From positions 1 through 64,000 of the forward strand of contig JAJRSK010000068.1 of NCBI GenBank assembly GCA_024278835.1: a stretch of 64,000 nucleotides of DNA, given 5' to 3'. Below, piece by piece: positions 1 to 64,000 of the stretch (position 1 is the first letter of the stretch; the number at the start of each line of letters is the position of its first letter). The DNA comes from Campylobacterales bacterium. GTDB lineage: Bacteria; Campylobacterota; Campylobacteria; Campylobacterales; QNZT01. The translations under genes were made by a program, and so were the position numbers. Below the pieces are notes generated by a model. It was given only the letters and a program-made list of their open reading frames with translations, made no database searches and was not told where the DNA came from.

Positions 1-142
1 ACAAAAGTCCCTTGTTGTGCTTGATATTTTTATAGTTGTTTTGGTGAAGAATTATAACATTTATAGGGTGTTTGGGGACTTTTTGAAAACTTAATTTAGC
101 TTATATTGTGAGTTTCTTTAGAATTTGCAAGTGGCTCTATAT

Positions 143-1315
143 TTAGTCATTGTATTTTCCTTCTAGGTAGAATAGTTCTATTTTTTGTTGATTTATCTCT
201 TTTTCTAGTGTGATGAGTTTCTCTTGACTTTGCAACCAAGATTTTTTGGCATTTAAAAGTTCTAGTAGAGAGCCTTTGGATATCTTGTACCCCTCTTGAA
301 AGAGTGTAACGAGCTTTTTTTGTCTTTTTTCTAATGTTTTGTACTCTTGATGCTGTGTGATGAGTTCATTGATACTTGTGAGAAGTCTTTGTGCCTTTAT
401 AGATTCAGAGAAGAGAATTTGTTCATTTTCTAATCTTGCTTGGACTGTTTTTAGTTTTGCCAATTCTTGGTTTTTGCTACTACGATTAAAGAGTGGTAGC
501 GGTAGAGAAACTCCTACTCTTGCGATATCTTGTTCGGGCTCTTTTTCAAATTCACCATGCAGAGCAAAACTTTCGATACGGTTTGTACTGATGGCTAACT
601 CTGAAGAGAGCATTTTCTCTTGTGCTTTTATCATCATTTTAGTGGGGCTATTGAGCAGATATTTGCTAAGTGGAGTGAGAGGATAAATATATACTTTTTC
701 AAGGTTTATCTCTCTTTGTATGCCAGAGAGAGCATGTAATTTTTCCAAAACGCTTTTTGCTTGTAGTTTGGCAGAGGAGATGCGTGTCTTGGCGATGAGG
801 GCATCATTTTTTGCCTGTAAATAGTGTGTTTTACTCTTAGTACCGTATTTGTATTGTTGGTATGCCATAGTACTTATCTTTTGGGCTATTGTATAGGCGA
901 GTTGGCGTTGTTCATATTGCTTGTATGCATAGACATATTCTGTGTAGAGTTCTTCGATATTTTTGATAAAAGTGGCTTTAAAATAGAGTTTGTTGGCTTT
1001 GGCACTTGCTCCTGAGGCAGAGGCTTTTTGTTTGAGTGCATCATAGTAAGCGCTGGTACGGATGGATTGTGAAAATCCAGCTGAAAAACCGTTTTCATCA
1101 TCTCCCTTTTGAGGATTGTACCTGCCTAAGGAGAAATCTAGAGAGGGGTCTTGACTGAGTAAAAGTAGTTCATTTTTATTTTTGGCAAGGCTTTCTTGCA
1201 TGGCATTGCTTTGTAAGATTTTTGAACTTGCTAAAAGTTCCTTTTTGAAACTCTGAAAATCCATAGCAGAGAGTGCTAGGGAGGAGAGTAACATAAATGA
1301 GGCAATTTTGTGCAT
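143..1315 (-). CDS. TolC/CusC-like outer membrane efflux protein
   Basis: 390 aa with N-terminal signal-like segment, long coiled-coil regions and a GVSLPLPLFNRSSKNQE segment typical of TolC-family proteins; next to copper genes. Confidence 0.75.
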   Translation of the reverse strand: MHKIASFMLLSSLALSAMDFQSFKKELLASSKILQSNAMQESLAKNKNELLLLSQDPSLDFSLGRYNPQKGDDENGFSAGFSQSIRTSAYYDALKQKASASGASAKANKLYFKATFIKNIEELYTEYVYAYKQYEQRQLAYTIAQKISTMAYQQYKYGTKSKTHYLQAKNDALIAKTRISSAKLQAKSVLEKLHALSGIQREINLEKVYIYPLTPLSKYLLNSPTKMMIKAQEKMLSSELAISTNRIESFALHGEFEKEPEQDIARVGVSLPLPLFNRSSKNQELAKLKTVQARLENEQILFSESIKAQRLLTSINELITQHQEYKTLEKRQKKLVTLFQEGYKISKGSLLELLNAKKSWLQSQEKLITLEKEINQQKIELFYLEGKYND

Positions 1316-1440
1316 TTTTGGACTCCTAATGTGTTTTTTAATTGTTTAGGCTGACTCTTTGGCAAAGCCAAGAGTTAAAAGCTGATGTAAATATGACAGG
1401 GGTATCTATCTGAGCGTATCATGATAGAGAAAAGTGAGGG

Positions 1441-1740
1441 TTATACTATAGGAGGTTTGTGTGCGTTTTCGTAAAAAAGTGGATGAAATCCAAGGTGTTT
1501 GCTATCAGGTTGTAAAGTAGCAAGATTAAGTAGTACAAAGGCAGAAAATGCTGTGATGATAGCACTAAGATGAAAGAGATGATGCATATCACAAGATTCA
1601 CCACATATATTGCTATTACTCTGTTTTTCTACATCTACTATGTGTGATTCATGGCTACATGCTTCTGTCATGATAGAAGCATGTAAGATATTAAAAGTCA
1701 TGGCACAAAGTAAAAGTATCTGTACAAATTTTGATTTCAT
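1441..1740 (-). CDS. Small secreted/membrane Cys/His-rich protein of unknown function
   Basis: Start taken at MKSKFVQILLL (signal-like); CSHESH and CGESCDMHH motifs; adjacent to copper genes. Confidence 0.5.
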   Translation of the reverse strand: MKSKFVQILLLCAMTFNILHASIMTEACSHESHIVDVEKQSNSNICGESCDMHHLFHLSAIITAFSAFVLLNLATLQPDSKHLGFHPLFYENAHKPPIV

Positions 1741-1763
1741 AATATGTATATTATCATAAAATC

Positions 1764-2150
1764 TTATTTTTCCCAACTGCCCATGACAGTTTTTAATCTT
1801 TCAAATAGTACTGACATGTAAGATTTAAAGTTTTCATCTACTTCTACAGTTGCCAATATGTCTTCAAAGCCTATTGTTGAAAGCGTGCTAAGACCATCTT
1901 CTTTATAAAGTGATATGCGACAGGGCAAGTAAACGGAGATAGCAGCCATCTGTGAAAGTGCCTCTTGCGCCCCCGCGGGATTACAGAGTTCATAGACGGT
2001 GATATCCCTCTCTATAGGAAATCCTTTTGTCTCTAAAATCTTTTTAAAGTCGTAACTGTTTAAGATACCAAAACCTGCCTCTTTGGCTTTGGTTTCTATT
2101 TCTGCTTTGATTTGTGCTATGTCTTCTTTACTTGTGACTGTATATATCAT
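1764..2150 (-). CDS. DUF302-domain protein
   Basis: 128 aa, YELCNPAGAQEALSQMAAISVYLPCRISLYKEDG resembles the DUF302 family. Confidence 0.7.
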   Translation of the reverse strand: MIYTVTSKEDIAQIKAEIETKAKEAGFGILNSYDFKKILETKGFPIERDITVYELCNPAGAQEALSQMAAISVYLPCRISLYKEDGLSTLSTIGFEDILATVEVDENFKSYMSVLFERLKTVMGSWEK

Positions 2151-2160
2151 GGTTTTTCCT

Positions 2161-3627
2161 TTAATTTGTGACTAAAAACTGACCCATCATTCCTGCATCT
2201 TCATGCTCTAAAAAGTGACAATGATACATATATGGCACGCTGTTATCTGCATAATCTTTCATCTGCACAATCACTTTGACAGAGCCATTGGCAGGGATAT
2301 AGATGACATCTTTATAGCCTTTTTCGTTGGCTGTGACGTTGGCAGAACTGCCATCTCTCTCTATGAGGAAAAAGTGGGTGGCATGGATATGAAAGTTATG
2401 ATCTACCATCATGTTGTTTCTCACTTCCCATACCTCTATATCTCCTAGTGGTACACGTTCATCGATACGATTGATATCCATAGATTTACTATTGATTTGA
2501 AAGTTACCCATGCTGCCATCTAGTACAAAATTTCTTGTTCTTACCGCATCAGATGGGTTTAGTTTCTCTAGTGTTGTGAGTGTAGAGGGTAGCGAAGTTG
2601 TGATAGTTGCTGTTTTATTAACATCAATTGTAAAAAAAGTTTTATTGTGTCTAAAATCTTTAAACGCTATCGTTTTACCCATCGCATCTGATAAATCTAC
2701 TACTATCTCTGCTCTTTCAGCTGGTGAAAGGGTGAGTCTGCTTAGCGAAACAGGTGCTTCTAAAAAGGCATTGTCTGTGGCAATCTGCTTGAAACTTCTT
2801 CCATCTTCAAAGCCGAGTTCATAGATAGATGAGTTAGAGCCATTGAGTATGCGAAATCGTATCTCTTTTGCTTCAACATCAAGTGTGGCATCAATGGCAC
2901 CATTTGCCATGAAGATATCTCCGACATAACCACGCATCACCTGCATCATGCTTGGGTTGTAGTTTAATTGACCATTGTTAAAAAACCTATCTTGAAGCAC
3001 AAGAGGTATATCATCTTCACCATAGCGTTTAGGTAGCTCAAGTGCGATACTCTCTGCATCTTCTATCATGATAAGACCTGCCAAGCCTTTGTAAACATGC
3101 TCTGCGGTTTTATCCATGGTGTGTGGATGATACCAGTTGGTACAAGCTTTTTGATTAACTGTGTAAGTCGCTGACCACGTTTCCCCATCATTGATAGGTT
3201 GATGAGCTGTACCATCCATCGAAGGAGGCAGATGCATCCCATGTCCGTGCATGGTAACGAGTTCGCCTAAATTGTTGGTATAGTTTACAGAGACACTATC
3301 TCCATTTTTCATCAAAAGAGTAGGGCCTAGATAGGTTGAATTTATACCAAAAGTATCCGTTTTTATACCATTAAAAAAATCATGCTGGGCTTTTTGTAAA
3401 GTCAAATCATAATGTTTCACGCCTCCTCTATCTGTAGGAGTTAAAAGCTCTGGGATAGGAAGTGATGAAGTTTTTATACCTCCAGTTGGAATGGTAGAAC
3501 TACCACCTCCACCCATCATGCCACCCATGCCCATACTATTTGAACCATTACTTTTCCCACCACCACATCCTGTCAGTATGCATAGTGCAGCTACACCACT
3601 AAGTGTTAAAAAATCTCTTCGTTTCAT
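2161..3627 (-). CDS. Multicopper oxidase
   Basis: Start taken at MKRRDFLTLSGVAAL (Tat-like); copper ligand motifs HGHGMHLP, NWYHPHTM, DHNFHIHATHF, YMYHCHFLEHEDAGMMG. Confidence 0.9.
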   Translation of the reverse strand: MKRRDFLTLSGVAALCILTGCGGGKSNGSNSMGMGGMMGGGGSSTIPTGGIKTSSLPIPELLTPTDRGGVKHYDLTLQKAQHDFFNGIKTDTFGINSTYLGPTLLMKNGDSVSVNYTNNLGELVTMHGHGMHLPPSMDGTAHQPINDGETWSATYTVNQKACTNWYHPHTMDKTAEHVYKGLAGLIMIEDAESIALELPKRYGEDDIPLVLQDRFFNNGQLNYNPSMMQVMRGYVGDIFMANGAIDATLDVEAKEIRFRILNGSNSSIYELGFEDGRSFKQIATDNAFLEAPVSLSRLTLSPAERAEIVVDLSDAMGKTIAFKDFRHNKTFFTIDVNKTATITTSLPSTLTTLEKLNPSDAVRTRNFVLDGSMGNFQINSKSMDINRIDERVPLGDIEVWEVRNNMMVDHNFHIHATHFFLIERDGSSANVTANEKGYKDVIYIPANGSVKVIVQMKDYADNSVPYMYHCHFLEHEDAGMMGQFLVTN

Positions 3628-3752
3628 TATCTTTCCTTGTTGTTTGATGCTGGAAGTATAAAACTTTTGTGTGGAGTATGTGTGGAGTGGATTACACAGA
3701 GACTCCATAGATAAGTTCTATCATGATAGGAGTAAATAAGAAAGGATTAAAG

Positions 3753-6101
3753 ATGAAAAAGCAATTAAAAGATGTAGTCTGTGGCATGGACGTTACGAGG
3801 GAATCACCATATAAAGAAGTTTATGAGGGTCAAGCATACTATTTTTGTTCGCAAAGTTGTGAAGATAAGTTTCATGCAGACCCAGTGCAGTATAGCGAGG
3901 TGAAAGAGGAGTGTAGTAGTTGTCAACCTCTCTTTACTGAGAAAGTACATCATCATGATACTCATACAACAAGCGATAATACAGAGGCGATGTATACTTG
4001 TCCTATGCATCCAGAGATACAACAGATAGGTCCTGGTTCTTGTCCCAAGTGTGGTATGGCACTAGAGCCTATGATAGCAACGGTATCTGATGGGGCAAAT
4101 GAAGAATTAATTGATATGACGCATCGTTTTAAGATAAGTGCGGTTTTGGCAGTGCCTGTGTTTGTTTTGGCGATGACTGCGGATTTGATGCCTTCACTTT
4201 TACCGGAGTGGTTGGCTATGAAAACAGTACAGTGGATTATGTTTTTTCTTGCCACACCAGTTGTCTTGTGGGGTGGGTGGCCATTTTTTGTGCGAGGGTA
4301 TCAGTCGGTAAAAACGTGGAACCTAAATATGTTCACCTTGATAGCTTTGGGTGTTGGGGCTGCGTGGTTATATAGTATGGTTGCACTCCTTTTTCCTCAC
4401 ATTTTTCCGCCTTCTATGCAGATGGAAGGTGGCGTAGTTGATGTCTATTTTGAAGCAGCGGCGGTCATCGTGGCATTGGTACTTTTGGGGCAAGTCTTGG
4501 AACTTCGCGCAAGAAGCCAAACCAATACTGCCATCCAGACACTTTTAGGACTTGCTCCAAATTCTGCGCGTATCGTGCGCGCGGATGGGAGTGAAGAGGA
4601 TATAGCACTAGAACATGTTCAAGTAGGGGATATCTTACGTATCCGTCCAGGAGATAAGATACCCGTGGATGGTGTGGTCAAAGAAGGCGAGAGTAATGTC
4701 GATGAATCGATGGTAACAGGAGAGCCTATCGCTATTTCTAAAAAAGCAGGGGATGCAGTGATAGGGGCGACGGTCAATACGACGGGTTCTATGCTGATAG
4801 AGGAGAAAAAGGTAGGTGCTGATACGCTCCTTTCTCAAATCGTTGAGATGGTCGCCTCTGCCCAACGCTCGCGTGCACCCATACAAAAGTTAGCGGATGT
4901 GGTCTCTGGGTATTTTGTGCCATTAGTGGTCTTGGTGGCTATATTGGCATTTGTGGGTTGGTATGTTTGGGGACCTGAACCTCGCTTGGCATATGCGGTG
5001 GTGAGTGCGGTGGCAGTGCTTATCATCGCTTGTCCTTGTGCCTTGGGTCTTGCAACGCCTGTCTCTATCATGGTAGGAACGGGTAAAGGTGCTAGCCATG
5101 GTGTGCTGATTAAAAATGCAGAAGCGTTGGAAGTCTTGGAAAAAGTAGATACCTTGGTGGTCGATAAGACAGGTACACTAACAGAGGGTGCGCCAAAACT
5201 CGTCACCGTCAAAGTAGAATCGGGTGTGGATGAAGAGAGATTTCTCTCTTTGGTGGCTTCATTGGAACTCTCTAGTGAGCATCCCTTGGCTGAGGCAATT
5301 GTGCAGGGAGCAAAAGAGAAGGGCTTAACACTTTACAAGACAGAGGCATTTTCTTCTATCACGGGGCAAGGTGTCAAGGGCAATGTCGATGGGGTTGAAG
5401 TGGCTATCGGTAATGTAAAGTTACTGGAGAGTTTAGGTATTAGACCTGAGGGAACACTCTTGGAAGCGGATAACTATAGAGAGGAGGGACAAACAGTGAT
5501 GTTAGTTGCTCTTGATGGTAAAGTAGGGGGCATCATCGGTGTGATGGATCCTATCAAAGAGAGTACCCATGAAGCGATAAAACAACTCCACAAAGAGGGC
5601 ATCAAAATCGTCATGCTCACCGGCGACAATAAAACCACCGCGCATGCCGTGGCAAGTCGACTGGGTATCGACCAAGTACAAGCAGAAGTCTCACCTGAAG
5701 AGAAATCTATCGTTGTGACAAAACTACAAGAGGAGGGTAAAGTGGTTGCGATGGCAGGAGATGGAGTCAATGACGCCCCAGCCCTTGCCAAAGCCCATGT
5801 CGGTATCGCGATGGGGACGGGAACAGCTGTAGCGATGGAGAGTGCAGGTGTGACTCTCATAAAAGGAGATTTAACGGGTATCGTTAGGGCGATAAAGCTT
5901 AGCCGTGGCACGATGAAAAATATCCGTCAAAATCTCTTTTTTGCCTTTATCTACAATGCTATAGGAGTGCCAATTGCTGCTGGTGTTTTATATCCAGTTT
6001 TTGGGATACTTCTATCTCCTGTAATTGCCGCTGCGGCGATGAGTTTCTCTTCGGTTTCGGTGATAGCAAACTCACTTCGATTACGGAATTTGAAAATTTA
6101 A
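3753..6101 (+). CDS. Copper-translocating P-type ATPase with N-terminal YHS and heavy-metal-binding (CPMHPE) domains
   Basis: VCGMDV...[11 protein letters not shown] (YHS/TRASH), [27 protein letters not shown] motif, [17 protein letters not shown]. Start taken at MKKQLKD. Confidence 0.93.
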
Positions 6102-6110
6102 ACGCTCTTT

Positions 6111-6380
6111 TTATTACTCCATCAACTAAATAGCTTCATAGTTAACGATTTGATTTTGCTTCATATCGAGGCAAAATCATGCAGGACTAACTGGTTAATT
6201 CAAATGATTTTAACGAAAATATGGAGCAAAAGCAAATCGCCCGAAGGGAAGCACTTAGAGGCACAAACTTCAGCACCAAAAAGTTTTGAATTAACCAGTT
6301 AGTCCTGCAACTTTTTGATACTAAATTTTATGCCTCTAAGTGCTTTTAACTATGAAGCTATTTAGTTGATGGAGTAATAA
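6111..6380. repeat. 270-bp element with a perfect 35-bp terminal inverted repeat and internal inverted repeats
   Basis: 6111-6145 is the exact reverse complement of 6346-6380; 6181-6204 of 6285-6308; 6249-6263 of 6331-6345; 6152-6159 of 6171-6178. Confidence 0.93.
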
Positions 6381-6408
6381 GCCAATAGATGAAGGTCTAT
6401 TGGCTTAT
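6377..6408. terminator. Perfect 13-bp stem hairpin, possible terminator
   Basis: ATAAGCCAATAGA-tgaagg-TCTATTGGCTTAT, immediately followed by a TATCATGATA copy. Confidence 0.5.
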
Positions 6409-6500
6409 CATGATAGCGACGACACCCATAATTATGACTCTGTAAATATACTTTAGTATAGTCGACTAAACTTATGTTATGTTTATACACTAAATAACAC

Positions 6501-6530
6501 TTGACAAGTATAGACTAAATGTTGTATAAT
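6501..6530 (+). promoter_or_regulatory. Sigma70-like promoter upstream of grpE
   Basis: TTGACA (6501-6506), 18-bp spacer, TATAAT (6525-6530), 28 bp upstream of grpE ATG. Confidence 0.7.
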
Positions 6531-6558
6531 ACGCTCGAACTTCTAAAAAGGAGATGCT

Positions 6559-7113
6559 ATGAGCGAAAAAGAAGAGCAACAATCAGCGCCTGAACAAGAG
6601 CCTGAGTTACATGAAGAAAATGAACTAGAAGAGGGTGAAACCGTCGAGGAACTCTCAGAAGTAGAAGTATTAGAAAAAAAACTCTCAGAGTGTGAAGATA
6701 AATATCTTCGCGAATATGCTGAGTTTGACAATATCAAAAAACGGATGGAAAAAGAGAAGTTTCAAGCTATTGGGTATGCACATGAACAGTTTGCAAGGGA
6801 TTTGCTTTCGGTGATTGATGCGCTTGACAATGCGTCGGCTTCTGTTGCAGATAGGGATGAGGTGACACCTGAGATGTTCACACAGCTAAAAGAGGGGATA
6901 GAACTAACTATCTCACAGTTTGGCAAAGTGTTTGAGAAGCATGGTGTTGAGTTGGTCACGATGGAAAATGGATTTGATCCAAACTTTCATGAGGCGGTGA
7001 TGAAGGTCGATAGCCCTGAGCATAAAGAGGGTGAAGTCGTACAAGTACTTCAAAAAGGGTACAAAATAAAAGATAGACTATTGCGTTCAGCGATGGTGAG
7101 TATTGCAAAATAG
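6559..7113 (+). CDS. grpE: Nucleotide exchange factor GrpE
   Basis: EYAEFDNIKKRMEKEK...FDPNFHEAVMKVDSPEHKEGEVVQVLQKGYKIKDRLLRSAMVSIAK; upstream of dnaK. Confidence 0.95.
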   Translation: MSEKEEQQSAPEQEPELHEENELEEGETVEELSEVEVLEKKLSECEDKYLREYAEFDNIKKRMEKEKFQAIGYAHEQFARDLLSVIDALDNASASVADRDEVTPEMFTQLKEGIELTISQFGKVFEKHGVELVTMENGFDPNFHEAVMKVDSPEHKEGEVVQVLQKGYKIKDRLLRSAMVSIAK

Positions 7114-7188
7114 TACAAATGCTACTAAAGTGGCAGAAAATAGTTTTAGATAAGTGTAAAATACCACAAAAAATAAAAGGAAATATGA

Positions 7189-9069
7189 ATGAGCAAAGTA
7201 ATAGGAATAGATTTAGGAACAACAAACTCATGTGTCGCAACATATGAGAGAGGCGAGAGTAAAGTTATCGCGAACAAAGAGGGTAAAAATACAACCCCTT
7301 CTATCGTGGCATTTTCAGATAAGGGTGAAGTGCTTATCGGTGATCCGGCTAAAAGACAAGCGGTGACAAACCCTGAAAAGACGATTTACTCTATCAAGAG
7401 AATCATGGGTCTTATGTGTAATGAAGATAACGCTAAACAAGCCAAAGAGCGTTTGCCTTACCATGTAGTAGATAGAAATGGTGCCTGTGCTATCGAAGTC
7501 GATGGCAAGACTTATACACCTCAGGAGATTTCAGCCAAAGTCTTGATGAAACTCAAAGAAGATGCGGAAGCATTTTTAGGTGAGAGCGTGACGGATGCGG
7601 TCATTACCGTACCAGCATACTTCAATGATAGTCAGAGAAAAGCAACACAAGAAGCAGGAACGATTGCAGGATTGAATGTCCTTAGAATCATCAATGAGCC
7701 TACATCAGCGGCACTCTCATACGGTCTTGATAAAAAAGAGGCAGAGCAGATAGTTGTTTATGATCTTGGTGGTGGTACATTTGATGTGACAGTACTTGAA
7801 ACGGGTGACAATGTGGTTGAAGTATTATCAACAGGTGGTGATGCCTTCCTTGGTGGTGATGACTTTGATAATAGACTTATCGATTGGTTAGCCAATGAGT
7901 TCAAGTCAGATAGCGGTATCGACCTCAAAGGTGATGTGATGGCGATGCAAAGACTCAAAGAGGCAGCAGAAGGGGCTAAAAAAGAGCTTTCAGCAGCAAC
8001 AGAGACAGAAGTAAACTTACCATTTATCACAGCAGATGCGTCGGGGCCTAAGCACTTGGTAAAGAAATTGACAAGATCAAAGTTTGAGTCATTGATTGAG
8101 GATTTGGTAGAAAAAACAGTTAAGACTATTGAGTCGGTACTAAAAGATGCTGGTCTTTCAACAGGCGAAATCAAAGAAATCGTTATGGTTGGTGGTTCTA
8201 CAAGAGTGCCGATGGTACAAGAAAAAGTCAAAGCATTTTTTGGAAAAGAGTTGAACAAGTCAGTGAATCCTGATGAAGTCGTGGCTATTGGGGCAGCTAT
8301 CCAAGGTGCGGTTATCAAAGGTGATGTGAAAGATGTATTGCTTCTTGATGTGACGCCTTTATCTTTAGGTATCGAGACACTAGGTGGTGTGCAAACAACA
8401 GTGATTGAAAAAGGGACAACGATTCCTGTGAAAAAGCAACAAACATTCTCAACAGCAGAAGATAATCAAGCAGCTGTAACGATTCATGTTGTACAAGGTG
8501 AGCGTGAGTTTGCTAAAGATAATAAATCATTAGGTCAATTTAACCTAGAAGGCATTCCTCCAAGTCCAAGAGGTGTACCACAAATCGAGGTAACATTTGA
8601 TATCGATGCCAATGGTGTTTTAACTGTTTCAGCACAAGATAAAGCGAGTGGAAAACAACAAGAGATTAAAGTTTCTGGTTCGTCTGGACTTAGTGAAGAA
8701 GAGATTGAAAAAATGGTACAAGATGCAGAAGCAAATAAAGAAGCGGATGCCAAAAGAAAAGAGGGTGTAGAAGCGAGAAATCAAGCAGATGCACTCGTAC
8801 ACCAAACAGAAAAGTCTCTTGCAGACATGGGTGATAAAATCGACGCGGAAGATAAAAGTAACATCGAAGCAGCGGTAAATGACCTCAAAGAGACACTCAA
8901 AGATGAAAATGCCTCTAAAGAGCAAATCGATGAGAAAGTCAAAGCTTTAACGGAAGTGAGTCACAAACTAGCAGAGGCAATGTACGCCAAAGATGGAGAG
9001 GGTGCTCCAGCAGGTGAAGCAAAAAAGAAAAAAGATGACGACGATGTCATCGATGCAGAAGTAGAATAA
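7189..9069 (+). CDS. dnaK: Chaperone DnaK
   Basis: [17 protein letters not shown]...full-length Hsp70. Confidence 0.99.
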
Positions 9070-9079
9070 CTTCTCATAC

Positions 9080-9109
9080 TATCATGATAGGAGCTTTCCT
9101 ATCATGATA
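9080..9109 (+). terminator. Hairpin after dnaK built from two TATCATGATA copies
   Basis: TATCATGATAGGA-gctt-TCCTATCATGATA, perfect 13-bp stem, 10 bp after the dnaK stop, AT-rich downstream. Confidence 0.65.
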
Positions 9110-9175
9110 ACTCTCTTTATTTAATATAAAGTCTTTTTGTAATATAATTAATTAAATATTATTTAAGGATTTTAA

Positions 9176-10021
9176 GTGTCAACTGAACAAACTACGAAAC
9201 CCAAAAAAAACAAAAAACAACGCCAAGGTAAAGTAAGAGTCTGGGTCAAAAAAGAGACGCTAGCCTATGAACATGAACTAAAACGCTTACAGGTAGAGTT
9301 ACTAAAGTTTCAAAACCATGTTAAAGAGCAAGGCTTACGGGTACTGATGGTCTTTGAGGGGCGTGACGCAGCAGGGAAGGGTGGTTCTATAAAGCGTATT
9401 ACCGAGCACCTCAACCCGCGTGGTGCAAAAGTCGTTGCCTTGGAAAAACCAACAGACAAAGAGCGCACACAATGGTATTTTCAGCGTTATGTACAACACC
9501 TACCAAGTGCGGGTGAAATGGTGCTTTTTGATAGATCATGGTATAACCGTGCGGGTGTGGAGCCTGTCATGGGATTTTGTACTAAAAAAGAGCATAAAGC
9601 ATTCTTACACGAAGTGCCAGAATTTGAAAACATGCTGGTTGAATCAGGCATCATACTCTTGAAGTTTTATATCTCCGTGAGTAAGCAAGAGCAAGCTAGA
9701 CGCTTTGAAAAAAGACGCACTGATCCTCTAAAACAGTATAAGATATCCCCTATCGATGAAAAAGCCCAAGAGATGTGGGATGGCTATACGGTCGCCAAAT
9801 ACTCAATGCTTTTAGCTTCTAACACCCCTCCTGCGCCATGGGTGGTCGTGCGAAGTGATAACAAGAAAAAAGCACGAATCAATGTTATTAAGCATATATT
9901 GACCCATGTGGATTATCCTGATAAGATAGATGATAGACATTTGAAAATTGACCCAGAAATTTTAATCCCTGCGAGTGAAGAGATTGACTTGATGGAGAAG
10001 AGTTTACAAGAGGCTTTGTAA
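9176..10021 (+). CDS. ppk2: Polyphosphate kinase 2
   Basis: MVFEGRDAAGKGGSIKRITEHLNPR, LFDRSWYNRAGVEPVMGF; GTG start. Confidence 0.93.
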   Translation: MSTEQTTKPKKNKKQRQGKVRVWVKKETLAYEHELKRLQVELLKFQNHVKEQGLRVLMVFEGRDAAGKGGSIKRITEHLNPRGAKVVALEKPTDKERTQWYFQRYVQHLPSAGEMVLFDRSWYNRAGVEPVMGFCTKKEHKAFLHEVPEFENMLVESGIILLKFYISVSKQEQARRFEKRRTDPLKQYKISPIDEKAQEMWDGYTVAKYSMLLASNTPPAPWVVVRSDNKKKARINVIKHILTHVDYPDKIDDRHLKIDPEILIPASEEIDLMEKSLQEAL

Positions 10022-10070
10022 GGGATTTGTGATAATATAACATATACTATATTGTCTACATAGGGAACAG

Positions 10071-10745
10071 ATGAAAAGAGTCATTGAAGATATACAAGAG
10101 GTTTTGGCAGGATTAGAAGGCTATCATGATAGGTATGTAGATGCGATTGTGCGTGGATTGAAAGATAAAAGTTGTCTTTATAAAAAGGCTTATCCTATTG
10201 CGGTGGTTCATGATGAAAGTAGGATTGATGATGCGTATATTGTGAAGCTTTTTAGGGATAAGGGTTTGCTCGATAGTGAAGGACTTACGCCCGAGATGTG
10301 GTCAAGAGAGAATTTAGAGTTTTTACAGCTTTGTTGTGAGGCGTATGTGCAAGAGTCTACTATCATGGCACTAGATAGTGCACCTACCTACCCGAGAGTT
10401 TTTACGAACAAGTATCCCAAAGACCGCTGGAAAAAGTTTCAAGATGCAGAGCATGTTATTGCAACTATCGAGACGGCTGCTTTTGGCGAAGAAGCTGATA
10501 AGTGTGCGGTGGAGTTTTATCTGCGTGAAGTGATGCGAAAACGAAAAGAAGTAAGCGTTTTAAAGGAGGTGGGATATCTCTATATCGCGCAAGTTCCTTT
10601 AAATGTGTCGGGTGTAGATAGCGTCTTTTTGCACTATTTTCATGAAGATGTTTGGAAGGTTACCTTTGGGGATGTTTGCTATTATCTAGGGTGGAATGCG
10701 AAGCTAAGAGATATCAATATGCGCTATTTTGTCTGCAATCCTTAG
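10071..10745 (+). CDS. Hypothetical protein
   Basis: 224-aa ORF without a recognised family, well placed between neighbours. Confidence 0.6.
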   Translation: MKRVIEDIQEVLAGLEGYHDRYVDAIVRGLKDKSCLYKKAYPIAVVHDESRIDDAYIVKLFRDKGLLDSEGLTPEMWSRENLEFLQLCCEAYVQESTIMALDSAPTYPRVFTNKYPKDRWKKFQDAEHVIATIETAAFGEEADKCAVEFYLREVMRKRKEVSVLKEVGYLYIAQVPLNVSGVDSVFLHYFHEDVWKVTFGDVCYYLGWNAKLRDINMRYFVCNP

Positions 10746-10790
10746 TCTTTGAAAAAGTCGTTTCAAGATGCTTTATGTTACACTAAATTT

Positions 10791-11288
10791 ATGAAAACAC
10801 TAACACTCATGCGCCATGCCAAATCCTCTTGGGATGACTTTTCCCTTTCTGACTTTCAGCGCCCTCTCAATGCACGAGGCGAGTATGCCGCTCCTTTGAT
10901 GGGGGAGGTATTGAAACGTAGGGGATTTTTACCAAAGCGTCTCTTATCATCTCCTGCTAATCGTGCGAAAAGTACTGCTCTTATCGTGGCTGATATCATA
11001 GGATTTGCGACTGAAGATATAGCGTTTATTGATAGTATCTATGAGTCTAGTGAGTTTAATCTTTTGACACTCATTAAATCACTAGATGAAGATGATAGTG
11101 ATATCATGATAATCGGACACAACCCCGCATTGACTGCTATTATCAATAAATTAAGCCATTTTGCTCTGCCCAATCTTCCGACAGCGGGCGTGGTGAGTCT
11201 CTCTTTTAAAAGTGCTTGGGCAGATATCAAGCCTTATGAAGGTGAACTGCTCTTTTATGAATATCCTAAAAAATATGAAGGTCTCTGA
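10791..11288 (+). CDS. SixA-like histidine phosphatase
   Basis: MKTLTLMRHAKSSWDD (RHG-type), IMIIGHNPAL; start moved to the internal ATG. Confidence 0.85.
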   Translation: MKTLTLMRHAKSSWDDFSLSDFQRPLNARGEYAAPLMGEVLKRRGFLPKRLLSSPANRAKSTALIVADIIGFATEDIAFIDSIYESSEFNLLTLIKSLDEDDSDIMIIGHNPALTAIINKLSHFALPNLPTAGVVSLSFKSAWADIKPYEGELLFYEYPKKYEGL

Positions 11289-13246
11289 TGGCGCTGATTG
11301 ATTTGATAGGGGTGAGTAAAAGTTATGATTTAAAAAAGATACTTTGTGAGGTGGACTTCTCTATGCAAGAGGGGGAACGCATCGCCATCATCGGGAAAAA
11401 TGGCGGTGGAAAATCTACCTTTATGAAGATATGTCAAGGGGTCTTGGGTTTTGAGGATGGTAGGCGTATCGTACCGCAAAATGTGAAGGTCGAGATGCTT
11501 GACCAAGTACCAAAATTTGAGATGGGTGTGAGCGTCAAAGAAGCGGTGGAAAATCAGCTCGTAGAACTTAAGTCCGCAAAAATGGAGTATGATGAGATAA
11601 GTATCGCTCTTGAAAGTGACTTTGAAAACGAATCCTTGCTAAAGCGTCATGCTTTTCTTGGTACATTTTTGGATACACACAATGCTTGGTCACTAGAGGA
11701 TAAAGTGGAACGCGTTTTGCAAGAATTTCACCTCAAAGCGTATGAGAACCGTCCTGTGGATTTACTCTCTGGTGGAGAACAAAGACGGGTGGCTTTGGCT
11801 GGATTGCTTCTTAAAAAGCCTGATATTTTACTGCTTGATGAGCCGACCAATCACCTTGATGTTTATATGGTGGAGTTTTTAGAACAGATGTTACTGCGTG
11901 AAAAATTTACCCTTCTTTTTATCTCTCATGATAGATACTTTTTAGACAATATCGCTACACGTTCTATCGAGATTGATGATTGTAAATTGCGCTCTTTTAA
12001 GGGTGGATATAGCGACTATATCGTTGCCAAAGAAGCACTCATGAAATCGTTACAAAAGAGCCATGAGACGCTTTTAAAGGTCTTAAAAGGTGAAGAAGAA
12101 TGGCTTCATCGTGGGGTAAGAGCGAGGCTGAAGCGAAATGAGGGGCGCAAAGAGCGTGTTATGCAGATGCGAGAAGAGGCAAAGAAAAACCCATCGCTTA
12201 TTCGCAAGATGCAAGTAGAACTTGAAAAAGAGCAGAAAAACTTCAACCAAGCAGAGAGCAGCAACAAAAAGAAGATGCTTTTTGAGGTAGAGAATATCTC
12301 AAAATCATTGGGTGAAAAAATGCTCATAAAAGACTTTTCTATCCGGATTTTACAAAAAGATTGTATCGCAATTGTAGGAAAAAATGGTGCAGGAAAATCG
12401 ACACTCTTAAAACTGCTTCTAGGAAAGATGCAAGTGGATTCTGGCAAAATTAAAAAGGGTGAATTTAAGATAGGATACTTTGACCAACAGCGTGAGATGT
12501 TGGATGATGAGAAAGACTTGTTAGAGACATTTTGTCCACTTGGTGGAGACCGTGTGGATGTGAAGGGTTCTAGTATTCATGTCTATGGTTATCTTAAAAG
12601 CTTTCTTTTTCCTAAAGAGGATTTAAATAAAAAGGTCGGTTTGCTAAGTGGTGGAGAGAAAAACCGTGTGGCACTTGCACTCTTGTTTTCTAAAAAGTAT
12701 GACTGCCTTATTCTTGATGAACCGACCAATGATTTGGACATCAACACCATCAATATCTTAGAAGAGTACCTGCAAACATTTCAAGGTGCGGTGGTACTGG
12801 TGAGTCATGATCGGTTTTTCTTGGATAAAATCGCTAAGAAACTGCTTATCTTTAAAGGTGAGGGTGTCGTAGAAGAGAGTTATCTTTCGTATAGTGAGTA
12901 CTTGGATATCGAAAAAGAGCTCAAGGATATAGCGCATTTTGCTAAAGAGAGCCAAGTTGTTGAAAAAGTCGAAGAGAAACGTCATACAAATCGCGCCTTA
13001 AAACTCTCCTATAAAGAGAAAGAAGCCTATGAAAAACTCCCTATCATGATAGAGGAGGAAGAGCTAAAGATAGAAGAGATAAATACTTGTCTCTATGATC
13101 CTAGCTGTTATGAAGAAAAAGGGCTTGTAGCATTGAGTGAGGAGCTTAAGCAGCGTGAAGAGAGACTTGAAGAGATGGTGGAAGAGTATCTTCTTTTAGA
13201 AGAGAAGGTTGAGGAGATAGAGAGAGGGGCTCAAACTCCCTCTTAA
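11288..13246 (+). CDS. ABC-F family ATP-binding protein
   Basis: Two Walker A (GKNGGGKST, GKNGAGKST), two LSGGE signatures, no membrane domain. Confidence 0.92.
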   Translation: MALIDLIGVSKSYDLKKILCEVDFSMQEGERIAIIGKNGGGKSTFMKICQGVLGFEDGRRIVPQNVKVEMLDQVPKFEMGVSVKEAVENQLVELKSAKMEYDEISIALESDFENESLLKRHAFLGTFLDTHNAWSLEDKVERVLQEFHLKAYENRPVDLLSGGEQRRVALAGLLLKKPDILLLDEPTNHLDVYMVEFLEQMLLREKFTLLFISHDRYFLDNIATRSIEIDDCKLRSFKGGYSDYIVAKEALMKSLQKSHETLLKVLKGEEEWLHRGVRARLKRNEGRKERVMQMREEAKKNPSLIRKMQVELEKEQKNFNQAESSNKKKMLFEVENISKSLGEKMLIKDFSIRILQKDCIAIVGKNGAGKSTLLKLLLGKMQVDSGKIKKGEFKIGYFDQQREMLDDEKDLLETFCPLGGDRVDVKGSSIHVYGYLKSFLFPKEDLNKKVGLLSGGEKNRVALALLFSKKYDCLILDEPTNDLDINTINILEEYLQTFQGAVVLVSHDRFFLDKIAKKLLIFKGEGVVEESYLSYSEYLDIEKELKDIAHFAKESQVVEKVEEKRHTNRALKLSYKEKEAYEKLPIMIEEEELKIEEINTCLYDPSCYEEKGLVALSEELKQREERLEEMVEEYLLLEEKVEEIERGAQTPS

Positions 13247-16008
13247 TAATACTTTTTAAAGTGTAGTTGTGCGCCAAACTCTTCATTGCTGAGTCCATTG
13301 ATGCTGTTTTGATATCGTGTGCTAAGTTTATAACCAGTATCTTCTGAATGATTGCCACTAAGACCTGCTTCAAGCATCGTATAGATACGTTTTTCTTTAC
13401 CACTATAAACTGCAGCAATATCAAAAAATGGATGGATAGCATGGTCAAAGGTGTAGGAGTCAGCACCATAATGAAGCCCGATTCCAGCATCAGAGTAGTC
13501 GTTTTGAAGGAGCTTAGAACCTAAGTTTTCCCTGCTAAGTAATTGGCTTATCTTGCCTTTTCTTCCTGTCTCACTAAAGTTTCCATACTCGTAAAAGAAT
13601 CTGATACTGCTCAAGGGATAGTGAGAGAAAAGGTAGGTATAGTCTATATGGGTACGTATGCCATCACCTATCTTAAGATGCGTATTGTCAAAATAGTTAT
13701 TAAGATCCCCTGCAAGGGTAAATTGATGGTTTGGGGTGAGAGAAAAAACGACTTGTGAAGCGACGGTATCTCTGTTTCCAGCAAGGCGCATATAAATACT
13801 TTGGTCTGTGACTCTTGCCCCTGTTTGGATAGAGGCATGTGCTGCGATTTTTTCTGAGAGATTAGTGTGTGCTTTGATTTTCATGCCATATCTACTATCT
13901 CTTTTATCATGATAATAAGCGATATTAGCTTCGATAGCACTATCTTCATATTGTTTACGTAGACCAATAGAGATGTCATATTCATCTTGGTTTTTGATAG
14001 CCAAGCGTGCTTTGTCACTACTGGAATGATTGGCATAATGAAGTGAAGAGAGGATTCCGTATCCTTTTGCTACATAGTAGAAATTTTCAAGTTCCACATT
14101 ATTGCTTGTGAGCGCACCTCTCTTGTAATAACCCGCTTTCGTTGTCATATGATGGGTATAAGCATCATGTAAGTAGGCTAATTGTGCTTTTAGCGCAGGA
14201 TTGTATTGGTTGTTTTGGATGGCACTTTTTGTCTCTTGGATGGCTTCTTGAATCTTATCATCTTCAATCATCGAAGCTAATTTGATATGTTGAGGAACAC
14301 CGAGTGCGTAGTGTTCTATCAGTTGTTTGACCTTTTTTTTGTCTTTTAAAAGATATGCCATTTCCATCTCAAACTGAGGGCTACTTCGTCCACTATCATG
14401 ATAGAGTGTTTGTGCTTTTTTATAGTTTTTCACTTTGAGGGTACTCAGTATCTGTAATTCACGTAAATCCTTTTTACTGAGGTAAGGCTTGGTTTTTTCA
14501 AGTGCTAGCATAAACTTTTTGGGACTTGTAAACTCCATATAGGCTTGCAGATAAGATCTTAAAAATTGTTTATCTTTTAAAAGTTTAGGATTCTGTTTGC
14601 TCTGTGTATCAAGTGTGTTTAAAATATCTCTTAACAATGATTTTTTCTCAGCATCTCTGCCTTGTGCTGCTAAAATTTCAACTCTTAAAAATTGTAAATC
14701 TATCGTTTCAGGTTCGGTTTTTAGGGTCTTATCTAAGTACATCATGGCGATATCTGGCTTTTGTAGTGTGAGGTAAGCTGCTGCAAGTGGATGGTAGAGT
14801 GCTGCTGGAATAGTTTTTCTTTTCTCTATTTTGGAGACCATGTTGTTGAGTGTTTGATATTGGAAATTGTCAATGAGTGACCAGAGGATGATAGTGTTTA
14901 ATTCTATGGAATCTGGGGTGAGTGTGAGTGCTTTCTTGAGTGCTTCTTGCATATTTGCATCTTCTTTAAAGTGTTTGTGTACGCTTGCTTTGATGAGCCA
15001 ATACTTTGGATTTTGTTCCAAAATTTTAGTACTATTTTCATCAAGTTGTTCTCTATTGAAAAAAGTTTGCAAGCTGTCATACTGTTTTGTATCTAGTGAT
15101 TTTTGCAGATATTGCATCATGAAGGTGTCACTCTTAAAGAGTTGGAGTGCTTTTTGTGATAGGGATTTGACAAAATTAAGATCTTTGTCCAGATAGACGA
15201 GTTGCAATCTTTTATAGTCAATTTCTCTGGCTTTGTTTGCCTTATAAAGCATCCTAGAAGCATAAGCGGCAGTTTCTTTGTCATTGAGATACCATGCCAA
15301 GTCACTTAGTTGTCCAAAATATTTACTATTTTTTAAGCCAGATTTTGACTTTACTTCTCGTAGGACTTGATAAGATTTTTCTAAATCTTTTTGTAAAAAG
15401 TAGTATTTAGAAAGGGCTAAGGCACTTGTGACGTCTTTGTTTTTATATTTTTCAAGTGCAGGGACTATCTCTTTTGCCTCATCTATCATCCCTGTATCGA
15501 GTTGAAGGGCTAAGATAGTAGCTAAAATCCAAGAAGATGGCTCTTTTATATAACGTTTTTTTAGTAGTTGAATGGCTTCTTCTGGCTTGCCAATCTTATC
15601 ATAGATATTGATGACATCTTTGTTGTGTGTATGTTTGGCATGGTACTCTTTTTTGATAATAGGGAGGGCTTTTTTGTATTGATACGTTGCTAGAAGTTGT
15701 TGGATGAGTTTGTCAGCTAAATGTTTATCTTGTGTCTGGTTATAGAGATAAGTGATGTGATTCATGGCTTCGTTACTTTTGTTACTCCATAGGGCAACTT
15801 CACCCATTTTTTCATGCCAGAAAAGTGATTTTGGATAAACTTTTAGTGCCTTTTTGGCAATTTTATAGGCATGTGGTAAATCCTTGGAAAAGATAAAGGC
15901 CTTATACATGAGCCGCATCTCTTCATCATCTAACTTCTTTTGTGTTGCATTGGCTGTTGTGACGAGTAGAAAAAGTGCTAAAAGAAAAGGTAAAAGTATG
16001 ATTTTCAT
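13243..16008 (-). CDS. pelB: PelB-like C-terminal part: TPR plus outer-membrane beta-barrel, own signal peptide
   Basis: Starts MKIILLPFLLALFLLVTTANATQ; TPR-rich, then a barrel-like C-terminus ending LHFKKYY; pel context. Confidence 0.75.
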   Translation of the reverse strand: MKIILLPFLLALFLLVTTANATQKKLDDEEMRLMYKAFIFSKDLPHAYKIAKKALKVYPKSLFWHEKMGEVALWSNKSNEAMNHITYLYNQTQDKHLADKLIQQLLATYQYKKALPIIKKEYHAKHTHNKDVINIYDKIGKPEEAIQLLKKRYIKEPSSWILATILALQLDTGMIDEAKEIVPALEKYKNKDVTSALALSKYYFLQKDLEKSYQVLREVKSKSGLKNSKYFGQLSDLAWYLNDKETAAYASRMLYKANKAREIDYKRLQLVYLDKDLNFVKSLSQKALQLFKSDTFMMQYLQKSLDTKQYDSLQTFFNREQLDENSTKILEQNPKYWLIKASVHKHFKEDANMQEALKKALTLTPDSIELNTIILWSLIDNFQYQTLNNMVSKIEKRKTIPAALYHPLAAAYLTLQKPDIAMMYLDKTLKTEPETIDLQFLRVEILAAQGRDAEKKSLLRDILNTLDTQSKQNPKLLKDKQFLRSYLQAYMEFTSPKKFMLALEKTKPYLSKKDLRELQILSTLKVKNYKKAQTLYHDSGRSSPQFEMEMAYLLKDKKKVKQLIEHYALGVPQHIKLASMIEDDKIQEAIQETKSAIQNNQYNPALKAQLAYLHDAYTHHMTTKAGYYKRGALTSNNVELENFYYVAKGYGILSSLHYANHSSSDKARLAIKNQDEYDISIGLRKQYEDSAIEANIAYYHDKRDSRYGMKIKAHTNLSEKIAAHASIQTGARVTDQSIYMRLAGNRDTVASQVVFSLTPNHQFTLAGDLNNYFDNTHLKIGDGIRTHIDYTYLFSHYPLSSIRFFYEYGNFSETGRKGKISQLLSRENLGSKLLQNDYSDAGIGLHYGADSYTFDHAIHPFFDIAAVYSGKEKRIYTMLEAGLSGNHSEDTGYKLSTRYQNSINGLSNEEFGAQLHFKKYY

Positions 16009-17054
16009 TTGATATCCTTTTTTTGCATGAGTTTAAGAGAGAGCCTTTTGGCGAGATCAGCACGTCCTGCTTCCAGATAAAGTTTGAGTAGTATCTTGAT
16101 AGTGTCACTCTCTTGGAGGTAGTCATCTTCATACGCTTGTACGATAGTGGCAGCTTCTTTGGCTTTGTTCGATGCACGAAGTTGCTTGATAATTTTGAGT
16201 AGATAAGCTCTTTTTTCAACATGGTTTTTTGCTTCTTTATAGAGGGATAGATAGAGTGGTATCGCTTTATCTGCCTGTTTTGTCAGTAGATAAAAATAGG
16301 CAAGATTATCACCTTTAAGTCCCAATTCCTTTGCATTCAAAATGACTTTTTTATCCATAGATAAGAGAGCATCTAGCCAGAGGATACTCTCATGCGTGTC
16401 TTGTTTTACCAATTCTAGCAACGCCTCTTTATCGATAGTTGTTTGATTGAGATCATGTGCTAAATAGTGCAAATTTTTAAGCCATTTTAACTGTTCGTTT
16501 CTTGGGCATTGTGAGAGGATATTGAGATTAAATTTAAGTGCTGTCTGTTTCTCTTTGAGGGCAAGTGCGGTATAGTAGAGGGTTTTGCTCTTATTGATAT
16601 CATGATATTCAACATCGGCGATATGGGATAATAGTGTGGCATTTTCTTGTAAGAGTAGTGCTTTTTTATGGATATTTTTCTCTTTTTCTAAGCGTACGTT
16701 GTTGATTTGAAGAGAGAGCAGAGAAACTTCTTGTTGGATTTTAGGTGTTTTGTCTTCTCTGAGGGCTAAGAGTAAATTCTTAGCCAAATGAAACTTTTTT
16801 TGTTGATAAAGTATCTTTGCCATTTCCAAGACTAAGTCAGCATTTTCGGGCTCTAGTCGTATCAAGTTGTGTAGGTAGATAGAAGTTAAGTCATAATTAC
16901 TTTTTTCTTCTAGTATCTGTTCTTTTAATCCTTGCCTAGGAAATAGTAAAACTAAAACGGCTAAAAAGAGTAGTGCTAGTGTGAGAAGTTCACCCTTTGA
17001 TATGATTTTTTGATGATTAATGGCATCTTTGTGTAACATAAACATCCTTTTCAT
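16005..17054 (-). CDS. PelB-like N-terminal part: inner-membrane-anchored TPR protein
   Basis: One TM (LLTLALLFLAVLVLLF) then TPR repeats; 4-nt overlap with the downstream PelB-like ORF. Confidence 0.65.
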   Translation of the reverse strand: MKRMFMLHKDAINHQKIISKGELLTLALLFLAVLVLLFPRQGLKEQILEEKSNYDLTSIYLHNLIRLEPENADLVLEMAKILYQQKKFHLAKNLLLALREDKTPKIQQEVSLLSLQINNVRLEKEKNIHKKALLLQENATLLSHIADVEYHDINKSKTLYYTALALKEKQTALKFNLNILSQCPRNEQLKWLKNLHYLAHDLNQTTIDKEALLELVKQDTHESILWLDALLSMDKKVILNAKELGLKGDNLAYFYLLTKQADKAIPLYLSLYKEAKNHVEKRAYLLKIIKQLRASNKAKEAATIVQAYEDDYLQESDTIKILLKLYLEAGRADLAKRLSLKLMQKKDIK

Positions 17055-19764
17055 CTTTAAACTTTATAATAGTCTCAGAACCTACTTTTTGCTGATGACT
17101 TTTAGGGGACGTACTGAGATAACATCCCTTTTTAATGTGATAACGTAGAGTGATCGGCATATGACCTTGAAAATGGATAGTATCACCTTGATGTGAGAGA
17201 ACTCTTGCATTGGCTGAGATGAGTCTTGTCTCTTGTGATGGTGTATGGGTAAGGAAAAGAAATTTGGTTTCTCTGTCATCTAAGTGTACATAAGCATATC
17301 CCTTCTCCTTTTTGTAGCCTAAAACACCAAGGCTTTGTTTGATACTTGGTACGCCTAAATTATCATTGACGCGCACGGTTCTCAAGTCCTTAAAACCTTT
17401 TAAGAGCCATTGGTTAGCGTCTTGTGCAAGTGAACAATCATAAAAATTTAAGACTTTAGGTGGATATTGGCTCGTAAAGATATGCATCACATCTTGTGCC
17501 AAAACCCAATCATAGACTTCTGTTAGTGCTTCATGAGAAGCATTTTTCGACCCAGAATAAAAATGATAATAGATATCTATGGGTTTTAAACGTCTTGGCT
17601 TATTGGTGAGTTTAAAGGTTTGAATTACTTTTTTAAAACCCCAAAATGGTCCTTGCCAATTATTAGTATAGACATTTTCATTTTGTTGTCCCGTGTAGAC
17701 TTGGTAGTAGTCACCTACCTTGAGAGCCAAAGGGAGGATGAGATTTAGCCATGGTCTATCATTGGTGATGATAGTATCTCCACCATTGATATTGATGATA
17801 TCATGCTTATAGGTATAGGCAAGTGTTTTTTCAGTTGGCAGACAGTCTCCCGTCCAAAATACAGTATGTGCTTTTGTTTTATTTTTTGGCATCAAATTGT
17901 TGATATAGTCTAGTGAATCACTAATTTCTCTTTTGGGTGTAAAGGAGTAGTCAATATCCCAGTGTGTGCGATAGGCTTCATTACTAGGATCTGCTTCGAG
18001 CTTTTTCCAAAAATAGGGATGGGTAAAGGTGTGTGTTGCCCCTTCGACGTAAGGTAGTTTATAAATTTCTTTGGCTGCCTTTTCTAGTCTGGCAGAGAGT
18101 TTTGGATATTTCCCATGCGGGGAAGTTTCAGATTCTACTAGTGATATGGATTGTGGGAAATGATACTTTTTGATGAAATCTTCTAAAATGATTTCAATAG
18201 AGAAACGTTTTGGATTTTCTTCTACACGGTTCATGCTCCCATCACCATCGATATGTACAAAGGAGAGACGTTTTCCATTTTCTGTACTGCTGTCAGGTAT
18301 GGGTAATGGTTTTAATCTCAAAGTCTCTTTAAAAAGTGCAAAAGGGTTGATTACCCACAAGGTGTCTTCATTGATATAATTACTCATCAAAGCATTATCT
18401 TGTACAAATCCTCCCCATGCTGTTTTTGCAGCGATAACCGAAGTTTGTTCCTGACTATTTTGGTAGCTAAGAAAAGGTTCCGCCTTAACTGCAAGATGAA
18501 TTAAGTCTTGATAATAACCAATGACAGGTTTTATCTCAAATCCCATAATATCAGACTGTTGAATTATCTTATTTTTATCGGCTTTTGGAGCACGGTTTTT
18601 AACAGTTTGTATGCCTAATTCTTTTACAATAGGGTGTTCTAGTGGTAGTCCCTCTTCCCCTGCGAAAAGTACTTTTACGCCTTTGCTAATAGCTGCTTGA
18701 ACCCACTTTAAGAGTCTGTCATTATCAGGTGAAGGTTTTTCTAGCCAAAGCACTATACCGGCATAACGCTCTTCTACATGGCGTGGTAGGGGTGCATTGA
18801 CATCTTTTAAAACAGGGACATAACCCAAATACTCTAAGGGTGTTGAAGCGTAGATATGGGCATTGGTAGAGATGATACTATCTTCATCTAAGTTCTCACC
18901 GTTATAGATGATGAGTACTTCTCTCTTAAAAGCATTTTTACTAGAGATACCATAACGCATCAAACTTTTTTCAGCGATATAGGGGATGAAGCCTTTTTCC
19001 TCTAAGGCTTTTACTGCATTTTTTCTCTCTTGATGTGTGTGACTTGGGAGATAATCAAGGGCGATGATAGGAATGTGTTTGGCTTTTACTTTTTCTAATT
19101 GTGCATCTAACCACACTCTATCTGCATCAGAAACCTCTTTATACTTGTCTGAAGTAGCGTTAAATCCGTAATAATAAGATTCAAAAAGCATCGCTTCTAA
19201 GTAGGGAGCGATATAATCAATCATCTCAAAACCACGGTTGGTGATGAGTTTCGCTTTAGGAAACTTTTGTTTAAAGCGTTGAATAAATTGGATAACACCA
19301 TTTCTAAGATAAGTTTTTTCTTCCTTGGTTACTTTTGCCAATTGATAAGAGTCTAAGGTGTCAAAAAAGAAGTTTTTAAATCCTTTTTTATAGAGCTTTC
19401 CTATCACCTGCTCTAGTAAAAAATCTTGATAAGCTTTGTCGGTGATATTTAGTAGCATACTACCCCATGCAGGGTTGTCACCTATCACCCAATTGGGATC
19501 AATATCTTTGGCAAAAGAGCGACTTTTTTGCATCTCATTGATACTGACATAGGCGTAGATATGCTCTTTGTATGTTTTAAAGCCTGAAGTATAGGGGTTG
19601 GTATGGTCTGGGTCTATGATGATAAAATCATGTATACCTACTGAAGGATAAGAAATGTCATCGCCATAATAGACCATAGCACTTTTTGAGAGCAAAGAGG
19701 CAAAAAGCATGCCTTGCAGGAGTCCTAAAAGTGTAAAAATCCTAACGAAGTAAAAAAGTTTCAT
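17017..19764 (-). CDS. pelA: PelA-like hydrolase/deacetylase
   Basis: Signal peptide; N-terminal TIM-barrel GH114-like region; FVHIDGDGS and HTFTHPYFW deacetylase-like motifs; next to pelG/pelF. Confidence 0.88.
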   Translation of the reverse strand: MKLFYFVRIFTLLGLLQGMLFASLLSKSAMVYYGDDISYPSVGIHDFIIIDPDHTNPYTSGFKTYKEHIYAYVSINEMQKSRSFAKDIDPNWVIGDNPAWGSMLLNITDKAYQDFLLEQVIGKLYKKGFKNFFFDTLDSYQLAKVTKEEKTYLRNGVIQFIQRFKQKFPKAKLITNRGFEMIDYIAPYLEAMLFESYYYGFNATSDKYKEVSDADRVWLDAQLEKVKAKHIPIIALDYLPSHTHQERKNAVKALEEKGFIPYIAEKSLMRYGISSKNAFKREVLIIYNGENLDEDSIISTNAHIYASTPLEYLGYVPVLKDVNAPLPRHVEERYAGIVLWLEKPSPDNDRLLKWVQAAISKGVKVLFAGEEGLPLEHPIVKELGIQTVKNRAPKADKNKIIQQSDIMGFEIKPVIGYYQDLIHLAVKAEPFLSYQNSQEQTSVIAAKTAWGGFVQDNALMSNYINEDTLWVINPFALFKETLRLKPLPIPDSSTENGKRLSFVHIDGDGSMNRVEENPKRFSIEIILEDFIKKYHFPQSISLVESETSPHGKYPKLSARLEKAAKEIYKLPYVEGATHTFTHPYFWKKLEADPSNEAYRTHWDIDYSFTPKREISDSLDYINNLMPKNKTKAHTVFWTGDCLPTEKTLAYTYKHDIININGGDTIITNDRPWLNLILPLALKVGDYYQVYTGQQNENVYTNNWQGPFWGFKKVIQTFKLTNKPRRLKPIDIYYHFYSGSKNASHEALTEVYDWVLAQDVMHIFTSQYPPKVLNFYDCSLAQDANQWLLKGFKDLRTVRVNDNLGVPSIKQSLGVLGYKKEKGYAYVHLDDRETKFLFLTHTPSQETRLISANARVLSHQGDTIHFQGHMPITLRYHIKKGCYLSTSPKSHQQKVGSETIIKFKDEKDVYVTQRCH

Positions 19765-21112
19765 ATTCTATATCCTCTAGTGTGTTGTTGATGACCCATA
19801 GGCTTATGATAAAGACAATGAGTAAAGATGTGGCATAACCATAGCCAAAATAGTAAGGTCCAAGATAGATGGAGAGTAGTGTTAATAGACCATTTAAGAG
19901 TAAAAATAGCAGCGATAACCACATCGTTGCCCGTCTCTTATCTAGATAAAAAAGTAGTGCTAAAACAGACATAAACCCTAGTTGTAACTGTGCCCCTATC
20001 ATATCAATATGGAAAAGATTACTATATAAAAGTGGTATATGGAAAAATGAGAATATCTCAGAGGTGTAGATATATATCATGATAGAGATGATAGTTTGTA
20101 TCCCCAGTACATCACGGATAGTATCTCGGATAGTGTTTCTCATCTCATTTTTGTAGCCATGGATAACTTCGAGTCGTCCTCCCTCTTTGACTGCGTCAAA
20201 AAAGTGTTCATAGCTTTGAGAGAAATAAGCCTCTAGTCTAAAAAAGAAGAGAGCCATGCCTGGTATGATAGTCAGATATGCCATGAAAATAGGGATATCA
20301 TAGACGACAGAGCCATGTAGTTTTCCCAGTATAGCACTCCCCGTGTCAGGATGGTACCAAAAGATAAATTTATCAATCCAAACAGCCAGAGAGTAAAAAA
20401 GTCCTGAGAATCCTAAAAACCAGTAAAAGTTTTTGCGTTTAAAAAAGTCAAAAGAGAGAAGTTTATCACTAGGATAACTTATCATGATGAGGGCAGTAAG
20501 TATGATAAAAAGTAAAATATTTCCTAATAAAAATATAAGCATTATGTTTTCTACGCTTGAGCCATATATATAAGCAAAAAAGACAATACCAATATAGACA
20601 AAAAAGTAAGCAACAAAGATAGCTTTATAGAATTTGAGGCTTGAGGCTAAGATATTGGCAAGCCAAATGGCTGTCATCATGATAAAAATATAGACAACGA
20701 GAAGGATAAAAGATATAGGTTGTTCTGGAAATACATATAATGCCAAAGGTAGTAATAGTAGTAACCCTACAAATGTCGTGACAAGCAGTGTGCCAAAGAA
20801 GGAAGGCAGGATTAAATCCTCTCTCTGTTCATAAATCTTATCAGCGATGTAACGGGTAAAAGGAAGTTGGATAAAGCCTGTTGTCATGATAGAAGAGGCA
20901 AAGGCAAAAGCATAGGTGATGATGAGTTGGTATGCAATAGGTTTTCCACTCTCATCCGAGAGATTAAAAAATCCAATAATCAATATCGCGATAATAGAGC
21001 TTACCCATGCACCTGAAGAGAGCATCGCAGCATAACCATAGGACTTCGTCAGCGCGCTTAAACTCTCTTTTTGTACCATTTTTCTTAAAGAAAATCCAAT
21101 CCCTGCCATCAC
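19742..21112 (-). CDS. pelG: PelG-like polysaccharide transport membrane protein
   Basis: 456 aa polytopic, MAGIGFSLRKMVQKESL N-terminus typical of PelG. Confidence 0.9.
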   Translation of the reverse strand: MMAGIGFSLRKMVQKESLSALTKSYGYAAMLSSGAWVSSIIAILIIGFFNLSDESGKPIAYQLIITYAFAFASSIMTTGFIQLPFTRYIADKIYEQREDLILPSFFGTLLVTTFVGLLLLLPLALYVFPEQPISFILLVVYIFIMMTAIWLANILASSLKFYKAIFVAYFFVYIGIVFFAYIYGSSVENIMLIFLLGNILLFIILTALIMISYPSDKLLSFDFFKRKNFYWFLGFSGLFYSLAVWIDKFIFWYHPDTGSAILGKLHGSVVYDIPIFMAYLTIIPGMALFFFRLEAYFSQSYEHFFDAVKEGGRLEVIHGYKNEMRNTIRDTIRDVLGIQTIISIMIYIYTSEIFSFFHIPLLYSNLFHIDMIGAQLQLGFMSVLALLFYLDKRRATMWLSLLFLLLNGLLTLLSIYLGPYYFGYGYATSLLIVFIISLWVINNTLEDIEYETFLLR

Positions 21113-22623
21113 ATCACCTCTCTATAAAGTGCATCATATCTTGCCAAAAATTGGTGTTCTTGGTAGTAAGTTTCTACACGTTTAAGGGCATTTTGTTGTG
21201 CTTTTTTCCAGAGCACTTCATCTTCTAAAAATCGTATATAGTTTTCTGCTAAAGCAAGAGGATTGGCGATGGGGGTGGTGGCACCTGCTTTGCCTATAGC
21301 AATATCTGCCTCATCTAGTGCCCCATAGATGAGATCTTGACAACTACCCACATTGGTACTAACACATGGCAGACCAGCGGCAAATCCTTCTAGTATCACA
21401 AGTGGCATACCTTCACTAATCGATGTAAGTGTGAGTAGCCCACTTTTTGGCAGGATATCATCAATCTTTTGAAATCCTAAAAAGGAGACATTTTCTTTTA
21501 AGTCAAAACTATTTACCATCTCTTCACACTCTTTTGCATAAAGAGGTTCTTCATCCATGGCACCTACAATCCACCCTTCAACATCGGGTATATGTTTTTT
21601 GGTGATGGCAATAGCGCGGATAAAAGTTTTGATATCTTTGATAGAGACCACCCTCCCGATGAGTGTGATGACTTTTGGTATCCTCGTAACTCTTTTTTTG
21701 ACAAGGGCATTGAGACGTGGCATATCCACACCATTTGGGATAACCATGGTTTTTTCTCTTGGAGCACTATAAGCTATTTGTATCTCTCTTGCCCCAGGGT
21801 AGAGGGAGATGATATGGTTTGCTCTATTGTAGGTAAGTGCACCTATCTTTTCAAAAAACTTCACCCACATTTGTTTAATATAGTTCATCTCTATAGGCGC
21901 ATCCTCTAAAAGGGTAGGTGTGTGATAACTCACCCATTTGGCAGAGAGCATGTCTATCTTCCTTTCTCTTGTGTAAATACCATGTTCTGTGAGGATAAAA
22001 GGTATCTCTTTATCATTGGCAGAAAGTAAGGATAAGAAACCAGCATATCCTGTAGAAGGGGCATGTATGACTTTTGCTTTTCGCATATTTTTGACGATAT
22101 GGGCTATTTTCCAGATAGGAGCATGAATATTTCTAAGGGTCCAAAAATAGTCAATAAAAGGGATGTCAGGAGCATTTTTCTCATAAATGCGTTTCATGAA
22201 ATTCCATGACTCTTTGGAATAGAGAAAATCCTCTTTGGTGAGTTTACTGATGAAAAAATCGATATTTTTTAATTCATTTGGCATCTTCACACTATCTGAA
22301 TTTATCTCTTGGTAAAAAGAGGAGAGTGCCTTAAAGGCTTTTTCATTGCCTTTTCTTTTTTTTGGTAAAAACTTTTTCTCTTCATAGAGATAGTGTACTT
22401 CAAGATGTCTTAGGTTCTTGGGTAAGGTATAGAGGATATCTGAATAATCCTCAGGACGTGAACCAATAAAGATGATACCAAAGCTAAAGTGAGGCAAACC
22501 TAAGATGAGTTGATGAATCCATGAAGAGACACCACCTCTGATGTAGGGGTAAGTACCTTCACACACAAGCATAATATCAACGGTGGTGCTTTTAGGTATA
22601 TTACTCATGAGGCTTTGACCCAT
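21109..22623 (-). CDS. pelF: PelF-like glycosyltransferase
   Basis: VMLVCEGTYPYIRGGVSSWIHQLI, IPNGVD, TSISEGMPLVILEGFAAGLPCVST. Confidence 0.93.
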   Translation of the reverse strand: MGQSLMSNIPKSTTVDIMLVCEGTYPYIRGGVSSWIHQLILGLPHFSFGIIFIGSRPEDYSDILYTLPKNLRHLEVHYLYEEKKFLPKKRKGNEKAFKALSSFYQEINSDSVKMPNELKNIDFFISKLTKEDFLYSKESWNFMKRIYEKNAPDIPFIDYFWTLRNIHAPIWKIAHIVKNMRKAKVIHAPSTGYAGFLSLLSANDKEIPFILTEHGIYTRERKIDMLSAKWVSYHTPTLLEDAPIEMNYIKQMWVKFFEKIGALTYNRANHIISLYPGAREIQIAYSAPREKTMVIPNGVDMPRLNALVKKRVTRIPKVITLIGRVVSIKDIKTFIRAIAITKKHIPDVEGWIVGAMDEEPLYAKECEEMVNSFDLKENVSFLGFQKIDDILPKSGLLTLTSISEGMPLVILEGFAAGLPCVSTNVGSCQDLIYGALDEADIAIGKAGATTPIANPLALAENYIRFLEDEVLWKKAQQNALKRVETYYQEHQFLARYDALYREVM

Positions 22624-23543
22624 TGTCTGTAAAGAGGCGCAGTCATACTTGTAAGTTCTAATGGACTGATTTGGGAGAGTTGCTGCTTGACTTCATAATA
22701 GTCGCCTTGTTTATAAGCAACTTCAGCAAGATAGGGTGCGACCACAGTATGAGACGCTCCCATTGTAAGTGCTTTTTTAAACAGTTTTTCTGCTTTTTTG
22801 TAATTGTTTTTAGAAAATGCTACCTTTGCTAGTATAGTATAGGTAGTAAACTCTTTTTTGACCGCTAGGGCAAGCTTTGCATAGGTTTCTACTTTGGAAA
22901 GTATAAATTTTGTGCTCTCTGCGTCACTTAGACCATAGTGGATAAACTCCCAGTAAAGAGAGGCTAACTCTGTGGCAAGTATGGCTTTTTGCTCTGGATT
23001 ATTTTCTTTTTCATATCTTGAAAGTGTTTTAGTTATTTTATCGTTGAGTTCAGTTTCTAGCGTATTTAAGAGGGAAAAGCTATAGAGTCTGATTTCATTA
23101 TCAGGGTCTGATAATAGTCCTTTGATGAGTGAAAAGTTCTTTTTAGAAGGATTTTCTGCCATAAAGACCAAGCCCTTCATCTTGTTTGGGGAATGGTTCA
23201 TCTGATTGCTAGCCAAATCGACGATGGCACCCTCCCCAAAGATACGCTTTACTTGTGGATAGGGGTTATTATAAAACTCTTTTTTGTTGAAGTGCTTTAC
23301 CTGTGTGAGAAAAGATTTTTTTTTAACAAAGGCGTAGAGTATAGAAAAAGTGAGTACCACAATACAACCAAGGATGGGTAAGAGTAGGGTGAATCCCAGC
23401 AGGAATATAAAGAGTGTTTTGATACTTCCCTTGTAGCGAATTTTAAAAAGCTGTGTAGCAAGCAATGCACTAAGTAAAGAGACTATGAGGTGAAGTATTA
23501 ACAGTTCTTGAGAAGATAAGTTTTCCAACATAGAAAGTATCAT
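22605..23543 (-). CDS. pelE: PelE-like membrane TPR protein
   Basis: N-terminal TM segments plus TPR-like C-terminus, between pelD and pelF. Confidence 0.8.
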   Translation of the reverse strand: MILSMLENLSSQELLILHLIVSLLSALLATQLFKIRYKGSIKTLFIFLLGFTLLLPILGCIVVLTFSILYAFVKKKSFLTQVKHFNKKEFYNNPYPQVKRIFGEGAIVDLASNQMNHSPNKMKGLVFMAENPSKKNFSLIKGLLSDPDNEIRLYSFSLLNTLETELNDKITKTLSRYEKENNPEQKAILATELASLYWEFIHYGLSDAESTKFILSKVETYAKLALAVKKEFTTYTILAKVAFSKNNYKKAEKLFKKALTMGASHTVVAPYLAEVAYKQGDYYEVKQQLSQISPLELTSMTAPLYRQWVKAS

Positions 23544-23544
23544 G

Positions 23545-24765
23545 TTACTTCTCCTTGAGGTATTGGGTTAGTAATGCTTCTTGCGTGATATCAAATCCCA
23601 TGTGGGGAATTTCACCATCCTTGATATGTGCGCTAGAGAGAATTTTATTGCTAATAGTTTCCATGGCTACGGTATTGGTAAAGGGTAAAAGTATCATGAT
23701 AGCGTCAGTAGAAAACTCTGTAATATGTTTATAACGGTCTAGACCACGTAAGGTTTTATCTAAACTTGCTATGAGCTTTTTAGACATTAACGCATCTTGT
23801 GGTTTAAAAATCAACACACTACAGGCTGTCTTATGCTGCTTGGATAGTGTGCGCATACTGTTATAATGATAGGCAAAGAGTGCCTCTTTTGTGATATGCG
23901 TATGCCCCTTATCTTGTAGATAACTCCAAAGCTTCACTTGGTCAAGGAAGTAGGCAAAAAGTATAGAGATAGAGATGAGATTATTTTGGTTAAATGCCAT
24001 AAACGGCATCTTATCGATAGCTAAAATTGCATCTGTTTTGTCTTCTTTATTTTGTAAAGGTATAACGGCAAGATAACGACTCGTACCTTCTTGTGCTTCC
24101 CCATGTATATAACTCATTTCTTGTGTCTGCAATGCTTTTTGTACCAAGGGATCCTCAAGATAGAGTTTTTTCCCTTCCTCTATGGAACTGACGGTGTGAA
24201 AATGATTAGCACTTGTGAAGGCCAAGAGGGAACCTTGCACATGAAAAGCCTTTGCTATGAGGTGTAAAAAATTTTCATTGTGAGAGCCTTCTTTGAAAAA
24301 CAATTCTTGGAGTTGGTTGATAGAATAGCGCAGACTGTGTGGTTGTAATGCGTATGATTTTTCTAAGGTGTCATGAGAAATCTTTAGTGTGTAAAAAGCG
24401 TTACTTAACTCTTGTACTTTCTCTTTTAAAAATGTCGATTCTGCTTTAGCCTTGTCATAACGTTTAAACCAGAAATGGTAAAACTGTCCTGCGATGAGGG
24501 TGATAAGAAGGTGGCTTAAAAAGGGAATGACAAAGTTATCATGATAATAAAAATAAAATACTATACCCAACAATGCTAAAGCCAATAGACCCTTTCTTAA
24601 ACCATAAAAAAGTGATATCACTAAAAGAAGGATGATAGAAAAAGGGATAGCGGTATCCAATAGTAAAGGGTCTTGTGGATAGAAATAAAGCCCCAAAGCA
24701 ATAAAGAGAAGGGTGATAAGAAGTGTTTCAAAGTAGGGATATAAAAGTTTGATAGAAAATGGCAT
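23545..24765 (-). CDS. pelD: PelD-like membrane GAF/degenerate GGDEF c-di-GMP receptor
   Basis: Four N-terminal TMs, GAF-like middle, C-terminus with LRGLDRY (RxxD, candidate I-site); first gene of the pel cluster. Confidence 0.8.
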   Translation of the reverse strand: MPFSIKLLYPYFETLLITLLFIALGLYFYPQDPLLLDTAIPFSIILLLVISLFYGLRKGLLALALLGIVFYFYYHDNFVIPFLSHLLITLIAGQFYHFWFKRYDKAKAESTFLKEKVQELSNAFYTLKISHDTLEKSYALQPHSLRYSINQLQELFFKEGSHNENFLHLIAKAFHVQGSLLAFTSANHFHTVSSIEEGKKLYLEDPLVQKALQTQEMSYIHGEAQEGTSRYLAVIPLQNKEDKTDAILAIDKMPFMAFNQNNLISISILFAYFLDQVKLWSYLQDKGHTHITKEALFAYHYNSMRTLSKQHKTACSVLIFKPQDALMSKKLIASLDKTLRGLDRYKHITEFSTDAIMILLPFTNTVAMETISNKILSSAHIKDGEIPHMGFDITQEALLTQYLKEK

Positions 24766-24948
24766 TACTTCTTCCTTTTCATGATGTTTTCTATAATAAC
24801 TAAAATAAATCTAAGCAAGAGCTAATGTTTTGCTTATTTTCTATGTTAAAGAGTGCGTATATCGTATAATGTTAAAAATATAATGAACTATTCGAAATTT
24901 TGGACAACTTTAATAATTTACCTCTTTTTTGTTATAGTTTATATAATC

Positions 24949-24965
24949 TGTAACAATAGGTTACA
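24949..24965. promoter_or_regulatory. TGTAAC-N5-GTTACA inverted repeat upstream of the GH114 gene
   Basis: tgtaacaataggttaca in the divergent pelD/GH114 intergenic region. Confidence 0.35.
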
Positions 24966-24992
24966 AAGTTTAAATTCGATTGGAAAATAAAG

Positions 24993-25766
24993 ATGATAAA
25001 GTTGTGCTGGCTTCTTTTTATTGGGCATGTGGCTTTGGCAGAGGTAGATAGCAAGAGTTTAGCGTGGTATCAGCCTAAAAAGGAGACAACGCTACATTTG
25101 CAACTCAATGGAAAGCTTAATCTCTATAGAGATGTTGATCTCTATATTGTTGATCTTTTTGATACAAAAGTCTCTGATATAAAAGCATTACAGGAGAGAG
25201 GTAAAAAGGTGATAGCCTATTTTTCAGCAGGCTCTTTTGAAGCGTGGAGAGAAGATGCCAAAAAGTTTAAAAGCACTGACGTTGGTAAAAAGATGGATGG
25301 CTGGGATGAGAAGTGGCTGGATATCCGTTCAGCATCGGTGAGGGCTATCATGATAGCCCGTTTGGATGAGGCAAAACGTAAGGGTTTTGATGGGGTGGAT
25401 GCTGATAATGTAAATGGCTATACAAATCATACTGGTTTTAATCTGTCAGCACAAGAGCAGTTAGATTTTAATATCTTTTTAGCCAATGAGTCGCATAAAA
25501 GGGCTCTGACGATTTCACTTAAAAATGATATTGATCAAAGTACTGTCTTGGTACCTTATTTTGATTTTCTACTCAATGAAGAGTGTGCCACTTATGATGA
25601 ATGTGAAAAGTGTATGCCATTTATCAAGGCTGGCAAACCTGTCTTTCATATCGAATATGATGTGAGTAAAAAAGATAAATTTTGTGCTGAGGGAAAGAAC
25701 AGAGGATTTCAGGCGCTTATTTTACCACTTGAATTGGATGATAGTTTTCGTTATGGATGTCAGTAG
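24993..25766 (+). CDS. GH114-like endo-alpha-1,4-polygalactosaminidase, secreted
   Basis: Signal peptide; VDLYIVDLFDT, KVIAYFSAGSFEAWREDA, GFDGVDADNVNGY. Confidence 0.88.
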   Translation: MIKLCWLLFIGHVALAEVDSKSLAWYQPKKETTLHLQLNGKLNLYRDVDLYIVDLFDTKVSDIKALQERGKKVIAYFSAGSFEAWREDAKKFKSTDVGKKMDGWDEKWLDIRSASVRAIMIARLDEAKRKGFDGVDADNVNGYTNHTGFNLSAQEQLDFNIFLANESHKRALTISLKNDIDQSTVLVPYFDFLLNEECATYDECEKCMPFIKAGKPVFHIEYDVSKKDKFCAEGKNRGFQALILPLELDDSFRYGCQ

Positions 25767-25871
25767 AACCCTTTAAAAATTCCTCATCCGAACAACCTCT
25801 GCAACGAAAGGGTCAAAATTTTGGGGTACCCACCGTAAAGCCGTTTGAGGTGAGGAATTTTTAAAGGGTTC
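25766..25871. repeat. 106-bp element with a 23-bp inverted repeat (1 mismatch)
   Basis: GAACCCTTTAAAAATTCCTCATC (25766-25788) versus the reverse complement of 25849-25871. Confidence 0.85.
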
Positions 25872-25905
25872 AATAGCCTAATGATTATTTCGATAAAATC
25901 TTTTT

Positions 25906-26910
25906 ATGAGATACATAGATAAGAACTTAAACAATAAAAAGATTTTGATTACTGGTGGGGCAGGCTTCATCGGGAGTAATCTAGCCTTTTACTTTCAAGA
26001 AAATCACCCAGATGCAAAGGTGACGATAGTAGATATTTTTCGCAGTGAAGTGCGTTTTTCTAACGGCAACTTGAAGAGCTTTGGACACTTTAAAAATCTC
26101 CTAGGATTTCAAGGAGAAGTGAGACAAGGGGATATCAATGATCCTAAAGTGATAGAAAAGATAAAAGAAGAAGGATATGACTATATCTTTCATGAAGCGG
26201 CGATTTCTGACACGACAGTCCTTGATCAAGCTATCATGATAGAGACCAATGTCAATGCCTTTAAAGCTCTCTTGGATGTGGCGATGGAGAGTGGGGCTAC
26301 GATGATATATGCCTCCTCAGCTGCGACATATGGCAACGCCCCTTCTCCACAAACAGTAGGCAGGGAAGCGCCTGAAAATGTTTATGGTTTTTCTAAGCTT
26401 ATGATGGACAATATCGCGTATGATTATATGAAACAGTATCCTGATGACACTATCGTGGGACTTCGTTATTTTAATGTTTATGGTCCACGAGAGTATTTTA
26501 AAAACAGCACAGCATCGATGGTCTTACAGTTTGGACATCAAATCCTCTCAGGCAAATCGCCTAAGCTTTTTGAAGGCTCCGATAAGATACTGCGTGATTT
26601 TATCTACATAGAAGATGTTATCCAAGCCAATGTCAAAGCGATGGTGGCAGGAAAATCTGCTGTTTTTAATGTCGGTACAGGCAAGGCACGCGCATTTGAA
26701 GATATCCCAAATATCCTCCAAAAGCTTTATGCTACAAATCTAGCAAATGCTTATATCAAAAACCCCTACACGGCGTATCAAACTTTCACACAAGCTGATA
26801 TCGCTTCAACAAGAGAATCTTTGGGGTATGAACCACGCTTCTCTTTAGAAGAGGGTATCGCTGCTTATAAAGATGAGATTAAACGCATCTATGAGAGTGA
26901 GCTATCATGA
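25906..26910 (+). CDS. hldD: ADP-L-glycero-D-manno-heptose-6-epimerase
   Basis: ITGGAGFIGSNLA, YASSAATYGN, YGFSKLMMD; upstream of hldE. Confidence 0.93.
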   Translation: MRYIDKNLNNKKILITGGAGFIGSNLAFYFQENHPDAKVTIVDIFRSEVRFSNGNLKSFGHFKNLLGFQGEVRQGDINDPKVIEKIKEEGYDYIFHEAAISDTTVLDQAIMIETNVNAFKALLDVAMESGATMIYASSAATYGNAPSPQTVGREAPENVYGFSKLMMDNIAYDYMKQYPDDTIVGLRYFNVYGPREYFKNSTASMVLQFGHQILSGKSPKLFEGSDKILRDFIYIEDVIQANVKAMVAGKSAVFNVGTGKARAFEDIPNILQKLYATNLANAYIKNPYTAYQTFTQADIASTRESLGYEPRFSLEEGIAAYKDEIKRIYESELS

Positions 26911-28328
26911 TAGAGCAATTTAGTAAAAAAACACCACGCATCTTGGTGGTGGGTGATTTGATGATTGACCACTATCTGTGGGGAAAATGTGAGCGTATCT
27001 CTCCTGAAGCACCTGTGCAAGTTTTGGATGTTGCGCGAGAAGAGAATTTACTAGGTGGGGCGGGGAATGTCCTCAATAATCTCTTAAGCCTAGGTGCCAC
27101 AGTGGGGGTATGTTCTGTCATTGGTGATGATGAGGGGGCTTTGTGGATAGATAAGCGCTTGGATGAGAGAGGGGTTATCAAAGAAGCCTTGCTTAAAGAT
27201 AAGGGGCGAAAAACGACTAAAAAGAGTCGTATCATTGCTCTTCATCAACAGATTATACGGGTGGATAAAGAGAATAGAGAGGATATCTCTGCTTCCTCAC
27301 AAGAAGCGATAGTAAAAAGCGTAAAAGCGATTTTAGGAGAGTATGATTTGCTACTTTTGTCTGATTATAAAAAGGGTGTTTTGACAGATACTTTGACAAA
27401 AGAGCTTATCATGATAGCCTCTACTAAAGATATACCGGTCTTTGCTGATCCCAAAGGAGATGATTATAGCAAATACAAAGGGGCGACACTCATCACGCCC
27501 AACAAAAAAGAGGCCTCTATCGCGACACATATTGAAATCAATAGTGAAAATGATTTAATTATGGCGGGAGAGAAGTTACACAATGATTTGGATTTAACTT
27601 ATGCCTTTATCACGCTTTCAGAAGAGGGGATGGCTATCTTCTCTAAAGAGGGCATGACCAAGATACCAACGGTGGCAAGGGAAGTCTTTGATGTCACAGG
27701 GGCAGGGGATACCGTCATCGCCTCTTTGGCCTTTGCCTATGTGCAAGAGAGTGACATCAAAGCGGCTGCACACTTTGCCAATGCGGCCGCAGCTGTTGCG
27801 GTGGGTAAAGTAGGCTCTGCGACGGTAACAGTTGAAGAGATAAGTGCCTATCATGATAGTCTATCTTCCAAGAAAGCACACAAAAAGATTCTTTCATGGC
27901 AAGAGCTAGAAGAGGCGCTCTCAAAGTTGGATAAAAAGATAGTCTTTACCAATGGCTGTTTTGATATCTTGCATGCGGGGCATGTGAAGTATTTAGAAGA
28001 GGCAAAAAGCTTTGGGGATCTGTTGGTGTTGGGATTAAACTCTGATGCTTCAGTTAAGAGGCTTAAGGGAGAGAGCAGACCGATAAATAGTCAAGACGAT
28101 AGGGCTGTGGTACTAGCGGGCTTAGAATCCGTAGATTTTGTCGTCGTGTTTGATGAAGATACCCCTTATGCACTTATCAAGCTTGTTAAGCCTGATGTGT
28201 TGGTTAAAGGGGGAGATTATGAAGGCAAAGAGGTGGTTGGATCAGATATCGCTAAAGAGACGCGACTGGTGCAGTTTGTAGAGGGAAAGAGTACCACAAA
28301 GATAATAGAGAGGGCACGGCTATCATGA
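26907..28328 (+). CDS. hldE: Bifunctional heptose 7-phosphate kinase/adenylyltransferase
   Basis: PfkB kinase domain plus [24 protein letters not shown] nucleotidyltransferase domain. Confidence 0.96.
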
Positions 28329-28891
28329 TGGAGATGATTGAAAATGAGATGAGGGCACACCAAGAGGTTATTGCACGCTGTATGGAAGAGATACAAAACT
28401 ATATCTATACGGGCTGTATCCTCTCGATGGAGACGATGAAGGCGGGGAAAAAGATACTGATATTTGGCAATGGCGGTTCGGCCGCAGATGCACAACATAT
28501 CGCGGCGGAGTTGGTAGGGCGCTATAAAACAGAGCGTCGTGGATTACCTGCTATTGCGCTGACGACGGATACATCGGCATTGACGGCGATTGCCAATGAC
28601 TTTGGGTATAAGAGGGTTTTTGAGAGGCAAGTAGAGGCCTTAGCCAATGAGGGGGATTTGCTCATCGGACTCTCAACAAGTGGCAACTCTGCCAATGTCA
28701 ATCGTGCTTTAAAGCTTGGACGCGAGATGGGATGCAAGACGATAGGGCTCTCTGGTAAAGATGGTGGAAAGATGAATGGCTTTTGTGATTTAAATATCAT
28801 CGTACCCTCAGATGATACGCCACGGATTCAGGAGATGCATATCATGATAGGGCATATCTTGTGTCAGGCTGTGGATAGTACGATTGTGTGA
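28325..28891 (+). CDS. gmhA: Sedoheptulose-7-phosphate isomerase
   Basis: [32 protein letters not shown]. Confidence 0.96.
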
Positions 28892-28898
28892 ATTGTAG

Positions 28899-29939
28899 AT
28901 GCGACGATATCTGTTTTTTATATCGCAGGATTATAGTTTTGCTGTTTTGAGACCATTACAGCGTGCTATTATAGAGAGAGGAGATGAAGTACGATGGTTT
29001 TTATATGGAAAAGAGGTTTCATACGATACGTTATCTCCTCATGAATCTCTCTTTTCCACTATAGAAGAAGTTATTGCGTATAACCCTGATGCCGTCTTTG
29101 TTCCTGGTAATGTTGTCCCCTCTTTTATTCCTGGTTTAAAAGTGGAAGTTTTTCATGGCTTGCCGAGTAGAAAAGCCAAAAAGAGTGGGCAATTGTATCA
29201 TTATATCATTCGTGGGATGTTTGATTTATATTGTACCCAAGGACCAGAATCAACAGCCAAGTTTCAAGAGTTAGCCGCACAATATCAATATTTTGTTGTG
29301 CAAGAGACAGGGTGGTCTAAATTGGATCCTCTATTTAAAAATCTGCATAGCAAGCAACAACAGAAGAGAAAAACCATCTTTTTTGCATCTACATTTAGTC
29401 CTCGTTTTTCAAAAGCTGAGACTCTATACCCACTGCTTGTGCATATGATGAAAAAATATGATTTTAACTGGTATATCACCTTGCATCCCAAAATGCGACA
29501 TGATATCGTTGCGCGCTATCGTGCAATTTCATTGCCTAATGTGAAGTTTGTTGAATCCACCAATTTAACAGAAGCTTTTATAGAGTCGGATATGATGCTT
29601 TGTGACACCTCCTCAATTATTTATGAGTTTATGACACAATTAAAACCAGTTGTGACTTTTCAAACACAACAAGAAGAGGCTTCCATTATCAATGTGACTG
29701 AGTTGGGAGTTTTAGAGCAGACTATCATAGATACTTTGCAAAACCCAGAGAGAAAATTAGTAGAGATAAAAGAGCATGTAGCGCGATTTCACCCCTATCA
29801 TGATGGACATTCCTCACAGCGTGTATTAGATGCAGTAGAAGCGATGCTTCTAGGTAAAATAAAAGCTAAAAAGTCTAAACCATTCAATTTTTTAAGAAAT
29901 TTAAAATTACGAAAAGAGCTTGGGTATTGGAAGTTTTAA
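28899..29939 (+). CDS. CDP-glycerol glycerophosphotransferase-like protein
   Basis: VEVFHGLPSRK, ITLHPKM, MLCDTSSIIYEFM. Confidence 0.75.
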   Translation: MRRYLFFISQDYSFAVLRPLQRAIIERGDEVRWFLYGKEVSYDTLSPHESLFSTIEEVIAYNPDAVFVPGNVVPSFIPGLKVEVFHGLPSRKAKKSGQLYHYIIRGMFDLYCTQGPESTAKFQELAAQYQYFVVQETGWSKLDPLFKNLHSKQQQKRKTIFFASTFSPRFSKAETLYPLLVHMMKKYDFNWYITLHPKMRHDIVARYRAISLPNVKFVESTNLTEAFIESDMMLCDTSSIIYEFMTQLKPVVTFQTQQEEASIINVTELGVLEQTIIDTLQNPERKLVEIKEHVARFHPYHDGHSSQRVLDAVEAMLLGKIKAKKSKPFNFLRNLKLRKELGYWKF

Positions 29940-30685
29940 GTGCGTGAGTTTTGGCAATTGATAAATTGTTTAAGATACTTATAAAATCTTCGGTTTGCAT
30001 TTGAGATAGAGAGGGTAAATCCTACCCAGCCATTTAAAAAGTAGAATCTGAGAAAATAACTTTGGATAAAGGCAAAAAAAGCCTTTGCAATTACAATAGT
30101 AAAAAAACATGTCTTTTTATTATCTGCCCCTAAATCAGTATATTTAATCATTTTAGTGAGTGTCTGATTGATATTGGTGATATTTAAGTGTTTAAACTCC
30201 CCTGCTATTTTTATCTGAGGATATCCTTTGTGGGGTATAATTTTTTCATGTACGAGGTTGTCGTTAAATTGACTTACTTTTTTATTATAAAGTCGGACAA
30301 TATAATCTTGACTGACAGTTTTTTTGCCTAAAAAGTAATTTCTCCTTTTTAAAATAAATTGGGTGTAAGGCGAACTATAATCTTGAGATGCTATTTCATC
30401 GATAAGGTGTGGGTTTAAAACCTCATCGCTATCCAATGAGAGAATCCAATCATTTTTAGCATAAGAGGCAGCGATATTTTTTGTTTTTCCAAAACCCTGA
30501 AATGTTCCTTTGATGATAGTTGTATTAGAAAATTGTGAAGCAATCGCTTCGGTTTGATCACTAGAGTCATTTAAATATACAACAACATCTTCAAATCTAT
30601 CAAGTGCATTGAGACATTCTCTAAGCGTTTCTTGTGCATTTTTTGCCACGATGACAACTGATATGTTCTTAATCAACAACTTCAA
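29936..30685 (-). CDS. Family 2 glycosyltransferase (WaaE/KdtX-like)
   Basis: ISVVIVAKNAQETLRECLNAL, WILSLDSDEVL. Confidence 0.85.
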   Translation of the reverse strand: MKLLIKNISVVIVAKNAQETLRECLNALDRFEDVVVYLNDSSDQTEAIASQFSNTTIIKGTFQGFGKTKNIAASYAKNDWILSLDSDEVLNPHLIDEIASQDYSSPYTQFILKRRNYFLGKKTVSQDYIVRLYNKKVSQFNDNLVHEKIIPHKGYPQIKIAGEFKHLNITNINQTLTKMIKYTDLGADNKKTCFFTIVIAKAFFAFIQSYFLRFYFLNGWVGFTLSISNANRRFYKYLKQFINCQNSRT

Positions 30686-31397
30686 TTCCTTTTAATCTTT
30701 TTTTGAAATTTTTTTTGTTTTTATGGTGTTGAGACGCTTTTTGTGCAATGGTGTAAGCCTTTTGAAACTCTAAATTAGCATATTTTGCATAAGCTAGGAT
30801 AATGATTTTTAAATCTTCATCTTTCGCCCATAATTTAGCAAAATTTTCTAATCTCTCTTTTGTACTTAATTTTTTAAATTGCATTCTATTGACATCGACA
30901 ATTTTAAAAAGATAATGGTTCGCTTTTTTTTGTATTAAAATATTTCCAGGTGAATAATCAAGGTGTTTAATGCCCTTTTCATGTAAGGTGTAGCTAAAGT
31001 GTGCAAACGCTTTAAAAATAGATTCTTTATCTTTAAAGTGTGAGGTAGTTAAAACTTCCCGAATTGTAAAATCATAAATAAAATGCTCACTTATATAGAA
31101 GCTATGACTTATAAGTCCATACCTTCTGTACTCGATATATCCCACGGGGCTAGGTGTAAAAGTGGCAAGCTTTAGACTATTATGAAAAGATTTTTTTGCT
31201 TTGGATGCACGGAAAAAGGTATAAGCTATTTTGTTGATAAAATGGGGCACTTTAAAGGATTTTACCACAAAGTTATCGATGATTTTTATCTCGTTTCGTG
31301 CTTTATGGATACTCTGGTCTGCTTGGTTAAAGTGAGATTTTATCTTTAGCAGAAACTCTTTTTTATCATGATAGTGAGGGGCTATCTCATATCTCAT
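30669..31397 (-). CDS. LPS core kinase (WaaP/InaA-like)
   Basis: KGIKHLDYSPGNILIQ, IVDVNRM kinase-like motifs. Confidence 0.8.
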   Translation of the reverse strand: MRYEIAPHYHDKKEFLLKIKSHFNQADQSIHKARNEIKIIDNFVVKSFKVPHFINKIAYTFFRASKAKKSFHNSLKLATFTPSPVGYIEYRRYGLISHSFYISEHFIYDFTIREVLTTSHFKDKESIFKAFAHFSYTLHEKGIKHLDYSPGNILIQKKANHYLFKIVDVNRMQFKKLSTKERLENFAKLWAKDEDLKIIILAYAKYANLEFQKAYTIAQKASQHHKNKKNFKKRLKGIEVVD

Positions 31398-32037
31398 CTT
31401 TTTTCTCCTCTAAAAGTATTACACTTGAGATTAGGGCAAAGAGTGCTAAGGTAAACATCTTTCTAAAAGGAACATCTAAAAAAGATGCAAGCAAGAAGAC
31501 TAAGATAAAAAGCATTTTGCTGTGTGCTATGGCAGGATTTTTATTGTTCGTCTTTGCCAAGGCATAAAAGATGTTGAGAAATAGTAAAAGTCCTACGATA
31601 CCCAACTGTGCTGTTATTTCAATATATTGGGCGTGGTAGTAGCCTATGAGATCTTTGATGCTACAGTTAGAAAATGTTTTATGTGCATTCATGCGCTCTT
31701 GTAGATAGATGAGATGGTCTTGAGTTCCCATGCCTAAAATTGGTTCTTTTTCAAAGACTTCAGCGGCAATTTTCCATGTGATAATACGCCCACCAAGTGA
31801 GGTACAATAATTTTTGTGGGTCAAATTTTGGATATCACTTTGTGCAATATCCAAACGCTTATGAAATCTTGGATTATGCTGATAGAGAGTGACAAGCAAG
31901 AGTGCGATGAGGGCAATAAGCGCCAAAATATAACGGTATTTAAGCTTGCTATAGAGTATCATGATAGCAAGTAAACCGACAAGATAGATACTTTGTCCCG
32001 TGCGACTAATGCCTAAAAAGAGAACAAGGGCTATCAT
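31387..32037 (-). CDS. O-antigen ligase-like protein, C-terminal part of split gene
   Basis: FLGISRTGQSIYLV, PILGMGTQDHLIYL, polytopic. Confidence 0.75.
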   Translation of the reverse strand: MIALVLFLGISRTGQSIYLVGLLAIMILYSKLKYRYILALIALIALLLVTLYQHNPRFHKRLDIAQSDIQNLTHKNYCTSLGGRIITWKIAAEVFEKEPILGMGTQDHLIYLQERMNAHKTFSNCSIKDLIGYYHAQYIEITAQLGIVGLLLFLNIFYALAKTNNKNPAIAHSKMLFILVFLLASFLDVPFRKMFTLALFALISSVILLEEKKDEI

Positions 32038-32594
32038 GATAGAGTATACAATAAAAGTGATTTCAAGCTCAGTCGTTTCTCTTGCTTGGCAAGTACTATC
32101 GTCATCAAACCGGAAAATGCCAAAAAGATACTATAAATTGTATGCCACATATGGACAGAGAGGCTTTTGGTATTGACTTCATGAAAGTCATACAGTTGAA
32201 AATAGACCGCAAGAGATTGTAAGAGAGATATGCCTAAACCTGCTAAAAATGCGTAGAGTAAATCTCTATATCTATCACTTTCAAAAGAGGTATAGAGGAT
32301 AGGAATGATAAGAAAATAGATATATTTAAAGTCATAAACAATGGCTTCTTGGTAGTTTTTAGGCTCTATCCAGAGGTAGCTTATCGTCATATAAGTACAA
32401 AAAAGCAGTAAAGAGAGAAGGAACTTTTGTCTGATTATTTGCTGATATTTAGCTTTAAAATCTCCCTCTAAAAGCCACAATATAAGAAGCATAAAACCAG
32501 AGATATTGATACCTGCACGAGAGAGCGTCGTGCTAAAGGCAAAGCATATTGCAAAAAAATAGAGTGCTTTTTTGAGATAAGGTTTTGCTATCAT
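32034..32594 (-). CDS. O-antigen ligase-like protein, N-terminal part of split gene
   Basis: Polytopic 186 aa ending in LLLYTLS; 4-nt ATGA overlap with the C-terminal part. Confidence 0.7.
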   Translation of the reverse strand: MIAKPYLKKALYFFAICFAFSTTLSRAGINISGFMLLILWLLEGDFKAKYQQIIRQKFLLSLLLFCTYMTISYLWIEPKNYQEAIVYDFKYIYFLIIPILYTSFESDRYRDLLYAFLAGLGISLLQSLAVYFQLYDFHEVNTKSLSVHMWHTIYSIFLAFSGLMTIVLAKQEKRLSLKSLLLYTLS

Positions 32595-33538
32595 GATAGT
32601 CTATTTTGAATTTCATTTAAAATCATCTCTTCCCCAATAGCGGCAATTTGTGCACTATCTTTGATAAGAGACTCCCCTGCATAGAGATAAGAACCAAAAT
32701 CGACTTTTGGCTTGACGATACTAAAAGGGCTCGTTCCTTGTCCTAGCAGGGTAATAAAGGGTGTCTGCGTAGCAGCAGCTATATGTATGGCAGAGGTATC
32801 TATACTTACCAATAAATCAACACTTGCAATGACATCGATAAATTGGGCAATGGTGGTTTTTGATGTTAAATCTATTGCATCTGGCATATATTTGGCAAAT
32901 TGCGCATTACTCGCTTTGTCATGCTTGTCCCCGAGCAAGAGGATTTGATAGGGAAGTTGCTGGAGTTGTTTGCAGAGTGATATGGCTTTGTCATGCGGGT
33001 AGCCTCTATCTCCTTTATCACTACCTAATACAAGGGCAATAGTCGGGGTAGATGTTTTGGTATAGAGGGTCTGTGCTTGAACAAATAGCTTGGTAGGAGG
33101 GAGTATTTCATAGATATCTCCTAGGTAGGCATTGACTAAATGTGCATAGTGGTTGCTATAGTGTCGTGCTCGATTTATCTTGGGTGCAAAATCTAGAAAT
33201 ATTTCTCGTCCGCCATTTTTATAGCCAATGAGAGTATCTATCTTGGCAGATTTAAAGAGTAGAGCAGCAGAGAGAGCATTATGGAAGAGTATGCCCAAAT
33301 CATAATGGTTTTTGCGTAGTTTTTTCACTAAAGTCCATGATTTTTGAACGCGATTTTTACCTCTTGTATCATCTATGAATATCTCTTTTATAGGATATCC
33401 TCGAAAAAGATCTTTGCAGTGGGCAGGCGTAACAACGCTAAACTCTGCCTCTTTATAGTGCTTTTGTAACAACAGCAGGGTAGGCATCATCATGACAGTG
33501 TCACCAATAAAGTTAGGAGTCTTGATGATGATTTTCAT
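32591..33538 (-). CDS. LPS heptosyltransferase family protein
   Basis: KIIIKTPNFIGDTVMMMPTL, LVSIDTSAIHIAAATQTPFITLLGQGTSP. Confidence 0.88.
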   Translation of the reverse strand: MKIIIKTPNFIGDTVMMMPTLLLLQKHYKEAEFSVVTPAHCKDLFRGYPIKEIFIDDTRGKNRVQKSWTLVKKLRKNHYDLGILFHNALSAALLFKSAKIDTLIGYKNGGREIFLDFAPKINRARHYSNHYAHLVNAYLGDIYEILPPTKLFVQAQTLYTKTSTPTIALVLGSDKGDRGYPHDKAISLCKQLQQLPYQILLLGDKHDKASNAQFAKYMPDAIDLTSKTTIAQFIDVIASVDLLVSIDTSAIHIAAATQTPFITLLGQGTSPFSIVKPKVDFGSYLYAGESLIKDSAQIAAIGEEMILNEIQNRLS

Positions 33539-33611
33539 AAGCTTACTATAGCATTTTGAAGGTTAAAAGTAGACTTCTGAGGTGGAGGTTTTTGTAGAGG
33601 GTTTTATAGTG

Positions 33612-34862
33612 CTACTTTAAAAATTGACTATTTTGGGTTAATATCTCTGTCAAGATGGTATTTATTGGTTTTTTTGATTTCTCTTTTAATAGATGATAAG
33701 TCTCCGTATCTCTCACTTCATGATTAAAAATTTCATTGGGTAAGTTTGAGTAGATATAGGTCCCTTGCTTGGTCACAATAGCATTTTTATTCCATTTGGC
33801 GACATAACAGTACGCTCTTTGGTAGTTTTTATCTAGTAAGTTGTTGCCGCAGGAGTAGTCTGAAGGGGGATTTTCCAGACCCAACAGTGTTAGTATCGTG
33901 GCAGGAAAGTCAAGATGCGAGGTCATTTTGTGGATAATTTTATGTGGGGTATCTGGAAGCTTGAGGATAAAGGGTGAATTGATTTGTGCTTTTGAAAAGG
34001 CTGAGTTGTGTCCAAAAAAACCATACTCAAAAAACTCTTCCCCATGGTCTGAACTAAAGAGTATAATGGCATCTTTGTAAAGTCCCTTTTTCTTGATAGC
34101 ATCAAGCATATCTCCAAAGAGTTTATCATCATAATAGATGGCATTTTTATAACTGTTTTTAAATTTTTCACTATTTTTTCTCTTAATTGTCAGATAATTT
34201 AATCCTCCGTTTCCTGCATTGGGTTTGAATTTGTCATATGATTTTGGATAAGAGTATCCATGAGGTGCATCTAAAAAAACAAAGCTAAAGAGAGGTTTGC
34301 TGCTATCGGCTTTTGCTATCCACTCTATAAATTGCGCACTGCTTTGTGCATCTTTTTGGTAGGGTTCACCCTCAAAATTATCCACAATGGAGTCATTGAC
34401 GCCAGAATAGACGGTCTGTTTAAACTCTGGCCATTGGGTGTTGGTGCTAGAGATGATTTTTATGTGATACTGTTTCTCTTTTAAGACTTGAAAAAAAACA
34501 GGCTCTTTTGCTGCGTGTAAAAAGTTAAACCAGTAGGTAGCATTGAGTCCATAAAAGAAAGAAAATATACCAAAGCGGGTGGCATCCCCTCCTGAGATAT
34601 GGTTTTGAAAATTGAGGGCATCTTTAGAAAAGTGCGTAATATTAGGTGCTGTCTCTTTATTTAAAATAGAGTTTCGTGCTGCATCAAACATAAAGATAAA
34701 GATATGCGGCGAGGGGCTATCTGCTTTAATCTTGATGGGAGATAGGGGGTAGTGGACTTTAGAATTTTTTGAGGCACCAACTAACATAGTCCAACTTTGA
34801 GAGAACGAGAAGGAGTGAGATGTGAGTAGAGAAATGTGAAGGACTCCCCGTAGGGAATGCAA
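33612..34862 (-). CDS. Sulfatase/phosphoethanolamine-transferase-like protein, N-terminus apparently replaced by repeat element
   Basis: IFIFMFDAARNSILNKETAPNITHF, FSSDHGEEF; no N-terminal membrane domain; first ~30 codons lie in the 34774-35032 element. Confidence 0.7.
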   Translation of the reverse strand: MHSLRGVLHISLLTSHSFSFSQSWTMLVGASKNSKVHYPLSPIKIKADSPSPHIFIFMFDAARNSILNKETAPNITHFSKDALNFQNHISGGDATRFGIFSFFYGLNATYWFNFLHAAKEPVFFQVLKEKQYHIKIISSTNTQWPEFKQTVYSGVNDSIVDNFEGEPYQKDAQSSAQFIEWIAKADSSKPLFSFVFLDAPHGYSYPKSYDKFKPNAGNGGLNYLTIKRKNSEKFKNSYKNAIYYDDKLFGDMLDAIKKKGLYKDAIILFSSDHGEEFFEYGFFGHNSAFSKAQINSPFILKLPDTPHKIIHKMTSHLDFPATILTLLGLENPPSDYSCGNNLLDKNYQRAYCYVAKWNKNAIVTKQGTYIYSNLPNEIFNHEVRDTETYHLLKEKSKKPINTILTEILTQNSQFLK

Positions 34863-35032
34863 ACATTTATCTGCACACAGATCGCTTCTTCTCGTTCTCC
34901 CCGAAGGGTGCGTCGATTTCGCCCATAGGACTGCGTTGGATTTTATTGAATTCGCTATGGCGAGTCCTGCAAAAATCCGCCTTGCCTATGAACGAAATCG
35001 ACGCATCAAAGATGAACTATGTTAGTTGGTGC
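34774..35032. repeat. 259-bp element with 27-bp imperfect terminal inverted repeats and internal inverted repeats
   Basis: gcaccaactaacatagtccaactttga (34774-34800) versus reverse complement of 35006-35032 (gcaccaactaacatagttcatctttga); 34801-34812/34889-34900 perfect 12 bp; 34911-34930/34985-35004 18 of 20. Confidence 0.9.
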
Positions 35033-36251
35033 GGTAATAGTATATGATAACAAAACTTACCCTCAGTAAATGCCTTGCCATAGAGAGAGAGCCCCCCTTT
35101 GATATCCAAGAGCGTATCTGACCAGTATATCATGATAGTTTCACTCTTTTTAGAAAAACGCATCATCTTTACCTCTCCTGTGAGATTTGACTCCTCTAAA
35201 TGCGCTCCTTTGAGGAGTTTTAGCATCGTTTGAAAGGCTACAAAGGCGGGGTATTTCTTGATGCCATCGCGGTTATCGACCAATCCATACCCCGGGGCGA
35301 TGAGTTGATGCCAATAGACTCTATCGACTTCTCTTGTACTGAGTGCGATGAGATAGTACTGTAACATATAGAGGGCGTAATCTTCAGGGTTTACACACTC
35401 TTTTTCGCTCGTAGGTGCGTAGGGGACGGTGTTGGAGAGTGGCCAGTTTGTTTCGGTGATGTAGAGTTTGTTACTGCTTTTGGGGGAGAGTATCATGATA
35501 GAATGAAGAAGATTTATTTTCTTTTTCAAGTCAAAGCCCATCTGTTTTCCCTCAGGAGCACCTCGTCTATCCACATAGAGTAAGGCAGTGAATATATCGT
35601 ACTTTAAAGAGAAAAAGTTAAAGAGAGAGCGAATGGTATAGTGATACTCAAAATCAATCACAGAGGAGCCTAAAAGCACTTTATCATGATAGCGTTTATC
35701 GCGTACTCTTTGGGCGACTTGATAAAGCTTGAGGTACTCTTTGATGGTATAAAAAGCCCATTTTTTACGGTTGATGGCATTGCCTATTTGAAATTTTTTG
35801 ATATGGGGAAAGGCTTTAAAAATCTTTTCTATATTCTCTTCAAAGAGGGAGAGGTTTTCGATGTTGTTTCTATCTTGGAGGATGTTTATCAAGATATCTT
35901 TGCCTTTAAATTTCTCGACAAAGGCAACATAAGCATCTAACTTCTCTATCTCCCAAAGTGGCAAGCGTATAAGCAAAGTATCTACGCCTAACTCTTCTAT
36001 CAGGGTAAGTGTCTCTTCTGGATTTTTATCAAGATTTACACCCATTGCAAAAAAGTTTTGGGTATCAATAACTCTTTTTTGTTGTAAAAAAAGATAGGAG
36101 AGGAGGATAAAAGGGGAGAGTATCACTGTGCTAAAGAGGGTGATAAGTTGGTCAAATATCGCTTTTTTATAGATACGCTTTTTAAACTTTTTATCTTTGA
36201 TGATGTGGGGCTGGTCTGAGAAGTTATCCCACTCAAATTTATCATGCATTA
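35017..36251 (-). CDS. TIM-barrel glycosidase-like protein
   Basis: Start taken at MHDKFEWDNF; ITETNWPLSNT, DRVYWHQLIAPGYGL; stop codon lies in the repeat element. Confidence 0.55.
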
Positions 36252-37138
36252 TAGATTTCCTTGTCATAGACTTTAAAACGCTTGTGAGACCAAAACCACT
36301 CATCTGGTCGCTCTTTTATGACCTTTTCTAAGATGTCTGCTTGGGCTTGATTGAGGCGTTTGATATCCTCTTCTTTGCTTAGACTTTCATCTATCATGAT
36401 AGGGGGATAGCAGGTAATGGTATGGTTTTTGAAGTCATGACTTGTGATATAGATAGGAATGATTTTTGCCTTAAATTTGCGTGCAAGGATAGAGACAGAG
36501 GGTGTCTGTGTCACTTTTTTACCAAACAATGTAACAGCTACGCTGAGATTTTTAGGGATACTTTGATCTACCAAAAGTCCAAGGATGCGTCCCTCTCCCA
36601 TCGCTTTTATCATCCCCTTTAATGCACCGCGTTTATTGATGAGTTCTACGCCTACTTGTTCGCGTCCTTTTTTGAGGTACGTTTGCATCAGCTTAGAGTC
36701 GAGTTCTCTTCCAACAGTAGAAAGTGGGATATCAAATCCTAGTGCAATGGCAGAGGGTAAAATCTCCCAAACACCAAAATGTGCTGTGATAAGGATGACT
36801 TTTTCTCCATTTCTAAGTAAGTTATCCAAAATCTCTCGGTTTTCAAAGTGGATGTTTTGGAGTATCTCTTCTTTGCTTTGTCTCTCTCTTTTGATAAAGC
36901 CAGCGATGCCGTGTAGGAGGTTTTGATAAGAGTGGATACCGATAGCTTTTTTCTCTTTTTCCTTCATCTTTGGAAAACAGACTTTTAAGTTGGCATGGAT
37001 GACATTTCTTCGTTTGGCAGAAGCAAAGTAGGCAAATCTAGCAAGAGCACGGATAATTTTATCAAGCCAAGATGCTGGTAGGGTGCGAATAAAAAAGGCA
37101 AAGAGCTTGTAGCTAAAGAGATAAAAGTACTCTATCAT
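36242..37138 (-). CDS. lpxL: Lipid A biosynthesis acyltransferase
   Basis: ITAHFGVWEILPSA, RPDEWFWSHKRFK. Confidence 0.88.
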   Translation of the reverse strand: MIEYFYLFSYKLFAFFIRTLPASWLDKIIRALARFAYFASAKRRNVIHANLKVCFPKMKEKEKKAIGIHSYQNLLHGIAGFIKRERQSKEEILQNIHFENREILDNLLRNGEKVILITAHFGVWEILPSAIALGFDIPLSTVGRELDSKLMQTYLKKGREQVGVELINKRGALKGMIKAMGEGRILGLLVDQSIPKNLSVAVTLFGKKVTQTPSVSILARKFKAKIIPIYITSHDFKNHTITCYPPIMIDESLSKEEDIKRLNQAQADILEKVIKERPDEWFWSHKRFKVYDKEIYNA

Positions 37139-38133
37139 GATAGAAGCTCTTGTGCCTTGCTTATAATCTCTTGTGGGGAAATCTCTTTGATAGAGTAGTC
37201 CTCTTTATTGAGTTTATAGTGGTTGATAGAAGAAGAGGATTTGAGTGTGTGCGATATCTCACTCTCATAGATACGGCTTGGGGGTGTGGGACCAAATAGG
37301 ATAATTGAGGGGATATTGTTTGCCCAAGCGATATAGCTAGGTCCCGTGTCATTGCCAATGAGCAAGTTGGCGTGAGAGATGAGGGCTTTGAGTGCGTTTA
37401 AGTTCATTTTAGGAAGTAGGGTGATGTTGGCGCTTCGTTTTTCCAGCCACTTTCCCATCTCTTTTTCACTCTCTGAGGCGTAGGGGATGAGGATATTGGC
37501 ATCTAGGTTTTGAGCCACTTGGAGTAGTTGCTCTTTTGGGTAGATGCGACTCTTCCAGTTGGCACCGATGATAAAGATAACAGTGGGCATGTTCTCTTTA
37601 AAATAGGGTTTGGAGATCTCAAACTCTTCGTCAAGGTAGTGCATATATGGTTTTTTATGGGTGACTTCTTCTTTTGTAAGTGGCATATCGAGTGCTTTAG
37701 AGACTAAGAGTCTATATCTATCTATGGTGTTTTCATCATAGGCGATGGCATAGCTATCATGATAGAGAGAGGCAGCTAGGCTTTCTCGCGTGGATTTTTT
37801 ATCAAATCCTGCTATCTTTTTGCCTAGTAGTTTGGCGGTGATGGCAGATTTTAAGAGGCCTTGTAGGTCGATGACGATGTCATACTCTTCTTTGGCATAG
37901 GCTTTTATCTTTTTGATTTCAGCAAAAAGATTGGACTTTTTCTTTTTGAGGGATTTTAAGTTGAGTGTTTTGATGGTATGGATGTCGGGATTATGCTCTA
38001 GTATTTGGGCAAATCCTTCTTCAACTATCCAGTCGATTTGTGCCTTTGGGATTTTGGCTTTGATAAATTGTAAGATAAAAGCACTATGAATGATATCGCC
38101 CAAGGCGGAGAGTTTGATGATTGCTATTTTCAT
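37135..38133 (-). CDS. waaC: LPS heptosyltransferase I
   Basis: MKIAIIKLSALGDIIHSAFILQFIK, LIGNDTGPSYIAWANNIPSIILFGPTPPSR. Confidence 0.92.
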   Translation of the reverse strand: MKIAIIKLSALGDIIHSAFILQFIKAKIPKAQIDWIVEEGFAQILEHNPDIHTIKTLNLKSLKKKKSNLFAEIKKIKAYAKEEYDIVIDLQGLLKSAITAKLLGKKIAGFDKKSTRESLAASLYHDSYAIAYDENTIDRYRLLVSKALDMPLTKEEVTHKKPYMHYLDEEFEISKPYFKENMPTVIFIIGANWKSRIYPKEQLLQVAQNLDANILIPYASESEKEMGKWLEKRSANITLLPKMNLNALKALISHANLLIGNDTGPSYIAWANNIPSIILFGPTPPSRIYESEISHTLKSSSSINHYKLNKEDYSIKEISPQEIISKAQELLS

Positions 38134-38189
38134 AAATGTATCTTAGCAAATTTATACTATAATTTCTAAAAATCTAGTAAGGAAATGAT

Positions 38190-38639
38190 GTGAAAGTATT
38201 ATTGATAAAAGATGTAAAGTCTTTAGGAAAAACAGGTGAGATAAAAGAGGTCAAAGAGGGGTATGGTCAAAACTTTCTTATTGGAAAAGGTTTTGCAAAA
38301 AAAGCAACAGATGAAGTGATTGCGCAGTGGAAAAAAGATCAAGCGGATGCAAAGAAGGCAGAAGAAGAGGAGATTGCAAGGCTTCAAAAGATTGAGAAGC
38401 AGTTAGGAGAGTTAACACTCACACTTAAAAAGAAACTAGGTGCCAACGGTTCCCTGTATGGCGCGGTGACTAAAGATGAGATTGCGCACGCCTTAGAAGA
38501 GCAATATGACATCTCTATCGATAAGAAAACAGTTGAATTAGAGAAAAATGCCGTCAAGGGTACGGGTAACTATGATATCACTATCAAGCTAGGACATGGG
38601 ATTCATGCGAAACTTACTTTAGCCGTGGTAGGAGAGTAG
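38190..38639 (+). CDS. rplI: 50S ribosomal protein L9
   Basis: MKVLLIKDVKSLGKTGEIKEVKEGYGQNFLI. Confidence 0.98.
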   Translation: MKVLLIKDVKSLGKTGEIKEVKEGYGQNFLIGKGFAKKATDEVIAQWKKDQADAKKAEEEEIARLQKIEKQLGELTLTLKKKLGANGSLYGAVTKDEIAHALEEQYDISIDKKTVELEKNAVKGTGNYDITIKLGHGIHAKLTLAVVGE

Positions 38640-39176
38640 ATGTTTCACGCAACAACGATACTTGCGGTCAAGGGTGAGAGTAAAGCGGTGATTGGGGGAG
38701 ATGGGCAGGTGACATTTGGGGATGCTATCCTTAAAAGCAATGCCACCAAGATTCGTAAACTCTATAACGGCAAAGTCTTAGCAGGGTTTGCAGGGAGTAC
38801 AGCGGATGCGTTTAATCTCTTTGATATGTTTGAAGATATATTAGAAGATAAAAAGGGAGATTTGCTGAAATCTGTTATCGCTTTTTCAAAGGCATGGCGA
38901 AAAGACAAGTACATGAGACAACTTGAAGCGATGATGATTGTGGTCAATACAGAGCATATCTTTATCCTCTCTGGTAATGGTGATGTGGTGGAGCCTGAAG
39001 ATGGGAAAATCGCGGCGATTGGCTCAGGTGGGAACTACGCTATCTCAGCAGCTAGAGCGTTAAATCGTCATGCGGACTTAGATGAAGAGAAAATTGTGTA
39101 TGAATCTTTGCTTATTGCTAGTGAACTTTGTATCTATACAAGTGACAAAATAAAACATTTTACATTGGAGAAATAA
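38640..39176 (+). CDS. hslV: ATP-dependent protease subunit HslV
   Basis: [24 protein letters not shown]; upstream of hslU. Confidence 0.97.
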
Positions 39177-40499
39177 ATGGCGTTGACACCAAAGGAAACG
39201 GTAGCCTATTTAGATGAGTATATCATCGGGCAAAAAGATGCTAAAAAAGCCATTGCTGTGGCGCTAAGAAATCGTCATCGGCGTATGCAACTTGATGAAG
39301 CGATGCAAGAAGAGATTATGCCCAAAAACATTATCATGATAGGAACCACGGGCGTGGGGAAAACAGAGATAGCTAGACGACTAGCAAAGATGATGAATCT
39401 ACCTTTTGTTAAAGTCGAGGCGAGTAAATATACAGAAGTGGGCTTTGTGGGACGTGATGTCGAGTCTATGGTGCGTGACTTGGTATTAGCGTCCATCAAC
39501 CTTGTTAAAGCAGAACAGCAAGAGAAAAATAAAATGCTGATAGATGAGTATATCGAAAAGAAAATCATTGAAAAGCTTCTGCCACCTCTGCCAAATGGGG
39601 CTAGTGAGCAAAAACAAGCTGATTATGAAAAATCGTATGCCCGTATGCGCGAGAAGCTTCGAAATGGTGAAGTGGATCATCTAGTCATCGAGATAGAGAT
39701 TGCGCAAGGTTTTGGTGAATTGGGTGGAGATATGCCTCCTGAGATGATAAAGGTACAGGAGTCTTTTATCAAGATTCTGGGTAATAAGGCCGAAAGTGTC
39801 AAAAAAGAGGTCTCTGTTGAGGATGCCAGAAAAGCACTTCGAGGAGAGGCTAGTGAAAAGCTTTTAGATATGGAAGCGGTGAAGAGTGAAGCTCTAAAGC
39901 GGGCTGAAAATTCGGGAATTATCTTTATCGATGAGATTGATAAGATAGCGGTCTCAGCCAAAAGTCAGAGTCGTCAAGACCCGAGTAAAGAGGGTGTACA
40001 AAGGGATTTACTCCCTATTGTTGAGGGGTCTGATGTGAGTACGAAGTGGGGTGTAGTGAAAACGAACCATATCCTTTTTATCGCAGCTGGGGCATTTGCA
40101 ATGGCAAAACCTAGTGACTTGATACCTGAGTTGCAAGGGCGATTTCCACTAAGGGTGGAGTTAAGTTCTTTGGATGAAGAGACACTTTATCTTATCATGA
40201 CACAGCCGAAAAACTCTCTTTTAAAGCAGTATGAAGCCTTACTTAGTACGGAAGGGGTGACACTGGTATTTGAAGATGATGCCATTCGTGCGATTGCCAA
40301 AATTTCACAACTTGCCAATGATAAAACAGAAGATATCGGTGCACGTCGTTTGCATACAGTGATAGAACGTGTGTTAGAAGAGATAAGCTTCTGCGCGGAT
40401 GAACATGAGGGAGAGACTATCATGATAGACAAGGCGCTTGTACATGAAAAGCTAGATGAAGTAGTAGGGGATGAAGATCTTTCAAGGTATATATTATGA
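39177..40499 (+). CDS. hslU: ATP-dependent protease ATPase subunit HslU
   Basis: TPKETVAYLDEYIIGQKDAKKAIAVALRNRHRRMQL, GTTGVGKTEIARRLAK. Confidence 0.98.
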   Translation: MALTPKETVAYLDEYIIGQKDAKKAIAVALRNRHRRMQLDEAMQEEIMPKNIIMIGTTGVGKTEIARRLAKMMNLPFVKVEASKYTEVGFVGRDVESMVRDLVLASINLVKAEQQEKNKMLIDEYIEKKIIEKLLPPLPNGASEQKQADYEKSYARMREKLRNGEVDHLVIEIEIAQGFGELGGDMPPEMIKVQESFIKILGNKAESVKKEVSVEDARKALRGEASEKLLDMEAVKSEALKRAENSGIIFIDEIDKIAVSAKSQSRQDPSKEGVQRDLLPIVEGSDVSTKWGVVKTNHILFIAAGAFAMAKPSDLIPELQGRFPLRVELSSLDEETLYLIMTQPKNSLLKQYEALLSTEGVTLVFEDDAIRAIAKISQLANDKTEDIGARRLHTVIERVLEEISFCADEHEGETIMIDKALVHEKLDEVVGDEDLSRYIL

Positions 40500-41398
40500 G
40501 TGAGAAGAAAAGTAAATCAGGATTTATCGCTGTTATCGGTCGCCCCAATGCAGGGAAGTCTGCCTTTTTAAATTGGATAATTGGTGAGAAAATCACGATG
40601 GTATCGCACAAAGCCAATGCCACGCGAAAACGCTCCAATGTGATTGCTATGTATGAAGATGACAAAGAGAGTACACAACTTGTTTTTATAGATACACCAG
40701 GATTGCATGAAAAAGAGCGCCTTTTAAATATCTTTATGATGGAAGAGGCACTCAAAGCGATGAGTGATGCGGAGTTGATACTTTTTTTGGCGCCCGTACA
40801 TGATAAAACGGATGAGTATGAAAAGTTTTTAGAACTTAATGTTAAAAATATTCCCCATATCTTGCTCTTGACAAAAGCAGATGAAGTGAGTAAAGATAAA
40901 TTATTTGAAAAAATAACACAATATGTAAAGTACCAAGATAAATATCTTGAATTAATCCCCACTTCTATCAAAAAGGGTTCTGACCAGAATACTATTTTAA
41001 GGACACTTTCAAAGCATTTACCTCTCTCTCCACACTACTTTGATTCAGAGATTTTAACGACCCAGAAAATGAAAGATATTTACAAAGAATTCATAAGAGA
41101 GTCATTATTTGACAATTTGTCTAAAGAAATTCCGTACTTTTCCGATGTAGTAATTGAGAAGGTTGAAGAGCTTTCAGACTTAGAAAAAGTTTTTGCACAA
41201 ATTGTCGTTGAGACAAAAAGTCAAAAAGGCATTGTCATCGGTCATGATGGGAAGACCCTAAGACGGATTGGACAAGATGCCAGACTTTTGATAGAAGGAT
41301 TGACTGGTAAAAAGGTCTTTTTGAAACTCTTCGTTGTTGTCAAAGCGGGTTGGAGTAAAGATAAAAAATCTTTAGGAGAATTGGGCTACGACATCTAA
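40496..41398 (+). CDS. era: GTPase Era
   Basis: GRPNAGKSAFLNWIIGEKI, DTPGLHE, LTKADE, C-terminal KH-like domain. Confidence 0.95.
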   Translation: MSEKKSKSGFIAVIGRPNAGKSAFLNWIIGEKITMVSHKANATRKRSNVIAMYEDDKESTQLVFIDTPGLHEKERLLNIFMMEEALKAMSDAELILFLAPVHDKTDEYEKFLELNVKNIPHILLLTKADEVSKDKLFEKITQYVKYQDKYLELIPTSIKKGSDQNTILRTLSKHLPLSPHYFDSEILTTQKMKDIYKEFIRESLFDNLSKEIPYFSDVVIEKVEELSDLEKVFAQIVVETKSQKGIVIGHDGKTLRRIGQDARLLIEGLTGKKVFLKLFVVVKAGWSKDKKSLGELGYDI

Positions 41399-41430
41399 AA
41401 CCTTAAATTTAATTATTTAGGAATGTAGCC

Positions 41431-42969
41431 ATGTTTAAAAAGAAGGGTATTTTAAGTACGATTGCTGAGAAACCAATTGTTACCATTGATCCTTATTCTC
41501 TTAAATCTTACATATATAAAAAGTCACTATTTGAAAAGGCAACGCCTAAAGAGCTTGCTAAAAATAACTTTTTTATCTCTTATGTACAGACAAAAGATAT
41601 CATCTCTTCTACGGTGGATATTGCAAGAAGTATCGCGGGGGAAGATTTAAGAGATGCGATTGAGATTAAAGCTTATGATGAACTAGGACTTGATTCTGGA
41701 GCTGAGTACTCTATCTTTTATTTTGAATCTCAAAAGCAAGATGGTGATGAGAGAATCTTTAATGTCATTGCCGTTGATAAAGCAAGTTTATATGATATCT
41801 TTGATGATGTCAAAGATATTAAGTATGTTGATTACATCACGACTGCACCATTTCTTTTTAAATCCCTTTATAGTAAAAGTATCCTTGAGCCTTCAGGGAC
41901 TGACTGTTTTGTTTACTTTCATAAAGACGATGCCCATGTGACCATCTATCAAGATGGCGAATATATCTTTTCAAAATCCATTCGTTATTCGCTCAAAGTA
42001 ATTTCTGATACTTTTTCAAAAGAGTTGGGAAAACATGTTGATGAGTCAGAATTCTTTGATATGCTTTCTAAAACAGGGTTACAAAACAAGAATAATACGT
42101 ATCAACAGCAGTTGATGAAACTTTTTGGAGAAGTTTTTGTTTACGTGAATGATGTTATTCTTTATGCCAAACGGGCTTATAATTTAGAAAAAGTCGACCA
42201 AATTTACTTAGGAACAGAGTTAGGTTATGTAGCGGGACTTGAAGAATTTTGTCACAACTATGTAAATATACCTACCAAAAAGTTAGATTTAAAGATTGCA
42301 AAAAATTCTTCTGATTTTTCAGTGGATCCTATGCACGCACTTTTGAGTTTAAGTGCACAAGATTTTATGGATGGTTCTGTAGATGAAGATATGAATATCT
42401 CAATTTTTAAAAGACCACCTCCTTTTAAAAATCGTCCAAGTGGTAAACTTGTCCAAATTGCGGCAGCGACCTTGCTCCTTTCTATGGCATATCCTACCTA
42501 TCAGTTTGTCTATGACACGATGTTTTTACAAAAAGATTTACAAGCTTTCAATGAAGAACACAAACAAAAATCTACAGAATCTAATGCAAGAAAATTAGCA
42601 TTTTCCTCTGTAGAAAAAGAGAATAAGGCCATCGATATAAAGTTGGATGGTAAAAATAAAGAGTTAGATTTTAGAACAAAACTTTTACATGAGATATATG
42701 CAAAAAAAGTCTCTTATCCTATGAAAGCAGAAGTTTTAACAGATCTCTTCTCCAAAGTAACTAAGCATAAATCAAAAGTGACCAAGGTTGAAAATATAGA
42801 CCATAATATGATAGTGACGATACAGAGTAAAAAAGATAAGGATGTGACAGAATTATTGGCGGAACTTGCGGAATATAAAAAATATGATGTGAGTACGGAA
42901 ATGATTAAAAAAGATACCAATAGTTCTTATTATGAAAGTGCGATAAAGGTGGGATTACATGTTAACTAA
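41431..42969 (+). CDS. Pilus/Cts-type assembly protein (PilM/PilN-like)
   Basis: First gene of an operon with secretin, GspE and GspF homologues; PilM-like N-terminus, TM near the C-terminal third. Confidence 0.55.
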   Translation: MFKKKGILSTIAEKPIVTIDPYSLKSYIYKKSLFEKATPKELAKNNFFISYVQTKDIISSTVDIARSIAGEDLRDAIEIKAYDELGLDSGAEYSIFYFESQKQDGDERIFNVIAVDKASLYDIFDDVKDIKYVDYITTAPFLFKSLYSKSILEPSGTDCFVYFHKDDAHVTIYQDGEYIFSKSIRYSLKVISDTFSKELGKHVDESEFFDMLSKTGLQNKNNTYQQQLMKLFGEVFVYVNDVILYAKRAYNLEKVDQIYLGTELGYVAGLEEFCHNYVNIPTKKLDLKIAKNSSDFSVDPMHALLSLSAQDFMDGSVDEDMNISIFKRPPPFKNRPSGKLVQIAAATLLLSMAYPTYQFVYDTMFLQKDLQAFNEEHKQKSTESNARKLAFSSVEKENKAIDIKLDGKNKELDFRTKLLHEIYAKKVSYPMKAEVLTDLFSKVTKHKSKVTKVENIDHNMIVTIQSKKDKDVTELLAELAEYKKYDVSTEMIKKDTNSSYYESAIKVGLHVN

Positions 42970-43609
42970 AAATAACGATAAAAAAGGTCTTTTTGACCAA
43001 ATAGATGATTTTTTTAATAGCAAAAAACCCTCAGAAGCTTCTATGTTTCTTGGTGTGATTGCCCTTGGTATTGCTTATGGTGTGTATCAATTTGTCTTTC
43101 TTGAAACGGATAAAAGTTTACAAAACAGACAAAATCAAATCATGAGTGTTAAGCAAAAAATCAATATAGAGAGAAACTATCTCAATACACATAGTATGGC
43201 ATCATTGTCAAAGTTAAAATCAGATTTGAAACAAAAAAAGATTGCTTTTGATGATACTATTTATAAAATGTCTTATGTGGACAATACCTTGACAGAACTT
43301 TCATACCTGCTCTTTGATGATCATGCTTGGGCTACCTTTGTAGATAATATCTCTTATCTTGCTAAAAAATATCATGTCAATATAGAAGAGATTGGCAATA
43401 AGTTTTATACGCCAACTTTTCAAGAAATTACCCATGTGGTTGAAGTAGATGTCAAGTCGAATGCTAAGCTTAAAAATATGGTCAAGTTCCTTAATGCGAT
43501 AGAAGAGAGTCAACTAGTGGTTGATGTAGGTAGTATTTTGATAGAAAAACCAAAAGAAAATGTAGAAGCAACTTTTAAAATAGCCGTATGGGGGATGAAA
43601 TACCAATGA
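42959..43609 (+). CDS. PilO-like/GspM-like pilus assembly protein
   Basis: Single N-terminal TM, coiled coil, operon context. Confidence 0.5.
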   Translation: MLTKNNDKKGLFDQIDDFFNSKKPSEASMFLGVIALGIAYGVYQFVFLETDKSLQNRQNQIMSVKQKINIERNYLNTHSMASLSKLKSDLKQKKIAFDDTIYKMSYVDNTLTELSYLLFDDHAWATFVDNISYLAKKYHVNIEEIGNKFYTPTFQEITHVVEVDVKSNAKLKNMVKFLNAIEESQLVVDVGSILIEKPKENVEATFKIAVWGMKYQ

Positions 43610-44015
43610 AAAAATATTTAATATTGTCGATAGTGACAACAGCCATTTTTGCTAATGCAACATCGCATCATGATAATTTAGTAGCTGAATATAAAAATAT
43701 GTTTGAAAAAATAGGTGAAAAAAGAATAGGTGTTGATGAAAGTGATATTGATGCTTTAAAAGCACCGTTTGTTACTGTAGAAAAGAAAAAATAGCAAGTG
43801 AAGGATCTAAAGAAGCAAAAATAGAGCAGGGGTTTGTCTTGCAAGCTATTTTAAATAAGAGTGCCAAAATTTCTGGAAAATGGTATAAACTTCATGGTGA
43901 AGTACATGGCATGAAAATTATATCGGTAAGAGATAATTATGTGTGGTTAAAAAATGATGAATTTAGAAAAAAATTAATATTGGGAAGCAAAAATGAAAAA
44001 ATTAGTATTAAATAG
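43606..44015 (+). pseudogene. Small periplasmic pilus assembly protein interrupted by a frameshift at an A6 run (or recoded)
   Basis: Frame 0: MKKYLILSIVTTAIFANA...VTVEKKK* (stop 43792-43794). -1 frame continues KKIASEGSKEAKIEQGFVLQAILNKSAKISGKWYKLHGEVHGMKIISVRDNYVWLKNDEFRKKLILGSKNEKISIK* to 44015. Confidence 0.75.
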
Positions 44016-45504
44016 CGTGAAAAAAAGTGTTTTGGCATTAAGTGTTGTAACGCTCATCGCAGGTTCTTTGACGCAAGTAGAGGCAAAAAGCTGCGATATG
44101 AGAACGTTTAACATCAAAATTGCAGAGAAAGTTTCGACCAATGAAATTTTAAATCAACTTTCATCAGAATGTGGTTTCTCTGTCATTACTAGTGACTCAT
44201 ATGCTAAAGAAAAATTGGACGAAAAACTCTACGGCATAAATATCAAAAATATGGCACTTAGTGAAATCTTTGATGTCTTAGTGGCGAGTAAAGGTTTGGG
44301 GTTTGATTACAATAAAAATGTGCTCAAAGTCACTGGGTTAACCACTAAAACATTTAAAGTTGACTATGTTACCACCTCAAGAGAAGGTAAAAGTAATACT
44401 GATATCTCGTTAACAGGTGATGGTGGTGGTGAAGGAGGGGGTGGAAGTGCTAGTTCTCTCTCCACTGGTGCGACTATCACATCAAGTGACAAGTTCTCTT
44501 TTTGGGAAACAATGGAAAAAGAGTTAAGCTCAATATTGAATGCTTCAGCTGATGGACATAAGTCAGAAACACCTATCATCAATAAAGAGGCAGGTTTGGT
44601 AACGGTGTCTGGTACTGAAGCACAACTTCAACGGATAGGCACGTATATCGATACCTTGATGAATAGACTACATAAACAAGTGATGATTGATGTTAAAATT
44701 CTCTCCGTCAATCTTGATAACTCTAAACAGACAGGTGTCAACTGGAGTGAACTTTATAAACTGCAAAATGTGAAAGTAGGATATGAATCAGTCAATACAA
44801 GCAATGTTGATAAATATGCAGAAAACTCTATTACGGATATCGTACAAAATGGTATTTACCATGCCAATTTATTACGACTTGCTGGATCAACTTCGGTGAC
44901 TGATGTAGTAAAGTTTTTAAGAACACAAGGTGATGTAACCTCTATTTCAAATCCAAAAGTGGTCACACTAAGTAATCAGCCGGCGGTTTTTTCATCGGGT
45001 GATCAACTCTATTATAAATTATCAAGTTCTTCGAGACAGACTGGGGCGTCTGCTGCCACGGAGACTTTTAATAATGAAGTGGTAAAGTCGGTATTTGCTG
45101 GGATATTACTTGATATTACGCCACAAATCACTGATGATGGAGAAGTGATTTTAAAAATAAATCCTTCTATCTCTTCTGTAAAATCAGAAGCAACAGCGAG
45201 TGATGGTGTGAGAAGATTACCACCAGATCTTATGAAAAAACAGATTTCTTCTGTGGTGAAATTAAAAGATGGTGAAAAAATTGTTCTTGGCGGACTTATC
45301 TCTTCTCGTAAGGGGAAAGGATCTTATAAGGTACCAATTTTAGGCAATATACCAATACTTGGATATGCGTTTAGGCAAGATACAGTCACCGAAATAAGAG
45401 AAGAGTTGGTAATCATTATTACGCCACATATCTTATCACCTAGTAATAAGACAAAAAATAGACAGCTCTCTTTGAGTGATTTGGGATACCAGGGTATTAA
45501 GTAG
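43993..45504 (+). CDS. Type II/IV secretin (MshL/CtsD-like)
   Basis: VMIDVKILSVNLDNSKQTGVNW, secretin domain ILLDITPQITDDGEVILKINPSIS, VLGGLISSRKGKGSYKVPILGNIPILGYAFR. Confidence 0.93.
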   Translation: MKKLVLNSVKKSVLALSVVTLIAGSLTQVEAKSCDMRTFNIKIAEKVSTNEILNQLSSECGFSVITSDSYAKEKLDEKLYGINIKNMALSEIFDVLVASKGLGFDYNKNVLKVTGLTTKTFKVDYVTTSREGKSNTDISLTGDGGGEGGGGSASSLSTGATITSSDKFSFWETMEKELSSILNASADGHKSETPIINKEAGLVTVSGTEAQLQRIGTYIDTLMNRLHKQVMIDVKILSVNLDNSKQTGVNWSELYKLQNVKVGYESVNTSNVDKYAENSITDIVQNGIYHANLLRLAGSTSVTDVVKFLRTQGDVTSISNPKVVTLSNQPAVFSSGDQLYYKLSSSSRQTGASAATETFNNEVVKSVFAGILLDITPQITDDGEVILKINPSISSVKSEATASDGVRRLPPDLMKKQISSVVKLKDGEKIVLGGLISSRKGKGSYKVPILGNIPILGYAFRQDTVTEIREELVIIITPHILSPSNKTKNRQLSLSDLGYQGIK

Positions 45505-45522
45505 TAAAGAAAGGAAAAAAAG

Positions 45523-46230
45523 ATGGAAAGTATTAGTTCTCATGTTGCTATGAGTAGAGATGAACATATCTTAGATGATAGAGATTTTATGGTGAAGTTT
45601 CTATTTTTGATGTTGATGATTGCCTTGTTGGCATCTTATGTTGTATTTCAGGGGTTTGTTACAGTTGATAAGCTCTCATTGCCTTTTAATAGTAGTAGCT
45701 TTTCTTCTTTAAAGTTAGAGAATATTGAAAAAAACCTCAATGGAAATAGTGTTAATTTAACGGTAGAAGAGTCAGACTTTGAAGGTTTGGCAGAGCTTGA
45801 TTTAAGTGATATTGAGATTTTAGATACAAAAAGTAGTTCACAAGTTGAGCGTGCCCCTATTGAAAGATCTGTTGTGGTAAAAAACAGTGTTTCTAAAGTA
45901 GCACCTAAGAAAAGGGTATTTATCTCTTCGCAAAATGTAGGCTCACTCTCTTTTATTAAAAAGAAATTTTATGCGACTAATAATATCGCATTTTCACTAC
46001 TTCTCTCTCAAAAGTTTTTGGAGAAAAAAGCGTATAAAAAAGCACTAAAATGGGCTCTTATTTCTAATGAAATCGATGAGACTAGTGAACAGAGTTGGAT
46101 TTTGTTTGCTAAAGCAAAAATGAAGTTAGGAAAAAAACAAGATGCTTTGAATGCCTTAAATGTTTATTTAAAAAATAGTAATTCTACTCAGGTAAAAAAG
46201 GTTTTGGACGATATAAAGAAAATAGGTTGA
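45523..46230 (+). CDS. TM-anchored TPR protein of pilus operon
   Basis: N-terminal TM, C-terminal TPR, operon position. Confidence 0.55.
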   Translation: MESISSHVAMSRDEHILDDRDFMVKFLFLMLMIALLASYVVFQGFVTVDKLSLPFNSSSFSSLKLENIEKNLNGNSVNLTVEESDFEGLAELDLSDIEILDTKSSSQVERAPIERSVVVKNSVSKVAPKKRVFISSQNVGSLSFIKKKFYATNNIAFSLLLSQKFLEKKAYKKALKWALISNEIDETSEQSWILFAKAKMKLGKKQDALNALNVYLKNSNSTQVKKVLDDIKKIG

Positions 46231-46244
46231 GAGAAGAGTAAAAT

Positions 46245-47990
46245 ATGATAAACAAAAAATCACTTAGTTTAATAGATTTTTTACATAGTAATAAAATCAT
46301 TACACAAGAGGTAGCACAGTCGATCGAAGAAGAGTTTGTAGATACAGGCGATGATTTAGGGTCACTGCTGCTTAAAAATAAAATTGTTACGACAGATACA
46401 CTGACTCTTTTATTGATAGAGGCATTTAAAAATGGTGTGTTACTTTTAGAAGATATTTATAAAGAGTTTTCTATCGATGTTGATGACTTTATACAAAAGT
46501 TTGCCATCGCTACCAATACAGAGATGGTGGACCTTTATGGAGAAGCGGTTAACTACTCTCTGGGTGCAAAAACAGGTTATGATAAGTTAAATAAGCTTCA
46601 TATCCTTCCTTATAAAGAAGATGATTTAAATATCTATGTTGCGGTAAAAGATCCTTTTAATATCGCATTGCAAGATCAACTTCAACGTGTATTTAGAAAT
46701 AAATTGATTAAAGTACAAATCGCTAATCCAGACCAAATAGATAAACATTTACATAATATAGAGATTTCTGAATCGGTGAAAGATTTGATTGCGGAAATCA
46801 GACAAGAGTTTAAAACAACGGATGATGAAAATGAAGTTTCAGGTATCTTAAAATTAATTGAGCTTATCTTAAAAACAGCTATCATCGGTGGAGGGTCTGA
46901 TATCCATATTGAGCCTGCTGAAACTTCTTGTATCGTTAGATGTAGAATAGATGGTATGTTAAAAGAGATTTTTGTTTTTGATAAAGATATTTTTCCACCT
47001 CTAGGTTCACGTATTAAACTTTTAGCAAATCTTGATATCGCTGAGCGAAGAAAGCCACAAGATGGGCGTTTTTCAGCTGTTGTCATGGACAAACCTTATG
47101 ATTTTCGTATGTCAACGCTGCCTATCATGACAGGAGAATCAATCGTTATTCGTATCCTTGATAAATCAAAGGTTATGATTAAACTAGAAGACTTGGGAAT
47201 GCACCCTGAAAACTTTAGAAAATTTCGTGAAGCATGTGATGCCCCTTATGGTGTCATCTTTGTGACAGGACCGACAGGATCGGGTAAATCAACCACACTT
47301 TATGCAGGAATGAACGCTATAAAATCAGTAAAACGAAAGATGATTACGGTGGAAGATCCCGTAGAGTATCAAATGTCACTTCTGCAACAAGTACAGGTGA
47401 ATGTCAAAGCAAATCTCACTTTTGCCTCGGCACTAAAGTCGATACTAAGACAAGATCCAGACATCATCATGATAGGTGAGGTGCGAGATCAAGAAACACT
47501 AAAAATTGCCGTTGAAGCATCATTGACAGGTCACTTGGTACTTTCAACCCTGCATACCAATGATGCTGTTTCTGCGATAACTAGAATTTTAGATATGGGT
47601 ATTGAATCATATCTCATCTCAGGGGCATTGGTAGCAATTCAAGCGCAACGATTGATACGAAAAGTCTGCCCTCATTGCAAGGCAAAAGAGACTCCTTCTG
47701 AGCAAGTAATAGAAGATTTTGGGAAGTTTATTCCTGCTGAGTACCAATTTTATAAGGCAAAAGGCTGTGATAAATGTATGCATACAGGGTATGCAGGACG
47801 AGAAATGGTTTCTGAAGTATTGGTGATTGATGATGAATTGGCGAGTATGATTGCCAAAGGAGCGACCAAAGAGCTGATGCTTGAGTATGCACTTGAGCAT
47901 GGTTTTGTAACGATGTTTCAAGATGCTGCTATAAGAGCTGCTTCTGGAAAAACTACAATTGAAGAAGTCTATAGGGTGGCAAAAGTATGA
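46245..47990 (+). CDS. GspE/PilB/CtsE-type secretion ATPase
   Basis: GPTGSGKSTTLYAGMNAI, GEVRDQETLKIAVEASLTGHLVLSTLHTNDA, CPHCK...CDKCMHTGYAGR. Confidence 0.96.
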   Translation: MINKKSLSLIDFLHSNKIITQEVAQSIEEEFVDTGDDLGSLLLKNKIVTTDTLTLLLIEAFKNGVLLLEDIYKEFSIDVDDFIQKFAIATNTEMVDLYGEAVNYSLGAKTGYDKLNKLHILPYKEDDLNIYVAVKDPFNIALQDQLQRVFRNKLIKVQIANPDQIDKHLHNIEISESVKDLIAEIRQEFKTTDDENEVSGILKLIELILKTAIIGGGSDIHIEPAETSCIVRCRIDGMLKEIFVFDKDIFPPLGSRIKLLANLDIAERRKPQDGRFSAVVMDKPYDFRMSTLPIMTGESIVIRILDKSKVMIKLEDLGMHPENFRKFREACDAPYGVIFVTGPTGSGKSTTLYAGMNAIKSVKRKMITVEDPVEYQMSLLQQVQVNVKANLTFASALKSILRQDPDIIMIGEVRDQETLKIAVEASLTGHLVLSTLHTNDAVSAITRILDMGIESYLISGALVAIQAQRLIRKVCPHCKAKETPSEQVIEDFGKFIPAEYQFYKAKGCDKCMHTGYAGREMVSEVLVIDDELASMIAKGATKELMLEYALEHGFVTMFQDAAIRAASGKTTIEEVYRVAKV

Positions 47991-49234
47991 TTAGTTATTT
48001 TGAAGTAAATTATATATATAAGGGCAAGCGGGATAAGCAGTTGATAAAGGCCAATACACGTCGTAGTGCAATTGCCATGGCACAGGCAAAAATACCTGGT
48101 GGAACTATCTTAAAAGCCTATGAAGTTTCTGCTCCTTTAGAGGATCAATTTGAGGATTTTAAAGAGAAGTTTTTGGGTACATTGTCCCAAAAGAAAATTA
48201 ATGTAGAGTTTCTTATCGCAGCTTTTAGGCAGCTAGCGGTGATGACCAATGCGGGTATCTCTATCCATGATAGTATCAAAGAGGTTGGGAATTCTACTAC
48301 AGATAAACAGTTAAAAGAGATTTTTGTCTTGATAGATGAAGATTTAAATGCAGGTAAAAGTTTAACTGAAGCCTTTATGAAGTACAGCAACCAATTTGGC
48401 GATGTTTCCATCGCTATGATTGAATTGGGAGAGAGCACGGGTAATATGTCTGATGCGCTTACTAAACTTTCAGAACTACTTGAAGAGATGATGGATAATC
48501 AGAAAAAGTTGAAATCAGCGATGCGTTATCCCAAAACGGTCTCTATTGCTATAGTCATTGCGTTTTCAATTTTGATGATGTATGTTGTACCAAAGTTTAA
48601 AGAGATTTTTGAAAATTTAGGCGCGGAGTTGCCTATGCCAACAAAAGTTTTACTTTTTTGTGAACATGCGCTCAATACCTATGGTGCTTATATATTAGGG
48701 GTGGTAATACTTATCTCTTTGTTTAATAAGTATAAATATAAAAATGATGAGGCATATAAAGCTTTTGTTGATAAGAAGATGTTAAAAGTATATCTCATAG
48801 GTGATATCACTTTTTATGCATCGATGAGTCGATTTATGTTAATATTTACCGAGTTGGTTCGTGCCGGTGTTCCAGTAGTAGAAGCACTAGATACCTCTGT
48901 TATGACTGTAGACAATGAAGAGATTAAATCGAAACTTTCGGGTGTTAAACAATCTGTTCAAAGGGGTAACAACTTGACTGAAGCATTTAAAGAGACAGAA
49001 CTTTTTGAGGGTATGTTGATTCAGATGATTAAAGCAGGGGAGCAAGGTGGTGCCTTGGATAAGATGCTTGAGAAAGTAACAGATTATTATCGTTCACGAT
49101 TTAATATGTTTATAGAGAACCTCTCAGCATATATCGAGCCTATCATGATAGGTGTGATTGCCGGTATGGTCTTGATGCTTGCTCTTGGTATCTTTATGCC
49201 GATGTGGAATATGGGACAAGCGGTGCAAGGCTAA
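47987..49234 (+). CDS. GspF/PilC/CtsF-type inner membrane platform protein
   Basis: FRQLAVMTNAGISIHDSI, FTELVRAGVPVVEAL, IEPIMIGVIAGMVLMLALGIFMPMW. Confidence 0.95.
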   Translation: MISYFEVNYIYKGKRDKQLIKANTRRSAIAMAQAKIPGGTILKAYEVSAPLEDQFEDFKEKFLGTLSQKKINVEFLIAAFRQLAVMTNAGISIHDSIKEVGNSTTDKQLKEIFVLIDEDLNAGKSLTEAFMKYSNQFGDVSIAMIELGESTGNMSDALTKLSELLEEMMDNQKKLKSAMRYPKTVSIAIVIAFSILMMYVVPKFKEIFENLGAELPMPTKVLLFCEHALNTYGAYILGVVILISLFNKYKYKNDEAYKAFVDKKMLKVYLIGDITFYASMSRFMLIFTELVRAGVPVVEALDTSVMTVDNEEIKSKLSGVKQSVQRGNNLTEAFKETELFEGMLIQMIKAGEQGGALDKMLEKVTDYYRSRFNMFIENLSAYIEPIMIGVIAGMVLMLALGIFMPMWNMGQAVQG

Positions 49235-51300
49235 TTCTTTAGCTCCTCCATCAGCGCATTAACCTTGCTTTGTACCATCCCTGCCTCTTCTAAAAAAGGG
49301 GAGGGAAGATAGTCAATCTTTTTGACTTTATCATAAGAAGCGTAAGAGAGATAAAGTATCTCTTTTGCTCTTGTTACCGCGACATAAAAAAGTCGTCTCT
49401 CTTCATTGATGCCATCTTCAACGCCATTTTTACTCATCAACTTTCTGTTAGGAAAACGTCCATCCATCAAGTCAATGATATAAACTTCTTTAAACTCCAA
49501 TCCCTTAGAGGCATGAATACTGAGAAGATTGACCCCTTCTCCTTCTGTGAGTTCATTACCTCCCAGAGTAAGCGCATTGATAAAGCGATACTTATCTTTA
49601 TAAGCACGAGAGAGATGTTGGAGAAGTTCGGCTTTTCGTTTGATATTGTTTAATGCTTCTTCTTTTATACCTTCATGGACAGATCCATCTTTTTGTGTGG
49701 CTCTTTTGGTGGCTAAGGTTTCAGCTATACGTTTAAAAAGTGCGGAGTTTGCAATATTTTTGATGATATGTTTTGGTGAATTGAGATGTTTATTATCATG
49801 GATATAGGTATAAAAATCAAAAAGATATGCCATCAAGTCATTATTGATTTTAGAATGTTTTAGGATAGGGTTTTTTAAAAATCTATCTGGGTAACCCTGT
49901 TTTTTATATTTTGCCATACTCTGTTCTTCATAAAAGTCGTCAAAAAGACCTAGTTGATGGTTGATAACATTGGTTTTATAAGGGTTTTTTTTATCTTTTG
50001 GTTTGAGTATCCCCTCGATAATTGAACCATCACCGACTTTATAGAGTGCGTCAAAGAGGTCTTTGGCAAAAACACCACCCACCCCTCTGGCATACTCAAA
50101 GATATGGATAAAACTCATCATATCTCTTGGGTTTATCATGATAGTAAACATATCGAGTATGGCTTTTACCTCTTTTGTCTCAAAAAAACTTGTACCACCT
50201 TTTCGTTTACAAGGGATACCTTGTTCTCTTAGATTTGCTTCTATGCCATCAGCGGAACCATTGTTTCTAAAGATAACAGCGATATCTTCATGTGGGGTAG
50301 AAGAGGTTTTTATCTTTTGTGAGATAGCTTCATATTGGGAAAATAATTCATCAAATACCATCAATTTTGGAGAAGGGAAATTTCCCTCTTTTGTAACAAT
50401 AAGTTCTTTTGGATAGATACGTTCATTTTTCGAGATAACACGATTTGCTAGAGATAAAATAGCTTCTGAAGAGCGATAATTTTTATTGAGTGTATAGACA
50501 GTGGCAGCAGGATGTTTATCTTTAAAAGAACCGATGATATTGATATCAGCACCATTAAATGCATAGATACTTTGATCATAATCTCCTACACAAAATAGTG
50601 AGGAGCTTTTAAAACCATCAATAAGTGAACCTTGAAGTCTATTCGTATCTTGGTACTCATCGACCAATATTTCTTTAAAATGGATATCATGTGTTTTGAG
50701 GTATTCTCTAAAATTGATAAGTAAGTCATTAAAATCGACATAGCCAAAACGTTCTTTCACTTCTTTAAACTCTTCAAATATATGCTCATAGATATCACCA
50801 TAAGGTTCATGGTCAGGATTTTGTTCTGCCAACCAGTCTGAAAAGTAGCCCTCTCCTGCTTTATTTTGAAATAGAGAGTACATATCATAAAGATGTGAAG
50901 CAGAATAGGGTGCTGCTGGGGCATCAATATAAGAGAAATTTCTCTTTTCATGGATACTTTTTAAGACTAGCTTTAACTCTTTTGGTTGTTTTAAAACGAT
51001 TTGTATGCCAGCACGCTTTAAGAGTCTATAAGAGACGGCATGAAAGGTGCCTGATTCTATCTTGTTGGTGATGGATGTGTCGTAGTAGCGTGACACGCGC
51101 TCAATCATCTCTGCAGCGGCTTTGTTAGTAAAGGTGAGAAGTAATAACTCTTCTGGTTTAACACCCGCATTAAGGTGGTGAGCAATACGTGCAACAATAG
51201 TAGAAGTTTTACCTGTTCCGGCACTCGCAATGATAAGATTTTCCCCATAGGGTGCTGTAGCAGCTTGATGCTGCTCAGTATTTAATTTTGATAATGGCAT
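49231..51300 (-). CDS. UvrD/Rep-family DNA helicase
   Basis: IIASAGTGKTSTIVAR, LLLTFTNKAAAEM, VDEYQDTNRLQ, VNLLSIHASKGLEFKEVYII. Confidence 0.93.
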   Translation of the reverse strand: MPLSKLNTEQHQAATAPYGENLIIASAGTGKTSTIVARIAHHLNAGVKPEELLLLTFTNKAAAEMIERVSRYYDTSITNKIESGTFHAVSYRLLKRAGIQIVLKQPKELKLVLKSIHEKRNFSYIDAPAAPYSASHLYDMYSLFQNKAGEGYFSDWLAEQNPDHEPYGDIYEHIFEEFKEVKERFGYVDFNDLLINFREYLKTHDIHFKEILVDEYQDTNRLQGSLIDGFKSSSLFCVGDYDQSIYAFNGADINIIGSFKDKHPAATVYTLNKNYRSSEAILSLANRVISKNERIYPKELIVTKEGNFPSPKLMVFDELFSQYEAISQKIKTSSTPHEDIAVIFRNNGSADGIEANLREQGIPCKRKGGTSFFETKEVKAILDMFTIMINPRDMMSFIHIFEYARGVGGVFAKDLFDALYKVGDGSIIEGILKPKDKKNPYKTNVINHQLGLFDDFYEEQSMAKYKKQGYPDRFLKNPILKHSKINNDLMAYLFDFYTYIHDNKHLNSPKHIIKNIANSALFKRIAETLATKRATQKDGSVHEGIKEEALNNIKRKAELLQHLSRAYKDKYRFINALTLGGNELTEGEGVNLLSIHASKGLEFKEVYIIDLMDGRFPNRKLMSKNGVEDGINEERRLFYVAVTRAKEILYLSYASYDKVKKIDYLPSPFLEEAGMVQSKVNALMEELKN

Positions 51301-51307
51301 ATAGAAG

Positions 51308-52780
51308 TTATGCGTTGATAAATTTTAAGATTTCAGCTTCTATAGAGGCTTTATCAATAATCGTATCATGATAGACATCTTTTGTAAATAGTGCTTTAAT
51401 ACTTGGCGTAATAGGAATATCTAAAGTTTTTGAAATATACTCTAGTGCCTCTTTATCACTATATTGGCTATCATCTTTTTTAAGTGCGCTCATCAGGGTA
51501 GGGGCAAATTTTGTCCACTCAGCAGTAGAACAGAGCACATCTGGAAGGGAATTTTCCTCTAAAGTACCCACTGCTTTAAGACAAGTCGCGGTATGAGGAT
51601 CCATCACATAACCTTGGCTTGCATAGGATGCAATAGTCTCTTTTGTAAAGGTGTCATCACTATCGGTTGCAGCAAAATCCTCTTGTAGACGAGCTAGTTC
51701 TTGTGAAGAGAGTTGATAAAAACCTTTTTCATTTAAATCATCCATCCATGCCTTTGTTTTTTGGGCTCCAAACATATCATATAAGATACGTTCTACGTTG
51801 GAGGATTTTAAGATGTCCATCGCTGGAGAGAGAGTTAAGATGAGTTTTTTATCTCTGATATCATACCGTCCCGTTTGGATCAGTTCGACTAAGACATTGT
51901 TTGCATTGGATGTAATAAGGATTTTTTCTATAGGAAGCCCCATTTTTTTAGCATAATAAGCACCAAGGGCATTACCAAAGTTTCCACTTGGCACAGTGAT
52001 ATAAATCTTATCCCCTTTGTCTATCTCGTTTTGAGCCATGAGTGCTAGATAGGCATTTACATGGTAGATGATTTGAAAGATAATTCTTCCAAAGTTCACA
52101 GAATTTGCTGCGGAGAGTTTGATACCATTTTTCTCCAATTGAGTTTTAAATGTGTCAGAAGCGAGGAGTGTTTTGAGGGCATGTTGTGCATCATCAAAGT
52201 TACCTTTTATACCGATAACTTTAAGATTTTTTCCATCTTCTGTCACCATCTGAAGGCGTTGGACATCACTTGTTCCACCATCGGGATAGAGACAGGCAAT
52301 CTGTATATTTTCTTTGTTTTTGAAACTCTCTAAAGCGGCGGGACCTGTATCTCCTGAAGTAGCGGCAAGGATGAGATACTTTTGTCCCTCTTTTTTTGCT
52401 AAGTGGGAGAGGATATAGCCAAAAGGTTGAAGTGCCATATCTTTAAACGCACGGGTAGGGCCATGATAGAGTTCATTGACAAAGAGGTTCTCTTTTATTT
52501 TGATTAAAGGTGTGGGATTTGAGGGGCCATCAAACTTGTCATAGAGTGACAAAGCTTCATCAATGACTGTTTCTTCTATATCTATCTCAAAGTGTGTTAA
52601 AACTTTTTTTGCCAAGGCTTTATAACTTAAATTTTTATCAAAAAATGATGCGTCAAATGCTGGCAACGTTTGTGGTACGTAGAGGCCACCAAAACTTGCA
52701 CTTGGTGAAAGTAAAGCTTGTGAAAAAGTTACCTCTTTTGAAAACCCTTCTTGATTTCCTCTTGTTTCTATAAAATTCAT
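51308..52780 (-). CDS. thrC: Threonine synthase
   Basis: ELYHGPTRAFKDMALQPFG, AATSGDTGPAALESF, VPSGNFGNALGAY. Confidence 0.96.
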   Translation of the reverse strand: MNFIETRGNQEGFSKEVTFSQALLSPSASFGGLYVPQTLPAFDASFFDKNLSYKALAKKVLTHFEIDIEETVIDEALSLYDKFDGPSNPTPLIKIKENLFVNELYHGPTRAFKDMALQPFGYILSHLAKKEGQKYLILAATSGDTGPAALESFKNKENIQIACLYPDGGTSDVQRLQMVTEDGKNLKVIGIKGNFDDAQHALKTLLASDTFKTQLEKNGIKLSAANSVNFGRIIFQIIYHVNAYLALMAQNEIDKGDKIYITVPSGNFGNALGAYYAKKMGLPIEKILITSNANNVLVELIQTGRYDIRDKKLILTLSPAMDILKSSNVERILYDMFGAQKTKAWMDDLNEKGFYQLSSQELARLQEDFAATDSDDTFTKETIASYASQGYVMDPHTATCLKAVGTLEENSLPDVLCSTAEWTKFAPTLMSALKKDDSQYSDKEALEYISKTLDIPITPSIKALFTKDVYHDTIIDKASIEAEILKFINA

Positions 52781-52791
52781 AGCATTATCCT

Positions 52792-53643
52792 TTACTTTTT
52801 TATCACTGTGCCGATACCTTCGCTCGTAAAAAGCTCTAGTAAAAGGGAGTGTTCTATGCGACCGTCAATGATATGTGCTTTTTCAACACCACCATCAATG
52901 GATTCTAAACAGGCTGATACTTTGGGAATCATGCCACCAGAAATCGTTTCATCATCTATAAGAGATTGTATTTGGGATTCTTTGAGTGTGCTTAAGAGTT
53001 GCATCTCTTTATCTAATACACCCGTTGTATCAGTTAAAAAGATGATTTTTTCTGCTTTTAAGGCGATGGCTATCTTACTCGCGGCTAAGTCAGCATTGAT
53101 ATTGTAACCAGGGTGTCCTATGTCATCTCCCGCTGCGATAGGGGCGATAACTGGGATAAACTTATCATCAATCAATTTTTGAATGACCAAGCTATCGATA
53201 GAAGTGATATTTCCAGTAAGACCATACTTCTCTTTATCTTTTGCTTGGGCTCTCATAAAAGAGGCATCCTTACCACTGATACCGATGGCTTTTGCTCCGT
53301 TATGATTGAGTAGGGCGCTTATCTCTTTGTTGACCGAACCAGAAAGCACCATCTCTACAACTTCCATATTTTCAGGGCTTGTGACTCTTTGTCCATCGAT
53401 AAACTCTGTTTCTATCTCTAATTTTTCCAACATAGTGTTGATTTTTTTTCCACCACCATGTACGATAACGACTTTGATACCTACTAAAAACATCAGTGCA
53501 ATATCTCTTGCAAACTTTTGTTTTAATACTGCTTGGGTTTGGGCCGCACCACCATACTTGATAACGACGGTTTTACCACTAAATTGCTGGATAAAGGGAA
53601 ACGCATCAATGAGCGTTTTGACGACTTGTATTTTCTCTTGCAT
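52792..53643 (-). CDS. argB: Acetylglutamate kinase
   Basis: VVIKYGGAAQ, VVIVHGGGKKIN, NINADLAASKIAIALKAEKIIFLTDTTGVLD. Confidence 0.97.
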   Translation of the reverse strand: MQEKIQVVKTLIDAFPFIQQFSGKTVVIKYGGAAQTQAVLKQKFARDIALMFLVGIKVVIVHGGGKKINTMLEKLEIETEFIDGQRVTSPENMEVVEMVLSGSVNKEISALLNHNGAKAIGISGKDASFMRAQAKDKEKYGLTGNITSIDSLVIQKLIDDKFIPVIAPIAAGDDIGHPGYNINADLAASKIAIALKAEKIIFLTDTTGVLDKEMQLLSTLKESQIQSLIDDETISGGMIPKVSACLESIDGGVEKAHIIDGRIEHSLLLELFTSEGIGTVIKK

Positions 53644-53653
53644 AGGTACTCTT

Positions 53654-54586
53654 CTATTTTTGTGAGATTTTAGCGAAATTTTCTATAAAAGTATCTACAA
53701 TTTTGATGACTTTTTTATTAAGCGTGATATTTAGCGTTAAGATAGAGAGTGGGATGTTAAATGTTTGCATCTTTACAGCATCCTTGGTGGTGGTCAAAAT
53801 ACTATCAGCACAGTACTTACTTAAAATGGCGTCTAACTCTCTCCCTGTGAATGCGTGGTGGTCGGGGAAATAAACCCTTTCTATATGGGCTGGGATAAAA
53901 GGCTCTAAGCGTTCAGGTTTGGAGATAGCAGTCACTAGCACCATCCTAGCGGTACTATTTTCTATATGTACCGCTCTTTTAAAATCATGATTCTCTTCTA
54001 GTACAAGGGTATCATGATATAGTGATTTTGGCTCGCGGTAAGGCCCTGCGGGGAGACAAAAGTTGTTGATATTGGGAAGATCTGGTTTGATTAAGATGTC
54101 TAGTTTTTTGATATGGCTTTTAGAAAATCCATCATCTAAAAATATTACTTGTGCTCCTAACTCTTTTGCTTTTTTTATCGCGAGTACTCTATCTTCTGAG
54201 ACGATAACTGAGGCAGAGGGTAGGGAGGTAGCAAAGAGCATTGCCTCATCCCCCGAGATATGGACATCTGTTAAAATCTTACCCTTATCACTTATCATGA
54301 TGAGCCCCTTAGATGCTCTTTTATAGCCTCTCAAAATGATGAAAATATCTTTTTTATCCTTGGCCAAAGCAAGAGTGACGGGGGTTTTACCAGCACCTCC
54401 TACTATCAAGTTGCCTATGGAAATGATAGGTATATGAAAATCTTCTGCTGTGGAAAACTTTCTTTTGAAGATAACAATCAGACAATAAAGCGCGCTAAAG
54501 GGTAATAATGTAAGGGAGAGTAATTTTTGTATGTGCGTTGGGTTGAAAAGATATTTTTCAACCCAAAAGTAGAACTTTTGATTCAT
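53654..54586 (-). CDS. lpxK: Tetraacyldisaccharide 4'-kinase
   Basis: ISIGNLIVGGAGKTPVTLALA, VIFLDDGFSKSHIKKLDILI, YFPDHHAFT. Confidence 0.95.
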   Translation of the reverse strand: MNQKFYFWVEKYLFNPTHIQKLLSLTLLPFSALYCLIVIFKRKFSTAEDFHIPIISIGNLIVGGAGKTPVTLALAKDKKDIFIILRGYKRASKGLIMISDKGKILTDVHISGDEAMLFATSLPSASVIVSEDRVLAIKKAKELGAQVIFLDDGFSKSHIKKLDILIKPDLPNINNFCLPAGPYREPKSLYHDTLVLEENHDFKRAVHIENSTARMVLVTAISKPERLEPFIPAHIERVYFPDHHAFTGRELDAILSKYCADSILTTTKDAVKMQTFNIPLSILTLNITLNKKVIKIVDTFIENFAKISQK

Positions 54587-54596
54587 CTATTTTTAA

Positions 54597-55730
54597 CTAA
54601 ACCCTAGTTTTTGCTGTCTCTTTAATCATCTCACAGACATATTTAACATCTTCATTACTCATAGAAGGGTAATTAGGAATAGAGAGAATTTGTTGAAAAT
54701 TGGTCAGTGCTATAGGGAAATCATTGACACGAAGTGAATACTTTTGCTTATAATAAGATAAAAGGTGCAGTGGTACATAGTGAAGGGCAGTAAAAACACC
54801 TTTTTCTCGTAATTCTCTAGCAAAGTCATCTCTATTTTTATCGATTTTTACGATGTATTGACTATAGATGTGTGAACTTGAAGTAGCTGGAATAGTCACA
54901 TGTTTGACATCTGCTAACTCTTTATCATAGATGGCAGCTATCTCTTTTCTTCTTTTGATAAATTTATCGACTTTTTGCAATTGTGCGATAGAAAATGCTG
55001 CTTCTAGTTCAGAGGTATCATACTTGATACCAATATCAACGACATCATAGATATAGCCTAGATTTCCATACTTGTCCCAACCCTTTGCCTCGATGGCATG
55101 GTGGCGAATTAGCTTGGCTCTCTCGTAAATTTTTTCATCATTGGTGGCAATCATACCGGTGTTTCCGATGGCATGCATCATCTGTGAAGAGAATGAGAAA
55201 GTGGCGATATCGCTACCACTTGCCCCTATCTTTCTTCCATCATATTCAGTACCTAGAGCATTGGAGGCATCTTCAATCACTTTGATATTGTTCTCTTTGG
55301 CTATTTTGTAAATTTCACCAAGCTTTGCACTTTGTCCCGCGATATGTGAGACAATGACACCTTTAAGTTTTTTGTGTTTGTGTTTGACGAGGGCTTCTTT
55401 GAGTTTATCTGGTGACATATTGTATGAATCAGCATCGATATCTACAAAGATAGGTTCAGCGTCAAAATGCCGCACTACTTCAGCAACGGTAGGGAAAGCA
55501 TTGACAGAAACAAGTATCTTATCACCACGTTTAAGTTCCATAGCAAACATGCTCAAGTGCATAGCAGCAGACCAACTAGAAGTAGAAACAGCATATTTAC
55601 ACCCTATATATTCGGCAAAAAGATCTTCTAACTCTTCTATTTTTGAGGCACCTTTGAGGGCTAGTACTTCATCAATTATAGATTTCTCGCTACTGTCGAT
55701 AGATGGTATGTAAAATGGTATTTCTTTCAT
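54597..55730 (-). CDS. DegT/DnrJ/EryC1 family aminotransferase
   Basis: YAVSTSSWSAAMHLSMFA, VIEDASNALGTEYDGRKIGASGSDIATFSF. Confidence 0.92.
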   Translation of the reverse strand: MKEIPFYIPSIDSSEKSIIDEVLALKGASKIEELEDLFAEYIGCKYAVSTSSWSAAMHLSMFAMELKRGDKILVSVNAFPTVAEVVRHFDAEPIFVDIDADSYNMSPDKLKEALVKHKHKKLKGVIVSHIAGQSAKLGEIYKIAKENNIKVIEDASNALGTEYDGRKIGASGSDIATFSFSSQMMHAIGNTGMIATNDEKIYERAKLIRHHAIEAKGWDKYGNLGYIYDVVDIGIKYDTSELEAAFSIAQLQKVDKFIKRRKEIAAIYDKELADVKHVTIPATSSSHIYSQYIVKIDKNRDDFARELREKGVFTALHYVPLHLLSYYKQKYSLRVNDFPIALTNFQQILSIPNYPSMSNEDVKYVCEMIKETAKTRV

Positions 55731-55739
55731 TCTTTTCCT

Positions 55740-56546
55740 TTATAGTTTAATATCACGTGGGTATAAAAAATCGTGTCCAATCGTACGCGAAGTCAGTTTC
55801 GCGATGAGTGGTGGACGACGTTTAAATTGGTTCTGGTAAATCTTTTTGATGGCCATATCTACCATCTCTTTTTCAAATCCCTTTTGAATCAACTCTTCAC
55901 GAGAGAGTCTATTTTCAACATACTCTTTTAGTACAGTGTCGATTTGGGCGTAGGTGTACCCTAAATCATCTTCATCACTTTGCCCTTCCCATAAATCCGC
56001 AGAAGGGGGTTTGTCGATGATGCTCTTAGGCACGCCTAAGTAGCTTGCAAATTCAAAGATTTCACTCTTATACATATCTCCGATAGGATTGATAGCCGAA
56101 GCTAAATCTCCAAACAATGTTACATAGCCTAAAAGCAGTTCACTTTTGTTACTCGTACCAAGGACAAGAGAAGACTCCCTTGCGGAGATATCAAAGAGGA
56201 CAGACATACGCATTCTGGCTGAAAAGTTTCCAATTCTCAGGTTATTTGAGTCCTTGTTGTTTTTATAAGCTTCAAGTAAGGAAGTAATATCCTCTTTCTC
56301 AACACGTAAATTGAATTTATCACAAAGTTCGAGGGCGTCATCTATGCTACTTTGAGAGGAGTACTTCGAAGGCATCATGATACAAAGAAGCTTATCATGA
56401 TAGGCTTCTTTGGCAAGGACTGCTACAACAGCAGAATCGATACCACCACTAAGTCCCAAAACACCACCATTGAGACCTGTTTTGAAGGTCTCTTCTTTTA
56501 AAAAGTTGACAAGATAATGCTTTACTAATTCAAATCTTTTTGACAT
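55740..56546 (-). CDS. nadE: NAD synthetase
   Basis: GLSGGIDSAVVAVLAKEA, GTSNKSELLLGYVTLFGDLASAINPIGD. Confidence 0.96.
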   Translation of the reverse strand: MSKRFELVKHYLVNFLKEETFKTGLNGGVLGLSGGIDSAVVAVLAKEAYHDKLLCIMMPSKYSSQSSIDDALELCDKFNLRVEKEDITSLLEAYKNNKDSNNLRIGNFSARMRMSVLFDISARESSLVLGTSNKSELLLGYVTLFGDLASAINPIGDMYKSEIFEFASYLGVPKSIIDKPPSADLWEGQSDEDDLGYTYAQIDTVLKEYVENRLSREELIQKGFEKEMVDMAIKKIYQNQFKRRPPLIAKLTSRTIGHDFLYPRDIKL

Positions 56547-56672
56547 ATAATCCTCTTTTAAGTGCGGGAATTATACTAAAGTTTACCTTAATGAACTCTT
56601 CTATAATTATCACATTTCTTTAAGTCATCTTTAAAAGATACAATGGAGTTTAAATATTCCTTAAAAATTAAA

Positions 56673-58028
56673 CTATTTAAATAGACCTGCAGCTATGGCA
56701 CTATTTCCGCCTGTTAAGAGCTCTGGATTTTCAATCCCATATATCTTGTATAAGGTTGCCGCGATACTTAATGGTTCAAAAGCGTATGAAGAATTCTTTG
56801 GTTTTAGGTAAAGTCTATTGAGTCGGTCTGGATTGTATAGCTCTGTCTCTCCTACAACCCCTACAGAATTGAAAAATCCTTTTCCCCCTAGTAAAAAGAA
56901 GTTTTGATTGTTACCATGATCCCATCCTAGGGCTGAGTTTAAGTTCACGTTTCTCCCAAAATCACCAAATACCATGATAGAGATATTATTCTCTTTGCTC
57001 TCCGCTTTGATATGTGCCATAGCCGCAGCAAGTGCAGAAAATAGTGTTTCCATCCGTGTTACATACTCTCTTGCATCATTGTGATCATCCCAACCACCTA
57101 AGCCGTCATTACCTAAAGAGATGATTTTTGTATCTGGATTGCTAGAGAGGATATTGATAGCGGTTTGGAGTTTTTCACCAAAAGCATTATTGTTTGGATA
57201 TGTGATGCCTTCTGGCAAAGTTTTTTCTTTGATTTGATTGATAAAGGATTCCAGTGCGCTACGCTTTTTAAAGGCTTCTTTGATTTGTCCTTCTTCATTT
57301 TGAGATTGGGCAAGGGTATCCATAGAGATATTCACAGTAGCAGTAGTGTTCTGTTCATAGTCAGCTATTTGTCGTTCTTGCTCAGTATAGTAAAACCAGC
57401 GATTATCACGTGAACGTTCATAGGGATTGTCTAAGTTTTGATTGACGCCTACTGGGCTAAGATAGCCAGAGAGTGGTTTATCTCCTTTAGCATAAAAGGC
57501 AGACTCTCCTTCCATGGTGATAAATGGTAAAACGGTATTTTCGTTGATGACAGCATTTTTTTCCAAGATTTGGGCTAGTGTGGTGAAGATACCTGAACCT
57601 TCTTCTCTAAAAGTACCTCTTTGATTTTGTGCAACACATTCACCATGGGATTTGTTATTTGTCTCTTCACGGTGTGCTGAGTAGCAGGTACGAAAAACAT
57701 TGAGGTCACCACTAGCTAGCAAGGTCTCCATAAATGTACCTCCAGCTTCTTGCCAAAAGTGATTGGCAGTAGGGGTAATACCTCTAAAATAGCTATCATA
57801 GTTGCTTTGTGATGCTTTTTTTATCTCTTCTATATTTGTGATATTGCCTGAGAGTTCACTAGGACCTCCATAGAGAAATATCATGATAGTCTGGGCAGCA
57901 TTCTTATGGTATGTGTTGGCATTAAATCGTACAGCTGAGATATCTACATCAGTAGCATTTGAAAAGCTTGGTGCGAGTAGGGCAGTTCCCGTGGCAAGGG
58001 ATAATTTTATAAAGTTTCTTCTTTTCAT
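56673..58028 (-). CDS. DUF1501 family protein
   Basis: MKRRNFIKLSLATGTALL, IMIFLYGGPSELSGN, VFGDFGRN; paired with DUF1800. Confidence 0.85.
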   Translation of the reverse strand: MKRRNFIKLSLATGTALLAPSFSNATDVDISAVRFNANTYHKNAAQTIMIFLYGGPSELSGNITNIEEIKKASQSNYDSYFRGITPTANHFWQEAGGTFMETLLASGDLNVFRTCYSAHREETNNKSHGECVAQNQRGTFREEGSGIFTTLAQILEKNAVINENTVLPFITMEGESAFYAKGDKPLSGYLSPVGVNQNLDNPYERSRDNRWFYYTEQERQIADYEQNTTATVNISMDTLAQSQNEEGQIKEAFKKRSALESFINQIKEKTLPEGITYPNNNAFGEKLQTAINILSSNPDTKIISLGNDGLGGWDDHNDAREYVTRMETLFSALAAAMAHIKAESKENNISIMVFGDFGRNVNLNSALGWDHGNNQNFFLLGGKGFFNSVGVVGETELYNPDRLNRLYLKPKNSSYAFEPLSIAATLYKIYGIENPELLTGGNSAIAAGLFK

Positions 58029-59629
58029 GATTGTACCTTTTTATATTGGTATAGTGCGTTTAATCTTGATATATAATCTAAAATCAATACGCTGGCGTTG
58101 GTTCTTTCTGAAGTTTTAAGCAGGTTAAATCCTGAAACATAATCTAGGTTGCCTTCTTCCATTACTAGCATATGTTTTTCAAAAAGTGCTAACTCTTGGC
58201 TCGTTGCTTTACGAGATATTGTGCTTTGAAATAGATAGTGAATAAGTGAGTCGAGTGTACTTTTTATATCATCTTGTGAGAGGTTAAAACGACTTTCAGA
58301 AATGAAACTCGGTTTCCATCCATGCGAATCATAATCTTTATAGTTATTAAGCTTTTTAGGGTTCACATAACGTAACATTAGGTTTTCACGGATATATTTG
58401 TGATAGTTGATAAATGAGAGTGTATCCAAAGGAACGCGTTTTAATTTTCCTAATTTATACTTCATGGATGCTTGGTGCATCTCTTCTAGGGCATTTGAAA
58501 AGTTAGAAAATGTACGATGATAGTGTTTGTAGTCCATCTTCTTGCTCAAAGAATAAAAGGTCTCTTCAGCACTTTTAGCCCTGTTGCTGTCATAAAGATA
58601 TGTTTTTGAAAAGATGAGTTGCAATAGCACATCTTGCCAGTTTTGAGGATTAGAGGCGACAATATCTCTGATGGCACGTTCTTTTACATTTTTGCTACTT
58701 GTGGTTAAAAAGAAATCGACTAGTCTTGTAGTGACACCTTTTTGAAACTCTTTGGATTTGGCAAGTTCTCTATAAAAATCATCACCATTTGTGATACTTG
58801 TGTTAAAGAGAGACAGGGGTGTTGTATTTTCATTTAAGCCGATGACTAGGGTATCATTATCACGGTCTAGTTTCCAGTTTTGTAGGGCTTTTCCTGCGAT
58901 GGGTACTTTAGTATCATCAAATATAAGGGCATAAATCTCCATCATCTCACGCCCATTATCCTCAGGAGAGCGAAATCGTCTCCAATTATCAGAACTTATC
59001 ATATGCAAGTAGGTACTATAAGCCATGGTGGCATCTTCTTGGAGATTTCTTACCATGGCGTTATAGACCCGTTCGGTATTGGGTTCATGTGAGCTTTCGA
59101 GCTCATAAGCTGGAGAGAACATAATGGTTTGTGTGAGGATATAAGATATCCAGTTATCAAGATAATAAGCATCTAAATCATCCATCGCGTAAAAGCGTGC
59201 AAGGATATTGTCCACTTCGTCATTGGTATAGTTGGCATGAAAAAAGAAGTCATTATTCCGGATATAGTTCTCTATCTCCTCTTTATCATTTATCTGCTCT
59301 TTTAACTGGGCTTGAAGGGTAGAGATAAATGTACCACTATCGATACGCTCTTTTAGCTCTGGTAGTGGATAGCCAAAAAATAGGGTAGAGAGGAGTTTAT
59401 TTGCTACAAGTAGTTTATTCTCTTGGGAGAGGGCATTAAAGGCTTTATCATCTACTTGGGTGAGTTTATATGATGAGGCTGGTAAATCATGGGCGTAAAA
59501 TCGTAGACCTTTGTAGGTGAGGGAATATTTTGTGCCATCATCTACGATAGTATTGCTACCATCGTTGGGTTCTGAACTGCCACAGCCTATGAAGAGTAGG
59601 GTAGAGAGTAGTATGGGAGTAAATTTTTT
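58025..59629 (-). CDS. DUF1800 family lipoprotein
   Basis: Start taken at MKKFTPILLSTLLFIGCG (lipobox); NGREMMEIYAL; paired with DUF1501. Confidence 0.82.
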   Translation of the reverse strand, partial: KKFTPILLSTLLFIGCGSSEPNDGSNTIVDDGTKYSLTYKGLRFYAHDLPASSYKLTQVDDKAFNALSQENKLLVANKLLSTLFFGYPLPELKERIDSGTFISTLQAQLKEQINDKEEIENYIRNNDFFFHANYTNDEVDNILARFYAMDDLDAYYLDNWISYILTQTIMFSPAYELESSHEPNTERVYNAMVRNLQEDATMAYSTYLHMISSDNWRRFRSPEDNGREMMEIYALIFDDTKVPIAGKALQNWKLDRDNDTLVIGLNENTTPLSLFNTSITNGDDFYRELAKSKEFQKGVTTRLVDFFLTTSSKNVKERAIRDIVASNPQNWQDVLLQLIFSKTYLYDSNRAKSAEETFYSLSKKMDYKHYHRTFSNFSNALEEMHQASMKYKLGKLKRVPLDTLSFINYHKYIRENLMLRYVNPKKLNNYKDYDSHGWKPSFISESRFNLSQDDIKSTLDSLIHYLFQSTISRKATSQELALFEKHMLVMEEGNLDYVSGFNLLKTSERTNASVLILDYISRLNALYQYKKVQS

Positions 59630-59694
59630 CATTGAAAGCTCCTTATCGCTTTTCTTGAAGGTAATATCGTCGTACATAGTAAACTAAAATTTAC

Positions 59695-59724
59695 TGCATG
59701 AAAAAAAGAGATTTTTTTCATGCA
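59695..59724. repeat. Perfect 13-bp hairpin in divergent intergenic region
   Basis: TGCATGAAAAAAA-gaga-TTTTTTTCATGCA. Confidence 0.75.
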
Positions 59725-59810
59725 TTAAGTGAGGCAAAGATTACTAAATGAAACAACTTATGTTAGAATAATAGTTAAATAATATCAACCAATATTAAAC
59801 AGGGAGTATC

Positions 59811-60404
59811 ATGATAGTTAAGAAGCAGCCAATGGGGGTTTATCAAACTAATTGTTATATCGCAAGTATAGATGGAAAAGATTTTATTATTGATCCTGGT
59901 GTGGGGGCATTGGACTGGGTAGTTAAAAATGTCAAAAATCCTATCGCTATCCTCAATACCCATGGGCATTTTGACCATGTTTGGTCAAACCAAGAGGTAA
60001 AAGAAGCATTAAAGATTCCAATTTATGTGCCTAAAGAAGATGCATTTATGTTGCAAAAAGATCCTTTTGGGCAAGGCACACCACCAAGTGAACCTGATGT
60101 GTTGGTCACGGGAGATGAGATATTGATGTTGGATGGTGTGAAGGTTGAGTACATACACCTACCTGGGCATACACCGGGTAACTCTGTTATCATGATAGAT
60201 GATGGAATGTTTTGTGGTGACTTTGTTTTTGAAAACTCCATTGGTCGGGTGGATTTTCCCTTTTCCTCTCCTGAAGATATGAAAAAGAGTATTAAAAAGT
60301 TTTTATCTCTACCCTATGATAAGACACTTTACCCTGGTCATGGTAACAATACCTCTATAAAAGTAGAGCAGAGTCGTATATGTAATTGGCTAAATTATAT
60401 TTAA
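59811..60404 (+). CDS. MBL-fold metallohydrolase (glyoxalase II-like)
   Basis: LNTHGHFDHVWSN, HLPGHTPGNSVIMID, LYPGHGNNTSI. Confidence 0.93.
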   Translation: MIVKKQPMGVYQTNCYIASIDGKDFIIDPGVGALDWVVKNVKNPIAILNTHGHFDHVWSNQEVKEALKIPIYVPKEDAFMLQKDPFGQGTPPSEPDVLVTGDEILMLDGVKVEYIHLPGHTPGNSVIMIDDGMFCGDFVFENSIGRVDFPFSSPEDMKKSIKKFLSLPYDKTLYPGHGNNTSIKVEQSRICNWLNYI

Positions 60405-60490
60405 ATTAGGACAAAATAAGGTTTATTTAAGAGTAAGAATGTTATATTTGTATTAAATAATAATAATTCTCCAATGAGAATTTACTATAG

Positions 60491-60907
60491 GTGGGGAAAA
60501 TGAAAAATTGTGAACTGTTACTTAGAGAGAATGGTATCAAGGTGACACCACAGAGACTGAGTATAGTAGAAGAGTTATATGGTCAAGTACATATGAGTGT
60601 CGATGAGCTTTATGAGGCGATAAAAAAGAAGTTTCCTTCTATTTCGCTAGCAACGGTTTATAAAAATATCAACGCTATGCTTGAAAAAAGTTTTATCTTA
60701 GAGGTAAAGATACCTAATCAAAAGTCAAAATATGAGTTGGCCAAAGCGTCACACTCGCATGTGATGTGTGAGAGTTGTGGAAAAGTAGAGGATATCACCT
60801 TAGATTTACATGGTATCACAGAAATGGCAGCCAATTTGACTGACTATAAAATTAATGATGATGCTTTGGTATTGTCAGGCATTTGCCCAAGCTGTAAAGC
60901 TTCATAA
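60491..60907 (+). CDS. Fur/PerR-family regulator
   Basis: GIKVTPQRLSIVEELY, PSISLATVYKNINAM, SHVMCESCGKVEDI, CPSC. Confidence 0.93.
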   Translation: MGKMKNCELLLRENGIKVTPQRLSIVEELYGQVHMSVDELYEAIKKKFPSISLATVYKNINAMLEKSFILEVKIPNQKSKYELAKASHSHVMCESCGKVEDITLDLHGITEMAANLTDYKINDDALVLSGICPSCKAS

Positions 60908-60987
60908 TCGCGCTTTATCCGCGCGTGGGCACTCTGCCGAAGAGTCTTAGCGAAGCGTAGCCATAAGGAGGTTTTACTCCGCTGGTG

Positions 60988-61737
60988 TCATAGCGATGAT
61001 ATACCATCGATAAATTGTCTGATAATGGGATTGTCGCTGGTTTTGAAAAACTCTGGTTCTCTTGCCGCTAGTACCTTGCCATCATAAAGCATAATCATCT
61101 AATCAGCTATCTTGAAACTTTCTTTTATATCATGTGAGATAACCACGGAGGTTGTTCCTAGTTCACGCTGAAGCTTGACTATCAATCTTGATATTAAATC
61201 ACTTGCGATAGGGTCTAGTCCAGAAGTAGGTTCATCATAGAGAATGATATCTGGTTTAAGGATAACGGTTCTAGCAATGGCCACCCTTTTTTGCATACCG
61301 CCTGAGAGTTCATCGGGAAAGAGGTGATTTACTTCATGGGGGTTTAGTCCTACCAATTTAAGAGCGATATCAACTTCTTTGTCAATTTCTTCTTTTTTCA
61401 TATTGGTATGTTCTTTGAGAGGAAAAGCGATGTTCTCATAGATATTCATACTATCAAATAACGCGCCAAACTGAAATGAAAAACCGATCTTTTTGCGTAT
61501 CTCTAAAAGCTCTTTTGGACTTTTTACTCCTACGTCTACACCTTCTACAAAGATATGTCCTGAGGTGGGTTTTAATAGTCCTACCATGAGCTTGATAACA
61601 GTGGATTTTCCTGTACCAGAAGGTCCCATAACCACAGCAACACTTCCTTCTTTAATGGCAAAATTTAATCCTCTTAAAACCTTTTTTTCACCAAAATATT
61701 TATGAACGTCATCAAAGACTATGATATTATTTTCGAT
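60988..61737 (-). pseudogene. MlaF-like ABC ATPase lacking a canonical start codon and carrying an in-frame amber codon
   Basis: Minus-strand frame reads (ATC)ENNIIVFDDVHKYFGEKKVLRGLNFAIKEGSVAVVMGPSGTGKST...SFKIAD[TAG 61101-61099]MIMLYDGKVLAAREPEFFKTSDNPIIRQFIDGISSL*; a spaced AGGAG precedes the ATC. Confidence 0.8.
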
Positions 61738-62557
61738 TGTTTTCTCCTATAGTCAGGGTAAATCCTCTATCAAATCCAGCCAAATCTTTATAAAAGTCTG
61801 CCTCGCCTAAGCCCTTTGTCTTAAAATACTTTGAAAGTGGCTCTTTTTGATCATACCCCATTTCACAACACAAATAGCAGTTGTCATGATAGGCGGCGAT
61901 ATCTATGATGTTTTTTAAGACTTCATCTCCCACCTGTCCACCAAAAAGGGCGATATCAGGTTCATAAGAGAGGTTGTTTTCCACCTTGGCATCATCAGCG
62001 ATATAGGGTGGATTTGAGACGATGATATCAAATTTTTCTTGGATATCTATGAGGTAGGGGGTATGGATAAAAGTGATTTTATCTTCAACGCCAAAACGCT
62101 TTGCATTGATTTTGGCAACGAGGATAGCTTCTTGGGAGATATCGGTAGCTGTGATGCTAACATCGTCTACAAGTAGGGCTATCAGACAAGATATAATACC
62201 GCTGCCAACCCCTATCTCAGCGATAGTGGGTTTATGCAGTGTCTGTGCAAGTTGTACTACTTTATCGACAAGTATTTCGGTTTCAGGACGGGGGATTAAA
62301 GCCCCTTTTTGGATAAAAAAATCTCGTGCATAGAAGCTAGCTGATTGGGTGATATACTCTATAGGTTCATCTGCTTGTGCACGTCGTATCAAGCCAAAGT
62401 AGTCATCAGGGTTTTTTAAGACTTCATTCTCTTTGAGTATGAGTTGTAGGGAATCAATGCCTAGATGATGGGAGAGGAGGATGCGTGCTTCTTTCCCATT
62501 TTGAAGTGCTTTGCCCCCTTGCTTTAATGCCTCTTTGATGGTCACGTGCTTGGACAA
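61727..62557 (-). CDS. prmC: Release factor glutamine methyltransferase
   Basis: PRPETEILVDKV, IGVGSGIISCLIA, IVSNPPYIADD. Confidence 0.95.
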   Translation of the reverse strand: MSKHVTIKEALKQGGKALQNGKEARILLSHHLGIDSLQLILKENEVLKNPDDYFGLIRRAQADEPIEYITQSASFYARDFFIQKGALIPRPETEILVDKVVQLAQTLHKPTIAEIGVGSGIISCLIALLVDDVSITATDISQEAILVAKINAKRFGVEDKITFIHTPYLIDIQEKFDIIVSNPPYIADDAKVENNLSYEPDIALFGGQVGDEVLKNIIDIAAYHDNCYLCCEMGYDQKEPLSKYFKTKGLGEADFYKDLAGFDRGFTLTIGENNRK

Positions 62558-63789
62558 CTTATCTGTAAATTTTTGTCTTCTTCACTCTCATCAATAGCCA
62601 TCCCTAATCTTTTGAGTCTCTCCACTAGTGGTGGGTGGGTGTGATAAAACATGATAAAGAGAGGATGGGACTTTGGAAAACTTTTGTTTTCGTTGGCAAG
62701 TTTTTGAAGAGCGTTGGCTAAGTCTACAGCGGACTCACACGCTGCACCAAACTCATCCGCATGGTACTCATTTTTACGACTAAAATAACCAAAAATAGGC
62801 ATATAGAAAAAAGAGATAATAGGCGAAAATATCATAAAAAATGCCAAGATCGCATAAGGTGTTTTTTCGATACCGATACTTGAAAAAAGTTCTTGTGGCA
62901 GGTTACCAAAGATAGCAAACATCACAAAGAGTAGCCCACCTGTTAAGGCGATATTTTTAATGATATCTTTATGTTTAAAGTGACCTAACTCGTGTCCTAA
63001 AACAGCTAAAAGTTCCTGTTTGGTGAGTTTTTCGATGAGTGTATCATAGAGTACCACCCGTTTTGACTTGCCCAGCCCTCCAAAATAAGCGTTGAGTCTG
63101 TTGTCACGTTTACTAGCATCGATGGTAAAAACACCATCAGTTTTGAGCCCCACAGAAGAGAGTAGTTTCTCGATAGACTCTTTTAACGCTTCATTTTCTA
63201 AAATGGTAAATTTATTAAACAGTGGCGCGATAACCGTAGGATAGATGATGTTGACAATCAACACAATGACAAAAATCAATGCAAATCCCCAAATCCACCA
63301 ATTTTCAAAGTTGATGATGATGAGAGAAATGAGCCAAGTGACAAGACCACCAATGAGTACAAACATAACAGCACCCTTGATGGCATCTGTGATAAAAAGC
63401 TTTGCATCCATATTTGAAAATCCAAACTTTTTATCCAAAACAAAGCTTTGGTAGATATCAAATGGCAAGGAGACGAGGTAGTTAATCGCGCCAAATGCCA
63501 AGATAAACGCAACAGACTTTAGCGCTATATCATCTATCATGATAAGCCCATCCAGCCACTTCAGTCCAAATCCAATCCAAAAGATAAAGAGCATATAATC
63601 GACCATTGTGCTTAGCATCCCCATGCGTTGCCCTGCGATTTTGTACTCTGCTGCTTTGATATAGTTTTTGAGTGTCAATATGACTGGTTTGTCATACTTT
63701 GCTTTTGAGACGTATCCCACTTCCATAACTGAGACATAAATCTTCATCAAGATATATGCAAAGTAAACAACCCCTATAGTAATTAACAT
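62542..63789 (-). CDS. M48 family metallopeptidase (CAAX protease-like)
   Basis: VLGHELGHFKHKDI, NEYHADEFGA, polytopic. Confidence 0.93.
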   Translation of the reverse strand: MLITIGVVYFAYILMKIYVSVMEVGYVSKAKYDKPVILTLKNYIKAAEYKIAGQRMGMLSTMVDYMLFIFWIGFGLKWLDGLIMIDDIALKSVAFILAFGAINYLVSLPFDIYQSFVLDKKFGFSNMDAKLFITDAIKGAVMFVLIGGLVTWLISLIIINFENWWIWGFALIFVIVLIVNIIYPTVIAPLFNKFTILENEALKESIEKLLSSVGLKTDGVFTIDASKRDNRLNAYFGGLGKSKRVVLYDTLIEKLTKQELLAVLGHELGHFKHKDIIKNIALTGGLLFVMFAIFGNLPQELFSSIGIEKTPYAILAFFMIFSPIISFFYMPIFGYFSRKNEYHADEFGAACESAVDLANALQKLANENKSFPKSHPLFIMFYHTHPPLVERLKRLGMAIDESEEDKNLQISCPST

Positions 63790-64000
63790 CTATTCCCCTA
63801 ATACTTTTTTTAAGATAAGTATAAATTCACTTGGTGGTTTATAGCCTATCATTTTATCATTTTTTAACTCATTGTGCGCGGCATCATAAAAGATGATAGC
63901 GGGAGGTCCAACTACACCAAACGCTTTTTGTAAGGCTTTGTCGTCGTCGCTGTTTTCAGTCACATCAACTTTTAAGAGTGTAAATTTCGCCATCAAGGCT
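63790..64000 (-). CDS. DsbD-like thiol:disulfide interchange protein, C-terminal fragment (runs off the window)
   Basis: LLKVDVTENSDDDKALQKAFGVVGPPAIIFYD. Confidence 0.7.
   Translation of the reverse strand, partial: ALMAKFTLLKVDVTENSDDDKALQKAFGVVGPPAIIFYDAAHNELKNDKMIGYKPPSEFILILKKVLGE

Follow-up and report, generated by a model that had tools for sequence, protein, structure and literature searches.

The DNA analysed here (the window) is a stretch of 64,000 nucleotides from a Campylobacterales bacterium, in which copA ends at position 6101 and grpE begins at 6559. One repeat-rich element occupies most of the space between the two genes. To describe it and its relatives, we used two covariance models, R1 for hairpin A (built from 17 aligned copies) and R2 for hairpin B (from 16), both of which include the window copy and give rough E-values. 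The parts of the element, and a second copy in the window, are as follows.

6111 to 6380, no strand assigned: whole element with type I ends; the mobile unit is probably 6114-6377, between TA dinucleotides.
6111 to 6145, plus strand: left arm of the 35-bp terminal stem, the type I terminal repeat, beginning TTATTACTCCATCAACTAAATAG; pairing in 94% of cells.
6112 to 6113, no strand assigned: TA at the left edge, putative target duplication; most type I copies carry TA at each edge, where it is inseparable from the conserved repeat end.
6146 to 6239, plus strand: hairpin A, with an outer stem, the internal loop C-AGGC/AACG--G, an inner stem and the tip GCAGGAC..AATTCAA (R1, 92.2 bits, rough E-value 1.7e-22).
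6240 to 6248, plus strand: central mini-hairpin CCC-GAA-GGG, which closes the four-way junction; found in 24 of 24 elements compared.
6249 to 6345, plus strand: hairpin B, a distant inverted copy of hairpin A (R2, 95.7 bits, rough E-value 1.2e-19).
6346 to 6380, minus strand: right arm of the terminal stem, pairing with 6111-6145.
6378 to 6379, no strand assigned: TA at the right edge, putative target duplication (see the type I flank counts below).
34774 to 35039, minus strand: second copy with type I ends, the outer end of its right repeat lost; hairpin A at 34909-35005 and hairpin B at 34800-34900 (R1 and R2).

A sequence-only reading of this locus had described a perfect 35-bp terminal inverted repeat (6111-6145/6346-6380), a 24-bp pair (6181-6204/6285-6308), a 15-bp pair (6249-6263/6331-6345), an 8-bp hairpin (6152-6159/6171-6178) and no open reading frame. 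All four repeats are present in the window copy, and the element has no open reading frame of 80 or more amino acids. The 24-bp pair proved to be part of a longer 40-nt repeat (85%) and the 15-bp pair part of a 37-nt repeat (86%); the 8-bp hairpin is not conserved across other elements (60%). Compared with its own reverse complement, the whole element shows 67% identity, and R1 also matches the window's hairpin B on the opposite strand (50.6 bits, rough E-value 4.7e-11). The terminal stem, hairpin A, the mini-hairpin and hairpin B abut with 0 unpaired bases between them, giving a tight four-way junction.

Two further structures lie beside the element. A perfect 13-bp hairpin, ATAAGCCAATAGA/TCTATTGGCTTAT, at 6377-6408 begins within the right end and runs on outside it. 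An imperfect palindrome, ACTTTAGTnnnnnGACTAAACT, at 6450-6477 precedes the grpE promoter (TTGACA at 6501, TATAAT ending at 6530); a palindrome of this type was also found upstream of grpE in most of the relatives read, and it is probably where a repressor of the heat-shock operon binds.

Folded as RNA, the region reached -118 kcal/mol, against -48.9 +/- 4.6 kcal/mol for shuffled sequences (z = -15), and the opposite strand folded as DNA gave z = -17.5 against shuffles. The architecture of the family consists of a terminal stem of 33-36 bp, two imperfect hairpins of about 96-100 nt (A and B), the mini-hairpin and the four-way junction. The core measures about 204 nt (201-205 nt in nine tenths of the copies), and the repeat-to-repeat length of type II elements is 266 nt at both quartiles. 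Among 82 distinct hairpins aligned with R1, an alignment that holds mostly A arms and is fitted to the structure, 97.0% of cells were paired, 33 of the 34 pairs were changed on both sides, and the covariation score was 0.816, compared with 0.232 when shuffled and at most 0.15 when slid. The unpaired loop bases of hairpin A (C-AGGC/AACG--G) are nearly invariant (91-100%), and the stems between them are variable. As a second covariation test, we scored the pairs across the 111 other elements in a plain MAFFT alignment of 112 whole elements. Compensatory changes, for which the sequence-only reading had proposed to look, were abundant in the terminal stem (94% of cells paired, 1,318 doubly changed), hairpin A (97%, 1,025) and hairpin B (90%, 1,221), in counts that are not of independent events since the copies are related.

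The same reading had pointed out that the 15-bp and 24-bp pairs cross, and had raised a pseudoknot or alternative folds. The crossing is geometrically real and reflects the fact that each hairpin tip is an inverted copy of the other. However, the terminal stem, hairpin A, the mini-hairpin and hairpin B are nested in the conserved fold, and we rejected a pseudoknotted RNA: the crossing 24-bp helix was 77% paired with 108 doubly changed cells across the same 111 elements, compared with more than 1,000 in each nested helix. The near-identical elements L036 and L049 differ in that one of them has hairpin B turned round with respect to hairpin A, a flip of a single hairpin arm.

The element is not unique. 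The BLAST search proposed earlier found further copies: in its own genome, a truncated one (L002) and two solitary ends (L005, L006), and in 19 of 99 other genomes, diverged ones. With R1, about 14 elements were found in the own genome, and matches in 19 of the 23 genomes of its family and, patchily, in 86 of 250 sampled Campylobacterales genomes belonging to 30 of 73 genera. Contigs labelled Sulfurospirillum, Sulfurimonas, Nitratifractor and Campylobacteraceae are among the carriers confirmed by R1; the gene-less mobile element has spread through many sulphur-cycling Campylobacterales. One carrier lies outside the phylum, a contig of Lutibacter (Bacteroidota; L092). Its ruvC gene, beside the element, encodes a protein with 61-66% identity to those of the Bacteroides group and no more than 39% to those of Proteobacteria among the matches listed, so that a mis-binned campylobacterial contig is unlikely. 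Its end type, ACCTGAGTTCGAC, is shared with L055 and, but for one change, with L042. A scan of the genome-contig collection for exact element ends and a scan of viral contigs for the 21-base hairpin tip each gave 0 matches, and blastn against plasmids gave chance matches only. The open-access literature searched, a body that leaves aside most subscription papers, holds no description of the element.

In a tree of 112 cores, the end types cluster, yet there are 15 or more changes between them. Good support attaches to a type V copy that lies inside a type II clade and to the window copy, which neighbours the type IV clade. The copy at 34774-35039 has its nearest core in a genome from another family of the order (88% identity). 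Elements from different families of the order are intermixed on the tree, which suggests horizontal transfer. The same module stands behind several terminal repeats, and the structured passenger thus appears to have taken over ends from different IS lineages, although some of the end types may have diverged from a single repeat and not have been captured separately. We also considered whether the outer stems of L036, L049 and L052 are inverted-copied host flanks, and dropped the idea; when set against each other, they resemble diverged forms of a single repeat.

The suggestion that the element is MITE-like was borne out by the dispersed copies, by empty sites and, for the commonest end type, by target duplications and matching IS5-family transposases. 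When the joined flanks of ten elements were searched against the genomes of the family, several orthologous spacers were uninterrupted in relatives (for example, that of L033 in G008 and G019, and that of L048 in G022 and G004). The element is absent upstream of grpE in 19 relatives; for the window locus itself, a clean empty site is lacking, since the spacers in front of grpE could not be aligned across relatives. Type II, the commonest end type of the family, has 4-bp target duplications (including TTAA, TTTA, TATA, TACT and TAAA) in 21 of 51 copies, against 4.8 when shuffled (p <= 0.001), and its flanks show no excess of duplications at 3, 6, 8 or 9 bp. The TA of type I flanks, with 28 observed against 26.9 shuffled, is not separable from the repeat itself. 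The window copy is plainly a member of the element family and a candidate IS5 MITE, and its TA flanks are only suggestive of a target duplication. The family shares with MITEs its short length, terminal inverted repeats, lack of a transposase gene, dispersed copies and empty sites and, with type II ends, a 4-bp target-site duplication.

Terminal repeats of types II and V are common to IS5-family transposase genes. In the own genome, the exact type II end GGGCACCTCTAAAAAC lies 72 bp before an IS5 transposase gene (L168; NF033581, E = 1.8e-83), on a contig that stops before the right end would be reached; in G076 (L196), type II ends flank on both sides an IS5 transposase 64% identical to that of L168. 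A type V copy of the own genome (L068) has the end GAACCCTCTG, common to the other IS5 elements L197, L200 and L201. R1 found no core in these five IS loci (L168, L196, L197, L200 and L201), and thus the core is not a deletion remnant of those insertion sequences. For type I, no autonomous partner was found among the open reading frames beside 28 type I end loci or among the PF01609 transposases of 15 genomes, in assemblies that are mostly metagenomic and fragmented, so that long repeats and autonomous copies are hidden. The type I-rich genomes G163, G128 and G046 contain no PF01609 transposase at all; the type I enzyme may therefore be of another family or lost.

Shorter relatives of the element were also seen. 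Hairpins of about 50 bp, made of two type II ends without the core, occur in the own genome (L161, L172, L180, L188), some of them keeping matching 4-bp flanks; these are apparent deletion derivatives, and their occurrence indicates that the core is not needed for persistence. In G024 (L203, L212, L222, L227), pairs of type I ends lie only about 100 bp apart, several per genome, without the full core. In L159, L173 and L177 of the own genome, CTTAATGGCATTGA directly adjoins type II ends. This sequence is similar to CAATGCCATTAAGCTAAGCC, the end of an inverted repeat that surrounds another transposase in L379; here, two mobile elements seem to insert next to each other.

Repeats of this kind might serve an RNA fold, as a structured RNA or a cis-acting RNA region such as a terminator, an mRNA stabiliser or an RNase III site. 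The very strong covariation and the nearly invariant internal loops would suit such a role, as would the excess of G.T over A.C mismatches, counted on the A-first strand, in hairpin A (177 against 94) and the terminal stem (96 against 55). However, the bias is reversed in hairpin B (107 against 271), and such opposite biases, expected of inverted copies, favour no single transcript strand. The elements have no orientation bias relative to genes (26 with, 29 against), and 30 of 102 lie between divergent genes, in a gene context taken from open reading frames with genes called crudely. Furthermore, no Rfam 15 family was found (the best score was 35.7 bits against a cut-off of 110, with chance miRNA-like matches only), the element contains no promoter-like site and just one weak terminator-like site, and insertion polymorphism and target duplications also speak against this role. 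Of the structured RNA suggested earlier, the structure stands, with its very strong covariation, and nothing points to an RNA gene. We infer that a role at the DNA level is favoured, and we regard the RNA explanation as quite improbable.

A role as DNA could also mean that the element moves or acts as single-stranded hairpins through an HUH/Y1-type or similar structure-specific enzyme, in the manner of REP/BIME or attC sequences, the similarity to IS5 ends being secondary. Two imperfect hairpins, inverted to each other and with mismatches conserved as they are in BIMEs, a conserved interior behind varying ends, and type I genomes without PF01609 transposases are in line with this idea, to which we nevertheless give little chance: the 4-bp target duplications and exact IS5 end matches of type II are the mark of DDE transposition. 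Another explanation is that of an ordinary MITE in which paired changes arise by templated mutation, with no selection on the fold. Quasi-palindrome correction is an established mutational process, and nearly perfect, fast-varying stems are what it would leave. It should, however, also erase the loops and tip mismatches, which are the most conserved part (C-AGGC/AACG--G, 91-100%), and the fixed length and the single module behind different ends argue against it as well. This process may supply many of the paired changes, but the conserved unpaired loops and fixed length are unexplained by it, and as the whole explanation it is unlikely. Integron attC sites and retron RNA were considered and dropped by eye, as neither their boxes nor an adjacent gene were seen.

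We therefore consider it highly probable that DDE transposases act in trans to move the element, a non-autonomous transposon (MITE) whose interior is a conserved hairpin module. The direct observations are the dispersed copies, the empty sites, the type II 4-bp duplications with the matching IS5 transposase, the compensatory evolution, the fixed length and the changes of end type. The transposases, of the IS5 family in the case of the commonest end type, would recognise the outer 18 bp or so of the terminal repeats and would insert the element, which carries no gene, into AT-rich intergenic DNA; the window copy, with its type I ends and TA flanks, would move by a related transposase. Unusually, the interior of about 204 nt is not derived from the IS; its two long imperfect inverted-copy hairpins and its mini-hairpin form, with the terminal stem, a four-way junction without unpaired bases. 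The core may be selected because a protein binds the hairpins once they have formed, most probably in extruded or single-stranded DNA, given that copies lie in both orientations and whatever the surrounding genes.

A broader and more tentative proposal, which we think possible rather than probable, is that of a selfish module defined by its four-way-junction fold and not by a gene or by its ends, which persisted in Campylobacterales and crossed phyla by swapping terminal repeats, with a dedicated or host factor binding the fold and promoting the spread of the module. If this were true, a module defined by its fold would parasitise successive insertion-sequence lineages. The interiors of MITEs are usually disposable, whereas here the interior is conserved and the ends change. 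Since this interior has been kept by compensatory mutations over 30 genera at a fixed length, why a passenger transposon needs a fold becomes directly testable. Furthermore, the covariance model offers a way to locate hundreds of repeats, so far without annotation, that break up intergenic regions and promoters, and to annotate them.

Among known systems, ERIC and Correia/NEMIS are bacterial MITEs that fold as RNA, and the present element is likewise intergenic and hairpin-forming, with terminal repeats; no sequence relation to them was apparent without a direct alignment, and it is set apart by its two-armed four-way junction and an interior conserved throughout the order. BIME/REP elements, which are linked to RAYTs, have two inverted imperfect hairpins with conserved mismatches and are dispersed in intergenic regions, all of which the present element shares; it differs from them in its long terminal repeats, target duplication, DDE-type IS partner and hairpins of about 96-100 nt. 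With IS5-family MITEs, it has in common that it is short, gene-less, multi-copy and intergenic, with a 4-bp target duplication in type II copies and, for end types II and V, terminal repeats common to an IS5 transposase gene. However, its interior is unrelated to the IS and is conserved across the order and once in another phylum, and it combines a fixed length and compensatory base pairs with several end types.

Follow-up and report, generated by a model that had tools for sequence, protein, structure and literature searches.

Element e2 occupies positions 34774-35038 (no strand assigned) in an LPS locus of a Campylobacterales genome, within a 64-kb stretch of DNA that was analysed as a whole and is called the window below. 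To its left lies what is left of a sulfatase-fold LPS gene (33612-34773, minus strand; Pfam PF00884): the C-terminal 384 codons remain, while the ~225 residues of the N-terminus are missing beside e2. The best NCBIfam match of this fragment, YejM/PbgA/LapC, is sub-threshold. A relative of 609 aa (L147, in G013) is 60% identical over the common part, which starts at residue 226, and the homology ends at e2. On the right, an ORF of 428 aa with no Pfam or NCBIfam match (35017-36303, minus strand) enters the right terminal repeat of e2 with its 3' end. That e2 splits one gene into two flanking halves proved to be wrong, because this right-hand ORF is unrelated to the missing N-terminus. We infer that a deletion or rearrangement had its breakpoint here, perhaps through recombination between two copies, and that this is not a clean insertion. 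The open frame of the truncated gene starts inside e2, with a TTG at 34862, and e2 could therefore supply its start.

Architecture of e2 and e1

A first-pass annotation of the window had described e2 and a second element, e1 (6111-6380, no strand assigned), as inverted-repeat elements of 259-270 bp, and both were borne out, each with terminal and two inner inverted repeats. In e2 the terminal repeats (34774-34800, plus strand, and 35006-35032) are 27 nt long and 93% complementary, and in e1 (6111-6145 and 6346-6380) they are 35 nt long and perfect. One boundary had to be corrected: the right terminal repeat of e2 (35006-35038, minus strand) extends beyond the annotated 35032 to ~35038, where it ends in ATTACC followed by TA (ATTACCGCACCAACTAAC when read inward). 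On the left, e2 is short of its outermost ~7 bp and directly adjoins the truncated gene.

Between its terminal repeats, e2 carries a class I hairpin arm on the plus strand (34801-34899; internal loop GTGAGAT / AGATCGC, tip GGACTCCCCGTAGGGAATGC), a central mini-hairpin, CCCGAAGGG (34900-34908, plus strand), that is the same centre as in other members, and a class II hairpin arm on the minus strand (34909-35005; internal loop AAGGC / CAACGCAG, tip GGACTCGCCATAGCGAATTC). The order of classes in e1 is a class II arm (6146-6239, plus strand), the same centre (6240-6248, plus strand) and a class I arm (6249-6345, minus strand). Two sequences that the annotation had listed as shared, the centre and TTGAATT-N8..10-AGTCCTGCA, are indeed present in both elements, and the latter block is the tip of a hairpin arm. 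As single strands, e1 and e2 fold into a four-way junction made up of an outer stem of the terminal repeats, an arm, a CCC-GAA-GGG hairpin and the other arm, with folding-energy z-scores of -15.0 and -13.1, respectively, against 200 dinucleotide shuffles.

e1 and e2 belong to one family

Direct alignment of e1 and e2 gives short blocks only, and a search of their own genome with e1 did not list e2, as one would expect if the shared blocks were chance matches between unrelated palindromes. To avoid circularity, a covariance model, R3, was built from 12 arms that all come from other genomes. Over the 64-kb window R3 gave exactly four matches, namely both arms of e2 (class II at 34910-35004, minus strand, E 2.6e-17; class I, E 6.9e-6) and both arms of e1 (class II at 6147-6238, E 3.9e-17; class I at 6251-6343, minus strand, E 5.4e-11), where E-values of covariance models are rough by design. 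The weakest of these is a class I arm matched by a model of class II arms; model R2, which contains that very arm, scores it at 91.5 bits. These independent matches refute the chance explanation, which can be set aside with near certainty.

The genome also holds further copies: a full relative of e2 on contig C77 (78% identical, E 7e-51), a half copy of e1 on C41 (93%, E 4e-55) and, with the class II arm model, at least 14 arms. The proposal that e1 and e2 form one diverged family is thus upheld by the independent model and by these copies. Neither of the two outcomes that the annotation had named against it, a lack of more copies and a loss of similarity under proper statistics, was observed. 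The family is in fact wider than had been supposed, since e1 and e2 belong to a superfamily that is defined by its folded core rather than by its ends.

A folded core with polar, inverted arms

Elements of this superfamily are nearly always 263-277 bp long, and those of 264-277 bp contain no ORF of note and no transposase of their own. Their layout is a terminal inverted repeat, a long hairpin arm, a centre of the form CCCnnnGGG, a second arm in inverted orientation and the other terminal repeat, so that each element is a head-to-head fusion of two half-elements. The core measures ~200 bp and each arm ~95 nt. The internal loop is AGGCA / TAACGAAG in class II arms and GTRAGAT / AGATTGC in class I arms, and arms of both classes end in GnAGGACT-mini-hairpin-AATTCAA. 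These tip and internal-loop sequences are invariant across all end types.

In the class II model, which comprises 140 distinct rows, both sides change at all 34 of the 34 pairs and 95.2% of the cells are paired. The covariation score of 0.888 (0.221 for shuffled alignments, at most 0.213 for slid structures) leans high, as do the other values, because the structure had guided the fitting of the alignment and class I arms are among the lower-scoring rows. Pairs at the tip vary in concert (GGACT/AATTC, GGCCT/AAGTC, GCCCT/AAGGC), while a C·A mismatch among them is kept in 86 of 92 class II arms and in 54 of 55 class I arms. With the fixed motifs left out and sequences clustered at 80% identity, G·U outnumbered A·C on the GGACT strand by 22 to 3 for class II arms and by 57 to 2 for class I arms; the preference was also seen without clustering. 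The two arms have opposite orientation in 70 of 71 elements, and therefore either end reads in the order terminal repeat, GGACT-strand arm, centre. Taken together, the polarity, the kept C·A mismatch, the covariation and the inverted arms suggest that selection acts on the folded single-stranded form of the arms, with one arm on either strand of the element. Two points speak against this reading: covariation between arms can also come from gene conversion between them, without any function of the fold, and at the arm tip one wobble and one mismatch are kept on both strands.

Unlike ends around the same core

At least nine dissimilar types of terminal repeat were found around this core. The ends of e2 define type A (ATYACCGCACCAAC) and those of e1 type B (ATTACTCCATCAAC), and the other types are C (GGGCACCTCTAAAAACCC), D (AACCTGAGTTCGACGG), E/G (AGTRCC), F (TAGAACCCTCTGAATAATA), H (TAGTACCGTTCACGC), I (AACGCTTAAC) and J (AAGTCCTTAAT), besides a few singletons; ends of the 3-bp-duplication type read AACCTGAGTTCG. 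Type D elements have a 3-bp target duplication in 21 of 27 copies (2.1 expected). For type C, a 4-bp duplication was found in 16 of 36 copies (2.3 expected), its inner two bases being equal in 27 of 36 (8.5 expected). Types A/B and E/G are flanked by TA with no longer duplication, and the TA flanks of A/B, hence of e1 and e2, are also compatible with the absence of any duplication. The occurrence of three duplication lengths means that one and the same core has been moved by transposases of at least two or three families.

Pairs of elements with different ends occur within single genomes. One MAG carries an H and a G element (L156 and L196) whose cores are 91% identical over 206 bp, while their ends reach 61-65%, no more than shuffled sequence does (maximum 64-65%). 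In the genome of e2, an F and a C element (L251 and L257) have cores that are 80% identical, and their ends, at 58-59%, stay below the maximum of 62-64% for shuffled sequence. Common descent of the core is shown, as is the presence of near-identical cores with different ends in one genome, and a core that stays unchanged between differing ends suggests that it is itself kept by selection.

Mini-hairpins of 30-45 bp were considered as empty sites for insertion of the core, which is less likely given that their centres differ between copies. The idea is also weakened by two sites in one MAG with the same flanks around a 267-bp element (L164, JALSQJ010000210, 110-376) and a 153-bp element (L194, G023:C261, 861-1013); this pair is an internal deletion caught within a population or an assembly. 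In two other loci (L109, G003:C73, 170-220, and L211, G022:C383) the element is lengthened by an insert at the arm tip, which in L109 comprises 47 bp and can itself form a hairpin. These are nested insertions at hairpin tips. A type A element of 902 bp (L118, G010:C237:30600-32180, 598-1500) contains two genes within an arm, encoding a PemK/MazF-like toxin (PF02452, 2.9e-26) and its probable partner, a toxin-antitoxin pair.

Solo terminal repeats beside genes had been considered as recombination or regulatory sites. We gave up this idea because type D solo ends break at variable points inside the terminal repeat or arm, as would be expected of decayed copies. In individual cases, lone terminal repeats directly adjoin toxin-antitoxin-like genes (L094/L106, G009:C34; L025, G000:C20:48389; L103, G009:C328; L024, G000:C68:54032), among them ParE (PF05016), nucleotidyltransferase/HEPN-like pairs and an AbiEii-like gene.

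Transposases that could act on the ends

The annotation had proposed a search for an autonomous transposase flanked by the same ends. For the ends of e1 and e2 none was found, whereas one end type of the wider family does have a parent: type C ends are identical to the ends of an insertion sequence from the IS5 family. Its intact copy (L334, in G032) encodes a 349-aa IS5 transposase (NCBIfam transpos_IS5_4, 263.9 bits, cutoff 140), has GGGCACCTCTAAAAAC ends with TTAA on both sides and contains no arm motif, and decayed copies of this element are present in G286. The ends of e1 and e2 (ATTACYSCAYCAACTAA, with TA flanks) do not show the GGGCACCTC ends and 4-bp duplication of the IS5 type. No autonomous element was found between A/B ends in their own genome and family, nor between D ends in three MAGs. 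For A/B, D and E/G ends the searches turned up no matching transposase; only type C has a parent.

Matches to Y1_Tnp (PF01797) were detected in 21 of 39 arm-bearing genomes compared to 55 of 259 genomes without arms (Fisher p 5e-5). The remaining 18 arm-bearing genomes, which include one-contig genomes and G149 with its 16 copies, have no such match at E 1e-6, so that a Y1 transposase as obligatory partner is unsupported.

Distribution

Arms are present in 39 of 298 Campylobacteria genomes and in 18 of 59 genera, and several of these genomes consist of one contig. With more candidates scored and second-arm matches included, 35 arm matches were counted in G010, 41 in G022 and 16 each in G149 and G286. 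Since MAG assemblies break at repeats, copy counts are lower bounds. A scan of GTDB species genomes for the exact motif returned 32 stretches, all from Campylobacterales MAGs bar one MAG labelled Lutibacter. No match was obtained among viral contigs (IMG/VR) with the tip motif or among the plasmids searched with e2. We found no description of the element in the literature searched, which covered few subscription journals. The two-hairpin family is thus widespread in Campylobacterota and apparently undescribed.

A genome related to that of L177 has the matching intergenic site without the D element, and elements therefore come and go. Upstream of the rpsB leader, one genus has a full element (L046, G009:C50) and another a decayed relic (L105, G012:C9) at the same place, which reflects either an old common insertion or a site that is used repeatedly. 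The MAG labelled Lutibacter (Bacteroidota) holds two type D-like elements (L155; G320:C49, C58), owing either to transfer from phylum to phylum or to contamination.

Discussion

MITEs are thought of as the remnants of one parent transposon, with an interior of no consequence. The elements described here resemble IS-derived MITEs in that they are short and non-coding and have terminal inverted repeats, target duplications, a high copy number and deletion derivatives. An ordinary MITE family, however, has one set of ends and one parent, whereas in the two-hairpin family a single folded core occurs with a wide variety of ends and with three lengths of duplication. What is conserved is the interior, and what can be exchanged is the ends, the reverse of the usual MITE picture. 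Correia-like and other hairpin MITEs are likewise a few hundred bp long, with TA at the flanks, hairpins and a tendency to interrupt genes.

TA-flanked hairpin MITEs have been described in Thiomargarita (PMC4853749); the parts of that paper used here report no two-arm core with conserved tip and internal loops. REPINs, for which a clover configuration has been proposed (PMC3116915), also consist of two inverted polar hairpins with compensatory changes and extragenic dispersal, but they are shorter, foot-tagged and tied to Y1 transposases, while two-hairpin elements have long terminal repeats and 2-4 bp duplications and occur also in genomes without detectable Y1. The CGTC/GTAG repeats of Sulfurovum sp. 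NBC37-1 (PMC3733652) are palindromic and interspersed and come from the same order; they are 20-40 bp long with different tags, and the sections of that report consulted make no mention of a two-arm element.

We conclude that e2 is probably a member of a non-autonomous, MITE-like family of transposable elements that is moved in trans and whose core, which folds as a single strand, is under selection. Put most cautiously, the elements are MITE-like and moved in trans, and they combine a conserved folded core with ends that can be exchanged. The ends would be cut in trans by more than one family of DDE transposase, with an IS5 enzyme acting on type C, Tc1/IS630-like enzymes on the TA types A/B (e1, e2) and E/G, and another putative DDE transposase producing the 3-bp duplications of type D. 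With less confidence, the arms would act as folded single strands, in an extruded cruciform or as lagging-strand hairpins, and might keep the two ends joined or be bound at the mismatched tip by a cellular protein. Such a fold could allow the unit to move with whatever compatible pair of ends it has, and template switching at the bases of the hairpins may swap the ends. Later, a local deletion or rearrangement would have had its breakpoint at e2.

The main rival holds that the core is a structured RNA element, whose hairpin stops, processes or stabilises transcripts or binds a protein, while the ends merely spread it. The preference of each arm for the GGACT strand, the covariation and the conserved asymmetric internal loops would all fit such a role, as would the symmetric order from both sides: with the arms inverted, a transcript that reads into the element from left or right first meets an arm in functional orientation. 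However, since the arms are functional on opposite strands, no single transcript has both in sense, and no family of Rfam 15 scores above its gathering score, a relaxed threshold yielding only chance models of microRNA hairpins. We regard an RNA role as possible but the less probable explanation. We prefer a role of the core in movement or retention as folded single-stranded DNA, because the inverted pair of polar arms mirrors the two ends.

Two further explanations concern the origin of the core. The arms could be hairpins of the REP kind that a Y1 (RAYT/IS200-type) transposase mobilises, as their inverted polar pairing with compensatory changes and the enrichment of Y1_Tnp in arm-bearing genomes might indicate. 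We consider this unlikely, since nearly half of these genomes are without a detectable Y1_Tnp, long terminal repeats with 3- and 4-bp duplications are features of DDE and not of Y1 enzymes, and no GTAG or CGTC tag was seen, the conserved features being at the arm tip and internal loops. Alternatively, each end type could be a separate MITE family with its own parent IS, the cores being alike by convergence on hairpins, which are frequent in MITEs. The derivation of type C ends from an IS5-family element agrees with this, but that element lacks the arm motif, the tip and loop sequences do not vary with the ends, and the 91% identity between the cores of the H and G elements refutes convergence unless that pair is a lone recombinant. 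Convergence is hence very improbable.

A bolder proposal, which we hold with as much doubt as belief, is that the folded two-hairpin core, and not the transposon end, is the unit of inheritance: a selected single-stranded fold would have repeatedly taken on unrelated ends (with 2-, 3- and 4-bp duplications) and so spread through a bacterial order independently of any one transposase. If the fold is selected, a cellular or transposon-borne partner must recognise a hairpin that is polar and carries a C·A mismatch at the tip, and identifying this partner would explain the prevalence of hairpins among bacterial mobile repeats. The elements are abundant, with up to ~40 arm matches per genome, and their hosts include some with complete genomes. 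They also account for truncated genes and rearrangements in LPS loci like that of e2.

The window contains another repeat, the palindrome CTATCATGATAG, at 43 sites with at most one mismatch in 64 kb (0.23 expected; largest number in 100 shuffles, 3). These sites (e.g. 9079-9090, 13041-13052, 27848-27859, 32588-32599 and 37132-37143) are both genic and intergenic, and make it a highly iterated palindrome comparable to cyanobacterial HIP1.
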